The notes under the pieces: model-generated
What the model was told of the DNA's origin: nothing
Databases searched by the model: none
The model's input: only the letters and a program-made list of their open reading frames with translations
In this document: piece after piece, positions 1 to 64,000 of the stretch
Position numbering within the stretch: position 1 is the stretch's first letter
Layout: each line of letters opens with the position of its first letter
Position numbers and translations under genes: made by a program
DNA from: Leptothermofonsia sichuanensis E412
GTDB taxonomy: Bacteria; Cyanobacteriota; Cyanobacteriia; Leptolyngbyales; Leptolyngbyaceae
DNA: 64,000 nt
Direction of reading: 5' to 3'
Assembly (NCBI RefSeq): GCF_019891175.1
Contig: NZ_CP072600.1
Coordinates: forward strand, 372,001-436,000

Positions 1-1
1 G

Positions 2-145
2 GAAAAGATAGTGGTTTTCAATAAAGGTTTGTACGAAAAAACTAGGGAAGCTGTAGGCAAAAGAGGCTTCAGTTTTCTAATGAACCAATTACTTTTGGAA
101 TGGCATGAGAAAAGGGAGGTAGAAGCGGTATCGACAAAAAAATAA
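2..145 (+). CDS. C-terminal end of a small ribbon-helix-helix-like protein (partial)
   Basis: An open frame enters from the left edge and ends at a TAA at 143-145, leaving 47 residues. The visible part has a short strand-like segment (KIVVFN) followed by basic and hydrophobic helices, as in CopG/Arc-type DNA-binding proteins that often control plasmid copy number. The start and most of the family-defining region lie outside the window, so the assignment is tentative. It sits just upstream of direct repeats and a replication protein gene, which fits a replicon-control role. A palindrome follows at 172-185. Confidence 0.45.
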   Translation, partial: EKIVVFNKGLYEKTREAVGKRGFSFLMNQLLLEWHEKREVEAVSTKK

Positions 146-171
146 ACCCTGATGTTAGCAGCATCAAGGTT

Positions 172-185
172 CTAAAATGATTTTA
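172..185. terminator. Palindrome CTAAAATGATTTTA after the first gene
   Basis: An AT-rich perfect dyad (TAAAAT-G-ATTTTA) is followed by a T-run, 27 bp after the stop of the partial first gene. A weaker hairpin with TGATG/CATCA arms lies just before it. Nearly the same sequence recurs after each of the next two genes (3226-3240, 3946-3959) and inside the replication gene (1195-1211), so it is either a shared terminator or a protein-binding site of this element. Confidence 0.5.
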
Positions 186-199
186 ATTTTTCAGTTGAG

Positions 200-425
200 T
201 GATTTCAAACCAATTCCATCTTCTAACCTAATTTCATCTCTGACTCACCTTCTGACTCAACCTAGTTTCAACACGGTTTCAAACTAAATTCTAAACTCAA
301 TTCAAAACGGTTTCAACTTAGTTTCATCTTCTGATTTATCTCTGATTCATCCTAGTTTCAACACGGTTTCAAACTGGATTCTAAACTCAATTCAAAACGG
401 TTTCAACTTAGTTTTCATCATCGAT
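200..425. repeat. Direct repeats resembling iterons upstream of the replication gene
   Basis: Two imperfect copies of a segment starting CCTAGTTTCAACACGG begin at about 263 and 351, a spacing of 88-90 bp. Within them the core CGGTTTCAA occurs four times (near 276, 308, 364 and 398). The AT-rich tract sits directly upstream of a primase-helicase gene, which is where iteron-type origins lie in plasmids. No DnaA box was identified, so origin function is an inference. Confidence 0.5.
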
Positions 426-489
426 TCCTAAATTTGTGATAGGTTCACTAGCCTTTTCAGGCACTTAGAAAAATTAGGAGGAAAGAGAA

Positions 490-3204
490 ATGTTTGAGGA
501 AAATGGAAGAAACAACGGGGAAGATGTTCCTAACCAACCTAATTCTTATTATAACACAAAAATGAGTGGTGAAGAAATTGTTAACAGTTTTGGGATTGAA
601 TTTAACCCAGAAATGAATTCGCAGTTAGCAGCAACTAAGCACCCGGTTAATCCTGATATGAGTGCTGAGGTTAGGCAAGAAATTAACCGTAAGGCTAAAC
701 AGGAAAGTGCAAAGAAAAACCGTCCAAACAATTGGAAACCGGGTTCTTACAGTCAGGCTGAAGCCCCCCAAGCATTAATAAAATTCAGGGAAAAAGGTAT
801 AGGTGTTCGTTATCCCGATACCGATACCGATAGTTCAGACCTATGGTTTATCATCTTGGATTTTGACTCAGAAGACGCTACACCCTTCTCTGAGATTGTC
901 CAGGATAAATTCATTCAGAATCACGCGCTATTCGCTGAGAAGTCTTACAGCAACGATGGCTTAGTCGATTACAAATATCACATCTTTTTTGCCGCTAACC
1001 GTTTATTCAGCTACAGCGAGTTAGAAGGCAAAATCAAACTTTGGGCAAAGTCAAAATTCCCTGGTTTAGGCAAGCAAAACGAATCTTTCAAGTTTAAGCA
1101 GGTTTGGTTTGCTCCTAAATCCTCTGACGATGTTTTTGTGTTTTCTCCTGAGAACAGATTGAACATCGATGAGTTAGAAGTTCCAGAAGTTCAGCCTAAA
1201 ATCATTTTAGGCACTTCTAAGGTTAGCACTAGCAAGTTTATTGATGTCTCTACCCTTACGGGCACTGAAGCCTTCTTAGAGTATGTTCATCAGACCCTAA
1301 AACAACGATCAGCCAATGGTGAGTTAGATGTACCATCCATCCTCAGTAAGTTAGGTATCGAGGTTACTAAGGCAAAAGAATACGATGGGGTTCAAGAATT
1401 CGATTGTGATAATCCCTGGAGTGAATCAAATAATTCGGGAACTAGTCTCTTTGTTAAGTACGATGGCGATCGCTTGTTTCATGGCGTGGATCGTACTGCT
1501 GCTCACCTAAATCGTAATTCTCGCAATCACTACACCTTTCTTGATCTGTTTCACCAATCCCGCCTAGTAATTTCTGAGTCATACCGGGAAAAGTTTGGAG
1601 AAGCCAGAAGCACTAATGGACAATTCAAAGCAGAATTCTTTCTGTCAATCTGCAATCAACTCACTAGCTTTTTTGACATTGAACCTTACAGGTTTAAGAG
1701 CCAACTAAACCATGTAATCGATACCGTTTTAGAATCGTTCAAAGATCAAGTAGTGATTGTTCAGAACAGTTGGAGTAAATCAGTCTGTGATTTGTTTGTT
1801 TTCAGTGATGAGTTACGTTGCTGGGAACAAAAGGATAGCGTAACTTTTGGTGACTTTAATCTTCCTGCGAGAGCCTACAAACTTTTCCCTAATCTCGATG
1901 ATCTGCTTGCATTAGATAACCAGATCAAGCACGAACAGGAAGGGGAACGCAAGACTCAGAGAAACACTGATCTTAAGAAAGTGTGGAGAAACTTAGTTAA
2001 AGATTACCGTTTTGTCAATTCTTTCAAACAGTCTAATAAGTTCATTGAGGATATTAACTTAGTAGCTTTTGACGATAGCCTTTTAGATTTGACTACAAAG
2101 GAAATCATTCCTAATGAGGGTCAGGCTAGAAACTTGAATTCGCCTTACAAAGGTTTGAAAAGCCTTTTTGAGGGAGGTTTGGAAAAGTTGGAAGCAGATC
2201 CCGACATCCAAAAATTTAAGACCACTTTTCACAAATGGTCTAAATGCGATGTTAAAGGTGAAATGCTACTTCTCTGGTTCATCGTCAACACGATGAGACA
2301 AGGATATAAGACTAGACGTTTCCTTTGTCTCACCGCTCCATCAAAATCAGGAAAGACTAGCTATTTCAAAACTTTTATTCACACTATGAATCAGGGAAAA
2401 GTTGACAATAACAATTCGGGTGACTTTGCATCTTTCATCTCTGCATCAAGTTTGTTTTCTAATTATGAACACCAATCTGAAAAACTCGAAAAAGCTAAAT
2501 TCTTCTTTGTTGATGAGGTAGACATCGATTATAAAGATTTTGGGCAAGGGTTAAGAAAGTATGTCCAGGATGACGGTGTAAGCGAGCTGGCTAATCCCAA
2601 AGGTAAAAAAACTTACGTTGCCCTATACAGATTTGGTATCGGTGTAGTTTTTGAAGAAAAAATGACGATTGCTACAACATCGGGTTTAGATGGTAGAGCT
2701 ATCTATGTCGATCTTCGCAGTGTAGATAAAAGTGATTCTGAATTTAGCAACCGCTTAATGAATGACCGTGATTTGCAAGATAAAATCTTGGTCTGGTGTT
2801 TACTTCAGGATAAGAAGTTGATTCTAGAAAGGATCAAGGAATTAGCTTTACATCCTGTGTTTGTTGATTCAATGAGAGAGAAGAAAGCAGATAACGATCT
2901 TCTCTATCAGTTCATTGTTGATCGAATTGAGATCACAGGAAATAAGGATGATCGGTTGAGTAAAGATGAACTGTTCGCATCCTTTCAATATTGGGTAAAG
3001 AATCAGATTACAGAATACGTCATAAAAACATCTAATCGTTTTATGAAAGAGTTCCTTCCTTTGATTAGAGATGATGAAAACGACATCCGTTATTTCGATC
3101 ATCTATTACCTACTGATTGGCTACCCAAACATACAAATAAGGGTAACTTCTATTGTGGTCTGAAACTAAAAGATACTCTCAATCAGGATGAGAAAGAATT
3201 CTGA
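490..3204 (+). CDS. Plasmid/satellite-type primase-helicase replication protein
   Basis: A 904-residue protein with a good ribosome site (AGGAGG about 6 bp upstream). The N-terminal third has an acidic D-x-D motif (ILDFDSED, about residues 123-130) and a later Y-K-Y-H segment near 162, resembling the catalytic D-x-D and s-x-H motifs of archaeo-eukaryotic-type primases. The C-terminal half has a Walker A (SKSGKTS, about 618-624) and a Walker B (FFFVDEVD, about 672-679), typical of superfamily 3/D5-like helicases of plasmids, phages and satellites. Such fusions prime and unwind DNA at their own origin, and the repeats just upstream would suit that. Base composition is clearly more AT-rich than the chromosome to the right of 4250. 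An internal 17-bp palindrome lies at 1195-1211. The domain calls are by eye; the replication role is likely. Confidence 0.7.
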   Translation: MFEENGRNNGEDVPNQPNSYYNTKMSGEEIVNSFGIEFNPEMNSQLAATKHPVNPDMSAEVRQEINRKAKQESAKKNRPNNWKPGSYSQAEAPQALIKFREKGIGVRYPDTDTDSSDLWFIILDFDSEDATPFSEIVQDKFIQNHALFAEKSYSNDGLVDYKYHIFFAANRLFSYSELEGKIKLWAKSKFPGLGKQNESFKFKQVWFAPKSSDDVFVFSPENRLNIDELEVPEVQPKIILGTSKVSTSKFIDVSTLTGTEAFLEYVHQTLKQRSANGELDVPSILSKLGIEVTKAKEYDGVQEFDCDNPWSESNNSGTSLFVKYDGDRLFHGVDRTAAHLNRNSRNHYTFLDLFHQSRLVISESYREKFGEARSTNGQFKAEFFLSICNQLTSFFDIEPYRFKSQLNHVIDTVLESFKDQVVIVQNSWSKSVCDLFVFSDELRCWEQKDSVTFGDFNLPARAYKLFPNLDDLLALDNQIKHEQEGERKTQRNTDLKKVWRNLVKDYRFVNSFKQSNKFIEDINLVAFDDSLLDLTTKEIIPNEGQARNLNSPYKGLKSLFEGGLEKLEADPDIQKFKTTFHKWSKCDVKGEMLLLWFIVNTMRQGYKTRRFLCLTAPSKSGKTSYFKTFIHTMNQGKVDNNNSGDFASFISASSLFSNYEHQSEKLEKAKFFFVDEVDIDYKDFGQGLRKYVQDDGVSELANPKGKKTYVALYRFGIGVVFEEKMTIATTSGLDGRAIYVDLRSVDKSDSEFSNRLMNDRDLQDKILVWCLLQDKKLILERIKELALHPVFVDSMREKKADNDLLYQFIVDRIEITGNKDDRLSKDELFASFQYWVKNQITEYVIKTSNRFMKEFLPLIRDDENDIRYFDHLLPTDWLPKHTNKGNFYCGLKLKDTLNQDEKEF
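1195..1211. repeat. 17-bp perfect palindrome inside the replication gene
   Basis: CCTAAAATCATTTTAGG is the same core that follows the three genes of this segment, here within coding sequence. Being intragenic, it cannot simply be an end-of-gene terminator, so a recognition-site role is possible. Confidence 0.5.
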
Positions 3205-3263
3205 TTAGTGCTCTGTGTCAGGTATCTAAAATCATTTTAGCTACCCCCAGGGGCACTAATCAC
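3202..3263. terminator. Two-tier palindrome after the replication gene
   Basis: Outer arms TGATTAGTGC (3202-3211) and GCACTAATCA (3254-3263) enclose the palindrome CTAAAATCATTTTAG (3226-3240). The left arm starts at the stop codon of the replication gene. The same design, with different outer arms, follows the next gene. Confidence 0.55.
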
Positions 3264-3358
3264 CATCAAAAACTCAACCAAATTAGGAGCAAAACAGATG
3301 GAATTCAGGCAATAAAAATGGTGCTTTTAGCAGCACCATCATGAATTTCTCTTTTTTC

Positions 3359-3395
3359 GGAACTATATATCATTATACCATAAAAATATAGTTCC
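3359..3395. repeat. Inverted repeat GGAACTATAT / ATATAGTTCC
   Basis: Ten-base arms at 3359-3368 and 3386-3395 flank an AT-rich spacer just ahead of the next gene. It could be an operator or a leader hairpin for that gene. Confidence 0.5.
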
Positions 3396-3434
3396 AAAAT
3401 GTTGATAATCCCAACAATTTCTAAGGTAAAAACT

Positions 3435-3917
3435 ATGGCAACTGCAATTACCGCTAAAAAATCTGAGAAAGTTATTCCTATCTTTTCTAAGAAAGCTTTT
3501 GAGGAACACTTTGAAGAATTATATTTATATTGCCAGTGTTCGACTGCTTTTGATGAAATGGAGGATAGACATCCTGTTTACATGAGAGTAGAGGACATTA
3601 AGCGCGATACAATCATTCTTTCTCTACAATTGAGATTTCCAGATATTGATTTACCAGACTATGCTGACAGATTGTTTATAACCATCTATTTTCCGGGTTA
3701 TGCAAAACCTGAGATATACTTTTCCATGCCAGATATGAAGCATCTTATCAAGGCAGAAAGCATAAATCGTAAATGGCAATTTCCAGCGTTAGGTTTACCT
3801 AAGAAATGGACGTTGGTTTTATTTGAGAGAATGTACGATTATGCTTACCTGAGAGTATTTTTAGTTCATGAAATAGAGAATAATTACCGTGATTCTAGGA
3901 AATGGTTAGGGTATTAG
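3435..3917 (+). CDS. Unknown protein of the replicon-like segment
   Basis: Not recognised. An upstream ATG at 3399 would give 172 residues; I prefer the ATG at 3435 (160 residues, MATAITAKKSEK...), preceded by AAGGT. The protein has no signal peptide, membrane segment or cysteine-rich motif. The middle is rich in aromatic and acidic residues and the end is basic. It shares the AT-rich composition of the replication gene and, like it, is followed by a TAAAATCATTTTA palindrome, so the two probably belong to the same mobile element. Confidence 0.6.
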   Translation: MATAITAKKSEKVIPIFSKKAFEEHFEELYLYCQCSTAFDEMEDRHPVYMRVEDIKRDTIILSLQLRFPDIDLPDYADRLFITIYFPGYAKPEIYFSMPDMKHLIKAESINRKWQFPALGLPKKWTLVLFERMYDYAYLRVFLVHEIENNYRDSRKWLGY

Positions 3918-3926
3918 TGTTGTCTG

Positions 3927-3966
3927 AACCCACAAGGTAGATAACTAAAATCATTTTATGGGTTCC
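3927..3966. terminator. Two-tier palindrome after the unknown gene
   Basis: Outer arms GAACCCA (3927-3933) and TGGGTTC (3960-3966) enclose CTAAAATCATTTTA (3946-3959), 10 bp after the stop codon. This is the third occurrence of the same 3' design in this segment. Confidence 0.55.
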
Positions 3967-4042
3967 CCTCCTACCAAAACTGATCGAAAAATGATAGAAA
4001 TTTGAGAGGTAGAACCTTGAAAAACTTATAGGGCAGAATATC

Positions 4043-4090
4043 AGATCCGCATTTTGAGTGCGGTGCGTCTACCAATTCCGCCATCCGCCC
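4043..4090 (-). tRNA. Truncated tRNA-Leu(CAA), 5' part only
   Basis: Reading the minus strand from 4090 there is a 5' acceptor half (GGGCGGA), TG, a D-arm with the GCG/CGC stem and GGTAGA loop, and a perfect anticodon stem (CCGCA/TGCGG) with loop CTCAAAA, giving anticodon CAA at 4056-4054. The class II variable arm, a T-arm with TTCRA loop, and a 3' acceptor half complementary to GGGCGGA are not found in the next 80 bases. The gene is therefore probably broken at its 3' side, exactly where the AT-rich element begins. A split or intron-containing gene is a less likely alternative. Confidence 0.6.
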
Positions 4091-4253
4091 GGAACAGGTC
4101 AAACAACCATCAACGGGTTATTTGGGCTTACTCAGTGTAACAGCAGAGAAGCGATCGCGACAAGCGTTATGTTAGAAAAATGGTAAAAAGCCTGGGGGAT
4201 TGATCGAAAACAGCTTTCTAAGTCTATCTCTCTAACTAGTTGTGATTTGAACT

Positions 4254-5582
4254 ATGGCTTTGCTTCCGCCCGGAAACTTTGGTCTGCCCTTCGTTGGTGA
4301 GACGTTACAACTCCTGTTTGATCCAGACTTTGCGACCAGGCGGTTTCAGAAGTATGGTCCAATTTTCAAAACTCGCATCCTGGGCAGACCGTCTGTGTTT
4401 ATGGCGGGACCAGAAGCCGCAGAATTTATTCTCTCCAGTCATATTGACTGCTTCACCTGGCGAGATGGTTGGCCCCAAAGTTTCAAGATTTTGCTGGGAC
4501 AATCTCTGTTTGTCCAGGAAGGAGAGGAACATCGTCGCAATCGGAAGTTAATGATGCCAGCCTTTCATGGTGCGGCTCTGGCACGGTACCTGGGCACAAT
4601 CGCAACCCTCACTCAGACCTACCTGCAACAGTGGGAAGCCCGACAGGAATTGATCTGGTACGACGAGTTCAAGCAACTGACCTTTGACATTGCCAGTTGC
4701 ATTTTTTTGGGTAGCCGCCCCGGTGAAGACACCACTCGCCTGAGCCAGTTATTTACCACCCTCACTAATGGGTTGTTTGGTATTGGACTAAGAAAGGCGA
4801 TCGCGGCCCGCAATGAAATCCTTGACTACCTGACCCAGGTAATTCAAACCCGACAGCAAAACCCAACGGATGACGCACTCAGCCTTTTGATTCAGGCAGG
4901 GGACGACCATGGGGATTCGCTTTCCCTGGAAGAAATTCGCGCTCAGGCGATGCTTCTCCTGTTCGCTGGCCACGAAACCACCACCGCCATGCTGACCTGG
5001 ATCTGCCTGGAGCTTGCCCGCCATCCTGACATTCTTCAACGTGCCCGCACCGAACAAAGTCAGCTCTTAGCATTATCTTCCCCTGCCTCCCTCTCCTCCC
5101 CACCCCTCACTCTGGAGCAGCTCGGCACCATGCCCTATCTAGAGCAGATTTTGAATGAAGTTGAACGCCTCCATCCGCCTGTAGCGGGGGGCTTTCGGGG
5201 AGTGGTCAAACCCTTTGAGTTTAAGGGCTACCAGGTCCCTGCCGGGTGGCTGGCACAGTACTCAATTTTGCAGACCCAGCGATCGCCGGAGGTTTACACA
5301 AATCCAGAGCAGTTTGACCCCGATCGCTTCAGCCCAGAGCGGCAGGAGGCAAAACAGAAAGCCTTTAGCTTGATTGGCTTTGGCGGTGGTCCCCGCATTT
5401 GTCTGGGAATCGCCTTTGCCAAATTGGAGATGAAAATTGTGATGGCGTACCTGTTGCGGGGTTATGAATGGGAACTGCTTCCCAACCAAAATTTGGAGCC
5501 AAAAATCATTCCAACCAGACGACCGAAGGATGGGCTAAAAGTGAAATTCAGGAGAAAAGAGGAGAAATCTTCATGGTTTTGA
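4254..5582 (+). CDS. Cytochrome P450, CYP120-like
   Basis: A 442-residue soluble P450 of normal bacterial length. Visible hallmarks are the proline-rich start (LLPPGNFGLPFVGET), the I-helix oxygen-activation motif AGHETT (239-244), the K-helix E-x-x-R (E302-R305) and the heme-thiolate loop FGGGPRICLG with the cysteine ligand at 383. The N-terminal region resembles cyanobacterial CYP120 enzymes, of which the Synechocystis member hydroxylates retinoids; the substrate here is unknown. It lies alone between the tRNA remnant and a convergent Ppx gene, so no operon partner such as a ferredoxin is nearby. The family call is firm, the subfamily likely. Confidence 0.9.
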   Translation: MALLPPGNFGLPFVGETLQLLFDPDFATRRFQKYGPIFKTRILGRPSVFMAGPEAAEFILSSHIDCFTWRDGWPQSFKILLGQSLFVQEGEEHRRNRKLMMPAFHGAALARYLGTIATLTQTYLQQWEARQELIWYDEFKQLTFDIASCIFLGSRPGEDTTRLSQLFTTLTNGLFGIGLRKAIAARNEILDYLTQVIQTRQQNPTDDALSLLIQAGDDHGDSLSLEEIRAQAMLLLFAGHETTTAMLTWICLELARHPDILQRARTEQSQLLALSSPASLSSPPLTLEQLGTMPYLEQILNEVERLHPPVAGGFRGVVKPFEFKGYQVPAGWLAQYSILQTQRSPEVYTNPEQFDPDRFSPERQEAKQKAFSLIGFGGGPRICLGIAFAKLEMKIVMAYLLRGYEWELLPNQNLEPKIIPTRRPKDGLKVKFRRKEEKSSWF

Positions 5583-5596
5583 CACCACTTAAAGCC

Positions 5597-5687
5597 GAAT
5601 GACACTGAATTAAGCCAGATGCAATCACCCAGATCTCCAACTTCTCGAAGAAGTTGGAGATCTCTCACCCTTTATGTCAGTGCCATT
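5597..5687 (-). repeat. ~90-bp hairpin MITE with flanking 11-bp direct repeats
   Basis: The core is a perfect hairpin at 5631-5663 (AGATCTCCAACTTC...GAAGTTGGAGATCT). The ends are inverted (GAATGACACTGA / TGTCAGTGCCATTC). The element is bracketed by CACTTAAAGCC at 5586-5596 and 5688-5698, an apparent target duplication. A second copy lies at 39841-39955 in the opposite orientation. It may also terminate the P450 and Ppx transcripts. Confidence 0.75.
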
Positions 5688-5758
5688 CACTTAAAGCCTG
5701 TCCAAAAACTTCCTCAGTCTGGGTTTGGGCTTTGCGTTGGAGCTTTTTCGATAGGCTT

Positions 5759-7471
5759 TTAGGGATGATGGATGGTTCCAGATTCCAAAATCGGCACTAA
5801 CTTCAGCCCAAACTCTGCCTCAAACGGTCCCTTTTTAAGATCCAGGCTCCAGAGTTCCAGGGCACAATCGTCGCCTGGACGGCTTGTTTGCAACCGCAGG
5901 TGAAATTCACCCCTGTCTGGTTGAGGCTGACAGGTAATTTGTTGAATCGCGCCAATCTGGCGGCGATCAAGTGCCACTGCAATCCGCAACAGAGCACTGA
6001 GCTGATCAACCATACGGCGATGTTTCTTGCTGGTCAAATTACGGTAACTTTCGTGTTTCTTTTTGGGAGGACTTTTGCGGTGATAGCGGGCAAGGTTAGC
6101 AATGGCTTCGACTTCAGTTTCAGTAAAGCCGAGTAGCTCACCATTGCGAATCAAGTAATAGGAGTGTTTATGGTGGGAAGAGTGACTGATGTGGTGCCCG
6201 CAGTTATGCAAAATCGCCGCTGCCCAGAGGAGTTCTCGTTCTTCTTCCCCCCATTCGTGCAAAATTCCGTGGCTCTGGTCAAACAGGCTGAGGGCAAATT
6301 CTGCAATCCGTTCGCTGTAGCTCAGATTAACCCTGTACTTTTGGGCAATTTTGATGACGCTGCGCTGGCGGACTGAACTTTGATAGCGCAAACGGTCTTC
6401 TATGAACCCGTGAGTCAGCATCCAGTCAACAATTACGCCTTCTCGCAGCGATCGCTCGCAAATCACAATTGCATCCATGCCCAGAAGCGTCATTGCCTCT
6501 TGCAGAATCAGCGCTCCTGCCAGGATGATTTCAGAGCGGCGATCGCTCATCCCAGGAAGTTGGGCGCGTTCATCACAGGTCAACTTGCGCAGACGGTTGA
6601 CAATATCCTTCAGGTCTTTCAGAGTAAAGCTGTAGCCGTTCAAGGGATTGGGAACCATCCCCTGGGTGTCGCGGGCGTGAAGGGTTGCCAGGGTTTCAAT
6701 CGTGCCAGAAGTCCCCACCAGGCGAGGTTGTTCATCGGGGCGCAGATGGGCTTGCAATTCATCCACAGAGCGCTCCAGCATACCCCGAATGTATGCCTGA
6801 AGGGTCTGAAACTCGACATGGCTGATCGGGTCTGTGGTAATGTGTTCGGCAGTCAGGCGAACGGCTCCCACTTTGGTGCTACTGAGGGTGCGTGGTTCCT
6901 GCCCATCACCCAGGATCAGCTCTGTCGAGCCACCCCCAATGTCAATGATGATATGGGGTTGCTGATTGAACTCCATTCCGGATAGAACGCCGAGATAGAT
7001 CCGACGGGCTTCTTCCGGCCCTGAGATGAGATTGATCCAGAGTCCCAGTTCAGTCTCAACCTGTTTCAGGAATTCACGCCCGTTGGGAGCCTCCCGCACA
7101 GCACTGGTGGCAACCGCAATCACCTGCTCCGCATTCAGACTTTTAGCAATGTCCTGGCAGCGCCGGAGGGCTGCCATCGCCCGTCCCATTGCTTCCAGGG
7201 TCAGGTTGCCCGTATCCCGATCGCGATCGCCCAGCCGCACCGTTGTCTTATCTCTAGCAACGATCGTGAAGGCAGGCAGTGTTGGCTGAACCTTAACAAC
7301 CACCATGTGGATCGAGTTTGTCCCCACATCAATGGCCGCCAGAGTTCGCTCATGATCCACAACCATCGTAGGGATACTCCCCAATGCTTTCTTAATTTTT
7401 TGAGCAGAGCCAATCATTGGATTTGCAGGACCCGCTGCCCTGATAGATTTTATACGGCTATTCTTTCTCAT
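5759..7471 (-). CDS. ppx: Ppx/GppA family phosphatase (exopolyphosphatase)
   Basis: The protein has 570 residues from the first ATG; an internal start at Met36 (7366) is possible because the first 35 residues look non-conserved. The ASKHA-fold phosphatase core begins with AAIDVGTNSIHMVVV and includes IIIDIGGGSTELILG, the phosphate-binding glycine-rich loops of Ppx/GppA. The C-terminal third is an HD-like helical domain (ILHNCGHHISHSSHHKHS) as in long exopolyphosphatases. It hydrolyses terminal phosphate from polyphosphate and/or the guanosine pentaphosphate tail, in the cytosol. It is convergent with the P450 gene. Polyphosphate specificity over GppA activity is inferred from length. Confidence 0.88.
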   Translation of the reverse strand: MRKNSRIKSIRAAGPANPMIGSAQKIKKALGSIPTMVVDHERTLAAIDVGTNSIHMVVVKVQPTLPAFTIVARDKTTVRLGDRDRDTGNLTLEAMGRAMAALRRCQDIAKSLNAEQVIAVATSAVREAPNGREFLKQVETELGLWINLISGPEEARRIYLGVLSGMEFNQQPHIIIDIGGGSTELILGDGQEPRTLSSTKVGAVRLTAEHITTDPISHVEFQTLQAYIRGMLERSVDELQAHLRPDEQPRLVGTSGTIETLATLHARDTQGMVPNPLNGYSFTLKDLKDIVNRLRKLTCDERAQLPGMSDRRSEIILAGALILQEAMTLLGMDAIVICERSLREGVIVDWMLTHGFIEDRLRYQSSVRQRSVIKIAQKYRVNLSYSERIAEFALSLFDQSHGILHEWGEEERELLWAAAILHNCGHHISHSSHHKHSYYLIRNGELLGFTETEVEAIANLARYHRKSPPKKKHESYRNLTSKKHRRMVDQLSALLRIAVALDRRQIGAIQQITCQPQPDRGEFHLRLQTSRPGDDCALELWSLDLKKGPFEAEFGLKLVPILESGTIHHP

Positions 7472-7580
7472 CCCTATTTGTACACCTCAGTGGGTACCTC
7501 ACGCATCCATTTCTTTCAACCCAACTGGGGAGGGAAAATCAGGACGATCTGGTGGAAAGAGCCAGGGTAAAGAAGACTTA

Positions 7581-7640
7581 AGAATTGCCCCACAGAGATA
7601 CCGGGGGCACAGAGGAATTATTCTGTGTCTCTGTTGAAGC
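7581..7640. repeat. CACAGAG-type palindromic repeat
   Basis: A degenerate member of the family with CCACAGAG...CTCTGTGG arms; better copies are at 42025-42088 and 46541-46608. It lies in the 396-bp gap between ppx and the vWA gene. Confidence 0.5.
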
Positions 7641-7659
7641 TTCAGATATATAGCGTTTT

Positions 7660-7708
7660 GCAATTGAGTAAAGTACTTCACACCCTTGAAAAGGGCTATA
7701 AAATCCTC
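7660..7708 (+). repeat. CCCTTGAAAAGGG interspersed repeat
   Basis: About 40 bp, from CAATTGAGTAAAGTACTT to GGGCTATA, recurs inverted at 52470-52515, and its hairpin part recurs at 11508-11524. The CCCTT/AAGGG arms form a short stem. Nothing else is recognised in this gap apart from the CACAGAG repeat. Confidence 0.6.
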
Positions 7709-7867
7709 ACAGACCACTGGTCACTGGTAAAGTCCTGCGAGAGAATTGAGGACGGGGGCCTGATTCCGAATTTTCTCACTTATCTATTGAATCTATTGGT
7801 TAGAAAGAGGTAGAACATGGTTTGAAACCCTGGACAGTGCCTCTTGATTCATTAGGAGTTTTGGTTC

Positions 7868-9112
7868 ATGAAAGTTGGTTTACAGCCTGCTTTGGGTGAT
7901 ATAAACGTTGATGCGGCTCAACCGACGAGCCAGCGTCAGCTTGCAGTTTCAATCTCAGCAATCCCAGAAGAAATGGGGCGCGATGTACCACTCAATCTAT
8001 GTCTGATTCTGGATCACAGCGGTTCAATGGGGGGGCGTCCCCTGGAGATGGTGAAACAGGCAGCGCAGCGCATTGTAGACCGGCTCTCACCAGGCGATCG
8101 CCTGTCCATTGTGGCATTTGACCATAAGGCAAAGGTGCTGGTTCCCAACCAGACAATTGATAATCCTGCTAGTGTCAAGCTCCAGATTAATCAACTAAAG
8201 GCGGGTGGTGGCACTGCCATTGATGAAGGACTGAGATTAGGGGTGGAGGAACTGGCAAAGGCAAAGCGCGATACCATCTCCCAGGCATTTCTGTTGACGG
8301 ATGGAGAAAATGAGCATGGCGATAACGATCGTTGCCTGAAGCTGGCGAAACTGGCGGCTGACTACAATCTGACGGTCAACACCCTGGGGTTTGGTGATGC
8401 CTGGAACCAGGATGTGCTGGAGCGAATTGCTGACGCTGGGGGCGGCAGTCTTTCCTATATTCAGCAACCAGAAGAGGCCGTGGGTGAATTTGCCCGCCTG
8501 TTTACCCGCATTCAGTCCGTTGGACTGACCAATGCTCACCTGCTGATATCGCTGATGCCCACCGTGCGTCTGGCTGAGATGAAACCCATCGCTCAGGTTT
8601 ACCCCGACACCATTGAGCTAACAGCTACGCAAGAAGCAGGGCAATATGTGGTGCGTCTGGGGGATCTGATGGTGGATGTTCCCCGAATCGTGCTGACGAA
8701 CCTTTACCTGAGCCAGCTGCCAGAAGGGTTGCAAACAATTGCCTATCTTCAGATTCGCTACGATGATCCGGCCTATGCCAGGGAAGGGTTGCTGTCCGAA
8801 AAAATTCCTGTAACGGCCAACTTTGTCAGCCCTTACCATCCAGCACCCGATCCCCAGGTTCAGAAACATGTGCTGGCGCTGGCAAAATACCGGCAAACCC
8901 AGATTGCAGAAACCAAACTTCAAATGGGCGATCGCGCTGGAGCTGCCACTATGCTGCAAACGGCGGCCAAAACGGCCCTTCAAATGGGTGACAGGGGAGC
9001 GGCAACGGTCCTGCAAAACAATGCCACCCGCCTCCAGTCCGGGGAAGAGCTTTCAGAAGCCGATCGCAAACAGACCCGGATCGTTTCAAAAACGACCCTG
9101 CAAGGTGAGTAA
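7868..9112 (+). CDS. vWA-domain protein with MIDAS motif and repeated C-terminal tail
   Basis: A 414-residue cytosolic protein preceded by AGGAG. The von Willebrand factor A domain has a complete metal site: D49-x-S51-x-S53 (ILDHSGSMGG), the later threonine (GGGTAID) and the LLTDGEN aspartate. Such domains bind ligands through a divalent metal in complex-assembly or signalling roles. The tail has two near-copies of LQMGDR-GAAT (about 350-390) and ends in QTRIVSKTTLQ. A related vWA protein, lacking this tail, is at 22235-23536. There is no signal peptide and no obvious operon partner. The specific function is unknown. Confidence 0.8.
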   Translation: MKVGLQPALGDINVDAAQPTSQRQLAVSISAIPEEMGRDVPLNLCLILDHSGSMGGRPLEMVKQAAQRIVDRLSPGDRLSIVAFDHKAKVLVPNQTIDNPASVKLQINQLKAGGGTAIDEGLRLGVEELAKAKRDTISQAFLLTDGENEHGDNDRCLKLAKLAADYNLTVNTLGFGDAWNQDVLERIADAGGGSLSYIQQPEEAVGEFARLFTRIQSVGLTNAHLLISLMPTVRLAEMKPIAQVYPDTIELTATQEAGQYVVRLGDLMVDVPRIVLTNLYLSQLPEGLQTIAYLQIRYDDPAYAREGLLSEKIPVTANFVSPYHPAPDPQVQKHVLALAKYRQTQIAETKLQMGDRAGAATMLQTAAKTALQMGDRGAATVLQNNATRLQSGEELSEADRKQTRIVSKTTLQGE

Positions 9113-9237
9113 GGGATTGACCCGATAAACTGGATGCGGCAACGCATCAATTCAGCCGCTTGTGCCTTATAAATAGGAACGGAGAACAACGCCGGTAAAG
9201 GCACTATTCTCCCAGGTAAACAAACTGACTTAACTGG

Positions 9238-9316
9238 TGGTGCTGACTGAATAGCCGTATGAATTGAGCGTCTTCAACTCATGCAATTCTCAATTCATAC
9301 CCAAAATCAGCAACAC
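9238..9316. repeat. GCTGACTGAATAGC...CAGCAAC repeat (family a)
   Basis: This degenerate copy of the ~80-bp family runs from GTGCTGACTGAATAGCCG to CAAAATCAGCAACACT, with internal GTATGAATTG / CAATTCATAC arms. It lies immediately upstream of glmU and may carry or displace its promoter. Confidence 0.65.
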
Positions 9317-9378
9317 TCAACTGCCTGCCTGGGTGCAGCGGTTGAACGGGTCAGGTGAATAAACGTACAAGAGGTCTC

Positions 9379-10782
9379 ATGGTAGCGGTTGCAATTTTAG
9401 CGGCTGGGAAAGGAACCCGGATGAAATCTGACTTGCCCAAAGTTTTGCATCCAATGGGGGGGCGATCGCTGATCGAATGGGTTCTCCAAAGTCTGGCACC
9501 AATTCAGCCTATGCGGCGATTGGTCATTGTGGGTTATCGGCAAGCACTGGTCAGAGAAGCCCTGTCTTCTCTAGATGGGAACAATGGACTCCCTCCCCTG
9601 GAGTTTGTTGAGCAAACTGAGCAACTGGGGACTGGCCATGCTGTACAACAATTACTCCCCCATCTGGAGGGCTTTCAGGGCGACCTGCTGATTTTGAATG
9701 GGGATGTGCCCCTGTTGCGCTCTGAGACCCTGCAACGCCTGATCCAGACCCATCAGGACCATCACAACGCAGCGACGATTTTGACAGCCCAGATCCCCAA
9801 TCCTAAAGGCTATGGACGGGTTTTTTGCAATGGTCAAAATGTCTTACAACAAATTGTTGAAGACCGGGATTGCACGCCAGCTCAAAAGCAAAATCACCGG
9901 ATTAATGCCGGCGTCTACTGTTTCCGCTGGAGCGATCTGGCAAAAATATTGCCCAGGCTCACCGCTGACAATGACCAGAATGAATATTATTTGACTGATG
10001 CAGTCAACTTTCTTGATCCAGTTATGGTCGTCGATGTTGAAGATTACCAGGAGATTTTGGGGATCAATGATCGCAAACAACTGGCAGTCGCCTATGACAT
10101 CCTCCAGACCCGGATTAAGAACTATTGGATGACCGCCGGGGTGACGTTAATTGACCCCAACAGCACCACAATTGACGATAGGGTTCAGTTGGAACCGGAT
10201 GTGGTCATAGAACCCCAAACCCACCTCCGGGGCGAAACCCTGATTAAGACGGGTAGCCGGATTGGTCCCGGTTCATTGATTGAAAATGGTCAGATTGGTA
10301 GAAATGTTACTGTCCTGTATTCTGTGATTACGAACAGTTCTGTCGCAGATGGAACGCGGGTGGGTCCCTATGCCCATCTGAACCGACAGGCCCATGTCGG
10401 CAGTGGTTGCCGGATTGGCAATTTTGTCGAACTGAAAAACTCAACATTGGGAGACAAAACCAATGTGGCACACCTGTCTTACATTGGCGATGCCAGTCTG
10501 GGGAGTCAGGTCAACATCGGTGGTGGCACCATTACGGCGAACTATGACGGAGTTAAGAAGCATCGCACCAACATTGGCGATCGCACTAAAACGGGCGTCA
10601 ATAATTCCCTCGTCGCACCTCTGACCATTGGTGCAGATGTGATTATTGGGGCTGGCTCAACCATTACCGAAGATTTACCCGATGACTGTCTGGCGATCGC
10701 CCGTGCCCGTCAGGTCGTCAAGCCAGAACGGGGCGTCCAGTCAAAGCTGAAATTGATGGCAGAGAAAAAAGCTGACGGCTGA
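9379..10782 (+). CDS. glmU: Bifunctional GlcNAc-1-P uridyltransferase / GlcN-1-P acetyltransferase
   Basis: A TTG-started extension from 9355 is possible, but the ATG at 9379 puts the nucleotide-binding motif LAAGKGTRM at residues 6-14, as in the family; the protein is then 467 residues. The N-terminal half is the pyrophosphorylase, with NGDVPLL and NAGVYCF segments. The C-terminal half is a left-handed beta-helix of hexapeptide repeats with the acetyltransferase region ([31 protein letters not shown]). It makes UDP-N-acetylglucosamine for peptidoglycan and lipid A in the cytosol. The gene is single, preceded by a MITE-like repeat. Confidence 0.95.
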
Positions 10783-10926
10783 AATTTCAATCTTGAAGGC
10801 TGGCGCTTAGAGGAAGAGAATGGATGGGTAACCAGGGACCGCAAACTCCTGGTGCTCCTGGTATTTTTGGGGTTCTGTTTCAGGACGACATCTTAATGAA
10901 TTCACACGATTTAGGAGGAAGTTTTG

Positions 10927-11481
10927 GTGCTGAAGCTATATGGAGGTGCCCGCAGTCGTGCGTCGATTGTCCGGTGGTATCTGGAGGAGTTGGGTTTGCC
11001 TTATGAGTTTGTCATGCTAGATATGGCAGCAGGGGAGCATCGCCAGCCGCCCTTTACTGAAATCAATCCGGTGGGTAAAGTTCCGGCGATCGTCGATGGA
11101 GATTTCAAATTATGGGAGTCTGGTGCCATTCTGCTGTATCTGGCTGAGAAGTATGGCAGTCCCGCCCTTTCGCTGGAGCAGCGAGCGATTCTGAACCAGT
11201 GGATTCTGTATGCCAACGCTACCCTGGGACCGGGTGTATTCATGGAAGCCAGCCGTGCCACCGAAACCCCCCGCCATATGACGATGCTGAATGAGTTATT
11301 CAGCCGTCAGCCGTTTGTCCTGGGAGATGAGTTTAGCGTGGCAGATGTGGCAGTGGGGGCAATGCTGGGATACATCCCGATTATGTTGAAACTTGACCTG
11401 AGTGACTATCCGGCGGTGGTAGATTACATCCAGCGGATGGCTCAACGCCCGGCCTATCAGACGGCGATCGGCGGACGTTGA
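10927..11481 (+). CDS. Glutathione S-transferase family protein
   Basis: A 184-residue protein with an N-terminal thioredoxin-fold GST domain (LKLYGGARSRASIVRWYLEE; NPVGKVPAI with the cis-proline; WESGAILLYLAEKYG with the glutathione-binding E-S) and an alpha-helical C-terminal domain containing the GDEFSVADV capping motif. The AGGAGG at 10913-10918 is 8 bp from GTG 10927 and only 5 bp from TTG 10924, so GTG is preferred. It is slightly short for a GST. Substrate unknown; detoxification is the general family role. Confidence 0.85.
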   Translation: MLKLYGGARSRASIVRWYLEELGLPYEFVMLDMAAGEHRQPPFTEINPVGKVPAIVDGDFKLWESGAILLYLAEKYGSPALSLEQRAILNQWILYANATLGPGVFMEASRATETPRHMTMLNELFSRQPFVLGDEFSVADVAVGAMLGYIPIMLKLDLSDYPAVVDYIQRMAQRPAYQTAIGGR

Positions 11482-11507
11482 GCCATGCTATACTGTGCCT
11501 CGCCCTC

Positions 11508-11524
11508 TTGAAAAGGGCTATATG
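11508..11524 (+). repeat. Partial CCCTTGAAAAGGG repeat
   Basis: TCTTGAAAAGGGCTATA matches the core of the 7660 and 52470 copies. It sits between the convergent GST and acs genes. Confidence 0.4.
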
Positions 11525-11541
11525 CCGGCATCTGCTGCCTG

Positions 11542-13515
11542 TCAGCCCCCACGCTGGCGTAGTTTTTCCAGTACGCTGCGGTCTTCCAGCGTGGAGACAT
11601 CCCCAGAGACTTCTTCGCCAGCAGCCAGAGAGCGCAACAGCCGCCGCATGATTTTGCCTGATCGCGTCTTGGGCAGGGCATCGGCAAAGCGAATTTCTCC
11701 CGGACGGGCGATCGCGCCAATCTCCTGCACGACGTGCTGCTTTAGTTCCTTCAGCAGTTCATCGCTGGGACTGTAGGTTCCCTCCAGGGTGACAAATGCG
11801 ACAATTTCCTGTCCCTTCACCTCATCAGGTTTACCGACTACAGCCGCTTCTGCTACCGCCGGGTGAGATACCAGAGCGGATTCTACTTCCATCGTCCCCA
11901 GACGGTGTCCGGCAACGTTGATGACATCATCAACCCGCCCCATGACCCAGAAGTAGCCATCTTCGTCCTTACGCGCACCATCGCCAGCGAAGTAGAGGTA
12001 ATGCCCATCTTTGGGTGGAATGTGCTCCCAGTAGGTGCGGCGGAAGCGATCTGGATCGCCATAGACAGTCCGCAGCATACTGGGCCAGGGATAGGTAATT
12101 GCCAGATAACCCCCTTCATTGGGTTTAACCGGGTTGCCATCCAGATCGACAACATCTGCCAGGACACCTGGAAAAGGCAGGGTTGCCGACCCGGGCTTGG
12201 TTGGAATTGCACCGGGAAGGGCCGTAATCATAATGCCCCCGGTCTCGGTTTGCCACCAGGTATCCACAATGGGACAGCGCTCACCCCCAATCACCCTGTG
12301 GTACCACATCCAGGCTTCCGGGTTAATCGGTTCTCCTACGGTACCTAACAGTCGGAGGGAAGAGAGGTCACGGGCTTTGGGCAGTTGTTCGCCCATTTTG
12401 ATGAAGGTACGAATTGCCGTGGGCGCAGTGTAGAAAATGCTGACGCGGTATTTCTGAATAACATCCCAGAAGCAGCCCGGGTTCGAGGCACGGGGGGCAC
12501 CTTCGTACATGAGTGTCGTTGCCCCATTGGACAGAGGACCGTAGACAATATAACTGTGACCCGTAATCCAACCCACGTCCGCGGTGCACCAGTAGACATC
12601 TTCATCGCGCAGGTCAAAAATCCACTGGGTGGTCATATGGGTGTAGAGATTGTAGCCACCTGTGGTGTGAACAACCCCTTTGGGTTTGCCTGTGCTCCCA
12701 GACGTATAGAGGATGAATAGCATATCTTCACTGTCCATTGGCTCCGCGGGACAGTCGGCGGAAACACCTGCTTGCAGGTCGTGCCACCAGTGATCTCGCC
12801 CTGGCTCCATATGGATATTTTGGGCTGTACGTTTGACTACCAGCACGTTCTGGACACTGGGAGCGGCGTTATCTGCCAGGGCCTTGTCTACCTGATCCTT
12901 AAGGGGAACAATCGCATCCTTACGCCAGCCTCCATCAGCAGTAATCACCAGTTTTGCTTCGGCATCAATCAGACGATCGCGCAGGGCTTCTGCACTGAAC
13001 CCGCCAAACACAACCGAATGGGGCGCACCGATGCGGGCACAGGCAAGCATGGCGATCGCGGCCTCCGGGATCATCGGCATATAAATGCCCACGCGATCGC
13101 CCTTCTTGATCCCCAGTTGTTTCAGCCCATTGGCAAACTGGCAGACTTCCTGATGCAGTTGAGCATAGGTGAGGCAGCGCGAATCCCCTGGTTCTCCTTC
13201 CCAGATCAGGGCAGGCTTATCCCGCCGACCATTGGTCAGGTGCCGATCCAGGCAATTGTAAGAAATATTGATCTTGCCGTTGACAAACCATTGAGCAAAG
13301 GGTGGTTGCCAATCCAGAACAGTGTCCCACTTCTGAAACCAGTGCAGTTCCTGCTCCGCCAGGTCTGCCCAAAACCTTTGTGGGTCAGCCTTTGCCTTTT
13401 CATACAGTTGTTTATATTCATCCAGGCTTTTAATCCGTGCTTTTTCTACAAACGCTGGTGATGGATGAAATAAGCGATTTTCCTGAAGAATGGATTCAAT
13501 CGTAGACTGTGACAT
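11542..13515 (-). CDS. acs: Acetyl-CoA synthetase
   Basis: The frame opens at 13536, but ATG 13515 ([10 protein letters not shown]) fits the family better and gives 657 residues. ANL-superfamily motifs are all present: the P-loop [20 protein letters not shown], and near the C terminus [11 protein letters not shown], which holds the lysine that is catalytic and acetylation-regulated in Acs. The enzyme activates acetate with ATP and CoA to acetyl-CoA in the cytosol, for acetate uptake and recycling. It is monocistronic and divergent from the ATPase gene at 13802. Confidence 0.96.
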
Positions 13516-13801
13516 AACGTTTGAAAACTGAGTCAACTTATCAAAACATTACCTGATCGGTGATCGGAACTTCCCCTGCATTTCCCTCCCCGACAAGACG
13601 ATATCAGCGTCTACAGGAAAGGGGACTTCTGGACAGTATACCGAGTTGTCAACCCCTCCATTTGAACTCTTTGGATTTATTGAAACTTGAGTGGACTTCA
13701 GCCTGTGTTGAGATCACCCCTGTGGGTACTGCCAGAAATTTCTGTTTCTACCAGAATGGTAGGGATGACGATGGCTCATGTCGTTAATCAGGTAACTGAC
13801 A

Positions 13802-15181
13802 ATGGCAATCGATTTCCAGACATTTTTTGCGGCCTGCACTCCGGACCGGGCATTGAATCTGGCAAAACCAGAAGATCGCCAGTTCTACATTGACTTCTCT
13901 TCGGTCAGAAGTGCGAAGGTGATTCAGCGCCTGGAAAAAACAATTGTTCTATTGTCTGACCAGACACCGATGACCTGCCAGTTGTTTACCGGACATATTG
14001 GTTGTGGGAAATCGACTGAGTTATTTCGGCTCAAGGCCGGGCTGGAAGCACAGGGTTTTTATGTGGTCTATTTTGAATGCACAGAAGACCTGGATCTGAA
14101 TAATGTGGATGTGACCGATGTGCTGCTGGCGATCGCCCGTCAGGTGAGTGAAAAGCTAGAGCAGGATCGAGTTTCCCTGGCGCAACCTCAGGGCTTCCGC
14201 AACCTGTTACAGAATGCGGTTAATTTTCTGCAAACCCCGATTGATGAATTTGAAGTGGCCGCAGGTGGTTTCAAAGCCGGTGCCAACCAGGAGGGAGAAT
14301 TTAAGTTTTCCCTGCCCGTGGGCATTGCCAGTGTCACCGCCAAAGCCCAGAAGGATAAGAACCTGCGCGATCGCCTGCGGCAATACCTGGCACCCCGCAC
14401 CAATAGCCTTCTGAGTCTGATTAATGAAGAACTGTTAATTCCTGCCACGGCTGCCCTTCAGGCGCAGGGAAAGAAAGGGCTGGTAGTGATTGTGGATAAT
14501 CTGGATCGGGTCGGAGCACAGTTGAATGCGGCCAAACGTCCCCAAAATGAATACCTATTCATTGAGCAGGGAGTGGAGTTACGGAGGCTTGCCTGCCACC
14601 TGGTTTACACTGTCCCCCTGGTCCTGCTGTTTACCAATGATCGGGAACAGATGGTCAATCGCCTGGGCGGTGGCCTGGAGCCAACCGTACTGCCAATGGT
14701 ACCAGTTCAAACCCGTGATGGGCAGGTGTATGAAGCAGGAATGCGGCTGATGCGCCAGATGGTTTTGAGTCGAGCATTTCCAACGCTGACAGCAGAGGAA
14801 CGCCTGGAACGCATCCACGAAGTATTTGAGGATGCCGCCTCCCTGGATCGACTCTGCTTCATCAGTGGGGGGCATGTCAGAAAATTGATGACCCTGCTCT
14901 ACTCCTGTTTGCAAGATGAAGACCCACCCGTGTCTCGCGATACCCTGGAAGGTATCATTCGCAGCTACCGCGATTCATTATTGAATACCGTGGATGACAG
15001 TGAATGGAAACTGATTGTCCAGGTGGTTCGCCATCAAACGGTGATGGGCGAAGAACAGTTCAAAATCCTGTTGCCCAGTTCATTTTTCTATGAATACCGG
15101 GACAATGAAGGGCACTGGTTTGGCTTGAATCCGGTGCTGGCAGAAACCCGGCAGTTCAGGGAGTGGCAGGAGCGGGTGTGA
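13802..15181 (+). CDS. P-loop ATPase paired with the STAND-WD40 protein
   Basis: A 459-residue protein with Walker A GHIGCGKST (64-72) and Walker B VVIVDNLDR (228-236), followed by a helical region with possible sensor residues (LLFTNDREQ). The N-terminal FFAACTPDRAL segment precedes the nucleotide site. It looks like an AAA+/STAND-type regulatory ATPase without an obvious effector domain. It lies 94 bp upstream of, and in the same direction as, the giant TPR-STAND-WD40 gene, so co-expression is likely. Such tandem NTPases are known from prokaryotic conflict and signalling systems, but I cannot name a described family. There is no signal peptide or membrane segment. Confidence 0.75.
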   Translation: MAIDFQTFFAACTPDRALNLAKPEDRQFYIDFSSVRSAKVIQRLEKTIVLLSDQTPMTCQLFTGHIGCGKSTELFRLKAGLEAQGFYVVYFECTEDLDLNNVDVTDVLLAIARQVSEKLEQDRVSLAQPQGFRNLLQNAVNFLQTPIDEFEVAAGGFKAGANQEGEFKFSLPVGIASVTAKAQKDKNLRDRLRQYLAPRTNSLLSLINEELLIPATAALQAQGKKGLVVIVDNLDRVGAQLNAAKRPQNEYLFIEQGVELRRLACHLVYTVPLVLLFTNDREQMVNRLGGGLEPTVLPMVPVQTRDGQVYEAGMRLMRQMVLSRAFPTLTAEERLERIHEVFEDAASLDRLCFISGGHVRKLMTLLYSCLQDEDPPVSRDTLEGIIRSYRDSLLNTVDDSEWKLIVQVVRHQTVMGEEQFKILLPSSFFYEYRDNEGHWFGLNPVLAETRQFREWQERV

Positions 15182-15225
15182 GGAGTGAGGAGTGAGGAGT
15201 GTTCGCCTTTGGCATTCTCGCAGGG
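15182..15225. repeat. GGAGTGA tandem repeat
   Basis: Three tandem GAGGAGTGAG units occur in the short spacer between the ATPase and STAND genes. Similar purine-rich or pyrimidine-rich simple repeats recur at 30880, 43283, 43435 and 47730. Confidence 0.5.
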
Positions 15226-15275
15226 TGGGGCAAGGAGAAAAAGGGTGGTTAGTTGTTGGTGGATAGTTGTCAGGA

Positions 15276-18200
15276 ATGACTGACTCCCATTCCCTAGAGG
15301 AGCATTCCCATAACGAGCGATCGCTGAAGCGATTGGCCCGGTCGATTGAGTTGTCGGCAGGGCGCTTTTCACTGAATCTGGTGCGCTGCAATTACCTCAG
15401 GTTGCAGGCGGAAATGCAGCAGCTTTTGTGCGATCGCTGTTCTCTTTCCATTCAACACCTCGTATTGAAAGACGCTGACTGTCAACTTTATCGGGCAGGC
15501 AGGAATCTTCTGGAATTCAGGCATCACCTGGAGCAGGAACTGCCTCAGGCATTGATGATCTCCGGGTTTGAGTCGGTCATTGCCCTGGATGAGTTGCTGG
15601 TTTCTACAAACCAGGTGCGGGACGATTTCAAAAAGTATTTTCCGTTTCCGCTGGTGTTGTGGGTCAACGATGAGGTGCTGAAAAAATTAATGCGCCTGGC
15701 ACCTGACTTTTACAGTTGGGCAAGTGTGCCAATTGATTTCACCATTTCAACCGCAGGATTGATAGAGTTGCTCCAGCAGGAAACCGACGCCCGGTTCACG
15801 GAGGCCCTGGAAATTGGAGCAGGTCGATTTCCGCGCAGTTCTGCCCACTATCCAGGCAGCAAAAGCTCCTCCCACTGGCAATTGAGGACTGCCCTGAAGG
15901 AACTGGGCGATCGCAGCGAGGACCCAAATCCGGCGCTAAAAGCCAGTCTGGACTTCGTTCTGGGTCAGGATGCCTATGCCAGCAATCAGATGGACCTGGC
16001 CTATCAGCATTACGAACAAAGCCGGGTTTTCTGGCAAACCGAGTTAGACCAGTTCCAGGCAGCAGAAGCCGGGACCGCCGCTGGAATGCAAGCCGGGCAA
16101 CGGCGAGCGCGATCGTCCCGGTCAATCACCCCAGCCCTCTGTGTTGAACGGTTGGGCTGTGTCCTGTTCTACCTGGGGCTGTGGTGGCGTCGGAAGTCTG
16201 TTTTAAGCCGCGCCAGTTTTGACACCGCCTGTGACCAGGCACAAGCCCACTATCAGCAATGTATTGATGTCTGGCGTCGGGGAAAACGGCTGGACCTGTG
16301 TGCAAAATTCATCAATGCGCTGGGTGAGGTATTGCAGCGAAAACTGCTCCAGAAAGGATTATCCACTACCGAACGTCTGGCAATTGCAAAGCAGTTAGAA
16401 ATTGTCGCCCGTTCAGCGATCAAACTCCATATCTCCCATCCCGACACGATCCGGCTGGCATACAGCTATGGTCTACTGGCTGAAGTGGCCCTGGCAAAGC
16501 AACATTTCCATCAAGCCAGCGTGCTGGCAGAAAAAGCGCTGCAAACCAACACTCTACCAGCTGACCTGTCTCCAGAATCTCAGCGCCAGTATGCCGAGCG
16601 GGGTTGGGCACAACGCCATTATCAGAGTCTCTATCGGCTGTTGCTGGCTCAGGCACAGTCCCAGGTGACTTCCAGTCAAACAGCGATTCAAATCCTGGAA
16701 GTGGCAAAGGGCGAGTGTAACCATGCCTATGACCCATTACTCTATACCCGAATTTTAGAAACCCTGCGTGACCTCTACTTCAAGCAGGGCGAGTATCTGG
16801 CAGCGTTTAAGGCCAAGCAAGAGCAGCGTTCAATCGAGCAGCAATATCGACTGCGGGCGTTTATTGGAGCTGTGCGAGTGCAACCAGAACGGCAGGTGAT
16901 GAATCCTGGTCTGGTGCCAGTGGAGTCCCCAGATGGAACTGAAGCGGGGCATTCACTATCTGAACGATGGCTTGAACCCAGGGGAAAAGTTGCCGAAGAA
17001 ATTGTGGCATCGGGTCGCGAGCGAGATATTGAGAACCTGATCCGGAGACTGAGTGAAAATCGCTATCCCCTCACGATTATTCATGGTCCATCGGGGGTGG
17101 GAAAAAGTTCTATTCTCAGCGCCGGTCTGGTTCCGGCCCTGCAAGAAAATCCAAGTGGCGATCGCCGGGTGCTACCCATTCTCCATCGAGTTTATGGCAC
17201 TGACTGGGTCAAAGACCTGAGCAAATGTATGGCAGCAGCCCTGAGCGAACAGGGATTAAGGGAAGAGGCGGCAAAACTCGATGGGGTGACTGCCATTCAA
17301 CCCCTGATTGAGCAACTGAGGGAAAACACCGATCGCCTCAGCCTGCTGACGGTCCTGATTTTTGATCAGTTGGAAGAGTTTTTCTTTACCCATCCCAAAC
17401 CCGGCGATCGCCAACCCTTTTACCAGTTTTTGCGGGAATGCCTGAGTCTTTCCTTTGTCAAAGTTGTACTGGCACTGCGAGAAGATTTTCTATTCTACCT
17501 GCTGGAACTCAGCCAGCTTGATTTGGGGGAACTGACCGACGACATTCTCAGCCGCGACAAACGCTATCCTCTCGGTAACTTTACCCCAGCCAATGCCAGA
17601 CTCATCATCGAGCGACTGGTGCAGCGCTCCCAGTTTCACCTGGACCCGGACTTAATTGAACAGGTCGTCAAGGATCTATCTACCGAATTGGGCACCGTCC
17701 GCCCGATTGAACTTCAGATTGTTGGAGCACAACTGCAAGATAGCAACATCACCAGCCTGCAAGCCTATCAGTCCCTTGGACGCTTGCCCAAGGGAAAGCT
17801 AGTGGAGCAATTTCTGGAACAGGTCGTGAAAGACTGCGGCCACGACAATGAGCATACGGCGACTTCTGTTCTGTTCTTGCTGACCGATGAAAAGGGTGTT
17901 CGTCCCCTTAAAACCCTGCCCGAACTGATTGTTAACCTGAAGGAGTTGGGATTACCTGCCAACGAAACCCAACTGCAACTCATTTTAGATATTCTGGTTG
18001 GGTCCGGTCTGGTGTTAGATATTCCGGAGATTCCGATTGAACGGTATCAACTGGCCCATGATTATCTCACAGCCCTGGTGCAGTCGAAAGGCAAGCCAGT
18101 GGTTGATCATCTGATAGACATACTCAAAAGTAATCGGCTCATCCAGGCATCCAGAAAACGAAATCGTAAAGTGCTGCTGGGGCTGGCTGTGGGATTGGGG

Positions 18201-20525
18201 GTGCCTCTGGTGGGGTTTGCGTTTCTGGCGTTTAATGCGCTGATTCAGGTGGCGATCGCCGACACCAGAGCATCCATTACCCGTTCCACCTCCCAACTGC
18301 GGGCAAATGAACAACTGGAAGCCTTAGCCAGCAGCGTTGAGACTGGGATTCAACTCAATCACCAGGGCTTATTAGGGCCGTGGATTCCAGACCTGATCAA
18401 AGCAATGGCATTGGGAAATTTGCTGGAAACCACCTACAGTGTGCGTGAACGCGATCGCCTGGTAGGGCACCGCGCCCATGTCAACAGTGTGAGCTATAAC
18501 TCCAAAACCCGATTGATTGCCTCCGCCAGTGACGATAACAGCGTGATTCTGTGGAATTTGAACGGCAGGCTGGTGAAGCGCCTGGAAGGGCACACCAATC
18601 GAGTCAACAGTGTGAGCATCCACCCCAGTGGGTTGCAGCTAGCCTCAGCCAGTGACGATGGTACAGTCAGACTCTGGACATTGACAGACTGGACTGCAAC
18701 GGACTGGTCTTCAACAAACTCGTCTGCAACGGACAGAGCGCCCAGAGTTCTGGGCAGAGTTCTGGAAGTTTCTGGTTCCTGGGTGTCCAGTGTGGCCTAC
18801 AGTCCAGACGGTAAGATCCTGGCATCTGCCAGTGATGATGGCATCATCAAACTCTGGAACACCCAGACAGGTCAGGTATTGAACACCTGGAAAGGGCATG
18901 GCAACCGGGTCCGTTCCCTCAGCTTTGCCCCCAAAGGAGAACAACTTGCCAGCGCCAGTTGGGATGGTACAGTCAGACTGTGGAGCCGGGATGGTACCGA
19001 ACTGAAACGGGTGGGCAAAGAGGGGGATCCCAAGGTGACCAGCGTTCGCTTTAGCCCGGATGGTCAATTCATTGCCACGGGCAGTTGGGATAACCGGGTG
19101 AAAGTCTGGCGGGTTGCAGATGACTCAGACCAGCCCCAGGTGTTCACAGGGCATACGGATCGGGTGACGGGCATTGACTTTAGCCCAGATGGCAAGACCC
19201 TGATTTCCACCAGTGATGATGGGACTGTCCGGTTATGGGATCTCCAGAATGGCGCTGAAATTCAGGTACTGAAAATTCCCAATGTTACAAGTGTTATCTT
19301 TCTGGACCATGAGACCCTGGCTACAGGGGGGGGCGATCGCCTGGTCAGATTCTGGAAATTGAATGGGGTACCTGCCACAACGTTTCAGGAAGAAACGCCG
19401 ATTTCCAGCTTCAGTTTCAGCCCCGATGGCAGGTGGATTGCCAGCACCAGTCGAAAAATGGTTTCTGTAGTTGGTGAACTGGGTAGCTCTGGAGAGGCCG
19501 ATCTTGAACATTGTTCTTTGAACAGTGGAAAAGCGAGTATTACTGGGGAGTCAATCACCCATCGAGAAGAAATCTCCGGGCACATAAAACTGCGCCATCT
19601 GGATGGCCATCAAAAGCGAGTGTTTGCGGCAACAGGTGATTTTGAGCGGGTTAAATTCAGCCCCAGCGGGCAGGTTCTGGTCAGTCTTGAAACATTCAGC
19701 ACATCCGACGCTATCTTTCCTAACGGCTCTATTCTGGCTGGCTTTGAACCATCCAGTAAGCCAGACCCGATTGCTTCCCGCATCCGGCTCTGGGATCTGA
19801 ACGGGAAAGAATTGAAACATCACCCATTGCAGGGACGGGCAGCCGACATCAGTTTCAGTCCCGATGGAAAAACGATTGCGATCGCCAACAACAAATGCGC
19901 CGCAATGCGTGGCAATATTCACCTGTGGGACATTGAGCACGATACCTTCAAAAGCATCAGTGCTCACAACGACAGAATCACCAGTATCAGCTATAGCCGC
20001 GACGGTATGCTTGCATCAGGTAGTGAAGACTCAACGATCAAACTCTGGACCCGGGCAGGTAAACCCCTGCGCCAATTGAAAGGACACACCAATATGATCA
20101 ACAGCCTCAGCTTTAGCCCAGATGGTAAAACACTTGCTTCTGCCAGTGCTGATGGCACGGTTAAACTCTGGACTTTAGAGGGACGGGATCTCATTACCTT
20201 CACTGGTCATCCCGGAGCCGTCATGAGTGTAAACTTCAGTCCCAACGGAAGATTAGTCATTACTGGAGGAGAGGACGGAACTATCAAAATCTGGCATGTT
20301 AGCAGTGGTGAACTGTTAGCCACCCTCAGAGGAAACGCCAACTGGCTCAGTAGCATCGGTTTCAGTCCCAATGGAAAACTGATTGCTGCTGCCAGCAATG
20401 ACCATACTATTAGCCTGTGGCAATTTGAACTGAACTATTTGCTCAAACAAGGATGTTCCTGGATTGAAAATTATCTAAGAACCAACCAGAACTTAAAAGA
20501 CAACACTCTCTGCACCCCATCATAA
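15276..20525 (+). CDS. Giant TPR / nSTAND NTPase / transmembrane / WD40 signalling protein
   Basis: A TTG at 15267 is possible; from ATG 15276 the protein has about 1749 residues. The N-terminal ~190 residues carry a segment (PFPLVLWVNDEVLKKL...APDFYSW) seen at the head of other TPR/NTPase regulators. About 200-560 is helical and TPR-like. The NTPase has Walker A GPSGVGKSS (near 605) and Walker B VLIFDQLEEFF (near 692), with a restriction-check-like LREDF downstream. A single hydrophobic segment at about 966-988 could be membrane-spanning. From about 1060 to the end are roughly a dozen or more WD40 repeats (SFSPDGK-LASAS-DGTVKLW units). STAND proteins sense a signal through their repeats and oligomerise; no enzymatic effector is obvious, so the neighbouring ATPase may supply output. 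Confidence 0.82.
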   Translation: MTDSHSLEEHSHNERSLKRLARSIELSAGRFSLNLVRCNYLRLQAEMQQLLCDRCSLSIQHLVLKDADCQLYRAGRNLLEFRHHLEQELPQALMISGFESVIALDELLVSTNQVRDDFKKYFPFPLVLWVNDEVLKKLMRLAPDFYSWASVPIDFTISTAGLIELLQQETDARFTEALEIGAGRFPRSSAHYPGSKSSSHWQLRTALKELGDRSEDPNPALKASLDFVLGQDAYASNQMDLAYQHYEQSRVFWQTELDQFQAAEAGTAAGMQAGQRRARSSRSITPALCVERLGCVLFYLGLWWRRKSVLSRASFDTACDQAQAHYQQCIDVWRRGKRLDLCAKFINALGEVLQRKLLQKGLSTTERLAIAKQLEIVARSAIKLHISHPDTIRLAYSYGLLAEVALAKQHFHQASVLAEKALQTNTLPADLSPESQRQYAERGWAQRHYQSLYRLLLAQAQSQVTSSQTAIQILEVAKGECNHAYDPLLYTRILETLRDLYFKQGEYLAAFKAKQEQRSIEQQYRLRAFIGAVRVQPERQVMNPGLVPVESPDGTEAGHSLSERWLEPRGKVAEEIVASGRERDIENLIRRLSENRYPLTIIHGPSGVGKSSILSAGLVPALQENPSGDRRVLPILHRVYGTDWVKDLSKCMAAALSEQGLREEAAKLDGVTAIQPLIEQLRENTDRLSLLTVLIFDQLEEFFFTHPKPGDRQPFYQFLRECLSLSFVKVVLALREDFLFYLLELSQLDLGELTDDILSRDKRYPLGNFTPANARLIIERLVQRSQFHLDPDLIEQVVKDLSTELGTVRPIELQIVGAQLQDSNITSLQAYQSLGRLPKGKLVEQFLEQVVKDCGHDNEHTATSVLFLLTDEKGVRPLKTLPELIVNLKELGLPANETQLQLILDILVGSGLVLDIPEIPIERYQLAHDYLTALVQSKGKPVVDHLIDILKSNRLIQASRKRNRKVLLGLAVGLGVPLVGFAFLAFNALIQVAIADTRASITRSTSQLRANEQLEALASSVETGIQLNHQGLLGPWIPDLIKAMALGNLLETTYSVRERDRLVGHRAHVNSVSYNSKTRLIASASDDNSVILWNLNGRLVKRLEGHTNRVNSVSIHPSGLQLASASDDGTVRLWTLTDWTATDWSSTNSSATDRAPRVLGRVLEVSGSWVSSVAYSPDGKILASASDDGIIKLWNTQTGQVLNTWKGHGNRVRSLSFAPKGEQLASASWDGTVRLWSRDGTELKRVGKEGDPKVTSVRFSPDGQFIATGSWDNRVKVWRVADDSDQPQVFTGHTDRVTGIDFSPDGKTLISTSDDGTVRLWDLQNGAEIQVLKIPNVTSVIFLDHETLATGGGDRLVRFWKLNGVPATTFQEETPISSFSFSPDGRWIASTSRKMVSVVGELGSSGEADLEHCSLNSGKASITGESITHREEISGHIKLRHLDGHQKRVFAATGDFERVKFSPSGQVLVSLETFSTSDAIFPNGSILAGFEPSSKPDPIASRIRLWDLNGKELKHHPLQGRAADISFSPDGKTIAIANNKCAAMRGNIHLWDIEHDTFKSISAHNDRITSISYSRDGMLASGSEDSTIKLWTRAGKPLRQLKGHTNMINSLSFSPDGKTLASASADGTVKLWTLEGRDLITFTGHPGAVMSVNFSPNGRLVITGGEDGTIKIWHVSSGELLATLRGNANWLSSIGFSPNGKLIAAASNDHTISLWQFELNYLLKQGCSWIENYLRTNQNLKDNTLCTPS

Positions 20526-20550
20526 ATTCATAGCCAGAATCAGCAACGCC
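20526..20550. repeat. Half-copy of repeat family a
   Basis: AATTCATAGCCAGAATCAGC followed by AACGCC, immediately after the STAND-WD40 stop codon, equals the right half of the ~80-bp element; the left half is absent. Confidence 0.5.
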
Positions 20551-20571
20551 GACCCAGAGGGCACCCAGAAA

Positions 20572-21219
20572 ATGCCGGAAACCCATCATTACTTTTATCT
20601 GCATGGTTTTGCGTCCAGTCCCCGATCTGCCAAAGCGCGGGATCTGGGCGATCGCTTTTCCACCTTCAACATTCCCCTGGTGACGCCCGATTTAAACCAG
20701 GATAACTTCACAACCCTCACCCTGACGCGGCAAATCCAGCAGGTCGAAGCCCTATTACCAGCCAATGCTGCCCCAGTAACGATCATAGGCTCCAGTTTGG
20801 GGGGATTAACCGCCGCCTGGCTGGGGCAAAAGCATCCTCAAATTCAACGCCTGGTTCTCCTGGCTCCTGCTTTCAATTTTCTGGATCATTGGCTTCCCAA
20901 ATTAGGTACAGCCCAGGTGCAGCAGTGGCAGATAACTGGATTTTTGCCCGTCTACCACTACGGCGAAAACAAGATGCAACTCCTCAACTATCACTTTGTT
21001 GAAGACGCTGCCCAATACCAGGAAGCCGATCTGCAACGCCCAATTCCCACCTTGATTTTGCACGGCAACCAGGATGAGGTAATCCCGGTTACAGCCAGTA
21101 TTGAGTTTGCCAGAACTCGCACCTGGGTTACTCTACGCCAGTTTCCTGGCGACCATTCCCTGATCAATGTGCGGGATGAAATCTGGCAGGCAGTGCAGGA
21201 GTATTGTCAAATAGGGTAG
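20572..21219 (+). CDS. YqiA-like alpha/beta-hydrolase (esterase)
   Basis: A 215-residue protein with the small-esterase layout: YLHGFASSPRSAKA (oxyanion region), nucleophile elbow IGSSLGG, acid-containing ILHGNQDEVIP and a C-terminal GDHSL histidine. This is the complete Ser-Asp-His triad of the UPF0227/YqiA group. The natural substrate is unknown; YqiA-type enzymes hydrolyse short acyl esters. It lies 46 bp after the STAND gene on the same strand, separated by a half-repeat, so co-transcription is possible but not shown. Confidence 0.82.
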   Translation: MPETHHYFYLHGFASSPRSAKARDLGDRFSTFNIPLVTPDLNQDNFTTLTLTRQIQQVEALLPANAAPVTIIGSSLGGLTAAWLGQKHPQIQRLVLLAPAFNFLDHWLPKLGTAQVQQWQITGFLPVYHYGENKMQLLNYHFVEDAAQYQEADLQRPIPTLILHGNQDEVIPVTASIEFARTRTWVTLRQFPGDHSLINVRDEIWQAVQEYCQIG

Positions 21220-21307
21220 GCCGTGCTGATGCAGCGATGGAAAGCCTCTGTGGAGATTGGCCGAAGTTTTCAAATGGCCTTTGCAGGCTATAGCAGGAAA
21301 CAGGGGA

Positions 21308-21388
21308 GGCGTTGCTGCATAGCAATATGAATTGGAACGAAGTTTCAATTCATACAAGCTCTACTTCATATCCAGAATCAGCAATACC
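21308..21388. repeat. Repeat family a, full copy
   Basis: From GGCGTTGCTGCATAGC to GAATCAGCAATACC, with inner arms ATGAATTGGAACGAAG / CTTCATATCC. It occupies much of the 338-bp gap between the esterase and the MerR-like gene. The rest of that gap holds the palindromes at 21505-21541. Confidence 0.75.
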
Positions 21389-21504
21389 CAGGGGGCAGGG
21401 AACAGGGTATCGGGAAGAAAGGATGACGCGATCAGGTTTTAAGCATTCTAATTGGTCCTGACCTGGATGACGACTGCTATATCAGCCGATCCAGCACGCC
21501 ACAC

Positions 21505-21541
21505 TGACAATAGAAATTGATATTGACAGTCAAAATTGTCA
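21505..21541. promoter_or_regulatory. Nested dyad, candidate autoregulatory operator
   Basis: TGACAAT (21505-21511) pairs with ATTGTCA (21535-21541), and the perfect inner palindrome TTGACAGTCAA lies at 21523-21533. The dyad ends 16 bp before the start of a MerR-like regulator. MerR proteins bind such dyads between promoter elements, so autoregulation is an inference from position. Confidence 0.5.
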
Positions 21542-21557
21542 TGGTTAAAATGGCGTC

Positions 21558-22238
21558 ATGAGCACTCTCCAACAGTTGGCAAACCACCAGCCTCACTGGT
21601 CTTTAGACGAATTTGTTGAGGTGCTAAATTCCCTGTTACCTCAGTTTCTGCCGGTTCAAAAAACACGGGGGCGAGTGCGGGAAGTCGTTACCCCTCGTTT
21701 GGTGCGCTACTACACCAGTCAAAATCTGGTGGATGAACCCCTCAAAGTTGGGCGTGAAGCCCGCTACACCTATCGCCATCTGCTGCAAATGTTATTAGTG
21801 CGACGGCTGCTGGCTGAGGGTTATGGAACCAGTGCGATTCAGCCCCTGATCAGCGGCAAGCCTGATTCAGAACTGGAGTCCCTGCTTCAGGGCGGGGCGC
21901 AACTGACGGTAGAAACCACCAATCCTGCCCTGGCTTTTCTGCAACAGGTGCAGCAACGCCAGGCCCAGGCTGCGCCGTCTCGCCCTGATTTTTATGCTCC
22001 AGCGGCATCTGCCCCAGTCCCAGGTTCTGAGGCGGTTCAAGAAGCAGACAGGCTGCCCCCAGGGATGCCCGGTGTTCCCCCAGCCCAATGGATTCGCCTG
22101 GAAATTTTGCCCGGTTTGGAAATACATGTGCGGGATGACTTTCAGTTACCCGTCAGCCCTCAGGAAGAGGCAAACCTCTTACAGCTTCTTGCCCGTCAGC
22201 TCACTCACTTTCTGACTCAACGGAGATCACCTAAATGA
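21558..22238 (+). CDS. MerR-like HTH protein coupled to a vWA protein
   Basis: A 226-residue protein. Residues about 45-100 have the MerR winged-helix pattern: T-P-R-L-V-R-Y-Y-T, a G-x-x-A-R-Y-T segment and a leucine-rich helix ending in LAEGYG. The remaining part is proline- and glutamine-rich, then has a strand-rich end (IRLEILPGLEIHVRDDF). No metal-binding cysteines or drug-binding domain are visible. Its stop overlaps the start of the vWA gene (ATGA at 22235-22238), so translation is coupled. A dyad upstream could be its operator. It probably regulates the two-gene unit; the signal is unknown. Confidence 0.75.
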   Translation: MSTLQQLANHQPHWSLDEFVEVLNSLLPQFLPVQKTRGRVREVVTPRLVRYYTSQNLVDEPLKVGREARYTYRHLLQMLLVRRLLAEGYGTSAIQPLISGKPDSELESLLQGGAQLTVETTNPALAFLQQVQQRQAQAAPSRPDFYAPAASAPVPGSEAVQEADRLPPGMPGVPPAQWIRLEILPGLEIHVRDDFQLPVSPQEEANLLQLLARQLTHFLTQRRSPK

Positions 22239-23536
22239 CTCAGCCTCAACTCAACTTTATCCCCTTGCGAGCGGCTGTCTGCTCTGAAAGCAGCACCACC
22301 CTGGATCTGATTGTGCAGATTACGCCGCCTGCCCCCGAACATCAGCCCAACCGCCCACCGATTAACCTGGGTCTGGTGATTGACCGCTCTGGCTCAATGT
22401 CCAGTGCCAACAAAATTGACTATGCCCGTCAGGCGGCAAGCTATGCGGTGCAGCAACTCCAGGGGAGCGATCGCGCCAGTGTCGTCATCTTTGATGATGT
22501 CATTGAAGTGCTGGTACCCACAACGCCTGTGCTGGATAAACTCTCCATCACCCGTCGAATCGACCGGATTCAACCCCGCGGTTCGACCAATCTGCATGGA
22601 GGCTGGTTAGAGGGAGGGGTGCAGGTCAGCCATCACCTCAAGCCCTCCCAGTTAAACCGGGTGATTGTGCTGTCCGATGGTCTGGCTAATGTAGGCGAAA
22701 CCAACCCGGATGTCATTTCCTCAGATGTACACGGTCTGGCTCAGCGGGGAGTCAGTACTTCCACGATGGGACTGGGGGATGACTACAACGAAGATTTGTT
22801 AGAAGCGATGGCCGCCAGTGGCGATGGCAACTACTACTACATCGAATCCCCTGACCAGTTGCCGGATATTTTTCAAACCGAGTTACAGGGGTTAATGGCC
22901 ACCTGTGGGCGTAAGGTCAGCCTGGGAATTCAACCAGCCAATGGTGTTGAGCTGCTGGATGTGTTTAATGACCTGGAAAAGACACCCCATGGCAATTATC
23001 AGCTTCCAAATCTGATTATGGGAAATTCCTTTCAGGTGGTGTTACGACTGAAAGTGCCGCCCATGCAAGACTCCAAGCCGCTGTGCCAGTTTCGGTTGGC
23101 CTGGGATAGCCCTGATACCGAAGCCCGGCAGGTGTTGCGGGTGCCCTATCAACTCCCGGTTGTCAACAAAGCCACTCTGGAAGAGTTTCCCTTTAATCCG
23201 GAAGTGCAGCAGCAGGTTGCCCAGCTAATCGCAGCCCGCGCCAAACAGGAGGCAACCCGCTATGCTGATGCCGCCGATTTAGCCAGCGCCCGCCAGAGTT
23301 TAGACCAGGCTAAAATGGCGCTGGCCCAGGCACCGGCCTGTGCTTCCCTGGATTTAGAACTGGCGGCCATTGATGATCTGGCGGCAGATCTGGATGCCCA
23401 GGATCTGAGGGGTTTCCGTAAATCAGCGAAATACGAAGCTTACTTGAGATCGCGGGGGGCTTCTCAAAAAAATTACGAAGCCTACCAGCAGAAGAGACAG
23501 TCACAGCGGCGATCGCCCAAATCCGAGCGTTCCTAG
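22235..23536 (+). CDS. vWA-domain protein, partner of the MerR-like regulator
   Basis: 433 residues. The vWA domain has a complete MIDAS: D50-x-S52-x-S54 (LVIDRSGSM), the threonine in RGSTNLHGG and the LSDGLANVGE aspartate. A beta-rich segment follows and then an alanine-rich helical region (330-400). The C terminus is very basic (QKRQSQRRSPKSE). No signal peptide. The start overlaps the upstream regulator stop by 4 bp. It is a relative of the vWA protein at 7868. A scaffold or metal-dependent binding role is likely; the actual partner is unknown. Confidence 0.8.
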   Translation: MTQPQLNFIPLRAAVCSESSTTLDLIVQITPPAPEHQPNRPPINLGLVIDRSGSMSSANKIDYARQAASYAVQQLQGSDRASVVIFDDVIEVLVPTTPVLDKLSITRRIDRIQPRGSTNLHGGWLEGGVQVSHHLKPSQLNRVIVLSDGLANVGETNPDVISSDVHGLAQRGVSTSTMGLGDDYNEDLLEAMAASGDGNYYYIESPDQLPDIFQTELQGLMATCGRKVSLGIQPANGVELLDVFNDLEKTPHGNYQLPNLIMGNSFQVVLRLKVPPMQDSKPLCQFRLAWDSPDTEARQVLRVPYQLPVVNKATLEEFPFNPEVQQQVAQLIAARAKQEATRYADAADLASARQSLDQAKMALAQAPACASLDLELAAIDDLAADLDAQDLRGFRKSAKYEAYLRSRGASQKNYEAYQQKRQSQRRSPKSERS

Positions 23537-23550
23537 AGCATCGGTTCAGA

Positions 23551-23640
23551 ATGCCAGGGAATCGGATTTCTTGTAAGACATTCAATGAAACCTGAGTATC
23601 CGGTAGAAGAAATCCGATTTCTGTACCGGCGTTCCTGGCC
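23551..23640. repeat. Long inverted repeat with AATCGGATTTCTT arms
   Basis: Arms AATCGGATTTCTT (23560-23572) and AAGAAATCCGATT (23607-23619) are extended by GCCAGG / CCTGGC. It lies between the convergent vWA and nadR genes and can form a bidirectional hairpin. Confidence 0.6.
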
Positions 23641-23673
23641 CCATTGATGGGCGGGTAAATGATCGGGCAACGG

Positions 23674-24657
23674 TTATGGGATGTCCAGGACTGGAAACGT
23701 CAAGCAGGAATCAATTGCCGCGATCGCATCACCCATGCGTGCCTGATGGGAACCTTCCACCGTGATGTACCGTTTACCCTTCTGATTCAGCACCTGAATG
23801 AACCACTGGTGCATCTCCAGTCGAATGTGCTCACCGTCGCGGGTGCCATCCTGCACAAAGGCAAAATCAGGAGCCGTCAAAATATACAGGTCGTAGTGGC
23901 GTGCATCGGCAACCTGTTCCACCACTCTGGAATAGGTTCCGATGTATCGCCGGTGCCAGACATGGGTGGCAAGGGAATCGGTATCACAAATCAGCAACCG
24001 ATTCGCCCGCATTGCCAGGTCATCCTCCCAGCCAGCCTGCCCTTTTGCAATTTGCACAAACTCATAGGTATCCCACTGTTCTGCATGAGGAGTGTAGCGT
24101 CTCCCTTCCCAGTACCATCGCCCATATTCGGGTACCCATACAGTTTGATAATACTGCGCCAGAGCCTGGGCTAAGGTCGTTGTGCCGCTGGATTCCACAC
24201 CAATCACACAAATCCGTTTGGCAAAATACGCCTTGGCAGAGGGTGCTAACATCTGCCAGTGAGCTGAGAGATCCTGCCGCAATTGAGTTCCAGAAATTGG
24301 AAAGTGTTTGCGTTGGGGGTCGATCGCACGATGGGTTGCCCTCATCAAGGTTGCCCAGGCTTCCCCATAGGACTCAGAAGTAAAGACCAGATCCGGTTGT
24401 CGTCCCTGCAAAATGGTTAATGCTCGTTCTGCCCAGGGTTCAGGTGCATCAGGAATATCCTCCAGCACCTCAATCACTTCAACATCCGGATGCAGGCAGC
24501 GAATCCAATTGGCGCGGACCGTGCCGGGAATCGTCTGGGTTGGTTTGTACCCCACCAGCACCACAAGATGATCAACCGCTGCCTTTGCCTGCTGAATCAG
24601 GTAGTGATGTCCCAAATGGAATGGGTAGAACTTACCAATCGTAATGCCCAAGGTCAT
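23674..24657 (-). CDS. nadR: NadR-like NMN adenylyltransferase / ribosylnicotinamide kinase
   Basis: From ATG 24657 the protein has 327 residues; a TTG at 24669 inside the end of pnuC is the alternative. The N-terminal nucleotidyltransferase has the GKFYPFHLGHHYLI motif (H-x-G-H) and ISGTQLRQD near 210 on the protein. The C-terminal half is the P-loop kinase GVESSGTTTLA, where threonine replaces the usual Walker lysine, a variant I recall from other NadR-like proteins. There is no N-terminal DNA-binding domain, unlike the enterobacterial form. It converts nicotinamide riboside to NMN and NAD in the cytosol. It directly follows pnuC, so the two form a salvage operon. Confidence 0.85.
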   Translation of the reverse strand: MTLGITIGKFYPFHLGHHYLIQQAKAAVDHLVVLVGYKPTQTIPGTVRANWIRCLHPDVEVIEVLEDIPDAPEPWAERALTILQGRQPDLVFTSESYGEAWATLMRATHRAIDPQRKHFPISGTQLRQDLSAHWQMLAPSAKAYFAKRICVIGVESSGTTTLAQALAQYYQTVWVPEYGRWYWEGRRYTPHAEQWDTYEFVQIAKGQAGWEDDLAMRANRLLICDTDSLATHVWHRRYIGTYSRVVEQVADARHYDLYILTAPDFAFVQDGTRDGEHIRLEMHQWFIQVLNQKGKRYITVEGSHQARMGDAIAAIDSCLTFPVLDIP

Positions 24658-24658
24658 T

Positions 24659-25330
24659 CTACGGTTCAACGGACTTTAACTGTTGTTCGCGACCAATGCG
24701 TTGAAAGTTCCTCAATCCGGCTAATGCCATCAAGCCGAAGATGCCGTAGAGAATACTGGTTAAATACAAATTCCGGGAGGCATAAAGCGGGATATAAATC
24801 ACATCAACCGTAATCCATAAATACCAGCTTTCGACCAGGCGACCCATGAGATAGAGATGGGCAACCAGACTCATGACCGTCGTCAGTGAATCCCAGAAGG
24901 GGGCGGCTCCCCGGATAGCTATCAGAAATGAGCGTAATGCAAATACACTGGCGATCGCGAGAATAACAGTTACAGTCAGCCATTTTCTCGACACATGTCC
25001 AACGGGTTTCTCAGTCTGGTTTTGCCCACCCCGTAGCCAGATGTAGATGGCTTGCAAACTGGTAATGAAATAAAACCCCTGTAGCCCAACTTCGGCATAC
25101 AGTTTTGCCTGATAGAAGACAACCCCGTATAAGGCAGTCCCAACCAACCCAATCCACCATCCAAGCGGATTGTTCTTTGCTAATAACCAGACACTCCAGG
25201 CATAGGTGACAACTGCAACGGTCTCCAGCCTGCTCAATTCAATTGGAATGACGGACTGGAAAGGCAGCAAAAGTAGCAGGATGCTGGCCACAACACCAAC
25301 GGTAGATTGAAACCAGGCGACCTGGAGCAT
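24659..25330 (-). CDS. pnuC: PnuC nicotinamide riboside transporter
   Basis: A 223-residue polytopic membrane protein with about seven hydrophobic segments. PnuC-family features are the aromatic-rich stretch NNPLGWWIGLVGTALYGVVFY, the FYFITSLQAIYIWLRGG segment and a later WYLWITVDVIYIPLY. PnuC moves nicotinamide riboside by facilitated diffusion, and phosphorylation by NadR traps it. The nadR start lies 2 bp beyond the pnuC stop, supporting an operon. Confidence 0.88.
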   Translation of the reverse strand: MLQVAWFQSTVGVVASILLLLLPFQSVIPIELSRLETVAVVTYAWSVWLLAKNNPLGWWIGLVGTALYGVVFYQAKLYAEVGLQGFYFITSLQAIYIWLRGGQNQTEKPVGHVSRKWLTVTVILAIASVFALRSFLIAIRGAAPFWDSLTTVMSLVAHLYLMGRLVESWYLWITVDVIYIPLYASRNLYLTSILYGIFGLMALAGLRNFQRIGREQQLKSVEP

Positions 25331-25497
25331 AGGAGAAGAGCCAGCAAAATTTGGACTTTTACAGGGGTAGCCATTCAGGTGCCGGACAAGTCAGAACGCT
25401 CAAAGCCCGATCCAGCCATCCTTATCTTTCTTATACCCCGTCCCCTGTTCCCTGTCCCCTGCTGTACTAATGGACTTACCTGGCACCGTGCCCTCCA

Positions 25498-25530
25498 AGA
25501 CCTCGGAGGTTTCCAAAACCTCCGAGGTCT
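25498..25530. terminator. Perfect hairpin AGACCTCGGAGG...CCTCCGAGGTCT
   Basis: The 12-base arms surround a 9-base loop. It lies 12 bp beyond the stop of the phosphatase megaprotein gene. No T-run follows on either strand, so it is either a REP-type repeat or a hairpin that stabilises the 3' end. Confidence 0.6.
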
Positions 25531-25541
25531 GAGTCCATCCC

Positions 25542-28500
25542 CTAGCCAATCGGTTGACCTGCCCCCAGGGCTGCCAGCGGATCTTGCTGAAATGGGTTGG
25601 CGGTCAATCCCGCTCCGTAACGGCCAAAGCCGACTCCCGCCGCCCCCGCAACGGAATTGGGCGTGGAAAGAATGGGGGTCACCTCAAACTGGCTGACCAC
25701 TTCTGGCGTCAGGCTGGTGATGGCACCGGGGTTGGCCAGCAACTGCTGCTCACTGTAGAACGGGATGCCGTAGGTCGTTACGGTCAGTTTCTGGGTGTCT
25801 GGAGCAATGTCAATCTCTGTCCAGCCATAGACATGGGTGGACAGGTAATCCCCTTGCAGGAGAGTAGCGTTAATGCCAGATCCCTCTAAGCCAATTGGAT
25901 CATAGCCAAACAGGTCGGTCTGACCGCGCAGGATTTGCTTGATGAAATCATCCTTATCGTTGGGAATGTCGTCCGCGTCAGGGGCTACGGGCAGGCTCTC
26001 ATAGAAGGCAAACTGTTGGGGTGTAATCAATCCGGCTCCCAGTGCCAGGCGGGCAACCGTGGGACCAAACAAACCATCAAAGAATGCAGCCGGACCTGTG
26101 ACAATTTCAAATGCCCCCGTTTGAATCTGGGGTTGACTGGGAGCTACCTGATAGGTCAGGTTATTCACCAGGGTACCGTGGAAGTCGCCAGAGAGAAAGA
26201 CAACATTCTGGATGTTGTTGTCGTCGATGAACTTGAGCAGTTCCGTGCGCTCGGCAGCGTAGCCCTCAAACCGATCTTCGGCATTAATCACGCCAAAGTT
26301 CTGGATGGGTTCGGGCACGGCAATAAACTTCCAGGTGATACCACTTTCCTGGGCAGTCAACAAATCCTGTTTGAGGTCAGAAAGTTGCTGGCGTCCCAAC
26401 AGGGTACGGCTGGGGTCAAAGGCGTTGACCAGAAATTCGGTGGGATTGCTCAGATTCGCGGGAGCCAGTTGGACATCCCGGAAGGAGCGGGTATCCAGGA
26501 CAAACATGGCGGCATCACTGCCGTAGGTGTTGAAGCGGTAGAGCTTCAGTTTTCCGGCGGTGCGGGGGTCGCCCGTTGCTCCATAGAATTCGTTGCGAAT
26601 TGGATGATATTCCTGAAAGGCTTGCAGGGCGGAGCGATAGACCTGGGTTTCATTGACAAAATCCACTGCATCTGTGAACAGGGGGTCGGGGGAGGAGCCA
26701 ATCGTGGGTGCATCAGGGGATTGTCCGGGAGCGGCTCCTCCGGCGAAATTATCGACGATTTCGTGGTCGTCAATGGTTGCCAGGATGGAGGTGGAGAGGT
26801 AAAGGTCACGGACGGTGTTTAAGCCAAACCGGGGGGAAACGATTTCAGCGTGTTTGGTGCGGAACTGGTCCAGGGTGCGGGCCTGGGTGACTCCCGGTAA
26901 GGCGGCGGTTTCGGTATCGGCATAGATGGTGTCGCCTAGTTTGAGGAAAAAGTCGAGGCTGCGATCGCTCACATTCGATAATGAAGGGAAGGGAGGCGAT
27001 TGCTGCCAGTCACCAGTGACCCCAAACCGCAACCCGGCATAGGTGCCCAACTCTGCCGAAGTTCTAAACCGCCCGATTTCTATATCGCCAGCGGCATCCA
27101 TCACCCGGTAGTAGTAGTCACTGTCGGGTGTGAGTCCGGCGATTTCCAGCTTGGCGGGGACAAAGGGATTGTCTACCCGTCCAGTCACGATGCCATCAAT
27201 TGTGGAGAAATTGGGGCTGAAGGAGTACTCAATTATAATGTCGCCAGCAAAGGTACTGCGCGCCCAGAGGACGGTTGAGGTCTGGGTGGTGTCTCCACTG
27301 GCGATGCCCAACAGGGAAGCCGGGGTTGGATTGCGCGGGTTATAGCTGAAGGTGTCAATCAGTAAGGGATTGGGGAAGGTATTGGCAATATTTTCCCAGG
27401 GCACAAACTTAAAGTTGGTGCTGATGTTTTCCAGTTCGCCATTGTCTTCTACTAAAACTGCTGGCTCGTTTGACCCATCCTGAGTTACAAACAAACCAAA
27501 GGGGAAGTTGGGGCCAAGTGGAACGTTAATCACATCGGCCCCATCCGACTCTTGCACACCATCAATGCTGCCGCTGGGACCCACGGCAAACCTGCCCAGG
27601 TATTGATTGTTGCCGTCGCGGGAGTAGACGGCAAAGGTATTGTTGCCCTGACTGGAGGCCAGCAGGTAGCCTGTGCCATTGGGACCATAGTAGATGGTCA
27701 GCCCTTCCACATCGTCTTCCAGAACGCTGCCCCCCACCGCTTTCACCCGGTCAATTAAAACACCAGAATTGCTGCTATCCGGCTCTGCCAGGTACTTCCA
27801 GATGCCGACGTTTTCCTGCCCGATATAGAGGAAGCCCGTTTCCTGGTCAACCACCATGCCTTCCAGTTGGGGATTGGTGTTGGCGGGTGCACCGGGGGGA
27901 ATGGGGACAGTGAAGTTGCGGACCCGTTCCGCTCCAATGGTGCCGTTGCCCGTGTCTATCAGGCGGTACTGGGCCACATCCCCGGTCTGGCGACGGTTGA
28001 CGAAAACGTAGTAATCCTGGGTCAGGGGGCTGCGGTACAGAGCAATGCCATAGGCACTGCGGTTGGATGCCGAGTAGGGAGGGGCAAAGGGATCTGCCTG
28101 GAACAGCGTGCCAATGCTACTGTCGGTGATGTCTTCCAGGTATTGACCGGGGGTGGCGGGGTTGGGGTTAATCTTGAAGATCACCAGTCTGTCGTTGTTG
28201 CGATCTGTGGCAACGGCAATATCAATCGACTCGCACCCCAGTTGGAAGCCATATTGCAGGTCGATGTTGTTGTAACGAATGCCGCCCGGGTTAATTTTCT
28301 GCACCAGTTCGCCAGCCAGGTTGTAAACCCGCAGTCCGGCATTTTTCACGACGGTCAGTACCAGACTCCGGGAAGGATCGTTGGGATGGACGTAAATGGC
28401 GGGGTCGTCCGCATCCGCCCGCTGGGAGGCTGGCAGAGTGGGGTCATCCAGCAGGGCGGGACGGGTTTCCACCGTGGGAGCCGCCGTGGGGATCAGATCG

Positions 28501-30863
28501 GCACCCAGGGTGAGAATCTGAGTAAACTGGGTGACGTTGAAGTTATTGTCACTGACCAGCACAATGGATTGGCGGCCATCGGGCAGGCGAGGACCAAACT
28601 CAATACCTTCAATATTGTCAGTGCCCGTGGGCAAATTGAGGTCATCCAGATTTAGTAAAAGCCGCTTCTGGACAGGTCGAATGGCGGCTCGCTGCTCCGG
28701 GCTGAGGCTGTTGAGGGAGGGGATGGCACTGATATCCGTCGCCCCCTGCAAGCTGATCTCGTAGATCTTGATCGTATTGCCTGTACCAGGGATGCCGGCA
28801 GTAAAGGAACGCTCCAGAGCCAGCATCGTCCCCCGGTTGTCGATCGCCAGCAAATCCACCAGCCCATTGGTATTGAAACTGGTGGGGGTGAGGGGTGGCA
28901 CTGCAACCGGATCGACTTCGTAGAGGTATTCTTTCTCTGGCTGACCACTCACCAGGTTGTACTGGATGATGCGGGCAGGACTCGCAGCCGTGGCACTGGC
29001 GGCAGGACCATCCTGCACCAGGGCATTCTCAGTCGCGGTGTAGAGATAGCGCTGGTTGGGTGTAATGGTGAGGCTTTCAAAGGCCAGATTGTTGCGAATC
29101 CCGGAGACCAGTGTATCGCCAGCGTTGATGATGCCATCACCGTTGGTGTCCTGGACGACGGGCAGGAATTTGGCAGGGATGGGCAGCGATCGCACCTGCC
29201 GTCCCGTAGCCAGGTCGAACTCATTCACAAAGGGATTGGTAACTCGACCAGCAGTAATGTTGACTTCCCCCTCCGAAGAGATAAACGCGGTGCCCCGTCC
29301 TGTCAGGACAATATCTTCCGGGTCAAGCTGCAAGGGGGCAAAGGGGTTACCATTCTCATCCCGCAGCAGGGTGACGCCCGTAAAGGTGACGGTGGGGGTG
29401 CCATCCGCCGCTAATTCAATGTCAGCAGTGTAGAAACGGGGTGGGCTGTTGTCTACGGGAGGTGGCGAGGCAGGGGAGTTGGCGGCGGTGCGTTCGCCGC
29501 GATCGTCAGAAATGATGTAGTAACGGTTGGCTACCAGGTCATAGGAAATCCCAGACAGGCCGCCAACCTGGGTGTTGATGCCGTTCAGTTCTGCCGTCAG
29601 GCTGGTGGGAAAAACTTGCTGCCCGCCGAGCGCAGGGGCGAGCATCGTTCTTCCCGGTTCCGTTGCACCCAGGCGCACATCCACATAGACCGGGCGGTGA
29701 TCAGAACTGGGAAATCCACCAGGCAGCGCAGGATTAAAGGTGCCTACCAGCGGAAACAGAGGATCGGTATTGAGTGGCCAGAAGACTGCTGAGTTGGTAA
29801 TTTCCAGGTTAACGGAAGGCAACACGTAGTCTGCCCGCAGGTTGCCCGGAGCGGTGTCGGCAAAGTCGGCGGTGTCAAAAGCAGGATTGCCCCGATGGTT
29901 CAGGTTGGCCCCCCCCTGAAGGGTTGACTGCTGGGGACCACCCGGACTGCTGGGCACAAAGCTGGTATTGATATTCGGATTTTGCAGCAATTGACGGATG
30001 GCGAAGTTGTAGCTGTCACCATCGCTGGGATCGGCGTTCTGGTCCCCCATAATCACAAAGCTTGACCCGGCAGGCAGACCCCCAAAGTTGCCATTGTCGT
30101 CGTAAATATAGCTGCCCTGACCGGGGGTAACGTAGTCGGCCCAGAAGCGGATCTCGTCATGGTTGCGCTTGCCATTGCGGTCTTCGGGGCCATCAAAGAC
30201 AGGCGGCGTGGGGTGACTTGCCAGCACATGAATCACCTGACCATTGACGAGGATGGGAATATCCCAGTGGCTCTTGGAAGAAAGGCGCAAAATGGCCTGT
30301 TCCTCTGGGGAATAGAAGCCACCCAGGTTTTCATTTACAGGCGTGGCCGGATTGTCTACGGTGGGGTCACTGGTCAGCAAATTGCCAGGCATGTCCTTCC
30401 AGAGGAAGGTCTGGAAGGTGCGCACGTTGGCAAGGTCAATTGGGTATCTGGACAGGAGCACCATGCCAAACTGACCGGGAAAGTTACCAAAACCAAAGGA
30501 GTCATCCCCATAGCCGGGAGTTCCTGGGGTTGTCACCACATTGCCATCATTATTCAGGTCAAATCCAGTAGCAATGCCGGTGTTGGAGGGAGCGATATAG
30601 GCATAGGAGTAGCGCACCGGGGTGGCTCCGTTCTGGCTAATGGAGAGGTAGTTCTGCTGGAACAGGTGCACGGGCTGGAGCGGGTCTGACTCCACATAGT
30701 CAAATTCATTTAGCAATAAAATATCTGGGTTAATGCGCTGGATGATCTCAGCCACAGTTCTGGCCTGGGCGTTGTCCGGAGTGGACAGATCTGTGACCAG
30801 TTGTCCGGCACTGTTTCGATTCAGTGAGGCATTGAATTGGGAGAAGCGAATGGTAGAGGGCAT
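25542..30863 (-). CDS. Multi-domain phosphoesterase: EEP + esterase-like + phytase-like + PhoD-like
   Basis: The frame opens at 31064, but its first 67 residues translate a purine-rich simple repeat; the ATG at 30863 (MPSTIRFSQFNASLN) is the likely start, giving 1773 residues. In order: an endonuclease/exonuclease/phosphatase-like domain (about 1-400: LLLNEFDY, IMGDQNADPSDGDSY, SSDHRP); a phytase-like esterase domain (about 400-780: LSGISYD, YYIISDDRGE); a beta-propeller phytase-like domain (about 795-1150: DADDPAIYVHPNDP); and a PhoD-type alkaline phosphatase (about 1170-1680: GDTIYAD near 1310, DDHEI near 1364, SGDFHGTL near 1556). No signal peptide is visible, which is usual for type I or otherwise non-classical secretion. 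It lies downstream of an RTX nuclease gene on the same strand. The role inferred is phosphate release from nucleotides, phytate and other esters. Confidence 0.85.
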   Translation of the reverse strand: MPSTIRFSQFNASLNRNSAGQLVTDLSTPDNAQARTVAEIIQRINPDILLLNEFDYVESDPLQPVHLFQQNYLSISQNGATPVRYSYAYIAPSNTGIATGFDLNNDGNVVTTPGTPGYGDDSFGFGNFPGQFGMVLLSRYPIDLANVRTFQTFLWKDMPGNLLTSDPTVDNPATPVNENLGGFYSPEEQAILRLSSKSHWDIPILVNGQVIHVLASHPTPPVFDGPEDRNGKRNHDEIRFWADYVTPGQGSYIYDDNGNFGGLPAGSSFVIMGDQNADPSDGDSYNFAIRQLLQNPNINTSFVPSSPGGPQQSTLQGGANLNHRGNPAFDTADFADTAPGNLRADYVLPSVNLEITNSAVFWPLNTDPLFPLVGTFNPALPGGFPSSDHRPVYVDVRLGATEPGRTMLAPALGGQQVFPTSLTAELNGINTQVGGLSGISYDLVANRYYIISDDRGERTAANSPASPPPVDNSPPRFYTADIELAADGTPTVTFTGVTLLRDENGNPFAPLQLDPEDIVLTGRGTAFISSEGEVNITAGRVTNPFVNEFDLATGRQVRSLPIPAKFLPVVQDTNGDGIINAGDTLVSGIRNNLAFESLTITPNQRYLYTATENALVQDGPAASATAASPARIIQYNLVSGQPEKEYLYEVDPVAVPPLTPTSFNTNGLVDLLAIDNRGTMLALERSFTAGIPGTGNTIKIYEISLQGATDISAIPSLNSLSPEQRAAIRPVQKRLLLNLDDLNLPTGTDNIEGIEFGPRLPDGRQSIVLVSDNNFNVTQFTQILTLGADLIPTAAPTVETRPALLDDPTLPASQRADADDPAIYVHPNDPSRSLVLTVVKNAGLRVYNLAGELVQKINPGGIRYNNIDLQYGFQLGCESIDIAVATDRNNDRLVIFKINPNPATPGQYLEDITDSSIGTLFQADPFAPPYSASNRSAYGIALYRSPLTQDYYVFVNRRQTGDVAQYRLIDTGNGTIGAERVRNFTVPIPPGAPANTNPQLEGMVVDQETGFLYIGQENVGIWKYLAEPDSSNSGVLIDRVKAVGGSVLEDDVEGLTIYYGPNGTGYLLASSQGNNTFAVYSRDGNNQYLGRFAVGPSGSIDGVQESDGADVINVPLGPNFPFGLFVTQDGSNEPAVLVEDNGELENISTNFKFVPWENIANTFPNPLLIDTFSYNPRNPTPASLLGIASGDTTQTSTVLWARSTFAGDIIIEYSFSPNFSTIDGIVTGRVDNPFVPAKLEIAGLTPDSDYYYRVMDAAGDIEIGRFRTSAELGTYAGLRFGVTGDWQQSPPFPSLSNVSDRSLDFFLKLGDTIYADTETAALPGVTQARTLDQFRTKHAEIVSPRFGLNTVRDLYLSTSILATIDDHEIVDNFAGGAAPGQSPDAPTIGSSPDPLFTDAVDFVNETQVYRSALQAFQEYHPIRNEFYGATGDPRTAGKLKLYRFNTYGSDAAMFVLDTRSFRDVQLAPANLSNPTEFLVNAFDPSRTLLGRQQLSDLKQDLLTAQESGITWKFIAVPEPIQNFGVINAEDRFEGYAAERTELLKFIDDNNIQNVVFLSGDFHGTLVNNLTYQVAPSQPQIQTGAFEIVTGPAAFFDGLFGPTVARLALGAGLITPQQFAFYESLPVAPDADDIPNDKDDFIKQILRGQTDLFGYDPIGLEGSGINATLLQGDYLSTHVYGWTEIDIAPDTQKLTVTTYGIPFYSEQQLLANPGAITSLTPEVVSQFEVTPILSTPNSVAGAAGVGFGRYGAGLTANPFQQDPLAALGAGQPIG

Positions 30864-30879
30864 AGGTGTAGTTCTTGGG

Positions 30880-30966
30880 TAGATGGGAGGAAAGAGAAGA
30901 GAGGAAAGAGGAGAGAGGAAAGAGGAGAGAGGAAAGAGAAGAGAGGAAAGAGGAGAGAGGAGTAGG
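30880..30966. repeat. Purine-rich GAGAGGAAAGAG simple repeat
   Basis: About seven imperfect GAGAGGAAAGAG units lie between the RTX nuclease and phosphatase genes. In-frame translation of the minus strand gives LLFPLSS repeats, which artificially lengthen the phosphatase frame. Confidence 0.75.
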
Positions 30967-31078
30967 GGTTGCCAGGGGGAGCGGGCAATCGGGTCTGGAA
31001 ATGGCAAGAAATCAGGTGGGGGGTTCCTGAGAGCACCGGAAGAGGCGGCGGAAACCACGCCCACCTGACGAGGCAGAT

Positions 31079-34000
31079 TCAGACGAACAGGCTGGCAACG
31101 GAGAACAGCCCGTCGTCAAATTTGATGAATTCGATGTTGATCAGGGTGTCGGTGCCTGTGCTGGTTCCGGTGACGGTGAAGCGATCGCGATTCCCTCTGA
31201 GGGTGAAACTGGCTCTGGTGCCGCTGTATTCCACTACGTCGCCGGTAACGGTATAGGTCTGGCCGTTGAGGGCGGTGAAGGTGGTGAGGCGATCGCTCCT
31301 ACCTACCTGCCCACCCCCATCAAATACGTTGTCGCTGGCATCTCCGATGAAGCGGTCATTGCGGCTGGTGCCGATGACATTTTCGATATTGACCAGGGTG
31401 TCCGTCCAGGCAAGGGCGCGGTTAGTGCTGGAATGTCTGGCAATGCCGCTGATCAGGTTCACATCCAGTCCAGCAATGGTGCCAAATACACCGTTAAATA
31501 CCAGGTCAGAATAATCTGCGGTATCGATGCCGCTGCCCCCATCCAGGGTGTCATTGCCTAAGCCACCGTTGAGCAGGTCATCCCCAGCGCCGCCCAGGAT
31601 GCGATCGTCGCCGCCCTTGCCAAACAGGATGTCATTGCCCGTACCACCATCAATCAGGTCTGCTTTGCCACCGCCATAGATGGTGTCGTTCCCGCCTTCA
31701 CCGTAAAGTTCGCTGATGGTGCCATCGAAGTCAGTGAAGCGATCCGTGCGATCAGCAGCAATAATGTCGTTGCCATCGCCGCCATAGATAATTTCGCCAC
31801 CCCGACCGCCTTCAATGATATCGTCACCACCCAGCCCGTAAATGATGTCATTACCGTTATTGCCGTTGATGCGATCAGGTCCATTGGTGCCGGTAATCGT
31901 GTCGTTCCGGTTGGTGCCATTGATAACGTTGATTGCAGGGCGGAACAAGTCCAGTCCAATGATGACCGGGTCATGGTCGGAGGTGCGGAAAGCATTTGGC
32001 TCGTACAGGTTATTCCCTGTTGGCTTGGCTTCAAATGCCTGCTCGTCCCCATCTCGCAGGGTGTTGTTGTAGTCAAACACGGGCACTTCATCAGCATTGA
32101 TGTGCCATTCGGCAACACCCGTGACCTGGGCTGCCATAGATGCATTTGCCAGAGCATAGTCTAGGTAACCCAATTGACCGTCAAACACATAGCTGTAGGC
32201 GTTGTTGCCACCAAATTGCTCCACCAGGTCGGTATAACCGGCATTCTTGATCGCGGTAATTGGTGTTTCGCCTCTGTAAGCATTCAGGTCGCCAATGATC
32301 AGGTAGTCGGGGTCACCCTGCCCGGTGGGGTCACTAGGGAGCCAGGTGTTGACCAGATAGGCCGCCGCTTTGGTGCGCGTATCATTCCAGGCACCCTGGC
32401 CATCGTTTTGATCCAGGTCGGTTCCCGTCGCTCCGGCGGCTCCCTTTGACTTGAGGTGGTTGACAACAACCGTAAAGGCTTCGCCAAAGTCGGGGTTGTT
32501 GGGATTGATTACTTCAAAAGTCTGGGCGATCGCCGGACGGCTGCGCTGCTGCCCGGTGTTGTTGGGGTCGGTAAAGGCCGGATCGCTCAAAATGGCAACG
32601 GTTCCTTTGGGTTGCACAACCGCTGGTTTGTAGATGATCGCAACGGTGATTTGATCGGTGCCGACGACGCCTGTGTTGATGTAGCTATAGGTTCCGGCTC
32701 CAGCAACGGCATTCAGGCGATTGACCAGCTCTTGAATTGCGGTGCCGTTATTCTCAATTTCAATTAATCCAAAAATATCGGCATTGATGCCCGTCAGTGC
32801 TGCCATCAACTTCTCGTTCTGACGGTTAAATTCATCTTCGCTATCCGCTCCCCGGTTCTGGGACACGCCAAAGGGAGCATCAAAGTAGTTCAGGACGTTG
32901 AAACTGGCGACCTTGATGTTGCCGCCCACATCCGGTGCGGTCGTTGGACGGGGATTTTCAACCGTAAAGGTGACAGGTGTGGCTTCCGTTGGCCGAATCC
33001 GCCAGGCATCGGTGCCTGTCTGTCCCGCAAAGGACCAGTGCAACACCCCTGTCAGGTTCCTGACCGAATCGCCGCCCCGGAAGTAATTGACCCCCTGGGT
33101 GCCAGTGCCAAACCCACCCGGTTGGGGATGGTAGAACACGCCATTGGGCAGCGGCGCATTTTGAATATTGTTGTCGTCATCCAGAATGATGCGGCTGCGT
33201 CTCAGGTTGTCCAGGAAGGCAGCATATTCCGCGGCAGTGGGAGTGTTGTCGAGGTGGCTGTACTGGTAAGGGCGTCCTCCTGCGGTCAGGACAATTTGCC
33301 CATAGCGAGCCAGTTCAAAATATTCCGACACATACAGTGGGTCAGCAAACTGCACCCGCATTCCCTCATACTGCTCGTAGTAGTCATCTACATCGCCGGT
33401 AATGGGTAGCCCGATAATGGTGGGGGGCACCAGGGCCAGGTTGTTGCCGCCATCTATGAGGGTGATGCTGCCAGGGGCAGTGGCGCTGACCTGGGTCATG
33501 CCAAAGAATTCGCTCACGGAGCCTGTGAGACGAACGATTTGCCCTTCGCGCACATCCAGAGGGGCAGTGTTGCCGGTGAAAACGAAGATTCCTTCGGAAG
33601 TGGTGGGATCTGAGTCCTGATCAGCCAGTTCTTCCTGAATGAAAAACCCCCGTAGCTGGTTGGTGCGCTGGAAGTCTGCGATTACCACGCCCTCAATCGT
33701 CACGGTCTGACCATTCAGGGGGCTGACATCGTTATGGGCACCTCCGGCCAACTGGGTTGAGGTATTGCCCTGGATCTGGTGGATTCTGGTGAGCTGGAGG
33801 GCAACATCATTATCAATAATGCTGACGTTGAGGTTGGGAATGGTGAGGCTGGCATAGGCTGGATCGGCGCTGCTGGTGATGGTGTGGGTGATGATACCCG
33901 TGTGGGGACCTTCAACTATGGTGTCGTTGACGGCTCGCACAGTGACCGTGCCCTGGGTTGTGGTGCCATCCAGGGTCAGGGTGACGGAACTGAAGAAGTT

Positions 34001-34786
34001 GATCCCATCAAGGCTGATCTGGGTCTGGGCATCGGCGGCGATCGCAATCTGCACTGTTCCCGTGGGGGTGGTATTGAGGGCGATCGTGTAGCTGTCCGTA
34101 ATCTCTGGCGTGGCTTCATTCACCTGGGTAATGCCGCCAGATTCCGTGAGCGTGATTCCTGCCCCTGGCTGGGAGGTAATGGCAGTGACGGTTAAGTCAT
34201 CAATCCCTAGCCCGTGGTCATTGCTGGGATGGTCAATATCGGACCAGCGCAACCAGATCTCCTGGCCAGGGGCGAGACTTAAACCTTCTAATCGGGCAGA
34301 GAGAGTGGTACGATTTGCTGCGGCGTTTCCATCCAGCGCACTGGCTGTAGTACTGAATACCGGGCTGGTAAAGTCCAGGGCATTGAAATCACTCCAGACG
34401 CCTGTGGTGAGGCTGGTGGCATTCACCTGATACTGGAAGTCCACCGTTTGAGCCAGCCCGGTACCGCCGCCATTGCGCCACTGTTCCCCGATGTAGCTGA
34501 TATCCAGGGCATTGATGGTGCTGCTGGTGTCATTCACAAAGCGGGCACCGTAAAGGATGGTGCCTGTACTACCTGACCCCACGGAACCCAGGGCGCGATC
34601 GCTGGAACTGGACGCCCCAAAACTGTAAAGTGCCCCCGTGGTCGATGAACCTGTGCCAATGTTGTAACTCACCCGGTTGGAATACCAGCCAGCCAGGGTC
34701 GTGTCATCCACCCAGGCGGCGCTGGGGCCTGTACTGGCAAGGGTGTCAAAAGTTTGAGAATAGGGACTGCTCAGGGAAATTGCCAT
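31079..34786 (-). CDS. RTX extracellular nuclease (ExeM/NucH-like)
   Basis: The frame opens at 34882; ATG 34786 (MAISLSSPYSQTFDTL) is preferred because GAGG stands 8 bp upstream, giving 1235 residues. About 1-200 is a beta-rich N-terminal domain, 210-325 is Calx-beta-like, and 330-430 is an OB-like segment (GQTVTIEGVVIADFQ). About 620-945 is an endonuclease/exonuclease domain with VASFNVLNYFD, LIEIENNG, IIGDLNAYRGETP and SDHDPVIIGL, the family's catalytic set. Calcium-binding RTX repeats (GGxGxDxI units) run from about 955 to 1100, and a C-terminal secretion-type domain ends the protein. It probably leaves by a type I system and degrades extracellular DNA; the next gene's phosphatases could then release phosphate. 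Confidence 0.88.
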   Translation of the reverse strand: MAISLSSPYSQTFDTLASTGPSAAWVDDTTLAGWYSNRVSYNIGTGSSTTGALYSFGASSSSDRALGSVGSGSTGTILYGARFVNDTSSTINALDISYIGEQWRNGGGTGLAQTVDFQYQVNATSLTTGVWSDFNALDFTSPVFSTTASALDGNAAANRTTLSARLEGLSLAPGQEIWLRWSDIDHPSNDHGLGIDDLTVTAITSQPGAGITLTESGGITQVNEATPEITDSYTIALNTTPTGTVQIAIAADAQTQISLDGINFFSSVTLTLDGTTTQGTVTVRAVNDTIVEGPHTGIITHTITSSADPAYASLTIPNLNVSIIDNDVALQLTRIHQIQGNTSTQLAGGAHNDVSPLNGQTVTIEGVVIADFQRTNQLRGFFIQEELADQDSDPTTSEGIFVFTGNTAPLDVREGQIVRLTGSVSEFFGMTQVSATAPGSITLIDGGNNLALVPPTIIGLPITGDVDDYYEQYEGMRVQFADPLYVSEYFELARYGQIVLTAGGRPYQYSHLDNTPTAAEYAAFLDNLRRSRIILDDDNNIQNAPLPNGVFYHPQPGGFGTGTQGVNYFRGGDSVRNLTGVLHWSFAGQTGTDAWRIRPTEATPVTFTVENPRPTTAPDVGGNIKVASFNVLNYFDAPFGVSQNRGADSEDEFNRQNEKLMAALTGINADIFGLIEIENNGTAIQELVNRLNAVAGAGTYSYINTGVVGTDQITVAIIYKPAVVQPKGTVAILSDPAFTDPNNTGQQRSRPAIAQTFEVINPNNPDFGEAFTVVVNHLKSKGAAGATGTDLDQNDGQGAWNDTRTKAAAYLVNTWLPSDPTGQGDPDYLIIGDLNAYRGETPITAIKNAGYTDLVEQFGGNNAYSYVFDGQLGYLDYALANASMAAQVTGVAEWHINADEVPVFDYNNTLRDGDEQAFEAKPTGNNLYEPNAFRTSDHDPVIIGLDLFRPAINVINGTNRNDTITGTNGPDRINGNNGNDIIYGLGGDDIIEGGRGGEIIYGGDGNDIIAADRTDRFTDFDGTISELYGEGGNDTIYGGGKADLIDGGTGNDILFGKGGDDRILGGAGDDLLNGGLGNDTLDGGSGIDTADYSDLVFNGVFGTIAGLDVNLISGIARHSSTNRALAWTDTLVNIENVIGTSRNDRFIGDASDNVFDGGGQVGRSDRLTTFTALNGQTYTVTGDVVEYSGTRASFTLRGNRDRFTVTGTSTGTDTLINIEFIKFDDGLFSVASLFV

Positions 34787-34880
34787 AAAAATACCTCGGT
34801 CGGTAGCAGGGAATGAACCGGAAATTTGAGCGATCGCACCCGCCAGTGATGTCGCCCAGAACCATCGCTCAGGCACCATC

Positions 34881-34914
34881 ACTAAAAAGCAACCGGGAAC
34901 TATAGTCCGGTTGC
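34881..34914 (-). terminator. Rho-independent terminator/attenuator in the nuclease leader
   Basis: On the minus strand GCAACCGG and CCGGTTGC (34914-34907 and 34896-34889) form an 8-bp stem with a 10-base loop, followed by TTTTTAGT. It is oriented toward the nuclease gene about 100 bp upstream of its start codon. The only gene further upstream (rubA) runs the other way, so this would terminate the nuclease leader itself. The rest of the 527-bp gap (34787-35313) shows no gene. Confidence 0.6.
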
Positions 34915-35313
34915 CCTACCTGGAGTGGAGAGTCACGTCGTAACAGGAATAAAAGTTTTGCATCGGCTGCCCCAGCACCATGCTTCAAACTCGATAGGTG
35001 GGAGTGAACGGGCAGGACAAATATCCCTGCCGTCTTACACAAATCTCACAGGAACTTTAAGAACTCCCTATCAAACCTTTAAATTGTCAGTAATGCTACT
35101 GAAAAATCACAGTAACTTTACACAACACCCGAACAGATGCCAGAAACCATACCAGGGGTTGTGTTCAGAATCGGTTTTTATTCTGCCGAGATCTTAATCT
35201 TATCCAGTTGAAAGTCCACCAGGTTACATCTCCGATGGCTCTCAATCATGTAATAATAGTTCACAGAATTTTCAGAATTGTCTGGCAACGTTTCCTCTTC
35301 TGGACTCAAAGCA

Positions 35314-35658
35314 ATGAGTACTCAAGCCGCTGATTCTACCGAACCCAAAGCCTTAAGCCGTTACGAATGCCTGACCTGTGGTTATGTCTACGAACCCGTT
35401 AAGGGAGATGACAGACGCCAGGTGCCCCCTGGGACTGCCTTCGAAGATGTGCCCCAGGACTGGCGTTGCCCGGTCTGTGGAGCCACCAAGACTCGATTTC
35501 GGAGTATCGGCATCAAAGGTGCACCTTCAGGCTTTGAAGAAAACCTGAAGTACGGGCTGGGGGTCAATACGCTGACACCCGGTCAAAAAAACATTCTGAT
35601 TTTTGGGGCACTGGGGCTGGCATTTCTGTTTTTCCTCAGTCTCTACGGACTTCAATAG
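35314..35658 (+). CDS. rubA: Membrane-anchored rubredoxin
   Basis: The frame opens at 35278, but ATG 35314 (MSTQAADSTEP) is the family-like start, giving 114 residues. The rubredoxin fold has the two iron-binding pairs C-x-x-C (YECLTCGYVYEP and WRCPVCGA). A C-terminal membrane segment (NILIFGALGLAFLFFLSLYGL) anchors it to the thylakoid. RubA is required for photosystem assembly in cyanobacteria, and it sits just upstream of ycf48 and psbE, the conserved order for this cluster. Confidence 0.93.
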   Translation: MSTQAADSTEPKALSRYECLTCGYVYEPVKGDDRRQVPPGTAFEDVPQDWRCPVCGATKTRFRSIGIKGAPSGFEENLKYGLGVNTLTPGQKNILIFGALGLAFLFFLSLYGLQ

Positions 35659-35765
35659 GTCTGTAAATCTATGAATCAGGAGAATAGAAGAATACCTTCT
35701 ACAAGTATTTTGAAGATTGAAAGTTAAAAATTGAAGATTCTAGTTTGAGTTGAGATACGGCTGTG

Positions 35766-36764
35766 ATGGATTTAGCTACAAAGTTTTTTAAGCGTCTGGT
35801 TGCCCTGGTGGCAGTTGCTATTCTCTGTGTTGGTTGCGGTGGGTATTTGCCTGCAACCGTGGATAACCCCTGGCAGGTGATTACGCTCCCCACTGATGCC
35901 AACCCTCTGGATATCGGGTTTACGGCGGATCCTCAACACGGTTGGCTGGTTGGCACCAATTCCACTTTGATGGAAACCATGGATGGTGGAAGTACCTGGG
36001 AACCCCGAAGCCTGGATCTGGAGCAGACCTATCGCCTGAGTTCAATCAGTTTTTCGGGAGATGAGGGGTGGGTTGCCGGTCAACCCTCGATCCTTTTACA
36101 TACTACAGACGGTGGCAAATCCTGGTCACGGGTGCCACTCAGTGAGAAACTTCCCGGTGCACCCAACACCGTTGTCGCTTTGGGTCCCGAATCTGCTGAA
36201 ATGACAACCAGTGTTGGTGCCATCTATCGAACGGATGATGGAGGACGTTCCTGGAAGGCAATGGTGGAAGAGGCTGTGGGCGTTGTCCGCAACATTTCGC
36301 GCTCTGCCGATGGCAAATATGTAGCGGTTTCATCACGAGGCAACTTTTACTCTACCTGGGAGCCGGGGCAGTCTGCCTGGCAACCGCACAACCGGAATAG
36401 CTCTCGTCGTGTACAAAATATGGGTTACACCGCGGATGGCCAGCTCTGGATGCTGGCACGGGGCGGTCAGATCCAATTTACCGATCCGGACGAGCCGGAT
36501 ACCTGGAAAGACCCAATCAGTCCTGAGTTTGCTACCAGTTGGGGGTTACTTGACCTGGCATATCGGACACCTGATGAAGTTTGGGTTTCCGGGGGGAGTG
36601 GTAATTTACTTCGCAGCCTGGACGGAGGAGTGACTTGGGAGAAGGACCGGGCTGTAGAGGATGTACCGTCCAACTTCTATAAGATCCTGTTCTTTGGTTC
36701 CAATCAAGGTTTTGTAATGGGACAGAATGGAATCCTGTTGAAGTACGAACCAAGTTTGAGTTAG
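35766..36764 (+). CDS. ycf48: Photosystem II assembly factor Ycf48 (HCF136 homologue)
   Basis: A 332-residue lipoprotein; GTG 35763 is an alternative start one codon earlier. The signal peptide ends in a lipobox (ILCVGC). The mature part is a beta-propeller built from T-x-D-G-G-x-S-W units ([41 protein letters not shown]). Ycf48 binds the D1 precursor during early photosystem II assembly on the lumenal side. It lies between rubA and psbE, as in many cyanobacteria. Confidence 0.95.
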
Positions 36765-36901
36765 AGCAATGGCAGGGGGAAAGGGAGTGAGAAATGAAAA
36801 ATTGGAGCGATTTTTAACTCCGGATTTTCTATCATCATCCTGTACCCTCTGTCCCGTATGATAGATATTGATTTCTGCTTATCGTTCAGTGGAGGAATCT
36901 A

Positions 36902-37150
36902 ATGGCTGGTACTACTGGAGAGCGTCCATTTTCGGACATTATTACAAGCGTTCGTTATTGGGTAATTCATAGCATCACAATTCCGGCATTATTCATTGCT
37001 GGATGGCTGTTTGTAAGCACTGGTCTGGCTTATGATGTGTTTGGAACTCCACGTCCAAACGAGTACTATCCAACCGGGCAGCAAGTGGCTCCAATCATTT
37101 CAGACCGCTACGAAGCAAAACAACAAATTGAAGATTTTCTTGCAAAGTAG
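36902..37150 (+). CDS. psbE: Cytochrome b559 alpha subunit
   Basis: An 82-residue protein preceded by GGAGG. It has one membrane helix with the heme-ligating histidine in [14 protein letters not shown] and the conserved lumenal part ending FLAK. Together with PsbF it forms cytochrome b559, needed for photosystem II assembly and photoprotection. It is first in a psbE-psbF-psbL cluster with 21- and 9-bp gaps. Confidence 0.98.
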
Positions 37151-37159
37151 TTTTAGTGA

Positions 37160-37306
<147 letters not shown>

Positions 37307-37315
37307 AGGTAGACA

Positions 37316-37438
37316 ATGATTAGAGGCACTCCCAACCCCAATAAGCAACCCGTTGAGCTAAACCGGACTTCTCTTTATCTGGGGTTACTGTTGATTTTTG
37401 TCCTTGGTATTCTCTTCTCCAGCTATTTCTTCAACTAG
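37316..37438 (+). CDS. psbL: Photosystem II protein L
   Basis: A 40-residue protein with the invariant [20 protein letters not shown] core and one membrane helix ending SSYFFN. PsbL is needed for electron transfer at the acceptor side and for dimerisation of photosystem II. It ends the contiguous psbEFL block; psbJ, normally directly next, is displaced. Confidence 0.97.
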
Positions 37439-37975
37439 GAACAGGTACTGGCTACAAACTTGGGGCGGGGCAGAAATACCAGGAAAAAATTCAGACGCCA
37501 GGAGCCAGGGTTCAGGAGAAATGCTGAATCCTGCATCCTGACTCTTCGTTTCTGGCTAAGACTACTGACCCAGATGCTTCGGCTTAAGCAGGTAGTCCAG
37601 GAATTTGATAAGCTGAGAGATTTGCCAGGAGCAGAATGATCATTCTGGCTGTATCGTTCATAGATGCACGATCCAATCTGCTCTTAAATCTCACAGAATT
37701 ATTGGGTTTAGCATCTTTAAAACCTGTTCGGGAAGTTTCAATGGCTGATGTCCATACCTTAATTCAGGAGATTTCTGGATAGGTTTTTGCTCGGGTTGAT
37801 AGCTTTTTTGGGATGGGGTATATCTTATCTGATTAACTCAAGGGTTTTACAGCGGCGGGTATATCTCACTGAATTCAAAAATTGCTATAGCCTGAGTTGG
37901 ATTTAGCAGGATTTAATCGGATCGTTTTTCGTTTGAATTGTTTCAATTGTCTGTTGATTGGAGGAGGTAAATCGC
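37439..37975. other. 537-bp spacer between psbL and psbJ
   Basis: No recognisable gene family is seen. It contains a 48-codon ATG frame at 37636-37782 (MIILAVSFIDARSN...) of unknown significance. An interspersed CCAGGAGCCAGGGTTCAGG-type repeat lies near 37494-37545; a related tract occurs near 41940-41995. In most cyanobacteria this interval is only a few bases. Confidence 0.6.
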
Positions 37976-38095
37976 GTGTTAAGTTCTGGAAGAATTCCTT
38001 TGTGGATTGTGGCAACAATTGCTGGTACCGGCGTACTCGTCGTTTTAGGACTTTTCTTTTACGGTGCTTATGCAGGTCTGGGGTCTTCGATTTAG
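37976..38095 (+). CDS. psbJ: Photosystem II protein J
   Basis: A 39-residue protein starting at GTG, with GAGGAGG at 37961-37967 eight bases upstream. The sequence [20 protein letters not shown] and the ending [13 protein letters not shown] are diagnostic of PsbJ. It is separated from psbL by 537 bp and probably relies on its own promoter or a long shared transcript. A terminator follows. Confidence 0.95.
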
Positions 38096-38132
38096 CCCAG
38101 GCTTAAGTTAACTTTCTGCAACGCTTGAAGTG

Positions 38133-38174
38133 ACAAGAGACTGCTACCACTCTGGAGCGGTTTCTTGTTTTTTT
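38133..38174 (+). terminator. Rho-independent terminator of psbJ
   Basis: ACAAGAGACTGCT (38133-38145) and AGCGGTTTCTTGT (38156-38168) pair with few mismatches and are followed by a run of seven T. It ends the psb transcript and overlaps the end of the convergent TPR gene region. Confidence 0.8.
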
Positions 38175-39720
38175 AAACACCTGATTTTTGGTAGCTGGAC
38201 AGGGCTGCGGCTACCCGGTCACAAACGGCTGTCCAGCCATTACGGTGTGGTTGGCGGAACAGCCGGGCAGTGGGATACCAGGGGCTATCTTCTCGATGCC
38301 TCAACCAGCGCCAATCCGGGAAAAAGGAGAGCAAGATCCAGACGGGTTTTCCCATTGCCCCTGCCAGGTGGGCAACCGAGGTGTCAACTGAGATGACCAG
38401 ATCCAGTTGGGCGATCGCCGCGGCGGTGTCTGCGAAGTCATTCAGGCGATCGCTCAGGTCTTGAATGGGCAGGTCACCCAGTTCAGAGAATTCCTGCTGA
38501 TGGGGGCCTTTCTGTAAGCTGTAGAACTGGATGTCAGGGATTTGAAGCAATGGTTTCAATGCCTGGATCGGGCAGGATCGTTCACGGTCATGGAGATGGT
38601 TAGGATCACCGCCCCAGACGATGCCAACTTTAAGCTGATGGGATGGGGGGATGGGGAAATGGAAAGTGGAGGGAGGAGCACTCAGATAAGGAAGGGACAC
38701 AGGGATGCTTTCCAGGCTGGTGTTGAAGAGATAGGGCAGACTCAGGATGGATGCCTGCACCTCAAAGGGAGGAAGGGGGTCGCCAGTGGCAACCACGGTT
38801 TCAACCCCTGTAACCTGCTGAAACAACCGGACAAGCGCAGCAGGAGATTCCACCCGAACTCGTCCGCCCCGGTCAGCCACCAGAGGGGCATAGCGAATAA
38901 ACTGCATCAGGTCACCCATTCCTGCCCCTGCTTCGGTGTAGAGCAAAATCGATTTTCTATCCAGATCAGCACCGTCCCATGCTGGTTGGGTAAAGGTTCT
39001 GGGTGTTCCTGCCATCCTCAATCGCCAGGAGTCATATTCTGCAAACCCCGCTTGCAGGTCGCCAGAAACTAACCTGGCGCGAATCCGGCTTCCCCGCAAC
39101 TTAACATGGTTGGGAAAGCGAGCAATTCCCTGGTCAAGCAGGGCGATCGCCTCCCCTATGCTTCCCTGCTCCACCAGGGCATCTGCCAGATCCCTGTAAG
39201 CGTCTGGATTATCCGGTGTCAATTGCAGCACCGTTTGATAATGAGCAATTGCCTGCTCCAGGTTTCCCTGTTCTTTCAAGGCATGGGCCAGGTTGCTGTG
39301 AGCCTCTGGCAGGGCAGCGTCAAAGCTTAACGCTCTTTGATAGCGGGCGATCGCAGCGGTTAGATTCCCCTGTTGTTGCAGGGTGACGCCCAGGTTGACA
39401 TTGGCATTGGGATTCGCGGGTTTAAGGCGTAGAGCTGACTGGTAATGGGCGACTGCCGCAGTCAGGTTCCCCTGCTGTTGAAACGCTGCCCCCAGATTGT
39501 TGTGAGCATCGGCAAAATTGGGGTGAGCCGCCAGAGCCTGCTGATAAAAGGCAATTGCCGTCTCCAGATCACCAGCCTGGTGAGAGAGTAAGCCCAGCGA
39601 ATAGAGCGCATTGGGTTGGTCAGGCTGCTGCTGCAAAACCTCTCGATACAATCGCTCTGCCTCTGGCAGTATCCCTGCCCGATGGTATTGCATGGCAGCC
39701 GCCAGCAGATCCGCAATCAT
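38173..39720 (-). CDS. TPR protein with GT9-like (heptosyltransferase-type) domain
   Basis: ATG 39720 (MIADLLAAAMQYH) is preferred to 39735; the protein has 515 residues. The first ~235 residues hold about six TPR units (ANPNANVNLGVTLQQQGN-type). The rest resembles an ADP-heptose:LPS heptosyltransferase-fold domain, with VKVGIVWGGDP and the hallmark SVDTSVAHLAGAMGKPVWILL nucleotide-sugar region. Such TPR-GT9 proteins are common in cyanobacteria; their acceptors are mostly unknown. It converges with psbJ. Confidence 0.8.
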   Translation of the reverse strand: MIADLLAAAMQYHRAGILPEAERLYREVLQQQPDQPNALYSLGLLSHQAGDLETAIAFYQQALAAHPNFADAHNNLGAAFQQQGNLTAAVAHYQSALRLKPANPNANVNLGVTLQQQGNLTAAIARYQRALSFDAALPEAHSNLAHALKEQGNLEQAIAHYQTVLQLTPDNPDAYRDLADALVEQGSIGEAIALLDQGIARFPNHVKLRGSRIRARLVSGDLQAGFAEYDSWRLRMAGTPRTFTQPAWDGADLDRKSILLYTEAGAGMGDLMQFIRYAPLVADRGGRVRVESPAALVRLFQQVTGVETVVATGDPLPPFEVQASILSLPYLFNTSLESIPVSLPYLSAPPSTFHFPIPPSHQLKVGIVWGGDPNHLHDRERSCPIQALKPLLQIPDIQFYSLQKGPHQQEFSELGDLPIQDLSDRLNDFADTAAAIAQLDLVISVDTSVAHLAGAMGKPVWILLSFFPDWRWLRHREDSPWYPTARLFRQPHRNGWTAVCDRVAAALSSYQKSGV

Positions 39721-39803
39721 GGCTTCCCATCCCAATTTCAGTGATCCATAACGAGCTGCAAGGGGTTGCTGAGAAGCGTGGATTCAAGCAACCGAAAACC
39801 TTA

Positions 39804-39838
39804 AAACTTTACCACAGAGGCACAGAGAACACGGAGGA
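39804..39838. repeat. Half-copy of the ACCACAGAGG repeat
   Basis: ACTTTACCACAGAGGCACAG and the following GAGAACACGGAGG match the left half of the 42025-42088 palindrome. Confidence 0.55.
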
Positions 39839-39840
39839 AT

Positions 39841-39955
39841 AGCACTGACATAAGGGGTTAAAGATCTCCAACTTCTTCGAGAAGTTGGAGATCTGGTTCG
39901 AGAAATTGGAGATCTGGGCGATCGTATTTGGCTTAATTCAGTGCCCTTCAAACAT
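39841..39955 (+). repeat. Second copy of the ~90-bp hairpin MITE
   Basis: This is the reverse-orientation partner of 5597-5687: AGCACTGACATAAG, the AGATCTCCAACTTC hairpin, an added second GAAATTGGAGATCT arm, then TTGGCTTAATTCAGTGCCC. The internal arm duplication makes it longer. Confidence 0.72.
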
Positions 39956-39993
39956 AGAGTCATTCATTTCCTCTGGGACTTTATGGAGAGTCC

Positions 39994-40074
39994 CGGCGTT
40001 GTTGATTCTGGGTATGAACTGAAAGCGTGTATGGATTGAAGACTTTCAATTCATCTGGCTATTCAGCCACACCG
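39994..40074. repeat. Repeat family a, full copy (reverse)
   Basis: Runs from GGCGTTGTTGATTCTGGG to ATTCAGCCACACC, with inner ATGGATTGAAGACTTTCAAT arms. The 501-bp gap 39721-40221 thus holds three repeats plus a direct repeat of GTAGATGCA(A/G)GCATCTCC near 40131-40176. Confidence 0.7.
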
Positions 40075-40191
40075 TGGTGAAGTTTCAGAGTATGAAACCC
40101 TCATCCTTATAGAGTGGAGATGTAGGTAAAGTGTAGATGCAAGCATCTCCGAAAGAGTAGATGCAGGCATCTCCAGACCAGTATGGCTTAG

Positions 40192-40207
40192 AATCGAAGC
40201 AGCGATT
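40192..40207. promoter_or_regulatory. Candidate ArsR operator dyad
   Basis: AATCG (40192-40196) and CGATT (40203-40207) form a short dyad 14 bp ahead of arsR. ArsR-family repressors bind imperfect dyads at this position; the arms here are short, so this is only a candidate. Confidence 0.3.
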
Positions 40208-40221
40208 TTTAATGTAAGTTA

Positions 40222-40545
40222 ATGGTTAAAACGGAAACTCCTCCCGAGATCGCATTGGGCTTCCATGCTCTGTCAGACCCGCTCCGGATCAGAGTCATCG
40301 ACCTGCTGCGGCAGCATGAACTTTGTGTCTGTGACCTGTGCGAGCATCTGGGAGTGAGCCAGTCGAAATTATCCTTTCACCTGAAAACCCTGAGAGAGGC
40401 AGAATTAGTGCGTGCCCGCCAGGATGGGCGCTGGATCTATTACAGCCTCAACCTGCCCCAATTTGCAGCACTCGAACAGTATCTCGCAGAATACCGCCGC
40501 TTCAGCCCAATTCTGCCCGCCCGTCCCTGCCAGGATCAGTCCTGA
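40222..40545 (+). CDS. arsR: ArsR/SmtB-family arsenic-responsive repressor
   Basis: A 107-residue winged-helix protein. The metalloid-sensing motif ELCVCDLC in the DNA-recognition helix region matches ArsR (C-x-C-x-x-C), followed by the recognition segment SQSKLSFHLKTLREAELV and the wing RQDGRWIYYSL. Arsenite binding releases it from DNA. It heads an arsenic island whose other genes lie downstream on the same strand. Confidence 0.92.
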   Translation: MVKTETPPEIALGFHALSDPLRIRVIDLLRQHELCVCDLCEHLGVSQSKLSFHLKTLREAELVRARQDGRWIYYSLNLPQFAALEQYLAEYRRFSPILPARPCQDQS

Positions 40546-40549
40546 AATC

Positions 40550-40578
40550 AGGCATTGCTGACTTTGGGTGTGAATTAT
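40550..40578. repeat. Half-copy of repeat family a
   Basis: GGCATTGCTGACTTTGGGTG followed by TGAATTATC is the left part of the element, directly after arsR. Confidence 0.45.
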
Positions 40579-40777
40579 CCCCTGATTGCAAAGCTGGAAA
40601 CTCTCCGAGATGACGGGACGAAATTCTAACATCGCCATGAGAATGGGTGAAGCCGGGTCTTGACAACCCCTTAATAAAAATTTGGATTCTATGTGTTCTG
40701 GATAACCTGGAGGAATCAACTTTTTTTGAAATGATGGGAAGCATAAACCCTGAAATCTAATGTGGGGTCATTCCCGT

Positions 40778-41884
40778 ATGGTTGTCGAAACAAAGGCCAA
40801 AACAAAGGCAAAGTTGAGCATCGGGCTGAGTTCCGTTGTGGTGATTGGTCTGACGCTGTCTGCCTGTGGTGAGCAGCAACAGGCGAGCCCAGATGCAACC
40901 GCAGAGGATGCTGAAGTTATTGAAGTATCTGCTCCGACGGCAGCTGGTATTCAAGTGGATGGTTCCAGCACAGTTTATCCCATCACTGATTTAGTCGCCA
41001 AAGAATTTCGCAAGACTCCTGAAGGGGAAAAAGTTCAAATCTCTGTCCAGTTTTCTGGTACCAGTGCTGGATTCAGGAAATTCTGTGCGGCTGAAACCGA
41101 TATCAGTGATGCTTCCCGGCCCATTCTGCTGAAAGAAATTGAAGCCTGCAACAAGGCAGGGGTTCGCTTCATTGAGCTGCCTGTAGCGTTTGACGCATTG
41201 ACCCTGGCGGTAAACCCAAACAACACCTGGGCAAAAGACATTACCATCGCAGAACTGCGGAAAGTTTGGGAACCCGCAGCAGAGGGCAAGATCACCAACT
41301 GGAACCAGATTCGCAGTTCCTATCCCAGTCGCCCTTTATCCTTATTTGGGGCAGGGAAAGACTCCGGCACCTTTGATTACTTCAATGAAGTGACGACGGG
41401 AGATCCCAAAGCAAGCCGCAAGGACTACACAGGTAGTGAAGACGACAATGAGCTGGTTATTGGAATTGAAAAGGATCCTAATGCCCTGGGATATATTCCC
41501 TACGCTTACTTTGAACCAAATCAGAATCGACTGAAAGTCCTGGCAATTGACAATGGGAGAGGTCCTGTTCTGCCTACCCGCGAAACAGTAGAAAATGCCA
41601 CATACCAGCCCTTTTCACGCCCATTGTTTATCTATGTCAACGCCAAGTCAGCTCAAGAAAAGCCAGAGGTTAAAGCATTTGTTGAGTATTACCTGAAGAA
41701 TGCTAAGAATCTGGTTCCCTCTGTGGGTTATGTCCCTTTACCAGACGAAGGTTACCATGTGGCTAAAATTCAGTTCACTAGAGGCGAAATTGGGACTGTG
41801 TTTGAGGGTGTTCCCCAACCAAATGTAACCATTGCCGAGCTATTGCGGCGGCAAGCAGTGTTTCAACTCAGCACTAAAAACTAA
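40778..41884 (+). CDS. PstS/SphX-like phosphate (or arsenate)-binding lipoprotein
   Basis: ATG 40778 (MVVETKAKTKAK) gives 368 residues; 40760 is an alternative start. The signal peptide has a lipobox (LTLSAC). The substrate-binding fold has DGSSTVYPI and FSGTSAGF, the phosphate-contacting loops of PstS. No pstCAB genes are nearby. Its place between arsR and the GAPDH-arsJ-acr3-arsC block is typical of arsenic islands that carry a PstS-like protein. It may favour phosphate over arsenate, or sense arsenate; this is inference. Confidence 0.85.
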   Translation: MVVETKAKTKAKLSIGLSSVVVIGLTLSACGEQQQASPDATAEDAEVIEVSAPTAAGIQVDGSSTVYPITDLVAKEFRKTPEGEKVQISVQFSGTSAGFRKFCAAETDISDASRPILLKEIEACNKAGVRFIELPVAFDALTLAVNPNNTWAKDITIAELRKVWEPAAEGKITNWNQIRSSYPSRPLSLFGAGKDSGTFDYFNEVTTGDPKASRKDYTGSEDDNELVIGIEKDPNALGYIPYAYFEPNQNRLKVLAIDNGRGPVLPTRETVENATYQPFSRPLFIYVNAKSAQEKPEVKAFVEYYLKNAKNLVPSVGYVPLPDEGYHVAKIQFTRGEIGTVFEGVPQPNVTIAELLRRQAVFQLSTKN

Positions 41885-42024
41885 TGGTTCCTCATTTGAG
41901 GTGGGAAAGCTAAGACCAACAGAGAACATAGAACCAGAGAACACAGAATCCTGGAATCAAGAAGGATCTCGAATTCTGTATTCTGACTCTTATCCTGGAG
42001 AGTGGTGATTTTATAGCCTGAAAC

Positions 42025-42088
42025 TTTACCACAGAGGCGCGGAGAACACAGAGCAATCCCTCTGCGCCCTCTGTGTCTCTGTGGTAAA
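42025..42088. repeat. TTTACCACAGAG palindromic repeat, best copy
   Basis: TTTACCACAGAG at the left and CTCTGTGGTAAA at the right form near-perfect terminal inverted arms, with a second inner pair. It lies in the 383-bp gap between the PstS-like gene and gapdh. Related copies are at 7581, 39804, 46541 and 51101. Confidence 0.75.
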
Positions 42089-42267
42089 ACACTAATTCTT
42101 CGGTCTATTTAATCCACACTTCTAAACAGAGGTTGAGGTCTGTATGCCTCCTTATCAACCATGAGGATTCCTTTTTCTGAAAAAGGTATCAAGTTTTCTT
42201 GAAATAATCGAGTGTTGTTGTTAACAATGGTGAATGGCGACCTGCAACAGTCCCACAGGAGGAAACA

Positions 42268-43281
42268 ATGACCATTCGAGTTGGTATTAATGGGTTTGGC
42301 AGAATGGGGCGGTTAGCGCTGCGGGCTGCCTGGGAATGGTCAGATCTGGAGTTTGTGCATATCAATGAGGTGAAAGGGGGAACGGCGGCTGCCGCTCACC
42401 TGTTGAAATTTGATTCGGTGCATGGGCGCTGGGCACCAGAGGTAGAAGCCGATGGCAGCGATCGCGTCTGCATTGATGGCAAATGTCTCACCTTTACGGA
42501 ACATTCCAAACCGGGTGAGGTGCCCTGGGAGGAGTTTGGGGTAGATCTGGTGCTGGAGTGTTCTGGCAAGTTTCGGGATACCGGGTCCCTCGATCCCTAC
42601 TTTAAGCGGGGAGTGCAGAAAGTCATTGTGGCTGCTCCAGTGAAGCAGGGCGCACTCAATGTGGTGATGGGTGTGAATGACCATCTCTACAATCCTGACG
42701 AACATCACTTACTTACCGCCGCATCCTGCACCACCAACTGTCTGGCACCTGTTGTGAAGGTGATCCATGAAGGGATTGGCATCAAACACGGAGTCATCAC
42801 CACCGTTCACGACCATACCAATACCCAAACGATTGTGGACGCTCCCCATAAAGATCTGAGACGGGCACGGGCAACTGGATTGTCATTAATTCCCACAACA
42901 ACTGGATCGGCAACGGCGCTCGCCCTCATCTACCCCGAACTGAAAGGGAAACTGAATGGGCTGGCAGTCCGGGTTCCCTTGCTCAATGCATCCCTGACCG
43001 ACTGTGTGTTTGAAGTCTCCCGCCCAACCACCGTGGAAGAAATCAACACTCTGCTGAAAACTGCCGCAGACGGTGACCTCCAGGGAATTTTGGGCTATGA
43101 AGAACGCCCCCTGGTGTCCATTGACTATAAAGATGATCCCCGCTCCTCCATCATTGATGCCCCCTCCACAATGGTGGTTGATGAAACTCAGGTCAAAATC
43201 CTTGCCTGGTACGACAACGAATGGGGCTACGTCAACCGCATGGTAGAACTAGCAAGCAAAGTCGCTGCCAGCCTCAAGTAG
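42268..43281 (+). CDS. ArsJ-associated glyceraldehyde-3-phosphate dehydrogenase
   Basis: A 337-residue GAPDH preceded by AGGAGG. It has the NAD-binding [10 protein letters not shown], catalytic ASCTTNC, and substrate loops ([17 protein letters not shown]). Position, directly upstream of arsJ, marks it as the arsenic-type GAPDH that makes 1-arseno-3-phosphoglycerate from arsenate, which ArsJ exports. It is separate from the glycolytic and photosynthetic GAPDHs expected elsewhere. Confidence 0.93.
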
Positions 43282-43282
43282 T

Positions 43283-43554
43283 TAAGAGAGGAGAGAGGAG
43301 AAAGGAGAGAGGGAAGAGAAGGGAACAAAGATAACGTTGAGGCTGATTCTCGTTAATCACAAAAGCAGCCTGGTGACCAGGAACACAACCCCTCCCTCCT
43401 TTCTTCTCGCCCCATCTGACTGCCAGCAACCCATCACTAACCATTTCTCACTCCTCACTCCTCACTTCTGACCCCCTTCTCCTCTCTAACCACTAATAAC
43501 TAACCGCTAACCACTCCTCACTCCTTACTCCTCACTTCTCACCCCTTACCCCTC
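43283..43554. repeat. Simple-sequence spacer between gapdh and arsJ
   Basis: Purine-rich GAGAGGAGAAAGGAG units (43283-43322) and later CTCACTCCTCACT units (43447-43553) bracket ordinary sequence. No gene is visible. Confidence 0.6.
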
Positions 43555-44817
43555 ATGGCTACCACAAGTGCCTCTAAAGCAAATCTGAGAAACTATGCCC
43601 TGGTGACCCTTGCCTATTGGGGGTTCACGATTACAGATGGTGCTCTGCGGATGCTGGTGCTGCTGTATTTCTATGAAATCGGCTACAGCCCGTTAGAGGT
43701 AGCAATGCTGTTCCTGTTCTATGAAATTTTTGGTATTATCACTAACTTTTTGGGCGGCTGGATTGGCTCCCAAATGGGGCTGAAGGTAACGCTCTATGCT
43801 GGAATTGGGCTGCAAATTTTTGCCCTGATTATGCTGTCGTTTCTGAATCGAGACTGGGCGCAGTGGGTAGCAGTGGGCTATGTCATGGTGTCACAGGCAC
43901 TCTCAGGCATTGCCAAAGACCTGACTAAAATGAGTACGAAGAGTGCGATTCGACTCGTCGTGCCTCAAGATGCCCAGTCTTCCCTGTTCAAATGGGTGGC
44001 CATTTTGACTGGCTCCAAGAATGCCTTAAAGGGCGTTGGTTTTTTTGTAGGTGCGGCATTGTTGGAACTGTTTGGGTTTGTGCCATCCCTGTGGATTATG
44101 GCAATCGGATTATTTGCCATCCTGTTTACCGGACTGTTGCTACCGAAGGGGATGGGTAAGATCAAAACCAAAGTAAAATTTACACAGCTTTTTTCAAAAA
44201 GTCGAGAAATCAATATTCTGTCGGCTGCCCGCTTCTTTCTGTTCGGCTCCAGGGATGTCTGGTTTGTGGTTGGTTTGCCGGTGTTTTTGCGAGGTCGGCT
44301 GGGTTGGTCGTTTTATGAAGTGGGCGGATTCCTGGCAATCTGGGTGATTGGCTATGGCATTGTACAGTCACTGGCACCAATGTTGTTGAAACGGTTTGGT
44401 TCTGGTCGCCCGCCCCAGGCAAGCACAATTCAATTCTGGACATTTACACTGACGGCCATTCCAGCCGCGATCGCCATTGCCCTCCAATCCGGCGCATCCC
44501 CCAATGCTGTGATTATCATTGGTCTGATGATATTCGGGATTGTGTTTGCCTTTAACTCGGCAGTCCATTCTTACCTGGTGCTGGCATTCACTGATGATGA
44601 CAAAGTCGCGTTGAATGTTGGCTTTTACTACATGGCAAACTCTGCTGGACGATTGGCAGGAACCGTGCTGTCCGGTTTGATCTATCAACTTTTTGGGATT
44701 GTGGGTTGCCTGTGGGCAGCCACTTTCCTGGTACTGGCAGCAGCGGTTATTTCACTCAAATTACCTGATCCTAAACCATCCAGGGCGATCGCCTGGAAAT
44801 CGGAGGGCGGAGACTAA
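43555..44817 (+). CDS. arsJ: ArsJ organoarsenical efflux permease (MFS)
   Basis: A 420-residue membrane protein with about 12 hydrophobic segments and MFS layout. ArsJ-like features are NYALVTLAYWGFTITDGALR at the start and IAKDLTKMSTKSAIR in the cytosolic loop. It exports 1-arseno-3-phosphoglycerate formed by the adjacent GAPDH, which breaks down to arsenate outside. The stop adjoins the acr3 start (ATG at 44818), so they are co-translated. Confidence 0.92.
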   Translation: MATTSASKANLRNYALVTLAYWGFTITDGALRMLVLLYFYEIGYSPLEVAMLFLFYEIFGIITNFLGGWIGSQMGLKVTLYAGIGLQIFALIMLSFLNRDWAQWVAVGYVMVSQALSGIAKDLTKMSTKSAIRLVVPQDAQSSLFKWVAILTGSKNALKGVGFFVGAALLELFGFVPSLWIMAIGLFAILFTGLLLPKGMGKIKTKVKFTQLFSKSREINILSAARFFLFGSRDVWFVVGLPVFLRGRLGWSFYEVGGFLAIWVIGYGIVQSLAPMLLKRFGSGRPPQASTIQFWTFTLTAIPAAIAIALQSGASPNAVIIIGLMIFGIVFAFNSAVHSYLVLAFTDDDKVALNVGFYYMANSAGRLAGTVLSGLIYQLFGIVGCLWAATFLVLAAAVISLKLPDPKPSRAIAWKSEGGD

Positions 44818-45963
44818 ATGAATCGTTCTTCTAACCTTAATCAGAAGGCTGTTCAGGCTGGCAGTTCCCTCAGTTTTTTTGAACGCTACCTGACCCTCTG
44901 GGTCTTTCTGTGCATTGGGATCGGAATTTTGCTGGGGCGGCTGTTCCCAGCAATTGCCACTACCCTGGATGCCATGAGCATTTACCAGGTGTCGATCCCC
45001 ATCGCAATTTGCCTGTTTTTCATGATGTATCCCATCATGGTCAAAATTGATTTTACGCAGGCGAAGAAAGTTGTTCAAACTCCAAAGCCTGTGGCATTGA
45101 CTTTGATTGTGAACTGGTTAATTAAACCGTTCACCATGGTGGTGTTTGCTCAATTCTTTTTAGGTTGGTTATTTCGCCCCTTAATTACAGGCACTGAAAT
45201 CATCCGTGGTACCGAAATTGCGCTGGCAAACTCCTACATCGCCGGGACCATTTTATTGGGGATCGCTCCCTGTACGGCAATGGTGCTGATGTGGGGCTAC
45301 CTTTCCTATGGCAATCAGGGCCATACCCTGGTGATGGTGGCGGTCAATTCGCTGGCGATGCTGTTTCTGTACGCCCCCTTAGGCAGATGGTTACTGGCCG
45401 CCAATGATTTAACGGTGCCCTGGCAAACGATCGCCCTCTCAGTTCTGATTTATGTTGGCTTACCCTTAATTGCCGGGATGTATTCACGCTACTGGATTTT
45501 GAAATACAGGAGGCGGCAGTGGTTTGAATCCCGGTTTCTGAAATACCTGACTCCAGTTGCGATTGCAGCATTGCTGGTCACGCTGGTATTATTGTTTGCC
45601 TTTAAGGGTGAGTTAATTATCAATAATCCCCTGCATATTCTGCTGATTGCCGTTCCCCTGTTCATTCAGACCAATTTTATTTTCCTGGTTACCTATGTCG
45701 CTGCATTAAAGTTGAACCTGTCCTATGAAGATGCGGCTCCGGCAGCGCTGATTGGGGCAAGTAATCACTTTGAAGTGGCGATCGCCACGGCTGTGGTGTT
45801 GTTTGGTTTGAATTCGGGTGCTGCGCTGGCTACTGTGGTTGGAGTGTTAATCGAAGTGCCGGTTATGCTGATGCTGGTTGAATTCTGTAAGCGCACGGCT
45901 GCCTGGTTTCCCAGGGAACCCGAAAAAGCTACTCTGCCCGATCCCCGCTGCTATAAGGTCTAA
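44818..45963 (+). CDS. acr3: ACR3-type arsenite efflux permease
   Basis: A 381-residue protein with ten hydrophobic segments. The conserved cysteine of ACR3 is present in [20 protein letters not shown], as is the [14 protein letters not shown] helix. It exports As(III), using the membrane potential, across the plasma membrane. Translationally linked to arsJ upstream and 4 bp from arsC downstream. Confidence 0.95.
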
Positions 45964-45967
45964 ACCA

Positions 45968-46387
45968 TTGAAACACATCATGTTTGTCTGCAAACGCAAC
46001 TCCCGTCGGTCCCAAATGGCAGAAGGGTTTGCCCGGGCAATGGGAGGCGATCGCATTGTGGTCACCAGTTCCGGGCTGGAAACCAGTCAGGTGGATCCGA
46101 TGGCAATTCAGGTCATGGCTGAAGTCGGGATCGATATTCATCAGCACACTTCCAAACCTTTGAGTGACTTCAATCCTGAAACCTACGATGTGGTCATTTC
46201 CCTCTGCGGTTGTGGAGTCAACCTGCCAACGGAGTGGATTTTGTGTGACCTGTTTGAAGATTGGCAATTGGAAGATCCGGAAGGCCAGTCTATTGACAGG
46301 TTTCGCCAAGTCCGGGATGAAATTCAACAACGGGTTAAAAACCTGCTTCAGACTCTCACAGATGAAGCTGAACCAGCCGCACGCTGA
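45968..46387 (+). CDS. arsC: Arsenate reductase, Synechocystis ArsI/C type
   Basis: The frame is open from 45878, but TTG 45968, with AAGG 9 bp upstream, gives a 139-residue protein in which the three known catalytic cysteines fall exactly at 8, 80 and 82 (VCKRNSRRSQ; SLCGCGVN), as in the hybrid Synechocystis ArsC. It has the LMW-phosphatase C-x5-R loop and uses glutathione/glutaredoxin to reduce As(V) to As(III) for ACR3. The non-essential Cys13 of that group is Arg here. Confidence 0.92.
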   Translation: MKHIMFVCKRNSRRSQMAEGFARAMGGDRIVVTSSGLETSQVDPMAIQVMAEVGIDIHQHTSKPLSDFNPETYDVVISLCGCGVNLPTEWILCDLFEDWQLEDPEGQSIDRFRQVRDEIQQRVKNLLQTLTDEAEPAAR

Positions 46388-46540
46388 GCCAGGGACTTCA
46401 ATCCGGCTCCCCTTCTTCCTTTTGGGAGAATGGGCTGGGGGATCTAGCTTGCTTCCCGCAGGGTGGGCGGATTGGAATGGTATGTAAACTTCCACCTTGT
46501 TGTATCAGCTTCCCCAAGAATGAAGCCTTTATAATCTGAA

Positions 46541-46608
46541 ATTTCCCTACGGAGGCCCTGAGAACGCAGAGCAATCCCTCTGTGCCCTCTATGCCTCTGT
46601 GGTAGCAC
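46541..46608. repeat. TTTACCACAGAG-family repeat, degenerate
   Basis: TTTCCCTACGGAGGC...GCCTCTGTGGTAGC with the inner GAGCAATCCCTCTGTGCCCT shared with 42025-42088, including downstream GGTTTATTTAATTCAC. It lies in the 344-bp gap after arsC. Confidence 0.65.
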
Positions 46609-46648
46609 GCTAAGGTTTTCGGTTTATTTAATTCACGATCCTTAGGCC

Positions 46649-46729
46649 GGCGCTGCTGAATAGCAGTATGAATTGGAACGAAGTTTCAATTCATACACCC
46701 TCTAATTCATACCCAGATTCAGTAACGCC
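46649..46729. repeat. Repeat family a, full copy
   Basis: GGCGCTGCTGAATAGCAG to GATTCAGTAACGCC with inner GTATGAATTGGAACG / CAATTCATAC arms. It ends 2 bp before the stop codon end of the ABC permease gene. Confidence 0.75.
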
Positions 46730-46731
46730 CC

Positions 46732-47721
46732 TTAGTCCTGCTCAAAGACCTTACCGAGTGCTGCTGGTGGCGTGCTATGAATTGTTTGAACCGCCGCCCG
46801 ACTGAGACTGGGGGGCATCCGCTTGAGCAATCGCTCCAGCCACTCGCTGGAGGTCAGGACCAGAAACAGAATCATCAGCACAAAGGGTGCTACGGTAATG
46901 ACCTGGGTGGGTACAGGAATCTGGTTTTGCGCCTGACTCGCCAGGGATTGCAAAATCCCGAACAGGTAGCAACTCAGGGCGACCCGCAGCGGGTTCCATC
47001 CCCCGAAAATCACAATTGCTAATGCAATCCAGCCATACCCTGCGGTGTGACGATGACTCCAACCTGCCTTAAAGTCAAGGGAAAAGGCAGCACCAGCAAT
47101 TCCCATCAGCGCTCCCCCCGTCAGGGTGTAGAGGTAGCGCATCAGAACCACGTTGCTCCCTCTGGCAAAGGCAGCCGCTGGTTGTTCTCCGATCGCCCTC
47201 AGCATCAGCCCGGCACGGGTACGGTAAAAATAAATCCAGACCAGAGCAACCAACCCAAAACTGGCGTAGACCAATAAATCATTCTGGAACAGGAGCCTGC
47301 CAATCACCGGGATGTCTTGCAGAATTGGTAATCTGAAACTGGGCACTGTGGGTCCGGGAATCCGGACAAAATCATTGCCCAAAAAAGAGGATAAATCTGC
47401 GCACAACAGCGCCAGCACAAACCCGATCGCCACCTGAGATTGCCTCAGAGTCAACGCTCCAAAGGCAACCACCAGGGCAATGGACGCTCCCGCCAGTGCC
47501 GCGCTGGCAAACCCCAATATCAGACTGGGAGTGGTGCCCAGCCCCTCCGTCGTCTTCGCCACGGCAAACCCTGTCATCGCAGCCAGCATGATCGTCCCTT
47601 CTGCGGACAGGTTGATCACCCCCGCCCGCTCGGTAATGGTTTCGCCAAGACAGGCAAACACCAGCGGTGTGGAGGTGGCGATCGCCACTGAGAGGATGGC
47701 AATAAGTTGAGCAGTGTCCAT
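46732..47721 (-). CDS. BMP/nucleoside-type ABC transporter permease (second)
   Basis: A 329-residue membrane protein of the branched-chain/ribose permease type. TSTPLVFACLGETITERAGVINLSAEG is the conserved start of NupQ/YufQ-like permeases, with RAIGEQPAAAFARG in the cytosolic loop. It probably pairs with the permease at 48404 and the double ATPase at 49465 to import purine nucleosides or related compounds. It is separated from them by an opposite-strand gene. Confidence 0.85.
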   Translation of the reverse strand: MDTAQLIAILSVAIATSTPLVFACLGETITERAGVINLSAEGTIMLAAMTGFAVAKTTEGLGTTPSLILGFASAALAGASIALVVAFGALTLRQSQVAIGFVLALLCADLSSFLGNDFVRIPGPTVPSFRLPILQDIPVIGRLLFQNDLLVYASFGLVALVWIYFYRTRAGLMLRAIGEQPAAAFARGSNVVLMRYLYTLTGGALMGIAGAAFSLDFKAGWSHRHTAGYGWIALAIVIFGGWNPLRVALSCYLFGILQSLASQAQNQIPVPTQVITVAPFVLMILFLVLTSSEWLERLLKRMPPSLSRAAVQTIHSTPPAALGKVFEQD

Positions 47722-47974
47722 TGGGAAAGGAGTGAGGAGATAGGAGTAAGTAGAGAGGAGGGAGGAGGGAGGAGGGAGAAGGGAAGGAGTTGGTGGTGAT
47801 TAGCGGTCAGGCATCATTTCAGCTTCTATTGGTGCTATGGCAATCCAGGAGGATTGCTAACCAGAGTGCAGAGGGTTTCATCCCTGCGTGCAGGTACTGC
47901 CCCCCAACCCCATTTACAAGCCATGCAGGAGCGCTATATTGGAGCAAAGCTGAAACGTCAAAAGCAGACAATCT

Positions 47975-48376
47975 ATGGATGACCATGCCTTAAAGCAGGA
48001 AATAGCTAAAGCCGACAAAGCGATCAACGAACGTGATTTTGATACGGTAGCCAGTTGCTATACAGAAGACGCGATATTGGTGGTTAAGCCTGGAAAGCTG
48101 GTACAAGGTCGTGAAGCTATTAAAGTGGCTCATCAGAAAATTTCCGAATACTTCAACGATAGTCTTAATGTGTCACAGGGCGATATGGTTATCCTTGAAG
48201 CAGGAGATATAGCACTGGTTTTGTCAAAGGCTTATATTGAGTCTCCTGGAAAGTTAGATTCAGAGTTTTCCAGTGAAAGAGATGCAATTTACGTCTATAA
48301 AAAGTCTGCCGATGGAAAGTGGTTGTGTGCTATTGATAATTCATACGGCATAGAGCTATTGAGAACAGGGGGCTAA
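47975..48376 (+). CDS. NTF2-like (SnoaL/DUF4440-type) protein
   Basis: A 133-residue protein with the cone-shaped NTF2 fold pattern: an N-terminal helix (IAKADKAINERDFDTVASCY), DAILVVKPG, then KLVQGREAI and a strand-rich end (GDIALVLSKAYIE, KWLCAIDNS). The family includes isomerases and ligand-binding proteins; the function is unknown. It lies on the plus strand between two minus-strand permease genes of one ABC operon, so it looks inserted. Purine-rich GGAGGGAG repeats occur upstream (47730-47785). Confidence 0.75.
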   Translation: MDDHALKQEIAKADKAINERDFDTVASCYTEDAILVVKPGKLVQGREAIKVAHQKISEYFNDSLNVSQGDMVILEAGDIALVLSKAYIESPGKLDSEFSSERDAIYVYKKSADGKWLCAIDNSYGIELLRTGG

Positions 48377-48403
48377 TGTCGTAAGGGTGCATTCCTTCTG
48401 CCC

Positions 48404-49468
48404 TTACCCCTCACCCCTCACTCCCTTTCCTGCCAGCCCCCGTCCCAACAGAACAGCAAGGACCAGCATTCCCTGAATCACTCCTGCTAGGGAGGACTCC
48501 AGGTTGAGGTTGAGAGGAAGTTGCAGGCTGCCAATGTTGAGAGCGCTGAAGAAAAGGGCAACGGGCAGGATCAACCAGGCGTTTAAGCCGACCAGCATTG
48601 CTACCAGTAATGCCAGAAAACCCAGATTGCTGGAGACACTGGGAATAAGCCGATGAAAGATTGCCAGAACCTGGAGAGAGCCAGCAATTCCGGCAAATGC
48701 CCCACAAATCACAAAGGCACTCATCAACTGGCGCACAGAGGGAACGCCCAGAACGTAGGAAGCGCGAAGGTTTCGTCCAACTGCCCGTAGCTGTAAGCCA
48801 AAGTAGGTGCCACCCATGACGACGATGGTCAGAATCAGGGCAGCCAGCCCCAGGGCGAGGGCGATTGGACTTGCCTCGGTATTGCCAAACGTTGGTAGCC
48901 AGATGGATGCTTTGAACTGCTCGGTACCGCTCATAGAGGCGACTCCTTCTTTTTGCCAGGGTCCAAAAATCAGGTAAAGTGCCAGACCATCGGCTACAAA
49001 ATTGAGTCCCAGGCCAGCAAAAATTTCATTGATACGACCGTAGATGTTCAAAGTACCGGCAAGAAGCCCCCAGATGCCCCCTCCCAGTCCACCGGCCAGA
49101 ATTGCCAGCAGCATTACCAGGGGACCAGGCAAAAGATCCTGAAATATGCGGATGGGAATCATGGTAGCGATCGCCCCTGCCACAATCTGCCCTTCAATCC
49201 CCAGATTGTATAGCCCTGCGGTAAAGGTGAACATCAATCCACTGGTGCACAGCAGCAAGGGGGACAGGGTGGCAAGCACACGGGCAAATTGATTGGGGGA
49301 ACCAAAGGCACCCCATGCCATTTTGCTGACGACTTCCCCCGGAGAAGCCCCCATCAGTAGGATGATGATTGCAATCAGGCCCAGGGCAAAGACGAGAGCG
49401 GCTGTCTGGTAGTAGAGAGTTTTTGACATGCGGTTGCTTGAGGTATCAGCGGTTGCTTGAGGTATCAA
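48404..49468 (-). CDS. BMP/nucleoside-type ABC transporter permease (first)
   Basis: A 354-residue protein with about nine hydrophobic segments. FTFTAGLYNLGIEGQIVAGA and RAVGRNLRASYVLG mark it as the YufP/NupP-type partner permease. The start overlaps the ATPase stop by 4 bp (ATGA), showing an operon in order ATPase-permease-(insert)-permease. No substrate-binding BMP lipoprotein gene is visible in the window. Confidence 0.85.
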   Translation of the reverse strand: MIPQATADTSSNRMSKTLYYQTAALVFALGLIAIIILLMGASPGEVVSKMAWGAFGSPNQFARVLATLSPLLLCTSGLMFTFTAGLYNLGIEGQIVAGAIATMIPIRIFQDLLPGPLVMLLAILAGGLGGGIWGLLAGTLNIYGRINEIFAGLGLNFVADGLALYLIFGPWQKEGVASMSGTEQFKASIWLPTFGNTEASPIALALGLAALILTIVVMGGTYFGLQLRAVGRNLRASYVLGVPSVRQLMSAFVICGAFAGIAGSLQVLAIFHRLIPSVSSNLGFLALLVAMLVGLNAWLILPVALFFSALNIGSLQLPLNLNLESSLAGVIQGMLVLAVLLGRGLAGKGVRGEG

Positions 49469-50961
49469 TAGTTGCTTACGGGCAATGATGGGGAGCGATC
49501 GCCCAGCCTGCCACCAATCATTTGACCCAATCGATCAACGGTCAGGTCCTTAACCTCCATTGGTTCAGAGACATCACCCCCACTGAATACGATGACGCGA
49601 TCGCTGTATTGCATGATTTCATCCAGGTCAGAAGAGGTGAACAAAATTGCGGTTCCCCCTTCACAGCGGGCAATTAACTGCTGCCAGACCCACAAAACTG
49701 ATTCAATATCCAGTCCCCGCGTCGGATGTTCCATCAATAATAAATTGAGCGGAGTGGGGAGCAAAGCCAGTTGAGTGCGCTGCTGATTACCACCGGAAAG
49801 GCGCTCAACGCTGGTTTGGGGTTTCCCCCGAATTTTGAACAGCGCGATCGCATGTTGGGTTTTTTGCAGCGTATCTTTCCAGTCCACAAACCAGCCCTTC
49901 GGCGGAGTCCTGAGTGAGATATGTTCGTGAATCGTCAACCCTTGAATTAAGCCCTCGTGGAGGCGATCGGCAGGAGAATACCCTACACCCGCTTTTAAGT
50001 AATGGGTGTAGGGGCTTTCTGTCATTTCCCTATCTCGGATAAAAATCCGTCCGCTGCTGGCTTTCAGCAACCCGGCACAGCATAGTAACAGCAATTGTTG
50101 ACCGCTGCCCTCCAATCCGGCTAAACCAATCACTTCCCCCTGATAAACGGTCAGATTGCCAGGTCTGACTGTGAGGCGATCGGTGGTCAGGGTAATATCT
50201 TCCAACGTCAGGGCTGGTTCCGCCCGGCGAGTGTTGGGCTTGATTGAGGGGGCAAGCTCCCTGCCAAACATCAGGTTAACCAATTTTTCATCTGAACAGG
50301 GAATCTCCAGTTCACCAACCACGACGCCCTGGCGCAGAACCGTCGCGCGATCGCACACGGCATTCACATCTTCCAATTTATGCGAGACAAAAATAATCGA
50401 TTTACCCTGGGCTGCCAGATGCTTGATGGCGGCAAACAGGGCGCTCTTCTGGGAAGTGGAGATGCCGGTAGTGGGTTCATCCAGAATCAGGGTACGAACC
50501 CCCAGGGACAGTAACCGCAGAATTTCTAACTGCTGGCGCTCACCGACTGTCAGGTTTCCCACCGTTTCATTGACATCCAGGTTGAAATTAAATTCAGCCG
50601 CGAGCTGTCGAAATTCTTTCACAGCCTGCCGCCAGTTGATCAACAGGGTCCCTGGTCTGCCCACCAGGAAGTTATCCAGCACGGTGAGGGGCGGAAAGTC
50701 CAGCGGATCCTGGTGCAACATGCCGATGCCAGCGGCGATCGCATCCGCCGGAGTGCGAATTTCAACCGCTTGCCCATCCAGTAAAACCCTGCCCGAGTCC
50801 CGGCTAATAAAGCCACTCAGAATTTTTACCAGCGTGCTTTTGCCCGCTCCATTCTCTCCCAGCAAACCATGAATACTGCCGGCTTCCACGCGCAGGGACA
50901 CGTTATCATTTGCCTGGACGGCCCAAAATCGCCTGGAAATATTTTCTAATTCAATGTTCAT
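49465..50961 (-). CDS. Double-domain ABC transporter ATPase (nucleoside/BMP type)
   Basis: 498 residues with two ABC domains. The first has Walker A GENGAGKST, signature LTVGERQQLEI and Walker B LILDEPTTG. The second has a degenerate Walker A (GLEGSGQQ), signature LSGGNQQRTQLA and LLMEHPTRGLD. This asymmetry is typical of RbsA/NupO-like ATPases. The gene is first in the ABC transporter operon and is transcribed divergently from lpxD. Confidence 0.92.
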   Translation of the reverse strand: MNIELENISRRFWAVQANDNVSLRVEAGSIHGLLGENGAGKSTLVKILSGFISRDSGRVLLDGQAVEIRTPADAIAAGIGMLHQDPLDFPPLTVLDNFLVGRPGTLLINWRQAVKEFRQLAAEFNFNLDVNETVGNLTVGERQQLEILRLLSLGVRTLILDEPTTGISTSQKSALFAAIKHLAAQGKSIIFVSHKLEDVNAVCDRATVLRQGVVVGELEIPCSDEKLVNLMFGRELAPSIKPNTRRAEPALTLEDITLTTDRLTVRPGNLTVYQGEVIGLAGLEGSGQQLLLLCCAGLLKASSGRIFIRDREMTESPYTHYLKAGVGYSPADRLHEGLIQGLTIHEHISLRTPPKGWFVDWKDTLQKTQHAIALFKIRGKPQTSVERLSGGNQQRTQLALLPTPLNLLLMEHPTRGLDIESVLWVWQQLIARCEGGTAILFTSSDLDEIMQYSDRVIVFSGGDVSEPMEVKDLTVDRLGQMIGGRLGDRSPSLPVSNY

Positions 50962-51100
50962 CCGTCATTCCTTGAAACCGGCATCTGCAATTTTGCATAC
51001 GCTGCCCCTGATCAGTACACCTTATAAATCAATAGAAGCGTAAACTATGTAACAGAATGAACTTTCTCAGGATTGTGGATTAAATCAACCGAGAAACCTG

Positions 51101-51175
51101 GGACTCTACCACAGACACCCACAGGGCACCGGGGAATGGCTCTGTATTTTCCGTGCCTCTGGGTTGAAATTTCAG
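51101..51175. repeat. TTTACCACAGAG-family repeat, degenerate
   Basis: ACTCTACCACAGACACCC to CCGTGCCTCTGGGTTGAAA keeps the terminal arms in weak form. The 337-bp gap between the ABC ATPase and lpxD shows nothing else. Confidence 0.45.
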
Positions 51176-51298
51176 GTCATCAGATCCTCATTCCCCAGCC
51201 GAACTTGATCGAATTCAAGAGAATCCTGATCAGATTCTTATAAGTTCCTTTTATCCTATCTTCTGACTGGATAGACAACCATTAGAGCGGTGTGAGCC

Positions 51299-52345
51299 AT
51301 GAAATTTAGTGAACTGTTAGCAAAACTAAATGCGGCCAATTCCTATCCTCTGCCGTCTCACGCGAAGGAGGATATAGACATTACCGGAGTTGCCGCGATC
51401 GCTGAAGCCACGCCGGGCAGTCTCAGCTACATTGAGGGCGCAAAGTTTGCGGCTCAGGTCCAGGTTACTCAAGCCAGCGCTCTGGTTTTGCCCAGGGATA
51501 CCGCGCTTCAGACCCAGGCGACCGCGCGGGGAATTGCCTGGATTGAGGCAAATGATCCTCGCCTGGTGTTTGCTCAGGCGATCGCCCTCTTCTACCAGCC
51601 CTTTAAACCATCCCCTGCCATTCACCCAACGGCAGTCATTGATCCATCCGCCACGATTGGACAGGATGTGGCGATCGGTGCCCATGTGGTGATTCAATCG
51701 GGTGTCACCATTGGCGATCGGGTTTGCATCCATCCCAATGTGGTGGTCTATCCGGGGGCAAGGGTGGGCGATCGTACTGTTCTGCACGCCAACTGCGTAA
51801 TTCAGGAACGTACCCATATTGGAGCAGATTGCATTATCCACTGTGGTGCCGTGGTTGGCTCAGAGGGGTTTGGGTTTGTTCCCACCCCTGAAGGCTGGTA
51901 CAAGATGGAGCAGTCCGGTTATGTGGTACTGGAGGATGGGGTAGAAATCGGCTGTAACTCTACAATTGATCGTCCGGCTGTGGGCGAAACCCGGATCGCT
52001 CGCAATACCAAACTGGATAACCTGGTTCATATTGGTCACGGCTGTCAGATCGGGCAGAACTGCGCCATGGCAGCCCAGGTTGGTCTGGCCGGTGGGGTGA
52101 AGATTGGCAATCGGGTGATGCTGGGTGGACAGGTTGGTGCCGCCAATCAGACTGTTATCGGGGACGGCGCACAGATTGGGGCACAGGCTGGTGTGCATAG
52201 CCACATCAAAGCAGGTGATGTCGTAATTGGGACCCCTGCCATGCCCTACAAAACCTTTCTGAAGGTTTCTGCCATTATTCAGCGCCTACCTGAAATGCAT
52301 AAGGCACTGAAGGAACTTCAGCAGCGGTTGGGAAGTGGAGATTGA
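51299..52345 (+). CDS. lpxD: UDP-3-O-acylglucosamine N-acyltransferase
   Basis: A 348-residue protein. An N-terminal uridine-binding domain (about 1-100) precedes a left-handed beta-helix of hexapeptide repeats (IHPTAVIDPSATIGQ onward) with the catalytic histidine in VHIGHGCQIG, and a C-terminal helix (QRLPEMHKALKELQQRL). It adds the N-linked acyl chain in lipid A synthesis, in the cytosol. Confidence 0.95.
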   Translation: MKFSELLAKLNAANSYPLPSHAKEDIDITGVAAIAEATPGSLSYIEGAKFAAQVQVTQASALVLPRDTALQTQATARGIAWIEANDPRLVFAQAIALFYQPFKPSPAIHPTAVIDPSATIGQDVAIGAHVVIQSGVTIGDRVCIHPNVVVYPGARVGDRTVLHANCVIQERTHIGADCIIHCGAVVGSEGFGFVPTPEGWYKMEQSGYVVLEDGVEIGCNSTIDRPAVGETRIARNTKLDNLVHIGHGCQIGQNCAMAAQVGLAGGVKIGNRVMLGGQVGAANQTVIGDGAQIGAQAGVHSHIKAGDVVIGTPAMPYKTFLKVSAIIQRLPEMHKALKELQQRLGSGD

Positions 52346-52469
52346 ATTGCAGCAGGGATTGAAGGCAGGCGTTCACTACAAATACTTGAGCGTTTGATAT
52401 TTGAGTATTGGAACGATCCAAATCAGCGGCGACAGATAGAAAAGTAGCGGCGATCGCGATCGCCCCTCT

Positions 52470-52515
52470 GCTATAGCCCTTTTCAAGGGTGTGAAGTACC
52501 TCATTCAATTGAGAA
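52470..52515 (-). repeat. CCCTTGAAAAGGG repeat, inverted copy
   Basis: TATAGCCCTTTTCAAGGG followed by TGTGAAGTACCTCATTCAATTG is the reverse of 7660-7708. The rest of the 342-bp lpxD-cydA gap has only a short TTTCCTGACAG direct repeat near 52528-52553. Confidence 0.6.
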
Positions 52516-52687
52516 ACACGATATTTCCTGACAGCTATTTCCTGACAGACCTGACTGATTGACTTTGACCGACTGTCAAAGTACTTTAAGACTTCCTCAA
52601 GAAACATTACGAACTGCCCCTGTCTGACTATGCTCATAAGTGGCGTACCCATTCAGTCAGACTTTGAAGCTGAGCAAAGGAAAACCG

Positions 52688-54142
52688 ATGGTCGAAATTT
52701 TATCAAACACAGTGGCATTGTCGCGGATGCAGTTTGCACTAACTGCCATTTTTCATATGCTCTGGCCGGTTTTGACGACTGGAATGGCAATTTATCTGGT
52801 CATCGTGGAAGGGATGTGGCTGAGGACGCGCAACCCAGATTATTATCACCATGCCCGTTTCTGGTCAAAGCTTTACATCCTCAATTTTGGCATTGGGGTG
52901 GCGTCAGGACTGCCGATGGAATTTCAGTTTGGCACCAACTGGGCACCTTTTTCGGAAGCAGTCGGTGATTTCTTTGGCAGCATTCTCGGCTTTGAAGGCG
53001 CAATGGCGTTCATGCTGGAAGCCGGATTTCTGGGCATCATGCTGTTTGGCTGGGGGCGGGTGCATCCGGTGATTCACTATCTGGCAACCATCATGGTAGC
53101 CTTTGGTGCCAATCTCTCTACCTTCTGGATTTTAGTTGCCAATTCCTGGCTGCAATCTCCAGCAGGGGGGGAAATGGTGGATGGTAAGTTTGTCGTCAGT
53201 GACTACTTCCAGGCAATCCTGAACCCCTTTATGGTCAAAAGCGTGGCGCATATGTTTTTAGCAACGCTGGAAACGTCTCTATTTGTGATTGGGGGGATTA
53301 GTGCCTGGTATATTCTGAACCAGCGTCATCAGGCGTTCTTTGCGCGATCGCTCAAAATTGTCTTAGCCGCTGCGATCGCCGTGGCACCGCTGCAAATCTA
53401 CGTCGGTCATTTGAGTGCTGAACAGGTTTATCACTATCAACCCACCAAATTAGCTGCGATGGAAGCGCAGTGGGAAACCAGTCCTGCCGGACAACCTGCC
53501 GATTGGAGTTTGCTGGCATGGCCCGACGAGTCCGGCGCAAAAAATCGCTGGGAACTGACTATTCCCAATGCCCTCGGCTACATTCTGGAGTTCAAGCCGA
53601 CGCTTTCTGAACCCGTTTTGGGATTGAAAGAATGGAAACCGGGCGATCGCCCCCGGATGGTGGGATTGATCTACTATTCTTTCCGGATCATGAGCGGGAT
53701 TGGGTTTTTCCTGGCCGGGTTGATGCTATGGAGTGGGTTACAGTGGCGCCTGGGTAAACTTTCCCCTGAAAAAATTGCCCAGCAGAAATGGCTACTGCGA
53801 GGCTGGGTGTTTGCGGCGCCTCTGGGCTACATTGCCGTTGAAGCAGGCTGGATTGTGCGCTGCGTCGGTCGTCAGCCCTGGACACTGTATGGACAAATTC
53901 GCACGGCTGATGCTGCGTCCCCCCTTCCAGCCATGAACGTCCTCACCTCACTCACTGCATTCGCGGTGATCTATTCCATTCTGTTTGTCTCGACGCTGTA
54001 CTTTGGCAGTCGGATCATCCGCAAAGGTCCCAATCTTGAACTGCCTGTGCCTGAACTGGATAACCAGCCTGCAATAGATACCACTCCCGCCAAATTTATC
54101 CCTGATCAACGCCCGGTCGAAGCCCAAAGCGTTGCTGAATAG
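52688..54142 (+). CDS. cydA: Cytochrome bd-type quinol oxidase subunit I
   Basis: ATG 52688 (MVEILSNTVALSRMQF) with AAGGA upstream gives 484 residues; 52640 is a longer frame. Conserved parts are the heme b595/d-region histidine in IFHMLWPV, EGAMAFMLEAGFLG, the histidine in KSVAHMFLATLE and quinol-loop QPTKLAAMEAQWE. The quinol loop is short, as in cyanide-insensitive oxidases. In the GRQPW motif the residue aligned with the E. coli heme b595 ligand Glu445 is Cys (GWIVRCVGRQPW). The stop codon lies within a family-a repeat. It is followed by cydB and encodes the quinol-oxidising subunit of a thylakoid or plasma-membrane terminal oxidase. Confidence 0.93.
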   Translation: MVEILSNTVALSRMQFALTAIFHMLWPVLTTGMAIYLVIVEGMWLRTRNPDYYHHARFWSKLYILNFGIGVASGLPMEFQFGTNWAPFSEAVGDFFGSILGFEGAMAFMLEAGFLGIMLFGWGRVHPVIHYLATIMVAFGANLSTFWILVANSWLQSPAGGEMVDGKFVVSDYFQAILNPFMVKSVAHMFLATLETSLFVIGGISAWYILNQRHQAFFARSLKIVLAAAIAVAPLQIYVGHLSAEQVYHYQPTKLAAMEAQWETSPAGQPADWSLLAWPDESGAKNRWELTIPNALGYILEFKPTLSEPVLGLKEWKPGDRPRMVGLIYYSFRIMSGIGFFLAGLMLWSGLQWRLGKLSPEKIAQQKWLLRGWVFAAPLGYIAVEAGWIVRCVGRQPWTLYGQIRTADAASPLPAMNVLTSLTAFAVIYSILFVSTLYFGSRIIRKGPNLELPVPELDNQPAIDTTPAKFIPDQRPVEAQSVAE

Positions 54143-54205
54143 CCCTATGAATTGAAAGTCTTCAATTTATACAACCTTGAATTCATATCCAGCATCAGCA
54201 ACGCC
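54128..54205. repeat. Repeat family a, overlapping the cydA stop
   Basis: AGCGTTGCTGAATAGCCC to CATCAGCAACGCC with GAATTGAAAGTC / CTTGAATTCATATCC inner parts. The TAG of cydA (54140-54142) and its last residues are encoded by the repeat. Confidence 0.78.
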
Positions 54206-54227
54206 AAGCATAACAGTAGGAGAAGCA

Positions 54228-55241
54228 ATGGACGCACTTTTACACTTTCTTCCCCAGGTCTGGTTTGTAATTTTAGGGCTGTTCCTGTTCCTTTACGTGA
54301 TGTTAGATGGGTTTGATCTGGGTGTGGGAATTCTATCTCTAACCAGTTCCGATGAGGAGCGCCGTAGCCTGTTAATGACCAGTTTGGGAAATGTTTGGGA
54401 TGCGAATGAAACCTGGCTGGTGGTAATGGGTGGCGCATTATTTGGGGCATTTCCGCTGGCTTACGGAACCATTCTCAATGCACTATATATCCCAATTTTC
54501 ATGATGATCTTTGGGCTGATCTTTCGGGCAGTAGCATTTGAGTTTCGGGAACATTCCAATCGGAAGTTATTTTGGAATTTTGCTTTTGGTGCGGGCAGTT
54601 TCCTTGCCGCTCTGGGACAGGGATTTGCCTTAGGCAGCGTGATTGAAGGAATTGCCGTTGATGAAGCCGGCCATTTTATTGGCTCAACCTGGGACTGGCT
54701 TGACTGGCGATCGCTCCTGGTGGCACTCACGCTGATTCAGGGCTATGTGCTCATTGGTTCTACCTATTTGATTTTGAAAACCGAGGGAGAACTGCAAAAG
54801 ACTCATTTTCGCACGGCCAGGCTCGCCGCAATCACAACCCTGATTGGGGCCATTCTGATTACGATCGCCACCCCTGTATTTTACGAAACGGCCCGCACTC
54901 GCTTGTTTACTCCACCGCTGTTTTACATCTTTGCGGCAATTCCGCTGCTGGGTTTACTGTTAGTCTGGTTATTACTGCGCAGCCTTAACCGTGAGGAAGA
55001 ACGTACACCATTTATCTGGACAATCCTGATCTTCCTGCTGACTTTCATTGGGCTGGGGCTGATCGTATTTCCTTACATCATTCCCACCCAGATCACCATC
55101 TATCAGGCTGCCGCTGCACCCAGTGCGCTGGTGTTCATGATTATTTTTGTCGGATTCCTAATTCCCATCATGCTGTTTTACAACATCTATCAGTATGTGG
55201 TGTTCCGGGGAAAGGTGGTTGGAAGTGCCTACGGAGATTAA
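54228..55241 (+). CDS. cydB: Cytochrome bd-type quinol oxidase subunit II
   Basis: ATG 54228 (MDALLHFLPQVWF) follows AGGAG and gives 337 residues; the frame also opens earlier at 54177 inside the repeat. FLFLYVMLDGFDLGVGIL and GNVWDANETWLVVMGGALFGAFP are CydB signatures. It forms the oxidase with CydA and is separated from it only by the repeat. Confidence 0.94.
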   Translation: MDALLHFLPQVWFVILGLFLFLYVMLDGFDLGVGILSLTSSDEERRSLLMTSLGNVWDANETWLVVMGGALFGAFPLAYGTILNALYIPIFMMIFGLIFRAVAFEFREHSNRKLFWNFAFGAGSFLAALGQGFALGSVIEGIAVDEAGHFIGSTWDWLDWRSLLVALTLIQGYVLIGSTYLILKTEGELQKTHFRTARLAAITTLIGAILITIATPVFYETARTRLFTPPLFYIFAAIPLLGLLLVWLLLRSLNREEERTPFIWTILIFLLTFIGLGLIVFPYIIPTQITIYQAAAAPSALVFMIIFVGFLIPIMLFYNIYQYVVFRGKVVGSAYGD

Positions 55242-55317
55242 AAACAGCGGGTTCAGCCATTAGAAAATCTGGCGCTGGTAAATTGAACAGTTCCCTGACT
55301 ACCATTATTATTTTCGC

Positions 55318-56103
55318 ATGGTTAATTCCAGGTTGGGCAACCCTATCTACAATGAAGCGCTTGAGTTGCTGCGAACAGGGCAAAACATGGCTTCAACCAT
55401 CATTACCGAAGCCCGCTTGAGTGGGTTGCCCGATCCGGTGCAACGGTATCTTCGATATACCCAGATTGTGGGTCAAGAAGTGATTCGCACAGTACGACTG
55501 AAACAGAAAGGCTGGTTCAGGATGGGGGTTGATCAAAACTGGCAACCCCTGGTAGCAGAGCAATACTACACTACGGATCCCCCGGCATTCCTGTGGTACG
55601 GTACCATTCGTCCTTTTCCCTTGCTGTCCATCACAGGCAAGGATCAATTCTCCAATGGTCATGGCCGCTTACAGATCAAGGCATTGTCCCTGATTATGCT
55701 GGCAGATGTGCGTGGACCAGAAGTCGATCAGGGGGAATTGCTGCGCTACCTGGGCGAAATTGCCTGGTTTCCGACCGCGTGGTTGTCTGATGCGCTGCAA
55801 TGGCACGCGATCGATGGCCAGTCAGCTCAGGTAACCATGCAACTCCAGGACATTGCTGTTTCAGCAACACTGTCCTTTAATCAACAGGATCAGTTAACTG
55901 ATGTGAGGGCAGAGCGTTACTGGAAGGAGAACGGGCAATCCGTTTTGAAACCCTGGTCTGGTCAGTTCAGAGAGTATCACCAGGTAAATGGGCTAATGAT
56001 TCCAACCCAGGCGGAAGTCACCTGGCATTTAGAATCGGGAGACTTTCCCTATTTTCGCGGCGAAATTACAGAAATCGATTACAACCCGTTGTTACCGTAC
56101 TGA
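55318..56103 (+). CDS. DUF6544-type protein
   Basis: A 261-residue protein with LSGLPDPVQRYLRYTQIVG near the start, LSLIMLADVRGPEVDQGELLRYLGE in the middle and a strand-rich C terminus. This matches the pattern of the DUF6544 family; no catalytic function is known to me. No signal peptide; ATG 55387 is an alternative start. It is 7 bp upstream of the next gene on the same strand. Confidence 0.7.
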   Translation: MVNSRLGNPIYNEALELLRTGQNMASTIITEARLSGLPDPVQRYLRYTQIVGQEVIRTVRLKQKGWFRMGVDQNWQPLVAEQYYTTDPPAFLWYGTIRPFPLLSITGKDQFSNGHGRLQIKALSLIMLADVRGPEVDQGELLRYLGEIAWFPTAWLSDALQWHAIDGQSAQVTMQLQDIAVSATLSFNQQDQLTDVRAERYWKENGQSVLKPWSGQFREYHQVNGLMIPTQAEVTWHLESGDFPYFRGEITEIDYNPLLPY

Positions 56104-56110
56104 ACCCCAT

Positions 56111-56734
56111 ATGAAGCAGCCTTTCCTGACGATTATTCTTCCCATTCTGCTGTTGGTACAGCCTGGATTTCCGGGCACCCTGCTGGCTCAAGCAGTGTCA
56201 ACCAAGATCACATTTGATATTTCCAAACTATCGCCTGCCGGTCTGGTAGGCCCCCCAGATGGTTTGCGATCGCTCAGTTATGAGTTTTGTATTCCGGCTG
56301 GTCAGGCATATCTGGAAGAGGTTCAGGCGATTGATCCGGCTGTGCAATTTTACCCCCACTCCAGAGGCCGGATTGGCTGTCAACGGTCGCAAATTCTTTG
56401 CATTGGCAACACGCACAATCCCCAATGGCAAGGGATCTTGTTCGCGATCGCGGAGCTTCCCTATGTTGAGCGGATTGATGAATTTTTTGGAGAAAAAACT
56501 GCGGCGTTGGTGAAAAGCAATATGAATCGAAACATAGTTTCGAGCATATATAGCAGTCCTAAATCAGTTGTGAGAGTAAGAAGCTTTGTGAGAAAGGATT
56601 TCTCAGGAATCCTTTCTCACAATCCAGATAGAATCGCTATAGCACCTTTTTCATATCCAGAATCAGCAACCCCTGAACTGCGATCGGTCATTATGGCTGG
56701 CGTTGCCGATTTACGGAAGTTTCCAAATCTGTAA
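56111..56734 (+). CDS. Exported hypothetical protein with an in-frame repeat insertion
   Basis: A 207-residue protein with a signal peptide ending at LLAQA. Residues about 30-140 contain two cysteines (YEFCIPAG, IGCQRSQILCIGN) and end at YVERIDEFFGE, and I recall the pattern as a common cyanobacterial exported protein. From about residue 137 the sequence is encoded by a family-a repeat that itself contains a second palindromic repeat (56553-56643), so the C-terminal ~70 residues are probably repeat-derived. Function unknown. Confidence 0.65.
   Translation: MKQPFLTIILPILLLVQPGFPGTLLAQAVSTKITFDISKLSPAGLVGPPDGLRSLSYEFCIPAGQAYLEEVQAIDPAVQFYPHSRGRIGCQRSQILCIGNTHNPQWQGILFAIAELPYVERIDEFFGEKTAALVKSNMNRNIVSSIYSSPKSVVRVRSFVRKDFSGILSHNPDRIAIAPFSYPESATPELRSVIMAGVADLRKFPNL
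56515..56673. repeat. Family-a repeat split by a second palindromic element
   Basis: The left part (AGCAATATGAATCGAAACATAG) and right part (TTTTTCATATCCAGAATCAGCAACCCC) belong to family a. Between them, TATATAGCAGTCC to GAATCGCTATAG contains the strong hairpin GAAAGGATTTC / GGAATCCTTTCTC near 56590-56622. The frame stays open throughout. Confidence 0.65.
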
Positions 56735-56813
56735 CCAGTGCCATCATGCATCGAATTCAATGACAAAGTAGAGATATTCAAGTGACAGGCTCAATTTTGT
56801 GAGGAGGATTTTG

Positions 56814-57557
56814 ATGAGAGATTCAATGGTTTTAATGAAAGGGAAATCTGGCTGGAGGCGGTTGCGCACGCTGGCAGTCAGTACAGGGATACTGAGTTTG
56901 ATGGTTGCTCATCCAGTTCTGGCTCAGGAGCGGTTGATGAACACTTTAACGGTCACTGGACGGGGAACTGAGATGGTGACGACAACCCTGGCTCAAGTAC
57001 GCCTGGGCGTTGAAGCCAGAGGGTCAACAGCCAACGAAGTGCAACAAGAGGTTGCCCGCCGCTCAAACTCAGTAGTGGCTCTACTCAAGTCCCGCAATGT
57101 TGAACGGCTGGAAACCACAGGTATCAACCTCAGTCCTACCTACCGCTATGACAATGGAAACCAGACCCTCACCGGATATGCGGGCAGTAATATTGTCAGC
57201 TTTCGGGTTGCAACTGAGAAGGCCGGAACCCTGCTGGATGAGGCAGTAGCCGCAGGAGCCAGTCGAATTGACGGAGTCAGTTTTGTGGCGTCCGATGCGG
57301 CGATCGCCGCTGCTCAAAAGAATGCTCTCCGGGCAGCGACTCAGGATGCCCAGGCACAGGCAGACGTTGTTCTGAGTGCCCTGGGTCTGACTCGCAAAGA
57401 AGTCGTTAATATTCAGGTTAATCAGGCTTTTGCTCCACCCCCTCGTCCTGTTTTCTCTGCCCAGGCGGCTGATATGGCCGTTGCCAAAGCTCCCACTCCA
57501 GTGATCGGCGGCGACCAGCAAGTAGAAGCTTCTGTCACCCTGCAAATTCGCTATTAG
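56814..57557 (+). CDS. SIMPL-domain (DUF541) exported protein
   Basis: ATG 56814 follows GTGAGGAGG, whose own GTG (56799) is probably only the ribosome site; 247 residues result. A signal peptide ends at HPVLAQ. The SIMPL domain shows VTGRGTEMV near the start, STANEVQQEVARRSN, and the repeated INLSPTYRYDNG-type strands, ending SVTLQIRY. SIMPL proteins form periplasmic oligomeric channels or binding platforms; the exact role is unknown. Confidence 0.85.
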   Translation: MRDSMVLMKGKSGWRRLRTLAVSTGILSLMVAHPVLAQERLMNTLTVTGRGTEMVTTTLAQVRLGVEARGSTANEVQQEVARRSNSVVALLKSRNVERLETTGINLSPTYRYDNGNQTLTGYAGSNIVSFRVATEKAGTLLDEAVAAGASRIDGVSFVASDAAIAAAQKNALRAATQDAQAQADVVLSALGLTRKEVVNIQVNQAFAPPPRPVFSAQAADMAVAKAPTPVIGGDQQVEASVTLQIRY

Positions 57558-57643
57558 GCAAGCAACTCCACCTGGATGCAACCACCAGGGCACAAACAAG
57601 ATAGGCGCTCACCAGAAAGTCGCGTTGTGTCCCTGGTGCCTTA

Positions 57644-57878
57644 GGGTCTATCCGAAAACCTCTAGTCTTGTGAGAGGCTTATAGAGGAGGCATTACAGCC
57701 GGTTGAGAGCCATGTCCTTTACAGAAATTGCCCCTGCTTTTCTGTTGCCAGATGAAGTTTGGGATCAGGTTACACCGGCCATTCCTCCTGAGCCTCCTAA
57801 ACCAAAAGGTGGACACCCTCGAATGGATGATCAACGTGCTCTCAACGGCACTTTTATCCCTCTTCTGTCACTGCTGCT
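57644..57878 (+). pseudogene. 5' fragment of an IS5-family transposase
   Basis: A likely IS left end (GGGTCTATCCGAAAACC) begins near 57644. The frame from 57703 (GTG or later ATG 57712) matches the IS5-family N terminus (LPDEVWDQVTPAIPP, GGHPRMDDQRALNGTF), then departs at about 57880 into a repeat and stops at 58047. The catalytic domain is missing. Confidence 0.7.
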
Positions 57879-57892
57879 GGAAAAATTTATAA

Positions 57893-58021
57893 CCAACCCT
57901 CGTTCCAGGCTTCCAGCCTGGAATGGAGGTTCAGAGGCTCTGCCTCAAGTAAACCTGAAAGGAGGCAGAGCCTCTGATGTGCCATTTCCAGGCAGAGCCG
58001 TGGAAACGAGGTATTTTCCGG
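57893..58021. repeat. Palindromic repeat with GAGGCAGAGCCTC core
   Basis: CCTCGTTCCAGGCTTCCAGC at the left and TTCCAGGCAGAGCCGTGG, AAACGAGG at the right are partly inverted. Inside, CAGAGGCTCTGCCTC and GAGGCAGAGCCTCTG form a perfect hairpin. It truncates the IS5 fragment. Confidence 0.6.
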
Positions 58022-58185
58022 AATTTATCTGCTTCAAGAGCGATTAAAGAGGGATAACACCCGATTTTTAGAGATTTTCCGCATGACCAGATTCCCAGCT
58101 TCTGTGCTGGGTTGAACCTGGAACCACAGGCTTATTCAAGAAGCCAGGGATCTCCAGCAGAGATTCTTTTCCCTCGTTACGAGGC

Positions 58186-58267
58186 CGGCATTGCTGAATC
58201 TGGGTATGGATTAGAGCGTGTATGAATTGAAACTTCGTTCCAATTCATACTGCTATTCAGCAGTGCC
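58186..58267. repeat. Repeat family a, full copy (reverse)
   Basis: GGCATTGCTGAATCTGGG to CTATTCAGCAGTGCC with GTATGAATTGAAACTTCG inside. The 402-bp gap 58048-58449 otherwise holds only short CCTGATAA direct repeats near 58325-58350. Confidence 0.72.
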
Positions 58268-58449
58268 CGTTATGAAGCCTGGTATGGGATTAGCACTATT
58301 TAGGCTCATTGTCAAACTCCCACCTGATAATGTCAGGCAGGAGCCTGATAACGAGTGTAAGTGGGACGCCAAACACATACAATCCTAGGACGTGTTTTAA
58401 AACCGGCGCTAACATAGATATAGTAGAGCTTTGAGAACAATTAGCAAAC

Positions 58450-58668
58450 TTGGTAACACGAAATCCAATTTCTCGAAAGAACTTAACCGATCAACAATGG
58501 CAACGACTGCAACCCTTGTTGCCGAAGCCAAGTCCGAAGGGTGGGCGACCTGCCAATGACCATCGCACAACGATCAATGGAATCCTCTGGATGCTTCGCA
58601 CAGGTGCCCCTTGGCGAGACTTACCTGACCGGTATGGTGCCTGGCAAACAGTCGCTGGTCGCTTTTAA
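58450..58668 (+). pseudogene. 5' fragment of a second IS5-type transposase
   Basis: 72 residues matching the DUF4096-type N terminus of IS5/IS1182-like transposases (NLTDQQWQRLQPLLP, GGRPANDHR, WMLRTGAPWRDLPDRYG), truncated just after the W-x-T segment. The DDE region is absent. Inactive remnant. Confidence 0.72.
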
Positions 58669-58744
58669 GTAGACCGGGCTTGAAAAGTTCAGGTGTGTGA
58701 AGTTAGATAAAGGCATCGATTTCAACAGTTTGGAGAGGCAGACG

Positions 58745-59089
58745 ATGGGCGCCCGCTTACGAGTGTTTCTCAGTGCTGCTGAAGAGCGCACCTTGTTTGA
58801 GCTTCGTACCGCAACGACCGTTCCTCAGCGGGTGAAAGACCGAGCCGAAGTGGTGCGGTTGAGCCATCAAGGGATGTATGTGGAGAAAATTGCCACCTTG
58901 TTCCACTGGCATGAGCGAACGGTGCGAGAAACTTTGGGGCGTTGGCAAGCCAAGGGATTAGGGGGACTGTGGGATGCGCCCAGACCCGGAGCCAAACGAC
59001 GGTGGCAAGCGGAGGACATGGAGTACTTGGAAGCGTGTTTACGAGCAGAACCGCACACCTACAATAGTCAGCAACTGGCCCACAAGTTA
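58745..59089 (+). pseudogene. N-terminal fragment of an IS630-type transposase
   Basis: From ATG 58745 (MGARLRVFLSAAEERTLFEL) the sequence shows a helix-turn-helix region (VVRLSHQGMYVEKIATLFHW, ERTVRETLGRWQAKG) and the beginning of the linker, cut at HKL by insertion of another IS630 at 59090. The catalytic half does not reappear on the other side, so this copy was already incomplete or was deleted. Confidence 0.7.
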
Positions 59090-60218
59090 TACCTTGTCAG
59101 GGTATAGTTTTTACTTGTTTAAAGGACTGAAAACGCAAGGTTAACAGTGAATCTAACTCAGGTTTATACGTCGTATGACACTGGTTGAGACAAGCAGTAA
59201 TCGCCTCCTTAAATGCAGAGAAGTCAGCATAATAAATCGAATATAAGCATTGCTTCTTGACAAACTTCCACAAGCGCTCAATCAAGTTGAGATTGGGAGA
59301 ATAGACCGTTAGATACAACAACTCAATGTTCAATGATTGAGCCAACTCCATCACAACCGCACACTTCTGATACCGAGCGTTATCCAACACAAGCGTAATC
59401 GGAATGTCTAATCCCAGAGCTGCCAGTTTGTGCAGTAATTCACAGACACTTTGAGCGTTGATATAAGTCTCATTGGTGACGGTGATTAACGCATGAGTCA
59501 CGGCGTTGAGGGCCCCTAAGACATTGAACCGTTGCCTTCCTGCCCCCGACTTGATAAACAAGCGTTCAAAGCACCACAAAAACCCTAAGTAGGCCCCCAG
59601 AACAAAATGGGCAGCATCGACAAAGAAGACGGCTCTCTGACCTGCTTTTGCCTCTTGCAGTCGTGGGTCTAGTTTTTTTTGACGAACTCCTCCTGCGCTT
59701 CTACATCAGCTTTGGCGGGCAACATCCCCACTCGCCGACAACGCATCCCCATCGATTTGAGAAACACCCTCACTTGCTCCCGACTACGGACAATACCAGT
59801 CAGTTCTTCGATCTTGGCGCAAGCCTGCGCTAGGGTCTTTGGAGGATTTGCCCGGAAGTATGCTTCCAAAGTCTGTTGATGTTGTTTCAGTTCACTCTGG
59901 GGTCGATAAAAGGTCAATTCTTTGAGATTGCCGATCCCCCCAGTTTCATAATCTCGCAGATAGCTCAACAACGTTGGTTTTGTCACCCGAAGCAACCGGG
60001 TAATTTCCTGATGCGAGTATCCTTGACTTTTGAGATACAACGCTTCCATTTTTTGTTGCACACGCGGATGTGGATGGTGAAAGCGTTCGTAATGTAGTTG
60101 CTCAATCTCTTCGGCACTAAAGCTCAGTTGGATCATTGGGAGGCACCGTGCTCAACACTCAACGGTCTACCTCATTTCTACTTTATCTAGAGGGTAAAAT
60201 CTATACCCCGGCAAAGTA
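59090..60218 (-). mobile_element. Complete IS630-family element
   Basis: Ends TACCTTGTCAGGGTATAG (59090) and CTATACCCCGGCAAAGTA (60218) are imperfect inverted repeats, flanked by TA at 59088-59089 and 60219-60220, the TA duplication of this family. The 1129-bp length is typical. An identical end, as far as can be seen, is at 63697-64000. Confidence 0.85.
59097..60136 (-). CDS. IS630 transposase, two frames joined by -1 frameshift
   Basis: The first frame (60136-59669) encodes the helix-turn-helix half, ending KKN-stop at an A8 run (T8 at 59673-59680 on the plus strand). Slipping back one base on that run continues as LDPRLQEAKAGQRAVFFVDAAH, giving the first catalytic Asp. The second frame (59579-59097 and upstream) supplies LVLDNARYQK (second Asp) and YSPNLNLIERLWKF (Glu). 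So the DDE triad is complete only in the fused product, which fits programmed frameshifting in IS630. Confidence 0.82.
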
Positions 60219-60333
60219 TAGAAAGCTTTTTCTCAAAGCAAGCAAACTAGATGCCCAAGAAATTCCTGAAGCGCCTTACTTCACCCTGGAGCAAGCCCTG
60301 GATGAAGATTGGCTCCCCTGGCAACCAGAATAG
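60219..60333 (+). pseudogene. 3' fragment of an unknown gene at the IS630 right flank
   Basis: The open frame RKLFLKASKLDAQEIPEAPYF...WLPWQPE ends at 60333; its upstream part (to 60136) lies inside the IS630 end. The fragment is acidic and looks like a genuine C terminus, but I cannot name the family. Confidence 0.4.
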
Positions 60334-60811
60334 TTCGTAGTATTCCCTTTAGTGAATATTGGATGACGACTAAAGTCGTCACTACCAACCTTTTTACTTT
60401 TACCTTTTGCCTTTTTCCTTCATCATGACCCAGCAACCCACCTACGGCCCCCACAACCCCCACCCCCTCTCCCAAATGCGCACGGAACTGGTGTGGGAGG
60501 GCAAGTATGACGAGTATGGCCATCGGCGGGAGGTGGATATTGCCGGGTGTGCGATGCCGATGCAAAAGATTGAGAGCATTGATGAACCGCGACGGGCGGC
60601 GGCGACGGGGCAGTTGGAGTTATTTGAACAGCAGAATCCCCGTGTAGATGATTTTAGGAATCGGCAGGTTCGGGAGACTAACCAGTGGGGCAATAACAAG
60701 CTGGTGATGGCGTCGCTGTTGCAAGAGTTTAAGGGTAAGGTGGATCTGATTTATATTGACCTGCTATTTGATGTCGGGGCGGATTTTTCGATGCGTGTGG
60801 CGAGTCTATGA
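60332..60811 (+). pseudogene. Cassette copy 1: hairpin leader + truncated DNA methyltransferase
   Basis: A hairpin-rich leader (TTCGTAGTATTCCC..., GACGACTAAAGTCGTC at about 60366-60381) precedes a frame from 60425 (127-129 residues). The frame matches the N terminus of type III-like adenine methyltransferases (GPHNPHPL, LVWEGKYDEYG, NRQVRETNQWGNNKLVM, LIYIDLLFD). The catalytic D-P-P-F is degraded to D-L-L-F and the protein stops just after it. A second copy is at 61404-61892. Confidence 0.75.
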
Positions 60812-61140
60812 AGCTGCCGAATGGAGAATTTGCCATCGTTCCTATGGAAAAGTTAACAGATTACTGTCTAAACCCAAATCATTCGTCAGGCAAACATAAG
60901 GCGAGGGTCTTTGCTTCAGCGTTAGGAATCACAGCAGAGAATGCCGATGATTTGCGAGAATTGATTATGAAGGCAGCTTTTGAAGGGGAGGTGATTCAGC
61001 AAGATAACACTGAGTTTGGTTAATTATATAAAGTTGACTGGGAAATTCCCGATCGCCAGGATGCCATTGTTCTGCGGACTCTGTGGGAAATTAAGACAGA
61101 TCAACCTAATCCCCGGTTAGTTTCTGCATTTATCAGGTAA
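60808..61140 (+). pseudogene. DUF6883-type protein with an in-frame stop
   Basis: From ATG 60808, 71 residues (MKLPNGEFAIVPMEKLTDYC...FASALGITAENADDLREL) stop at TAA 61021-61023. The same frame continues with LYKVDWEIPDRQDAIVLRTLWEIK to TAA 61138, exactly the expected C terminus of the family. One nonsense change (for example CAA to TAA) explains it. The start overlaps the end of the methyltransferase fragment. These proteins commonly sit next to DUF4926 genes, as here; function unknown. Confidence 0.72.
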
Positions 61141-61145
61141 AAACT

Positions 61146-61403
61146 ATGACACTAGCAAACTTGGATACCGTTGCCAATATAAAACCGATCGCCCGCGATC
61201 GCCTCACTTTGGTTGAACCTGAATACCAGTCCATCCAACAGCTACCGATCGGGCAGGTGGGTACTATTGTTGAGATCTACCCTGGTGAGTTGCCCCGTTA
61301 CCTGGTGGAATTTGCCGATCTCCAGGGACGTGAATATGCAATGGCAGTGCTTCAGCCCACTGAACTTCTTGCTCTGCACTATGACTTAAGCCTTGCTAGC
61401 TAA
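61146..61403 (+). CDS. DUF4926-type small protein
   Basis: An 85-residue protein. The segment LPIGQVGTIVEIYPGELPRYLVEFADLQGREYA is the SH3-like DUF4926 signature. It lies 5 bp after the DUF6883 frame. The pairing suggests a two-gene module, possibly toxin-antitoxin-like, but no activity is known to me. Intact here while its partner carries a stop. Confidence 0.75.
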   Translation: MTLANLDTVANIKPIARDRLTLVEPEYQSIQQLPIGQVGTIVEIYPGELPRYLVEFADLQGREYAMAVLQPTELLALHYDLSLAS

Positions 61404-61892
61404 CGGTTCGTAGTGTTCGCTTTAGTGAACATTGGATGACAACTAAAGTCGTCACTACCAACCTTTTTACTTTTACCTTTTGCCTTGATTATGTCTCAGC
61501 AACCCACCTACGGCCCCCACAACCCCCACCCGCTATCCACACTACGCACGGAACTGGTGTGGGAGGGCAAGTATGACGAATACGGCAACCGGTGGGAGGT
61601 GGATATTGCTGCGTGTGCGATGCCGTATTGCAGCAAGATTGAGAGCATTGATGAACCGCAACGGGCAGCGGCGGCGACGGGGCAGTGGTCGCTGTTTGAA
61701 CAGCAGAATCCCCGTGTGGATGATTTTAGGAATCGGCAGGTTCGGGAGACTAACCAGTGGGGCGACAACAAGCTGGTGATGGCTTCGCTGTTGCGGTCGT
61801 TTAAGGGCAAGGTGGATCTGATTTATATCGACCCGCCGTTTGATGTGGGTGCAGATTTTCCGATGAGTGTGACGTTTTTGTCAACACAATGA
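61404..61892 (+). pseudogene. Cassette copy 2: hairpin leader + truncated DNA methyltransferase
   Basis: About 475 bp near-identical to 60332-60806, including the leader (TTCGTAGTGTTCGC..., ACAACTAAAGTCGTCACTAC). The frame from about 61485 keeps the catalytic LIYIDPPFDVGADF, then ends at 61890 in unrelated residues, 25 bp before a DUF29 gene. Only the first ~125 codons of the enzyme exist in either copy. Confidence 0.75.
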
Positions 61893-61916
61893 AGACACCG
61901 ATGGAGGCAATGAGTT

Positions 61917-62217
61917 ATGGAACCTCAAGTTAAAGCTAAACCAGCGTCACTATACGATACAGACTACCAACTTTGGTTAGATCAAACAGTTGCTCAGTTG
62001 AAAGCACACAACTTTAGCAATCTTGACCTAGAAAATCTAATTGAGGAGATTGAGAGCTTGGGTAGGAGTGACAAACGAGCCATTTCTAGCTATCTGATGC
62101 GATTATGTGAACATTTTCTGAAGCTCCGGTATTGGGAATCCGAGCGAGAGATGTGTTTCAGAGGATGGGATCTGGAAATTACTAATTTTCGTTTGCAGAT
62201 TCAAGCCATCCTCGAAG
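61917..62217 (+). pseudogene. DUF29 gene, 5' part, disrupted by IS66-type insertion
   Basis: Residues 1-100 match DUF29 (LYDTDYQLWLDQTVAQLK, LDLENLIEEIESLGRSDKRA, LMRLCEHFLKLRYW). At 62218 an IS66-type element begins. Removing it and one target copy joins ...QAILE to DSPSLKNYLSDHF at 63637 in frame. The gene's role is unknown; DUF29 is common and multi-copy in cyanobacteria. Confidence 0.85.
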
Positions 62218-63628
62218 GTAATTGCTCAACTGGGGTTGACAAGGCGAGAAAGAACACTAGAGTTAAAGGCATGAAAGAGCTTCCAGACCTCAAGCAACTC
62301 ACAGACTCTGATAAGGACAGGCTGATCCAGACACTGTGGGATGAGCTGCAAAAGTTGCAACAAAAGAAGCCGAAAAAGACATCCAAGAATTCCAGTTTAC
62401 CCCCTGCTCAAGGATTCAAAGCAGCAGTTAGCGAGCCTTCTGGCTCCCAAGAGATAAATCGAAGTGCGAGTGTGGGACGCTGTGGTGGTGGGCGTAAGCT
62501 GACTCCGAATCCCGACCAAATTATCCGCGCCGAAGTGAACAGGTGTAAAACTTGTGGTGTGAGTCTGTCTGGAACCCTTCAGCAATTGCTGCAACGCTAT
62601 GAAAAAGTGGAGATTCCACCGATTCGCCCGGTTGTGACTCAAGTGGAACGGTATGGTTGCACCTGTCCGGGTTGTGGAGAAGTTCAATTGGCTCCAGTTC
62701 CGGTGGGACTAGAACCCGGCAGTCCCTTCGGCGATGGGGTGGCGGCCTTAGTCACGACGTTGCGCTACGGTCATGCAATCAGCTATGCGCGGCTGAGTCA
62801 ACTGATGTCGGAGGTGTTCAATTTAGCGATTTCCGAAGGTGCTTTGGCAAGTCTCTTTCAACGAGTCAAAACGCAATTAGACCCATCGATTGCGGCGATT
62901 GTGCAGCGCTTACGCAGTTCCCGACTGGTCGGCAGCGATGAAACCAGTGCGCGGCTGAGAGGCAAGACGGTATGGGAATGGGTGTTTCAAAATGCTCAAG
63001 TCTGCTTGCATGTGATTCGCCCGTCCCGTGGGGCAGAGGTGATTGAGCACGTGATGGCAGGGCATCGTCCTGAGATTTGGGTGTCGGATTTGTTCAGCGC
63101 TCAAAAGAAACATCCTGCGTCAGATTGGCAAGTCTGCTTAGCCCATCAGTTGCGCGATTGTCAGTATGGCATTGATGCCGGGGATACGATCTTTTCGCCT
63201 CGGATGAAGCGGTTAGTCTTACGCGCTTGTGCTTGGCATCGACGCTGGGAGCAATTGTCTGCTTCGACGCAATATCAATATCGCTGCCGGATCAACCGAG
63301 AATTAGACCAAGCACTCGCCCTGTGTCCGACTCAAGCCGATGGCATTCGGCTGCAAACGCGCTACCGAAACTTGCGGGAGCATCTGTTTCTATTTTTGGC
63401 AGACACAACGATTGCGCCGACCAATAATGCCAGTGAACAGGCGCTGCGGATGAGTGTGATTTTTCGCAAGGTGACCAATGGGTTTCGCTCCGAGTGGGGC
63501 AAAGATTTGTTCGCCGATATTCGTTCTGTGGTGAATACGGGTAAGCGTCAAGGGCTTTCTGCTTTTGAGTCCATTTCTGCGGCCTTAAACCCTCACCAAT
63601 CCCTATTCCCGCTGAGTTGAGCAATTAC
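62218..63628 (+). mobile_element. IS66-family (single-ORF) insertion sequence
   Basis: Ends GTAATTGCTCAAC (62218) and GTTGAGCAATTAC (ending 63628) are perfect 13-base inverted repeats with the GTAA start usual for IS66. It is flanked by 8-bp duplications CCTCGAAG at 62210-62217 and 63629-63636. Total 1411 bp. It carries only a transposase, as in the ISBst12-like branch without tnpA/tnpB. Confidence 0.92.
62271..63620 (+). CDS. IS66-family transposase
   Basis: From ATG 62271 (MKELPDLKQLTDSDKDRL) the protein has 449 residues; the frame reads in from the interrupted DUF29 gene. A zinc-binding region (CKTCG, CTCPGCGEV) is followed by the DDE domain: LVGSDETSARL (first Asp), IWVSDLFSAQKKHPASDWQVCLAHQLRD (second Asp) and TNNASEQALR (Glu). 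The domain is complete, so the element may still be active. Confidence 0.9.
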   Translation: MKELPDLKQLTDSDKDRLIQTLWDELQKLQQKKPKKTSKNSSLPPAQGFKAAVSEPSGSQEINRSASVGRCGGGRKLTPNPDQIIRAEVNRCKTCGVSLSGTLQQLLQRYEKVEIPPIRPVVTQVERYGCTCPGCGEVQLAPVPVGLEPGSPFGDGVAALVTTLRYGHAISYARLSQLMSEVFNLAISEGALASLFQRVKTQLDPSIAAIVQRLRSSRLVGSDETSARLRGKTVWEWVFQNAQVCLHVIRPSRGAEVIEHVMAGHRPEIWVSDLFSAQKKHPASDWQVCLAHQLRDCQYGIDAGDTIFSPRMKRLVLRACAWHRRWEQLSASTQYQYRCRINRELDQALALCPTQADGIRLQTRYRNLREHLFLFLADTTIAPTNNASEQALRMSVIFRKVTNGFRSEWGKDLFADIRSVVNTGKRQGLSAFESISAALNPHQSLFPLS

Positions 63629-63636
63629 CCTCGAAG

Positions 63637-63696
63637 ATAGCCCCAGCCTCAAAAACTACCTCAGTGACCACTTTGTATCTGCGTATGGCAATGCTA
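63637..63696 (+). pseudogene. DUF29 gene, continuation, cut by a second IS630 copy
   Basis: DSPSLKNYLSDHFVSAYGNA continues the DUF29 frame after the IS66-type element, then is interrupted at the TA dinucleotide 63695-63696 by IS630. The remainder would lie beyond the window. Confidence 0.75.
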
Positions 63697-64000
63697 TACC
63701 TTGTCAGGGTATAGTTTTTACTTGTTTAAAGGACTGAAAACGCAAGGTTAACAGTGAATCTAACTCAGGTTTATACGTCGTATGACACTGGTTGAGACAA
63801 GCAGTAATCGCCTCCTTAAATGCAGAGAAGTCAGCATAATAAATCGAATATAAGCATTGCTTCTTGACAAACTTCCACAAGCGCTCAATCAAGTTGAGAT
63901 TGGGAGAATAGACCGTTAGATACAACAACTCAATGTTCAATGATTGAGCCAACTCCATCACAACCGCACACTTCTGATACCGAGCGTTATCCAACACAAG
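63697..64000 (-). mobile_element. Second IS630 copy, partial at the window edge
   Basis: The 304 bp seen appear identical to 59090-59393, starting TACCTTGTCAGGGTATAG after TA 63695-63696. The transposase end (stop near 63704) is included. Two indistinguishable copies 4.6 kb apart indicate recent transposition. Confidence 0.85.

Follow-up and report, generated by a model that had tools for sequence, protein, structure and literature searches.

An integrative element that very probably replaces the 5' half of the single tRNA-Leu(CAA) gene in Leptothermofonsia sichuanensis E412

In canonical integration at a tRNA gene, the 3' half of the tRNA is borne by the element and the host promoter stays, and most tRNA-integrating elements leave that promoter in place. 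In the Islander collection, 3,760 of 3,919 islands carry a 3' tDNA fragment, and 159 carry a 5' fragment (PMC4383910). The attB of archaeal pTN3 is the 5' half of a tRNA-Leu with a CAA anticodon, and the restored tRNA loses its original promoter (Cossu 2017, PMC5495485; PMC8371274). According to a review, 5'-half cases are seldom met in bacteria (PMC8371274, citing Williams 2002). The phages of tRNA-dependent lysogeny, such as phage Gaia at tRNA-Leu-CAA, disrupt the tRNA at their insertion site and supply a complete, separate tRNA gene (PMC10865867). Integration that leaves a 5' fragment is thus already known as a minority outcome from Islander and pTN3, and in the group described here it is a minority outcome but a regular one.

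The window analyzed here is the 64-kb stretch G000:C1:372001-436000 (G000 being the E412 genome), and its left edge falls in the middle of an element. Other positions refer to the fetched neighborhood locus L003, from which a window position is obtained by subtracting 10000. A sequence-only reading of the window had described the end of an integrated plasmid-like element at a tRNA-Leu(CAA) that keeps its 5' part only, and this description holds, as the acceptor-5', D, and anticodon arms are present at window 4047-4090 (minus strand) and nothing of the tRNA follows. ARAGORN called no tRNA gene in the 64-kb window, and the intact tRNA-Leu that the same reading had named as a sign against its view is accordingly absent there. 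The right end has the following features:

Window 4047-4090, minus strand: displaced 5' part of tRNA-Leu(CAA), with its intact partner at L003:4731-4812(-)
Window 4047-4063, minus strand: putative crossover core, the tRNA anticodon arm CCGCATTTTGAGTGCGG (stem, 7-nt loop, stem); identity with the left copy starts at 4047
Window 4091-4210, minus strand: tRNA upstream region, a duplicate of L003:4813-4932 within a 164-bp repeat with one mismatch
Window 4158-4163 and 4134-4139, minus strand: predicted promoter, -35 TTGTCG and -10 TACACT, respectively
Window 3980-4001, plus strand: putative integrase arm site of the right end, CTGATCGAAAAATGATAGAAAT, with the left-end counterpart TTGATCGAAAATTGATCGAAAT in the same orientation
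Window 4015-4030: CCTTGAAAAACTTATA, the inverse complement (two mismatches) of CATAAGCTTTTCAAGG, which adjoins the integrase start

Tandem direct repeats of about 11 bp occur at both ends of related elements too, and the boundary at window 4047 is the same in loci L042, L043, and L044.

The sequence-only reading had taken the 3' half of the tRNA as missing and had proposed a search to the left of the window for it and for an integrase; both are found there. An intact tRNA-Leu(CAA) gene lies at G000:C1:366731-366812(-), i.e., L003:4731-4812(-), 9.28 kb to the left of the fragment and in the same orientation, and it matches the Rfam tRNA family with 56 bits as the sole Rfam match in L003. A genome search with window 3900-4300 returned one other match, G000:C1:366769-366932 (99% over 164 bp), which defines a direct repeat of 164 bp with 99.4% identity that consists of the tRNA 5' part from the anticodon stem and 120 bp upstream. 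No second tRNA-Leu(CAA) gene was found by similarity across the genome. The element between the repeats (L003:4769-14046) measures 9.28 kb and has a GC content of 38.8%, compared with 49.6% and 51.2% in the outer flanks and about 50% in the chromosome, which bears out the AT-rich block described earlier. Joining the outer flanks by script yields exactly one intact tRNA-Leu, and the right end alone yields none. No tRNA sequence is missing at the locus. A repeat of this length and identity, and the recurrence of the layout in other genera, go beyond what chance would give.

The intact tyrosine integrase gene (L003:5055-6185, plus strand, 376 aa) starts on the 5' side of the intact tRNA, at a distance of 243 nt, and reads away from it. 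Its product matches PF00589 (E=4e-17) and a PHROG integrase (E=8e-44) and has the catalytic residues R217, K261, R329, H351, and Y361. In the related integrase at L024:4989-6116 (G013), Lys replaces the second catalytic Arg (NTKHT versus QTRHT), which may affect activity. In Islander terms, the locus has a tyrosine integrase within the island, an intact tRNA at one end, and a fragment in the same orientation at the opposite end. This fragment comprises the 5' part of the tRNA and is located upstream of the intact gene, as is also the case in G013, G006, G015, and G090. The locus falls outside the canonical 3'-fragment subclass because the integrase is at the 5' side of the tRNA, and the copy of the tRNA 3' half that is present is inverted and located outside the intact tRNA.

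Window 1-4046 is very probably the right part of a 5'-restoring integrative element that was inserted in the single tRNA-Leu(CAA) gene by a tyrosine integrase. The attP of such an element would comprise the tRNA 5' half with its promoter, and the integrase would recombine it with the anticodon arm of the host gene, with the exact crossover probably in the anticodon loop. The host 3' half and the 5' half and promoter of the element would form an intact left-end tRNA from which the integrase reads away, and the 5' half and promoter left behind would be the right-end fragment (window 4047-4210). Excision at the same core would return one intact tRNA and a circle, and the element may still be mobile in this way. 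The right-end fragment would be the 5' half because this type of integrase replaces the 5' half and promoter and not the 3' half; the "broken" tRNA would thus be a displaced front half, with the working gene at the other end of the element. A tRNA fragment consisting of the 5' half only need not signal damage.

One feature stands outside this explanation and counts against it as unaccounted for. An inverted copy of the tRNA-Leu 3' half lies beside the integrase start (L003:4967-5008), and such a copy is also present in G001, G013, and G006 and is degenerate in G015, so that three or four genera have kept it. In G000, G001, and G013, its start coincides exactly with the anticodon stem, and its variable arm differs from the one in the 3' half of the host tRNA. 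Such a copy could be what is left of an ancestral 3'-restoring attP. In addition, a search for an empty syntenic site using the flanking P450 gene and the 297-aa gene on the left found no conserved neighborhood in relatives, and neither flank is syntenic in G001, the sole genome of the same genus. Several relatives share the order murA, M48 peptidase gene, and tRNA-Leu, which is absent in E412, where the M48 gene is at 2.16 Mb.

From the left, the element carries the integrase gene and then, on the minus strand, two small ORFs and a gene for a 309-aa protein. Next come an array of repeats and an inverted repeat of 39 nt, followed by two RHH-like genes and six GTTTCAA units; the primase-helicase gene (904 aa) and a 172-aa ORF complete the series. 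The part within the window agrees with the sequence-only reading, which had listed an RHH-like gene end, iteron-like repeats, a primase-helicase gene, and an unknown gene:

Window 1-145, plus strand: 3' end of an RHH-like gene (60 aa; full extent L003:9963-10145), assigned to RHH on sequence appearance alone
Window 251-414: iteron-like repeats 5' of the primase gene, consisting of two copies of 74 nt spaced 90 bp apart, with the six GTTTCAA units
Window 490-3204, plus strand: 904-aa primase-helicase, phrog_36509 (DNA primase) E=1.6e-25 and phrog_1156 E=9e-7
Window 3399-3917, plus strand: 172-aa protein, no family at usable score in Pfam, PHROG, or NCBIfam

The RHH-like 60-aa gene has no match in Pfam or NCBIfam, and GTTTCAA units are absent from the rest of the same strand of the element. 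The primase-helicase has a PrimPol-like DFD motif and a Walker A motif, APSKSGKTS, both recognized by sequence look. It shares 21-24% identity with cyanophage DNA primase/VapE, and no relatives of it were found in 58 related genomes, plasmids, or IMG/VR. The integrase has no close relatives in IMG/VR, where the matches are distant only. As to a possible phage satellite, the element has the cyanophage-like primase, and no packaging or capsid gene is recognizable in it with Pfam, PHROG, or NCBIfam. An array of GGTAACGGTYGCTAGGG-type units occupies L003:8316-8700, and the inverted repeat (97%, 118 nt between arms) lies at L003:8717-8912; neither occurs elsewhere in the genome, and together they are a possible origin or partition region. 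With its iteron-like repeats and primase-helicase, the element may replicate as a plasmid when excised.

The 6.43-Mb genome contains nine copies of a 13-bp palindrome, TAAAATSATTTTA, all of them within the element. Eight lie between genes, even though coding sequence makes up 71% of the element, and no copy was found in G001 or G013. The copies from the genome-wide count are as follows:

Window 173-185: TAAAATSATTTTA
Window 1197-1209: TAAAATSATTTTA, within the primase gene
Window 3227-3239: TAAAATSATTTTA, 3' of the primase stop codon
Window 3946-3958: TAAAATSATTTTA, 3' of the 172-aa gene
L003:6190, 6509, 6883, 7926, and 9028: the other five copies

The palindrome is likely bound by a regulator or partition protein encoded by the element. 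It may be an operator, a stoperator-like site, or a partition site, with the stoperators of mycobacteriophages as a possible analogy.

Three other genera, represented by G013 (18.3 kb between the copies), G006 (4.6 kb), and G015 (2.4 kb), share the layout of the E412 element at tRNA-Leu(CAA). The integrase gene or its start adjoins the intact tRNA in G013 and G015, and the G006 element has lost its integrase. A pattern search for doubled 5'-half copies found only G000 and G013 phylum-wide, and the family-wide search added G001, G006, and G015; matches to the 5' half only in G042, G045, G052, and G059 were rejected as intact, diverged tRNAs. In G001 (Leptolyngbyaceae HOT.MB2.61), the left end of an element is present with a broken integrase, and contig C219 contains in a single stretch the right end, core, 5' half, promoter, arm, and integrase start, which is the attP joint predicted for the circle. 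This joint (L026) belongs to a second element type with a family-type promoter and without the inverted 3' half, and it lies between an aminotransferase gene and psbC. In G035, an insert of about 3.6 kb (L027:5080-8900, contig C166) separates tRNA-Leu(CAA) from a CsbD-like gene when compared with congeners; it contains C-terminal integrase remnants and a large NTPase-like gene, which could be a defense gene.

Related integrases also lie at the 5' side of other tRNAs. At tRNA-Val(TAC), the displaced 5' half is accompanied by about 68 bp of upstream sequence (95% identity), and at tRNA-Asp, tRNA-Val(GAC), and tRNA-Gly two complete tRNA copies flank the element, with 30, 44, and 4 bp of upstream sequence common to both copies, respectively. 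A related integrase fragment is at the 5' side of tRNA-Pro(CGG) in G085, and four integrase relatives are located away from any tRNA. At a tRNA-Gly(GCC) in G036 (contig C30; L151 and L100), 5'-side and 3'-side integrases are both present, and an inverted-repeat sequence flanks the tRNA.

Among the integrases placed in a tree, 40 have a tRNA close upstream; 32 of these face its 3' end and 8 its 5' end. The six nearest of these eight fall in one branch of 12 (100/99), together with four integrases without a target call and two 3'-side integrases on a long branch. In a 31-row tree, none of 500 shuffles was as clustered for the 5' side, and keeping the first ten rows of the branch together was not rejected (p-AU 0.37). 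Polarity thus follows integrase lineage. The two long-branch 3'-side members within the branch count against a lineage of single polarity, two distant 5'-side integrases (at tRNA-Ser and tRNA-Pro) are placed elsewhere in the tree, and a single origin for the near 5'-side group is possible but not proven. Two 3'-side loci taken as controls, G015 tRNA-Met and G028 tRNA-Arg, showed no second tRNA fragment in the 20 kb fetched; for these, position alone assigns the 3' side. Because polarity follows lineage, 5'-side and 3'-side branches can be compared, which could reveal what in the recombinase or attP sets polarity.

The promoter upstream of tRNA-Leu(CAA) also differs among the copies. Both E412 copies and the left copy of G001 carry TTGTCG-N18-TACACT, whose -10 lies 43-44 nt before the tRNA. 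In every other tRNA-Leu(CAA) copy examined within the family, whether or not an element is present, the -10 is TATAAT-like and is positioned 14-18 nt upstream. The tRNA promoter, whose activity is predicted, appears to have been swapped in this genus. Since the promoter region is common to the G000 and G001 elements and the outer flanks are not syntenic, it most likely travels with the element.

The right copy in E412 has this same promoter and half of the putative arm site and may therefore be a truncated second element, not the host 5' half. In that case, the 5' half and promoter to the right of window 4047 would belong to another copy of the element, as its left end, with most of that copy later deleted up to the P450 gene; we consider this a serious variant, though less likely than not. 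The repeat extends into GATTGATCGAAAA, half of the putative left-end arm site in G000 and G001; the genus-type promoter is found in both E412 copies, and copies examined elsewhere have the family -10; the P450 gene of G001 has no such sequence upstream; and a joint of right end to left end exists in G001:C219. However, a last move of the element within the species would account for the identity of the repeats just as well, and no further element sequence lies to the right.

It is very unlikely that each insertion copies the 5' half and upstream region (164-185 bp) from the host, as in the target duplication of a transposon, and that the element does not carry them. The upstream copies are near-identical within G000 and within G013 and unrelated between the two, and the G013 copy ends exactly at the inverted 3'-half copy, as such duplication would have it; but the 5' half and promoter are joined inside an element in G001:C219, the two upstream copies differ in G015, and the elements of G000 and G001 have the upstream region in common but not their flanks. 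Tyrosine integrases are not known to make duplications of this kind. The sequence-only reading, to which only the 5' part was visible, had favored a canonical 3'-restoring integration gone wrong or a later deletion of the 3' half; this is now hardly tenable, as the tRNA is restored at the other end with the integrase at its 5' side, and further genera and additional tRNAs show the same outcome. A local duplication of the ordinary kind, affecting the 5' region of the tRNA and unrelated to integration, could produce a direct repeat by itself but is just as improbable, given that the repeat sits exactly at the edge of the AT-rich block with the integrase at the opposite edge and that the same anticodon-stem boundary recurs with related integrases.

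Beyond the 5'-restoring element itself, we give an even chance to a broader proposal, that a cyanobacterial integrase lineage switched polarity as a group and that insertion of its elements replaces the promoter of a host tRNA together with the front half or the entire tRNA. Transcription of the host tRNA would then be under an element-borne promoter, including that of the only tRNA-Leu(CAA) in this genus, and loss of the element other than by exact excision would be tied to loss of this tRNA gene. As the promoter is apparently element-borne, the control of a host tRNA by an element would be testable in ordinary cyanobacteria.

The element resembles the 5'-fragment islands of Islander in its tyrosine integrase, the intact tRNA at one end, the same-orientation 5' fragment, and the boundary centered on the anticodon. 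It is unlike them in that a related cyanobacterial integrase branch keeps its polarity across several tRNA isotypes, that in several members the repeat includes 30-180 bp of sequence preceding the tRNA, and that the whole tRNA is duplicated in some. As in pTN3, the 5' half of a tRNA-Leu(CAA) is targeted and the restored tRNA is set apart from its original promoter; however, integration of pTN3 splits its integrase gene, and the integrase promoter drives the restored tRNA, whereas here the 376-aa integrase remains intact and divergent, separated from the tRNA by a tRNA-directed upstream region. Like the phages of tRNA-dependent lysogeny, a mobile element takes over the host tRNA supply, but here the tRNA is rebuilt at the junction. 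The recombinase superfamily, target, and restoration logic are those of canonical 3'-restoring tRNA islands and prophages, with the opposite polarity: the replaced part is the 5' half together with the promoter, and it is the tRNA 5' end that the integrase faces.

Follow-up and report, generated by a model that had tools for sequence, protein, structure and literature searches.

In Rickettsia, palindromic elements that carry an open frame of their own are found fused in frame within protein genes (as described in the accessible portions of PMC10969869 and PMC2229807), and the MITE-like repeats ERIC, YPAL, RU-3 and Correia (107-bp form) likewise have an open frame fused in frame to other frames; one YPAL repeat contributes to the signal peptide of a putative exported protein, and an RU-3 repeat lies at a C-terminal end (PMC2229807, accessible portion). 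The locus described here, a gene at positions 56111-56734 of a 64,000-nt window (the whole stretch of DNA analysed, bases 372,001-436,000 of genome G000), resembles the Rickettsia elements in mode, without being assigned to their family, in that short palindromic mobile repeats are read in frame in a host protein; unlike them, it apparently involved insertion on a stop codon, two unrelated nested repeats and a separate loss of the stop. With ERIC, YPAL, RU-3 and Correia it shares the in-frame fusion of MITE-like repeats to reading frames, and it differs from them in sequence, in host, and in having a nested pair and a duplication-held stop, neither of which appears in the accessible part of PMC2229807. 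The in-frame fusion of MITEs with genes is known already from the Rickettsia palindromic elements, ERIC and Correia, and by analogy the present locus would work as these do.

Among cyanobacteria, 132 of the 147 MITEs of Anabaena sp. 90 lie between genes, and the 15 within genes have been read as making pseudogenes (PMC3542288, accessible portion). The genome studied here also has many short inverted-repeat elements; whereas the in-gene insertions of Anabaena sp. 90 were interpreted as pseudogene-forming, the frame here reads through. Further cyanobacterial MITEs are Nezha and those of Anabaena PCC 7120. A nested MITE pair read through a duplication-held stop was not found in the literature as far as it was accessible, and Wolk et al. 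2010 (Anabaena PCC 7120) may hold similar cases. Less usual here is the legibility of the locus, with a stop preserved in a target duplication and the first element's own stop removed by the second, so that it may be read as a fossil of a protein gaining a new end, in which the old stop is still visible and the later steps can be placed.

Anatomy of the nested repeats

The reading frame at 56111-56734 (plus strand) comprises 207 codons, with a predicted product of 207 residues, and starts 7 bp after the end of a DUF6544 gene, with a SIMPL-domain gene downstream (Table 1). An initial annotation had described nested repeats in this frame, and the nesting was borne out: an outer MITE, made up of two parts totalling 80 bp and spanning 56503-56673 together with its insert, is interrupted by an inner one. 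The coordinates first assigned to the repeats, 56515-56673, are right at their right end, but the outer element begins farther left, at 56503. The outer MITE has no gene of its own and its ends form imperfect inverted repeats (GGCGTTGCTGA versus GGGGTTGCTGA). Because 19 further full copies of its subfamily (subfamily a) occur in the genome, all lacking the inner element, the inner element must have split the outer one; when the two flanks of the inner element were searched separately, there were 13 other places at which their matches overlapped, each time by two bases. Of these 19 copies, 15 carry a target duplication, 6-12 bp long (frequently 8 or 9) and in some cases mismatched; L117 and L120 have none, and those of L113 and L126 are doubtful. 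Two related copies of the outer type elsewhere in the window had 43 and 41 genome matches, in overlapping sets with 40 candidates scored per search.

Table 1 Features of the extended gene and loci of its homologues
Feature	Position	Strand	Description
Ancestral coding part, codons 1-128	56111..56494	+	Homologues align here; ends in alignment-invariant Glu
Left copy of 8-bp target duplication, AAAACTGC	56495..56502	+	First three bases at old stop position, now AAA (Lys129)
Outer MITE, left 48 bp	56503..56550	+	93.8% identity to uninterrupted genomic copy; termini GGCGTTG...CAACCCC
Inner MITE with TA duplication	56549..56641	+	89-bp body 56551-56639, TA either side; 40 other copies fetched
Inner-MITE palindrome	56586..56622	+	18-nt arms, 94% complementary; 17-bp RNA hairpin in fold; within coding sequence
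Outer MITE, right 32 bp	56642..56673	+	Aligned stretch 56638-56673 94.4% identical to uninterrupted copy
Right copy of 8-bp target duplication, TGAACTGC	56674..56681	+	Contains TGA, likely ancestral stop, now out of frame
Former downstream DNA as last residues and stop TAA (56732-56734)	56682..56734	+	Without counterpart in homologues
Homologue loci of 56111-56494	L039-L050, L128-L135, L011, L014, L015, L019, L020

The inner MITE belongs to an abundant family. A genome search with 56515-56660 gave 146 first-look candidates, of which 40, the window locus included, were scored; the 39 others, plus one from a further search, make up the 40 other copies considered here, and their 93-bp TA-to-TA units are 88-96% identical to that in the window. 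The best of them has an E value of 1.6e-37 over the whole genome, which rules out chance as the source of the repeats, and the 16-bp left end of the element has 81 genome matches at up to one mismatch, as against none for a control pattern. TA was present on the left of 37, on the right of 38 and on both sides of 35 of the 40 copies, and the TA site stands once in outer copies that lack the inner element. Only one of the six frames of the window inner MITE is free of stops, and this is the frame that the gene uses; the same frame is open in 34 of the 40 other copies. The whole 240 nt folds with a z score of -2.93, a stability reached by 2 of 200 shuffles. We rejected the inner palindrome as a terminator, no terminator-like hit falling at the palindrome itself; elsewhere in 55250-57000 there were four such hits versus 1.9 expected, including a minus-strand hit at 56527-56543.

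Duplication of TA recalls ISY100, a Tc1/mariner/IS630 element that prefers TA targets (accessible portions of PMC2170065 and PMC6400869). In one of the eight IS630-type pairs of this genome compared, one end begins TATAGC as the inner MITE does; the agreement with this end stops after these six bases. No parent element for either MITE was found among the eight IS630-type pairs and 45 transposase loci, and in the latter outer-type ends turned up only at L251, which has a single one, and at L262, where two lie about 80 bp from each other, with no transposase gene bounded by them. The IS630-type transposase domain DDE_3 (PF13358) matches the genome at 150 places, the majority of them free of internal stops. 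Two side observations concern the nesting itself. In a partial outer copy (L112, G000:C1:50500-51700), different DNA beside an IS630-type transposase gene takes over from the same internal TA, as if the internal TA of the outer MITE were a repeated target. The reverse nesting also occurs, with an outer MITE inside an inner-MITE copy at L118:526-605, flanked by the duplication AGAAAGGA.

Homologue ends and the old stop codon

Homologues of the core were detected in 11 of the 96 other genomes searched (nine further genomes matched through the repeat part alone) and, in a second search, in 8 of 41 other genomes, all among the same 11, to which 12 named loci were added. Their sources are cyanobacteria, the named ones including Leptolyngbya, Nodosilinea and Phormidium, together with MAGs labelled Thiohalocapsa, Saprospiraceae and Chloroflexota; the named homologues make a filamentous cyanobacterium the probable host of the gene. 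The 25 rows examined represent 23 distinct homologues, as L011/L129 and L015/L133 are the same loci twice. Glu128 is invariant in all 24 aligned sequences, and in 22 of the 23 homologues the stop follows directly after the residue aligned with it, a C-terminal Glu thus standing immediately before the stop in these 22; the sole exception, L047 from the Chloroflexota MAG, runs on for three residues. For residues 129-207 there is a counterpart in none of the 23, and the comparison of orthologues that the initial annotation had proposed accordingly returned no homologue sharing this C terminus without the repeats. In the same-genus genome G001 no homologue of the core was detectable, hence no close relative with an empty site was seen.

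These ends bear on whether the longer C terminus is ancestral, the repeats having been inserted in frame into a pre-existing tail. The last 19 codons, which are not repeat-derived and stay open to 56731, would fit such a history, but no homologue extends past codon 128, bar the three residues in L047, and joining the flanks through the right-hand duplication copy gives a stop at codon 129. We therefore rejected an ancestral long C terminus on the homologue ends and consider it extremely improbable.

The same junction locates the original stop, the search for which had also been suggested at the outset: with codon 128 joined to the right-hand copy, TGA follows directly as codon 129, the homologous stop position, whereas a junction with the left-hand copy would yield a product of 157 residues. 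The duplication is imperfect (AAAACTGC and TGAACTGC are equal at six of eight positions), and with its copies differing at two positions it is not certain whether the ancestral stop codon was TGA or TAA. The TGA retained in the right-hand copy makes it probable that the outer MITE met an intact stop, and because the stop codon lay within the target duplication, the outer insertion would have been silent at first. With the present flanks, the outer MITE alone would yield 146 residues, the frame ending 18 residues on at a TAG inside it; a stop occupies the place of this TAG in 16 of the 20 subfamily-a copies outside the locus. The inner insertion sits at that TAG, which is thereby removed.

We consider it very probable that the 79-residue tail was gained stepwise, by an outer MITE on the stop codon, loss of the stop and insertion of the inner MITE. 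As read from the anatomy of the locus, the 80-bp element would have inserted at the gene's 3′ end with duplication of 8 bp that included the stop, leaving the protein unchanged at first. The left-hand copy of the stop would then have become AAA, either from TGA by two changes or, if the ancestral codon was TAA, by a single change, the right-hand copy having also changed once. The inner MITE would have inserted exactly at the TAG of the outer one, removing it and supplying its single stop-free frame, and this step and the stop loss may have come in either order. On leaving the inner MITE, reading would now continue through the outer one in a different frame, pass the right-hand copy of the old stop out of frame and end in what was once downstream DNA; given expression of the gene, a protein with the tail should be produced. 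The view that repeats have remodelled a coding sequence, put forward in the initial annotation, is upheld overall, with the amendments that the outer insertion did not do so by itself, whereas stop loss and the inner insertion did, and that translation of the repeats is a prediction.

The lost stop could also be an artefact, the codon being intact in the organism and altered by a sequencing or assembly error in the six-A run at 56493-56498. The changed codon does lie within this homopolymer run, and the analysis covered one assembly of the species. However, changing the run by -2, -1, +1 or +2 gives products of 146, 133, 147 or 134 residues, never 128, and the genome is a single contig of 6,426,061 bases with 100% completeness. 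A length error of up to two A thus cannot restore the homologous stop, so that a substitution error would be required; homopolymer-length error was rejected as the cause, and an error of any kind in this run seems to us very unlikely.

The predicted tail and the core protein

In the stepwise history the tail corresponds to residues 129-207, 79 of the 207 residues (38%). The repeats supply 171 nt of the gene, 57 codons' worth of 207 (27.5%), and the remainder of the tail comes from 8 nt of the left duplication copy and from 58 nt that comprise the right copy and what used to be downstream DNA; the initial annotation had put the repeat-derived share at about a third of the protein. Of 20,000 mononucleotide shuffles of the tail DNA, 87 kept a frame of 79 codons open, which makes such a frame unusual but is no test of selection because the repeats have fixed sequences. 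Tryptic peptides predicted from the translation of the tail are NIVSSIYSSPK, DFSGILSHNPDR and IAIAPFSYPESATPELR.

The core appears to be part of a small exported protein: by direct reading its N terminus is signal-peptide-like, and several homologues have a lipobox-like cysteine. Pfam and NCBIfam gave no family for the protein, with only single weak matches among the 24 aligned members (best E 0.0086), so the core (window 56111-56494) and its homologues constitute a small protein family without an entry in either. A PDB sequence search with the core alignment gave no match at E up to 1. A PDB fold search gave nothing at E 0.001 or better and 980 matches when E values up to 10 were allowed; among the 50 listed, several were ACT domains or ferredoxin-like folds. 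In 55250-57000, promoter-like hits were as frequent as in shuffles (2 versus 2.2).

Whether the tail forms part of a working protein is a separate matter, as the extended gene may be decaying or silent, with the tail existing only on paper or being removed after translation. Several observations are compatible with this: the AlphaFold model predicts the tail with low confidence (block means of pLDDT 50-77 for residues 131-207 and 94-98 for residues 31-120), the tail deprives the invariant Glu of its C-terminal position, and the in-gene MITEs of Anabaena sp. 90 were taken to produce pseudogenes (PMC3542288, accessible portion). Against it, the 128-codon core is open and matches the 24-row alignment at all 16 of its invariant positions, and the short distance from the upstream neighbour is operon-like. 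Decay, silence or removal of the tail seems to us possible, though not the likelier state of affairs.

Outer-type MITEs at gene 3′ ends

The locus points to further genes in this genome (cydA, clpB and others) whose C terminus mobile repeats define. CydA (52640-54142) ends EAQ-SVAE*, an ending found in none of the 19 CydA of other genomes, 12 of which end in EAQQ* or ETQQ* (the other seven differ, with ANQ, TQN, ARQ and a longer one among them). An outer-type MITE lies at the end of cydA (54129-54205), flanked by AAGCCCAA and AAGCATAA (equal at six of eight positions), and beyond it the right flank continues CAGTAG, which after EAQ would read Q-stop; judged from these sequences, the element has evidently replaced the last residue and stop of CydA. 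ClpB (L200) similarly ends LTT-GAAE*, an ending absent from the tails of the 14 relatives' ClpB (LTTQ* in six, LTT plus one other residue in three, otherwise in five). Its element (L200 701-781, G000:C1:4444246-4444326) has an 11-bp duplication, TTTTGACCACA, on either side, and the right flank continues CAATAA, again Q-stop, by which the end of ClpB has evidently been rewritten in the same way by an outer-type MITE. In cydA, clpB and the gene at 56111-56734, this superfamily has struck the 3′ end either at the stop itself or no more than one or two codons away.

We assessed how often outer-type copies lie near gene ends across the genome. When genes were called with a home-made program, 16 of 84 copies fell at -12 to +10 of a called stop, compared with 2.0% of all positions, and seven of 84 were counted inside genes, although this caller misses genes, including that at 56111-56734, and places the cydA copy inside a gene. 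With equal flanks and a range of -20 to +15, 17 of 79 outer-type and 0 of 40 inner copies lay at gene ends (p 0.0006), or 15 of 79 and 0 of 40 under a stricter threshold (p 0.002), the five window copies being left out of the 79. An ORF of at least 130 codons ended within 20 bp (-20 to +20) of 22 of 79 outer-type versus 3 of 40 inner copies (Fisher p 0.009). Under the same ORF rule, hits were scored at 295 of 3160 random points within the outer loci and at 94 of 1600 within the inner ones, but these points cover gene interiors, where insertions would be purged, and the flanks of inner copies have fewer called genes. A Pfam family was present in 16 of the 20 ORFs tested, out of 24 ending near outer-type copies. 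The ranges for these 3′-end counts were set or widened after a first look, and the gene calls are rough; the counts are suggestive of a preference of outer-type MITEs for gene 3′ ends, for which targeting, purging and neighbourhood would look alike.

A bolder interpretation, which we offer as a speculation with the odds against it, is that the superfamily prefers 3′ ends and that its termini, with a stop in two of three frames in the form GGCGYTGCTGAATAG, act as a portable C terminus. Under this rather doubtful reading, an element landing within a few codons of a stop would swap the last residue for a short tail (Q to SVAE in CydA, Q to GAAE in ClpB) and occasionally, as in the gene at 56111-56734, would pave the way for a long one, and, if it were true, protein ends in this genome would have been rewritten as a class.

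As separate observations, outer-type copy L223 holds the stop of an ORF without a Pfam family, and copies L179, L214 and L225 hold the stops of ORFs that are, by Pfam, a histidine kinase, a WD40 protein and a neutral invertase.
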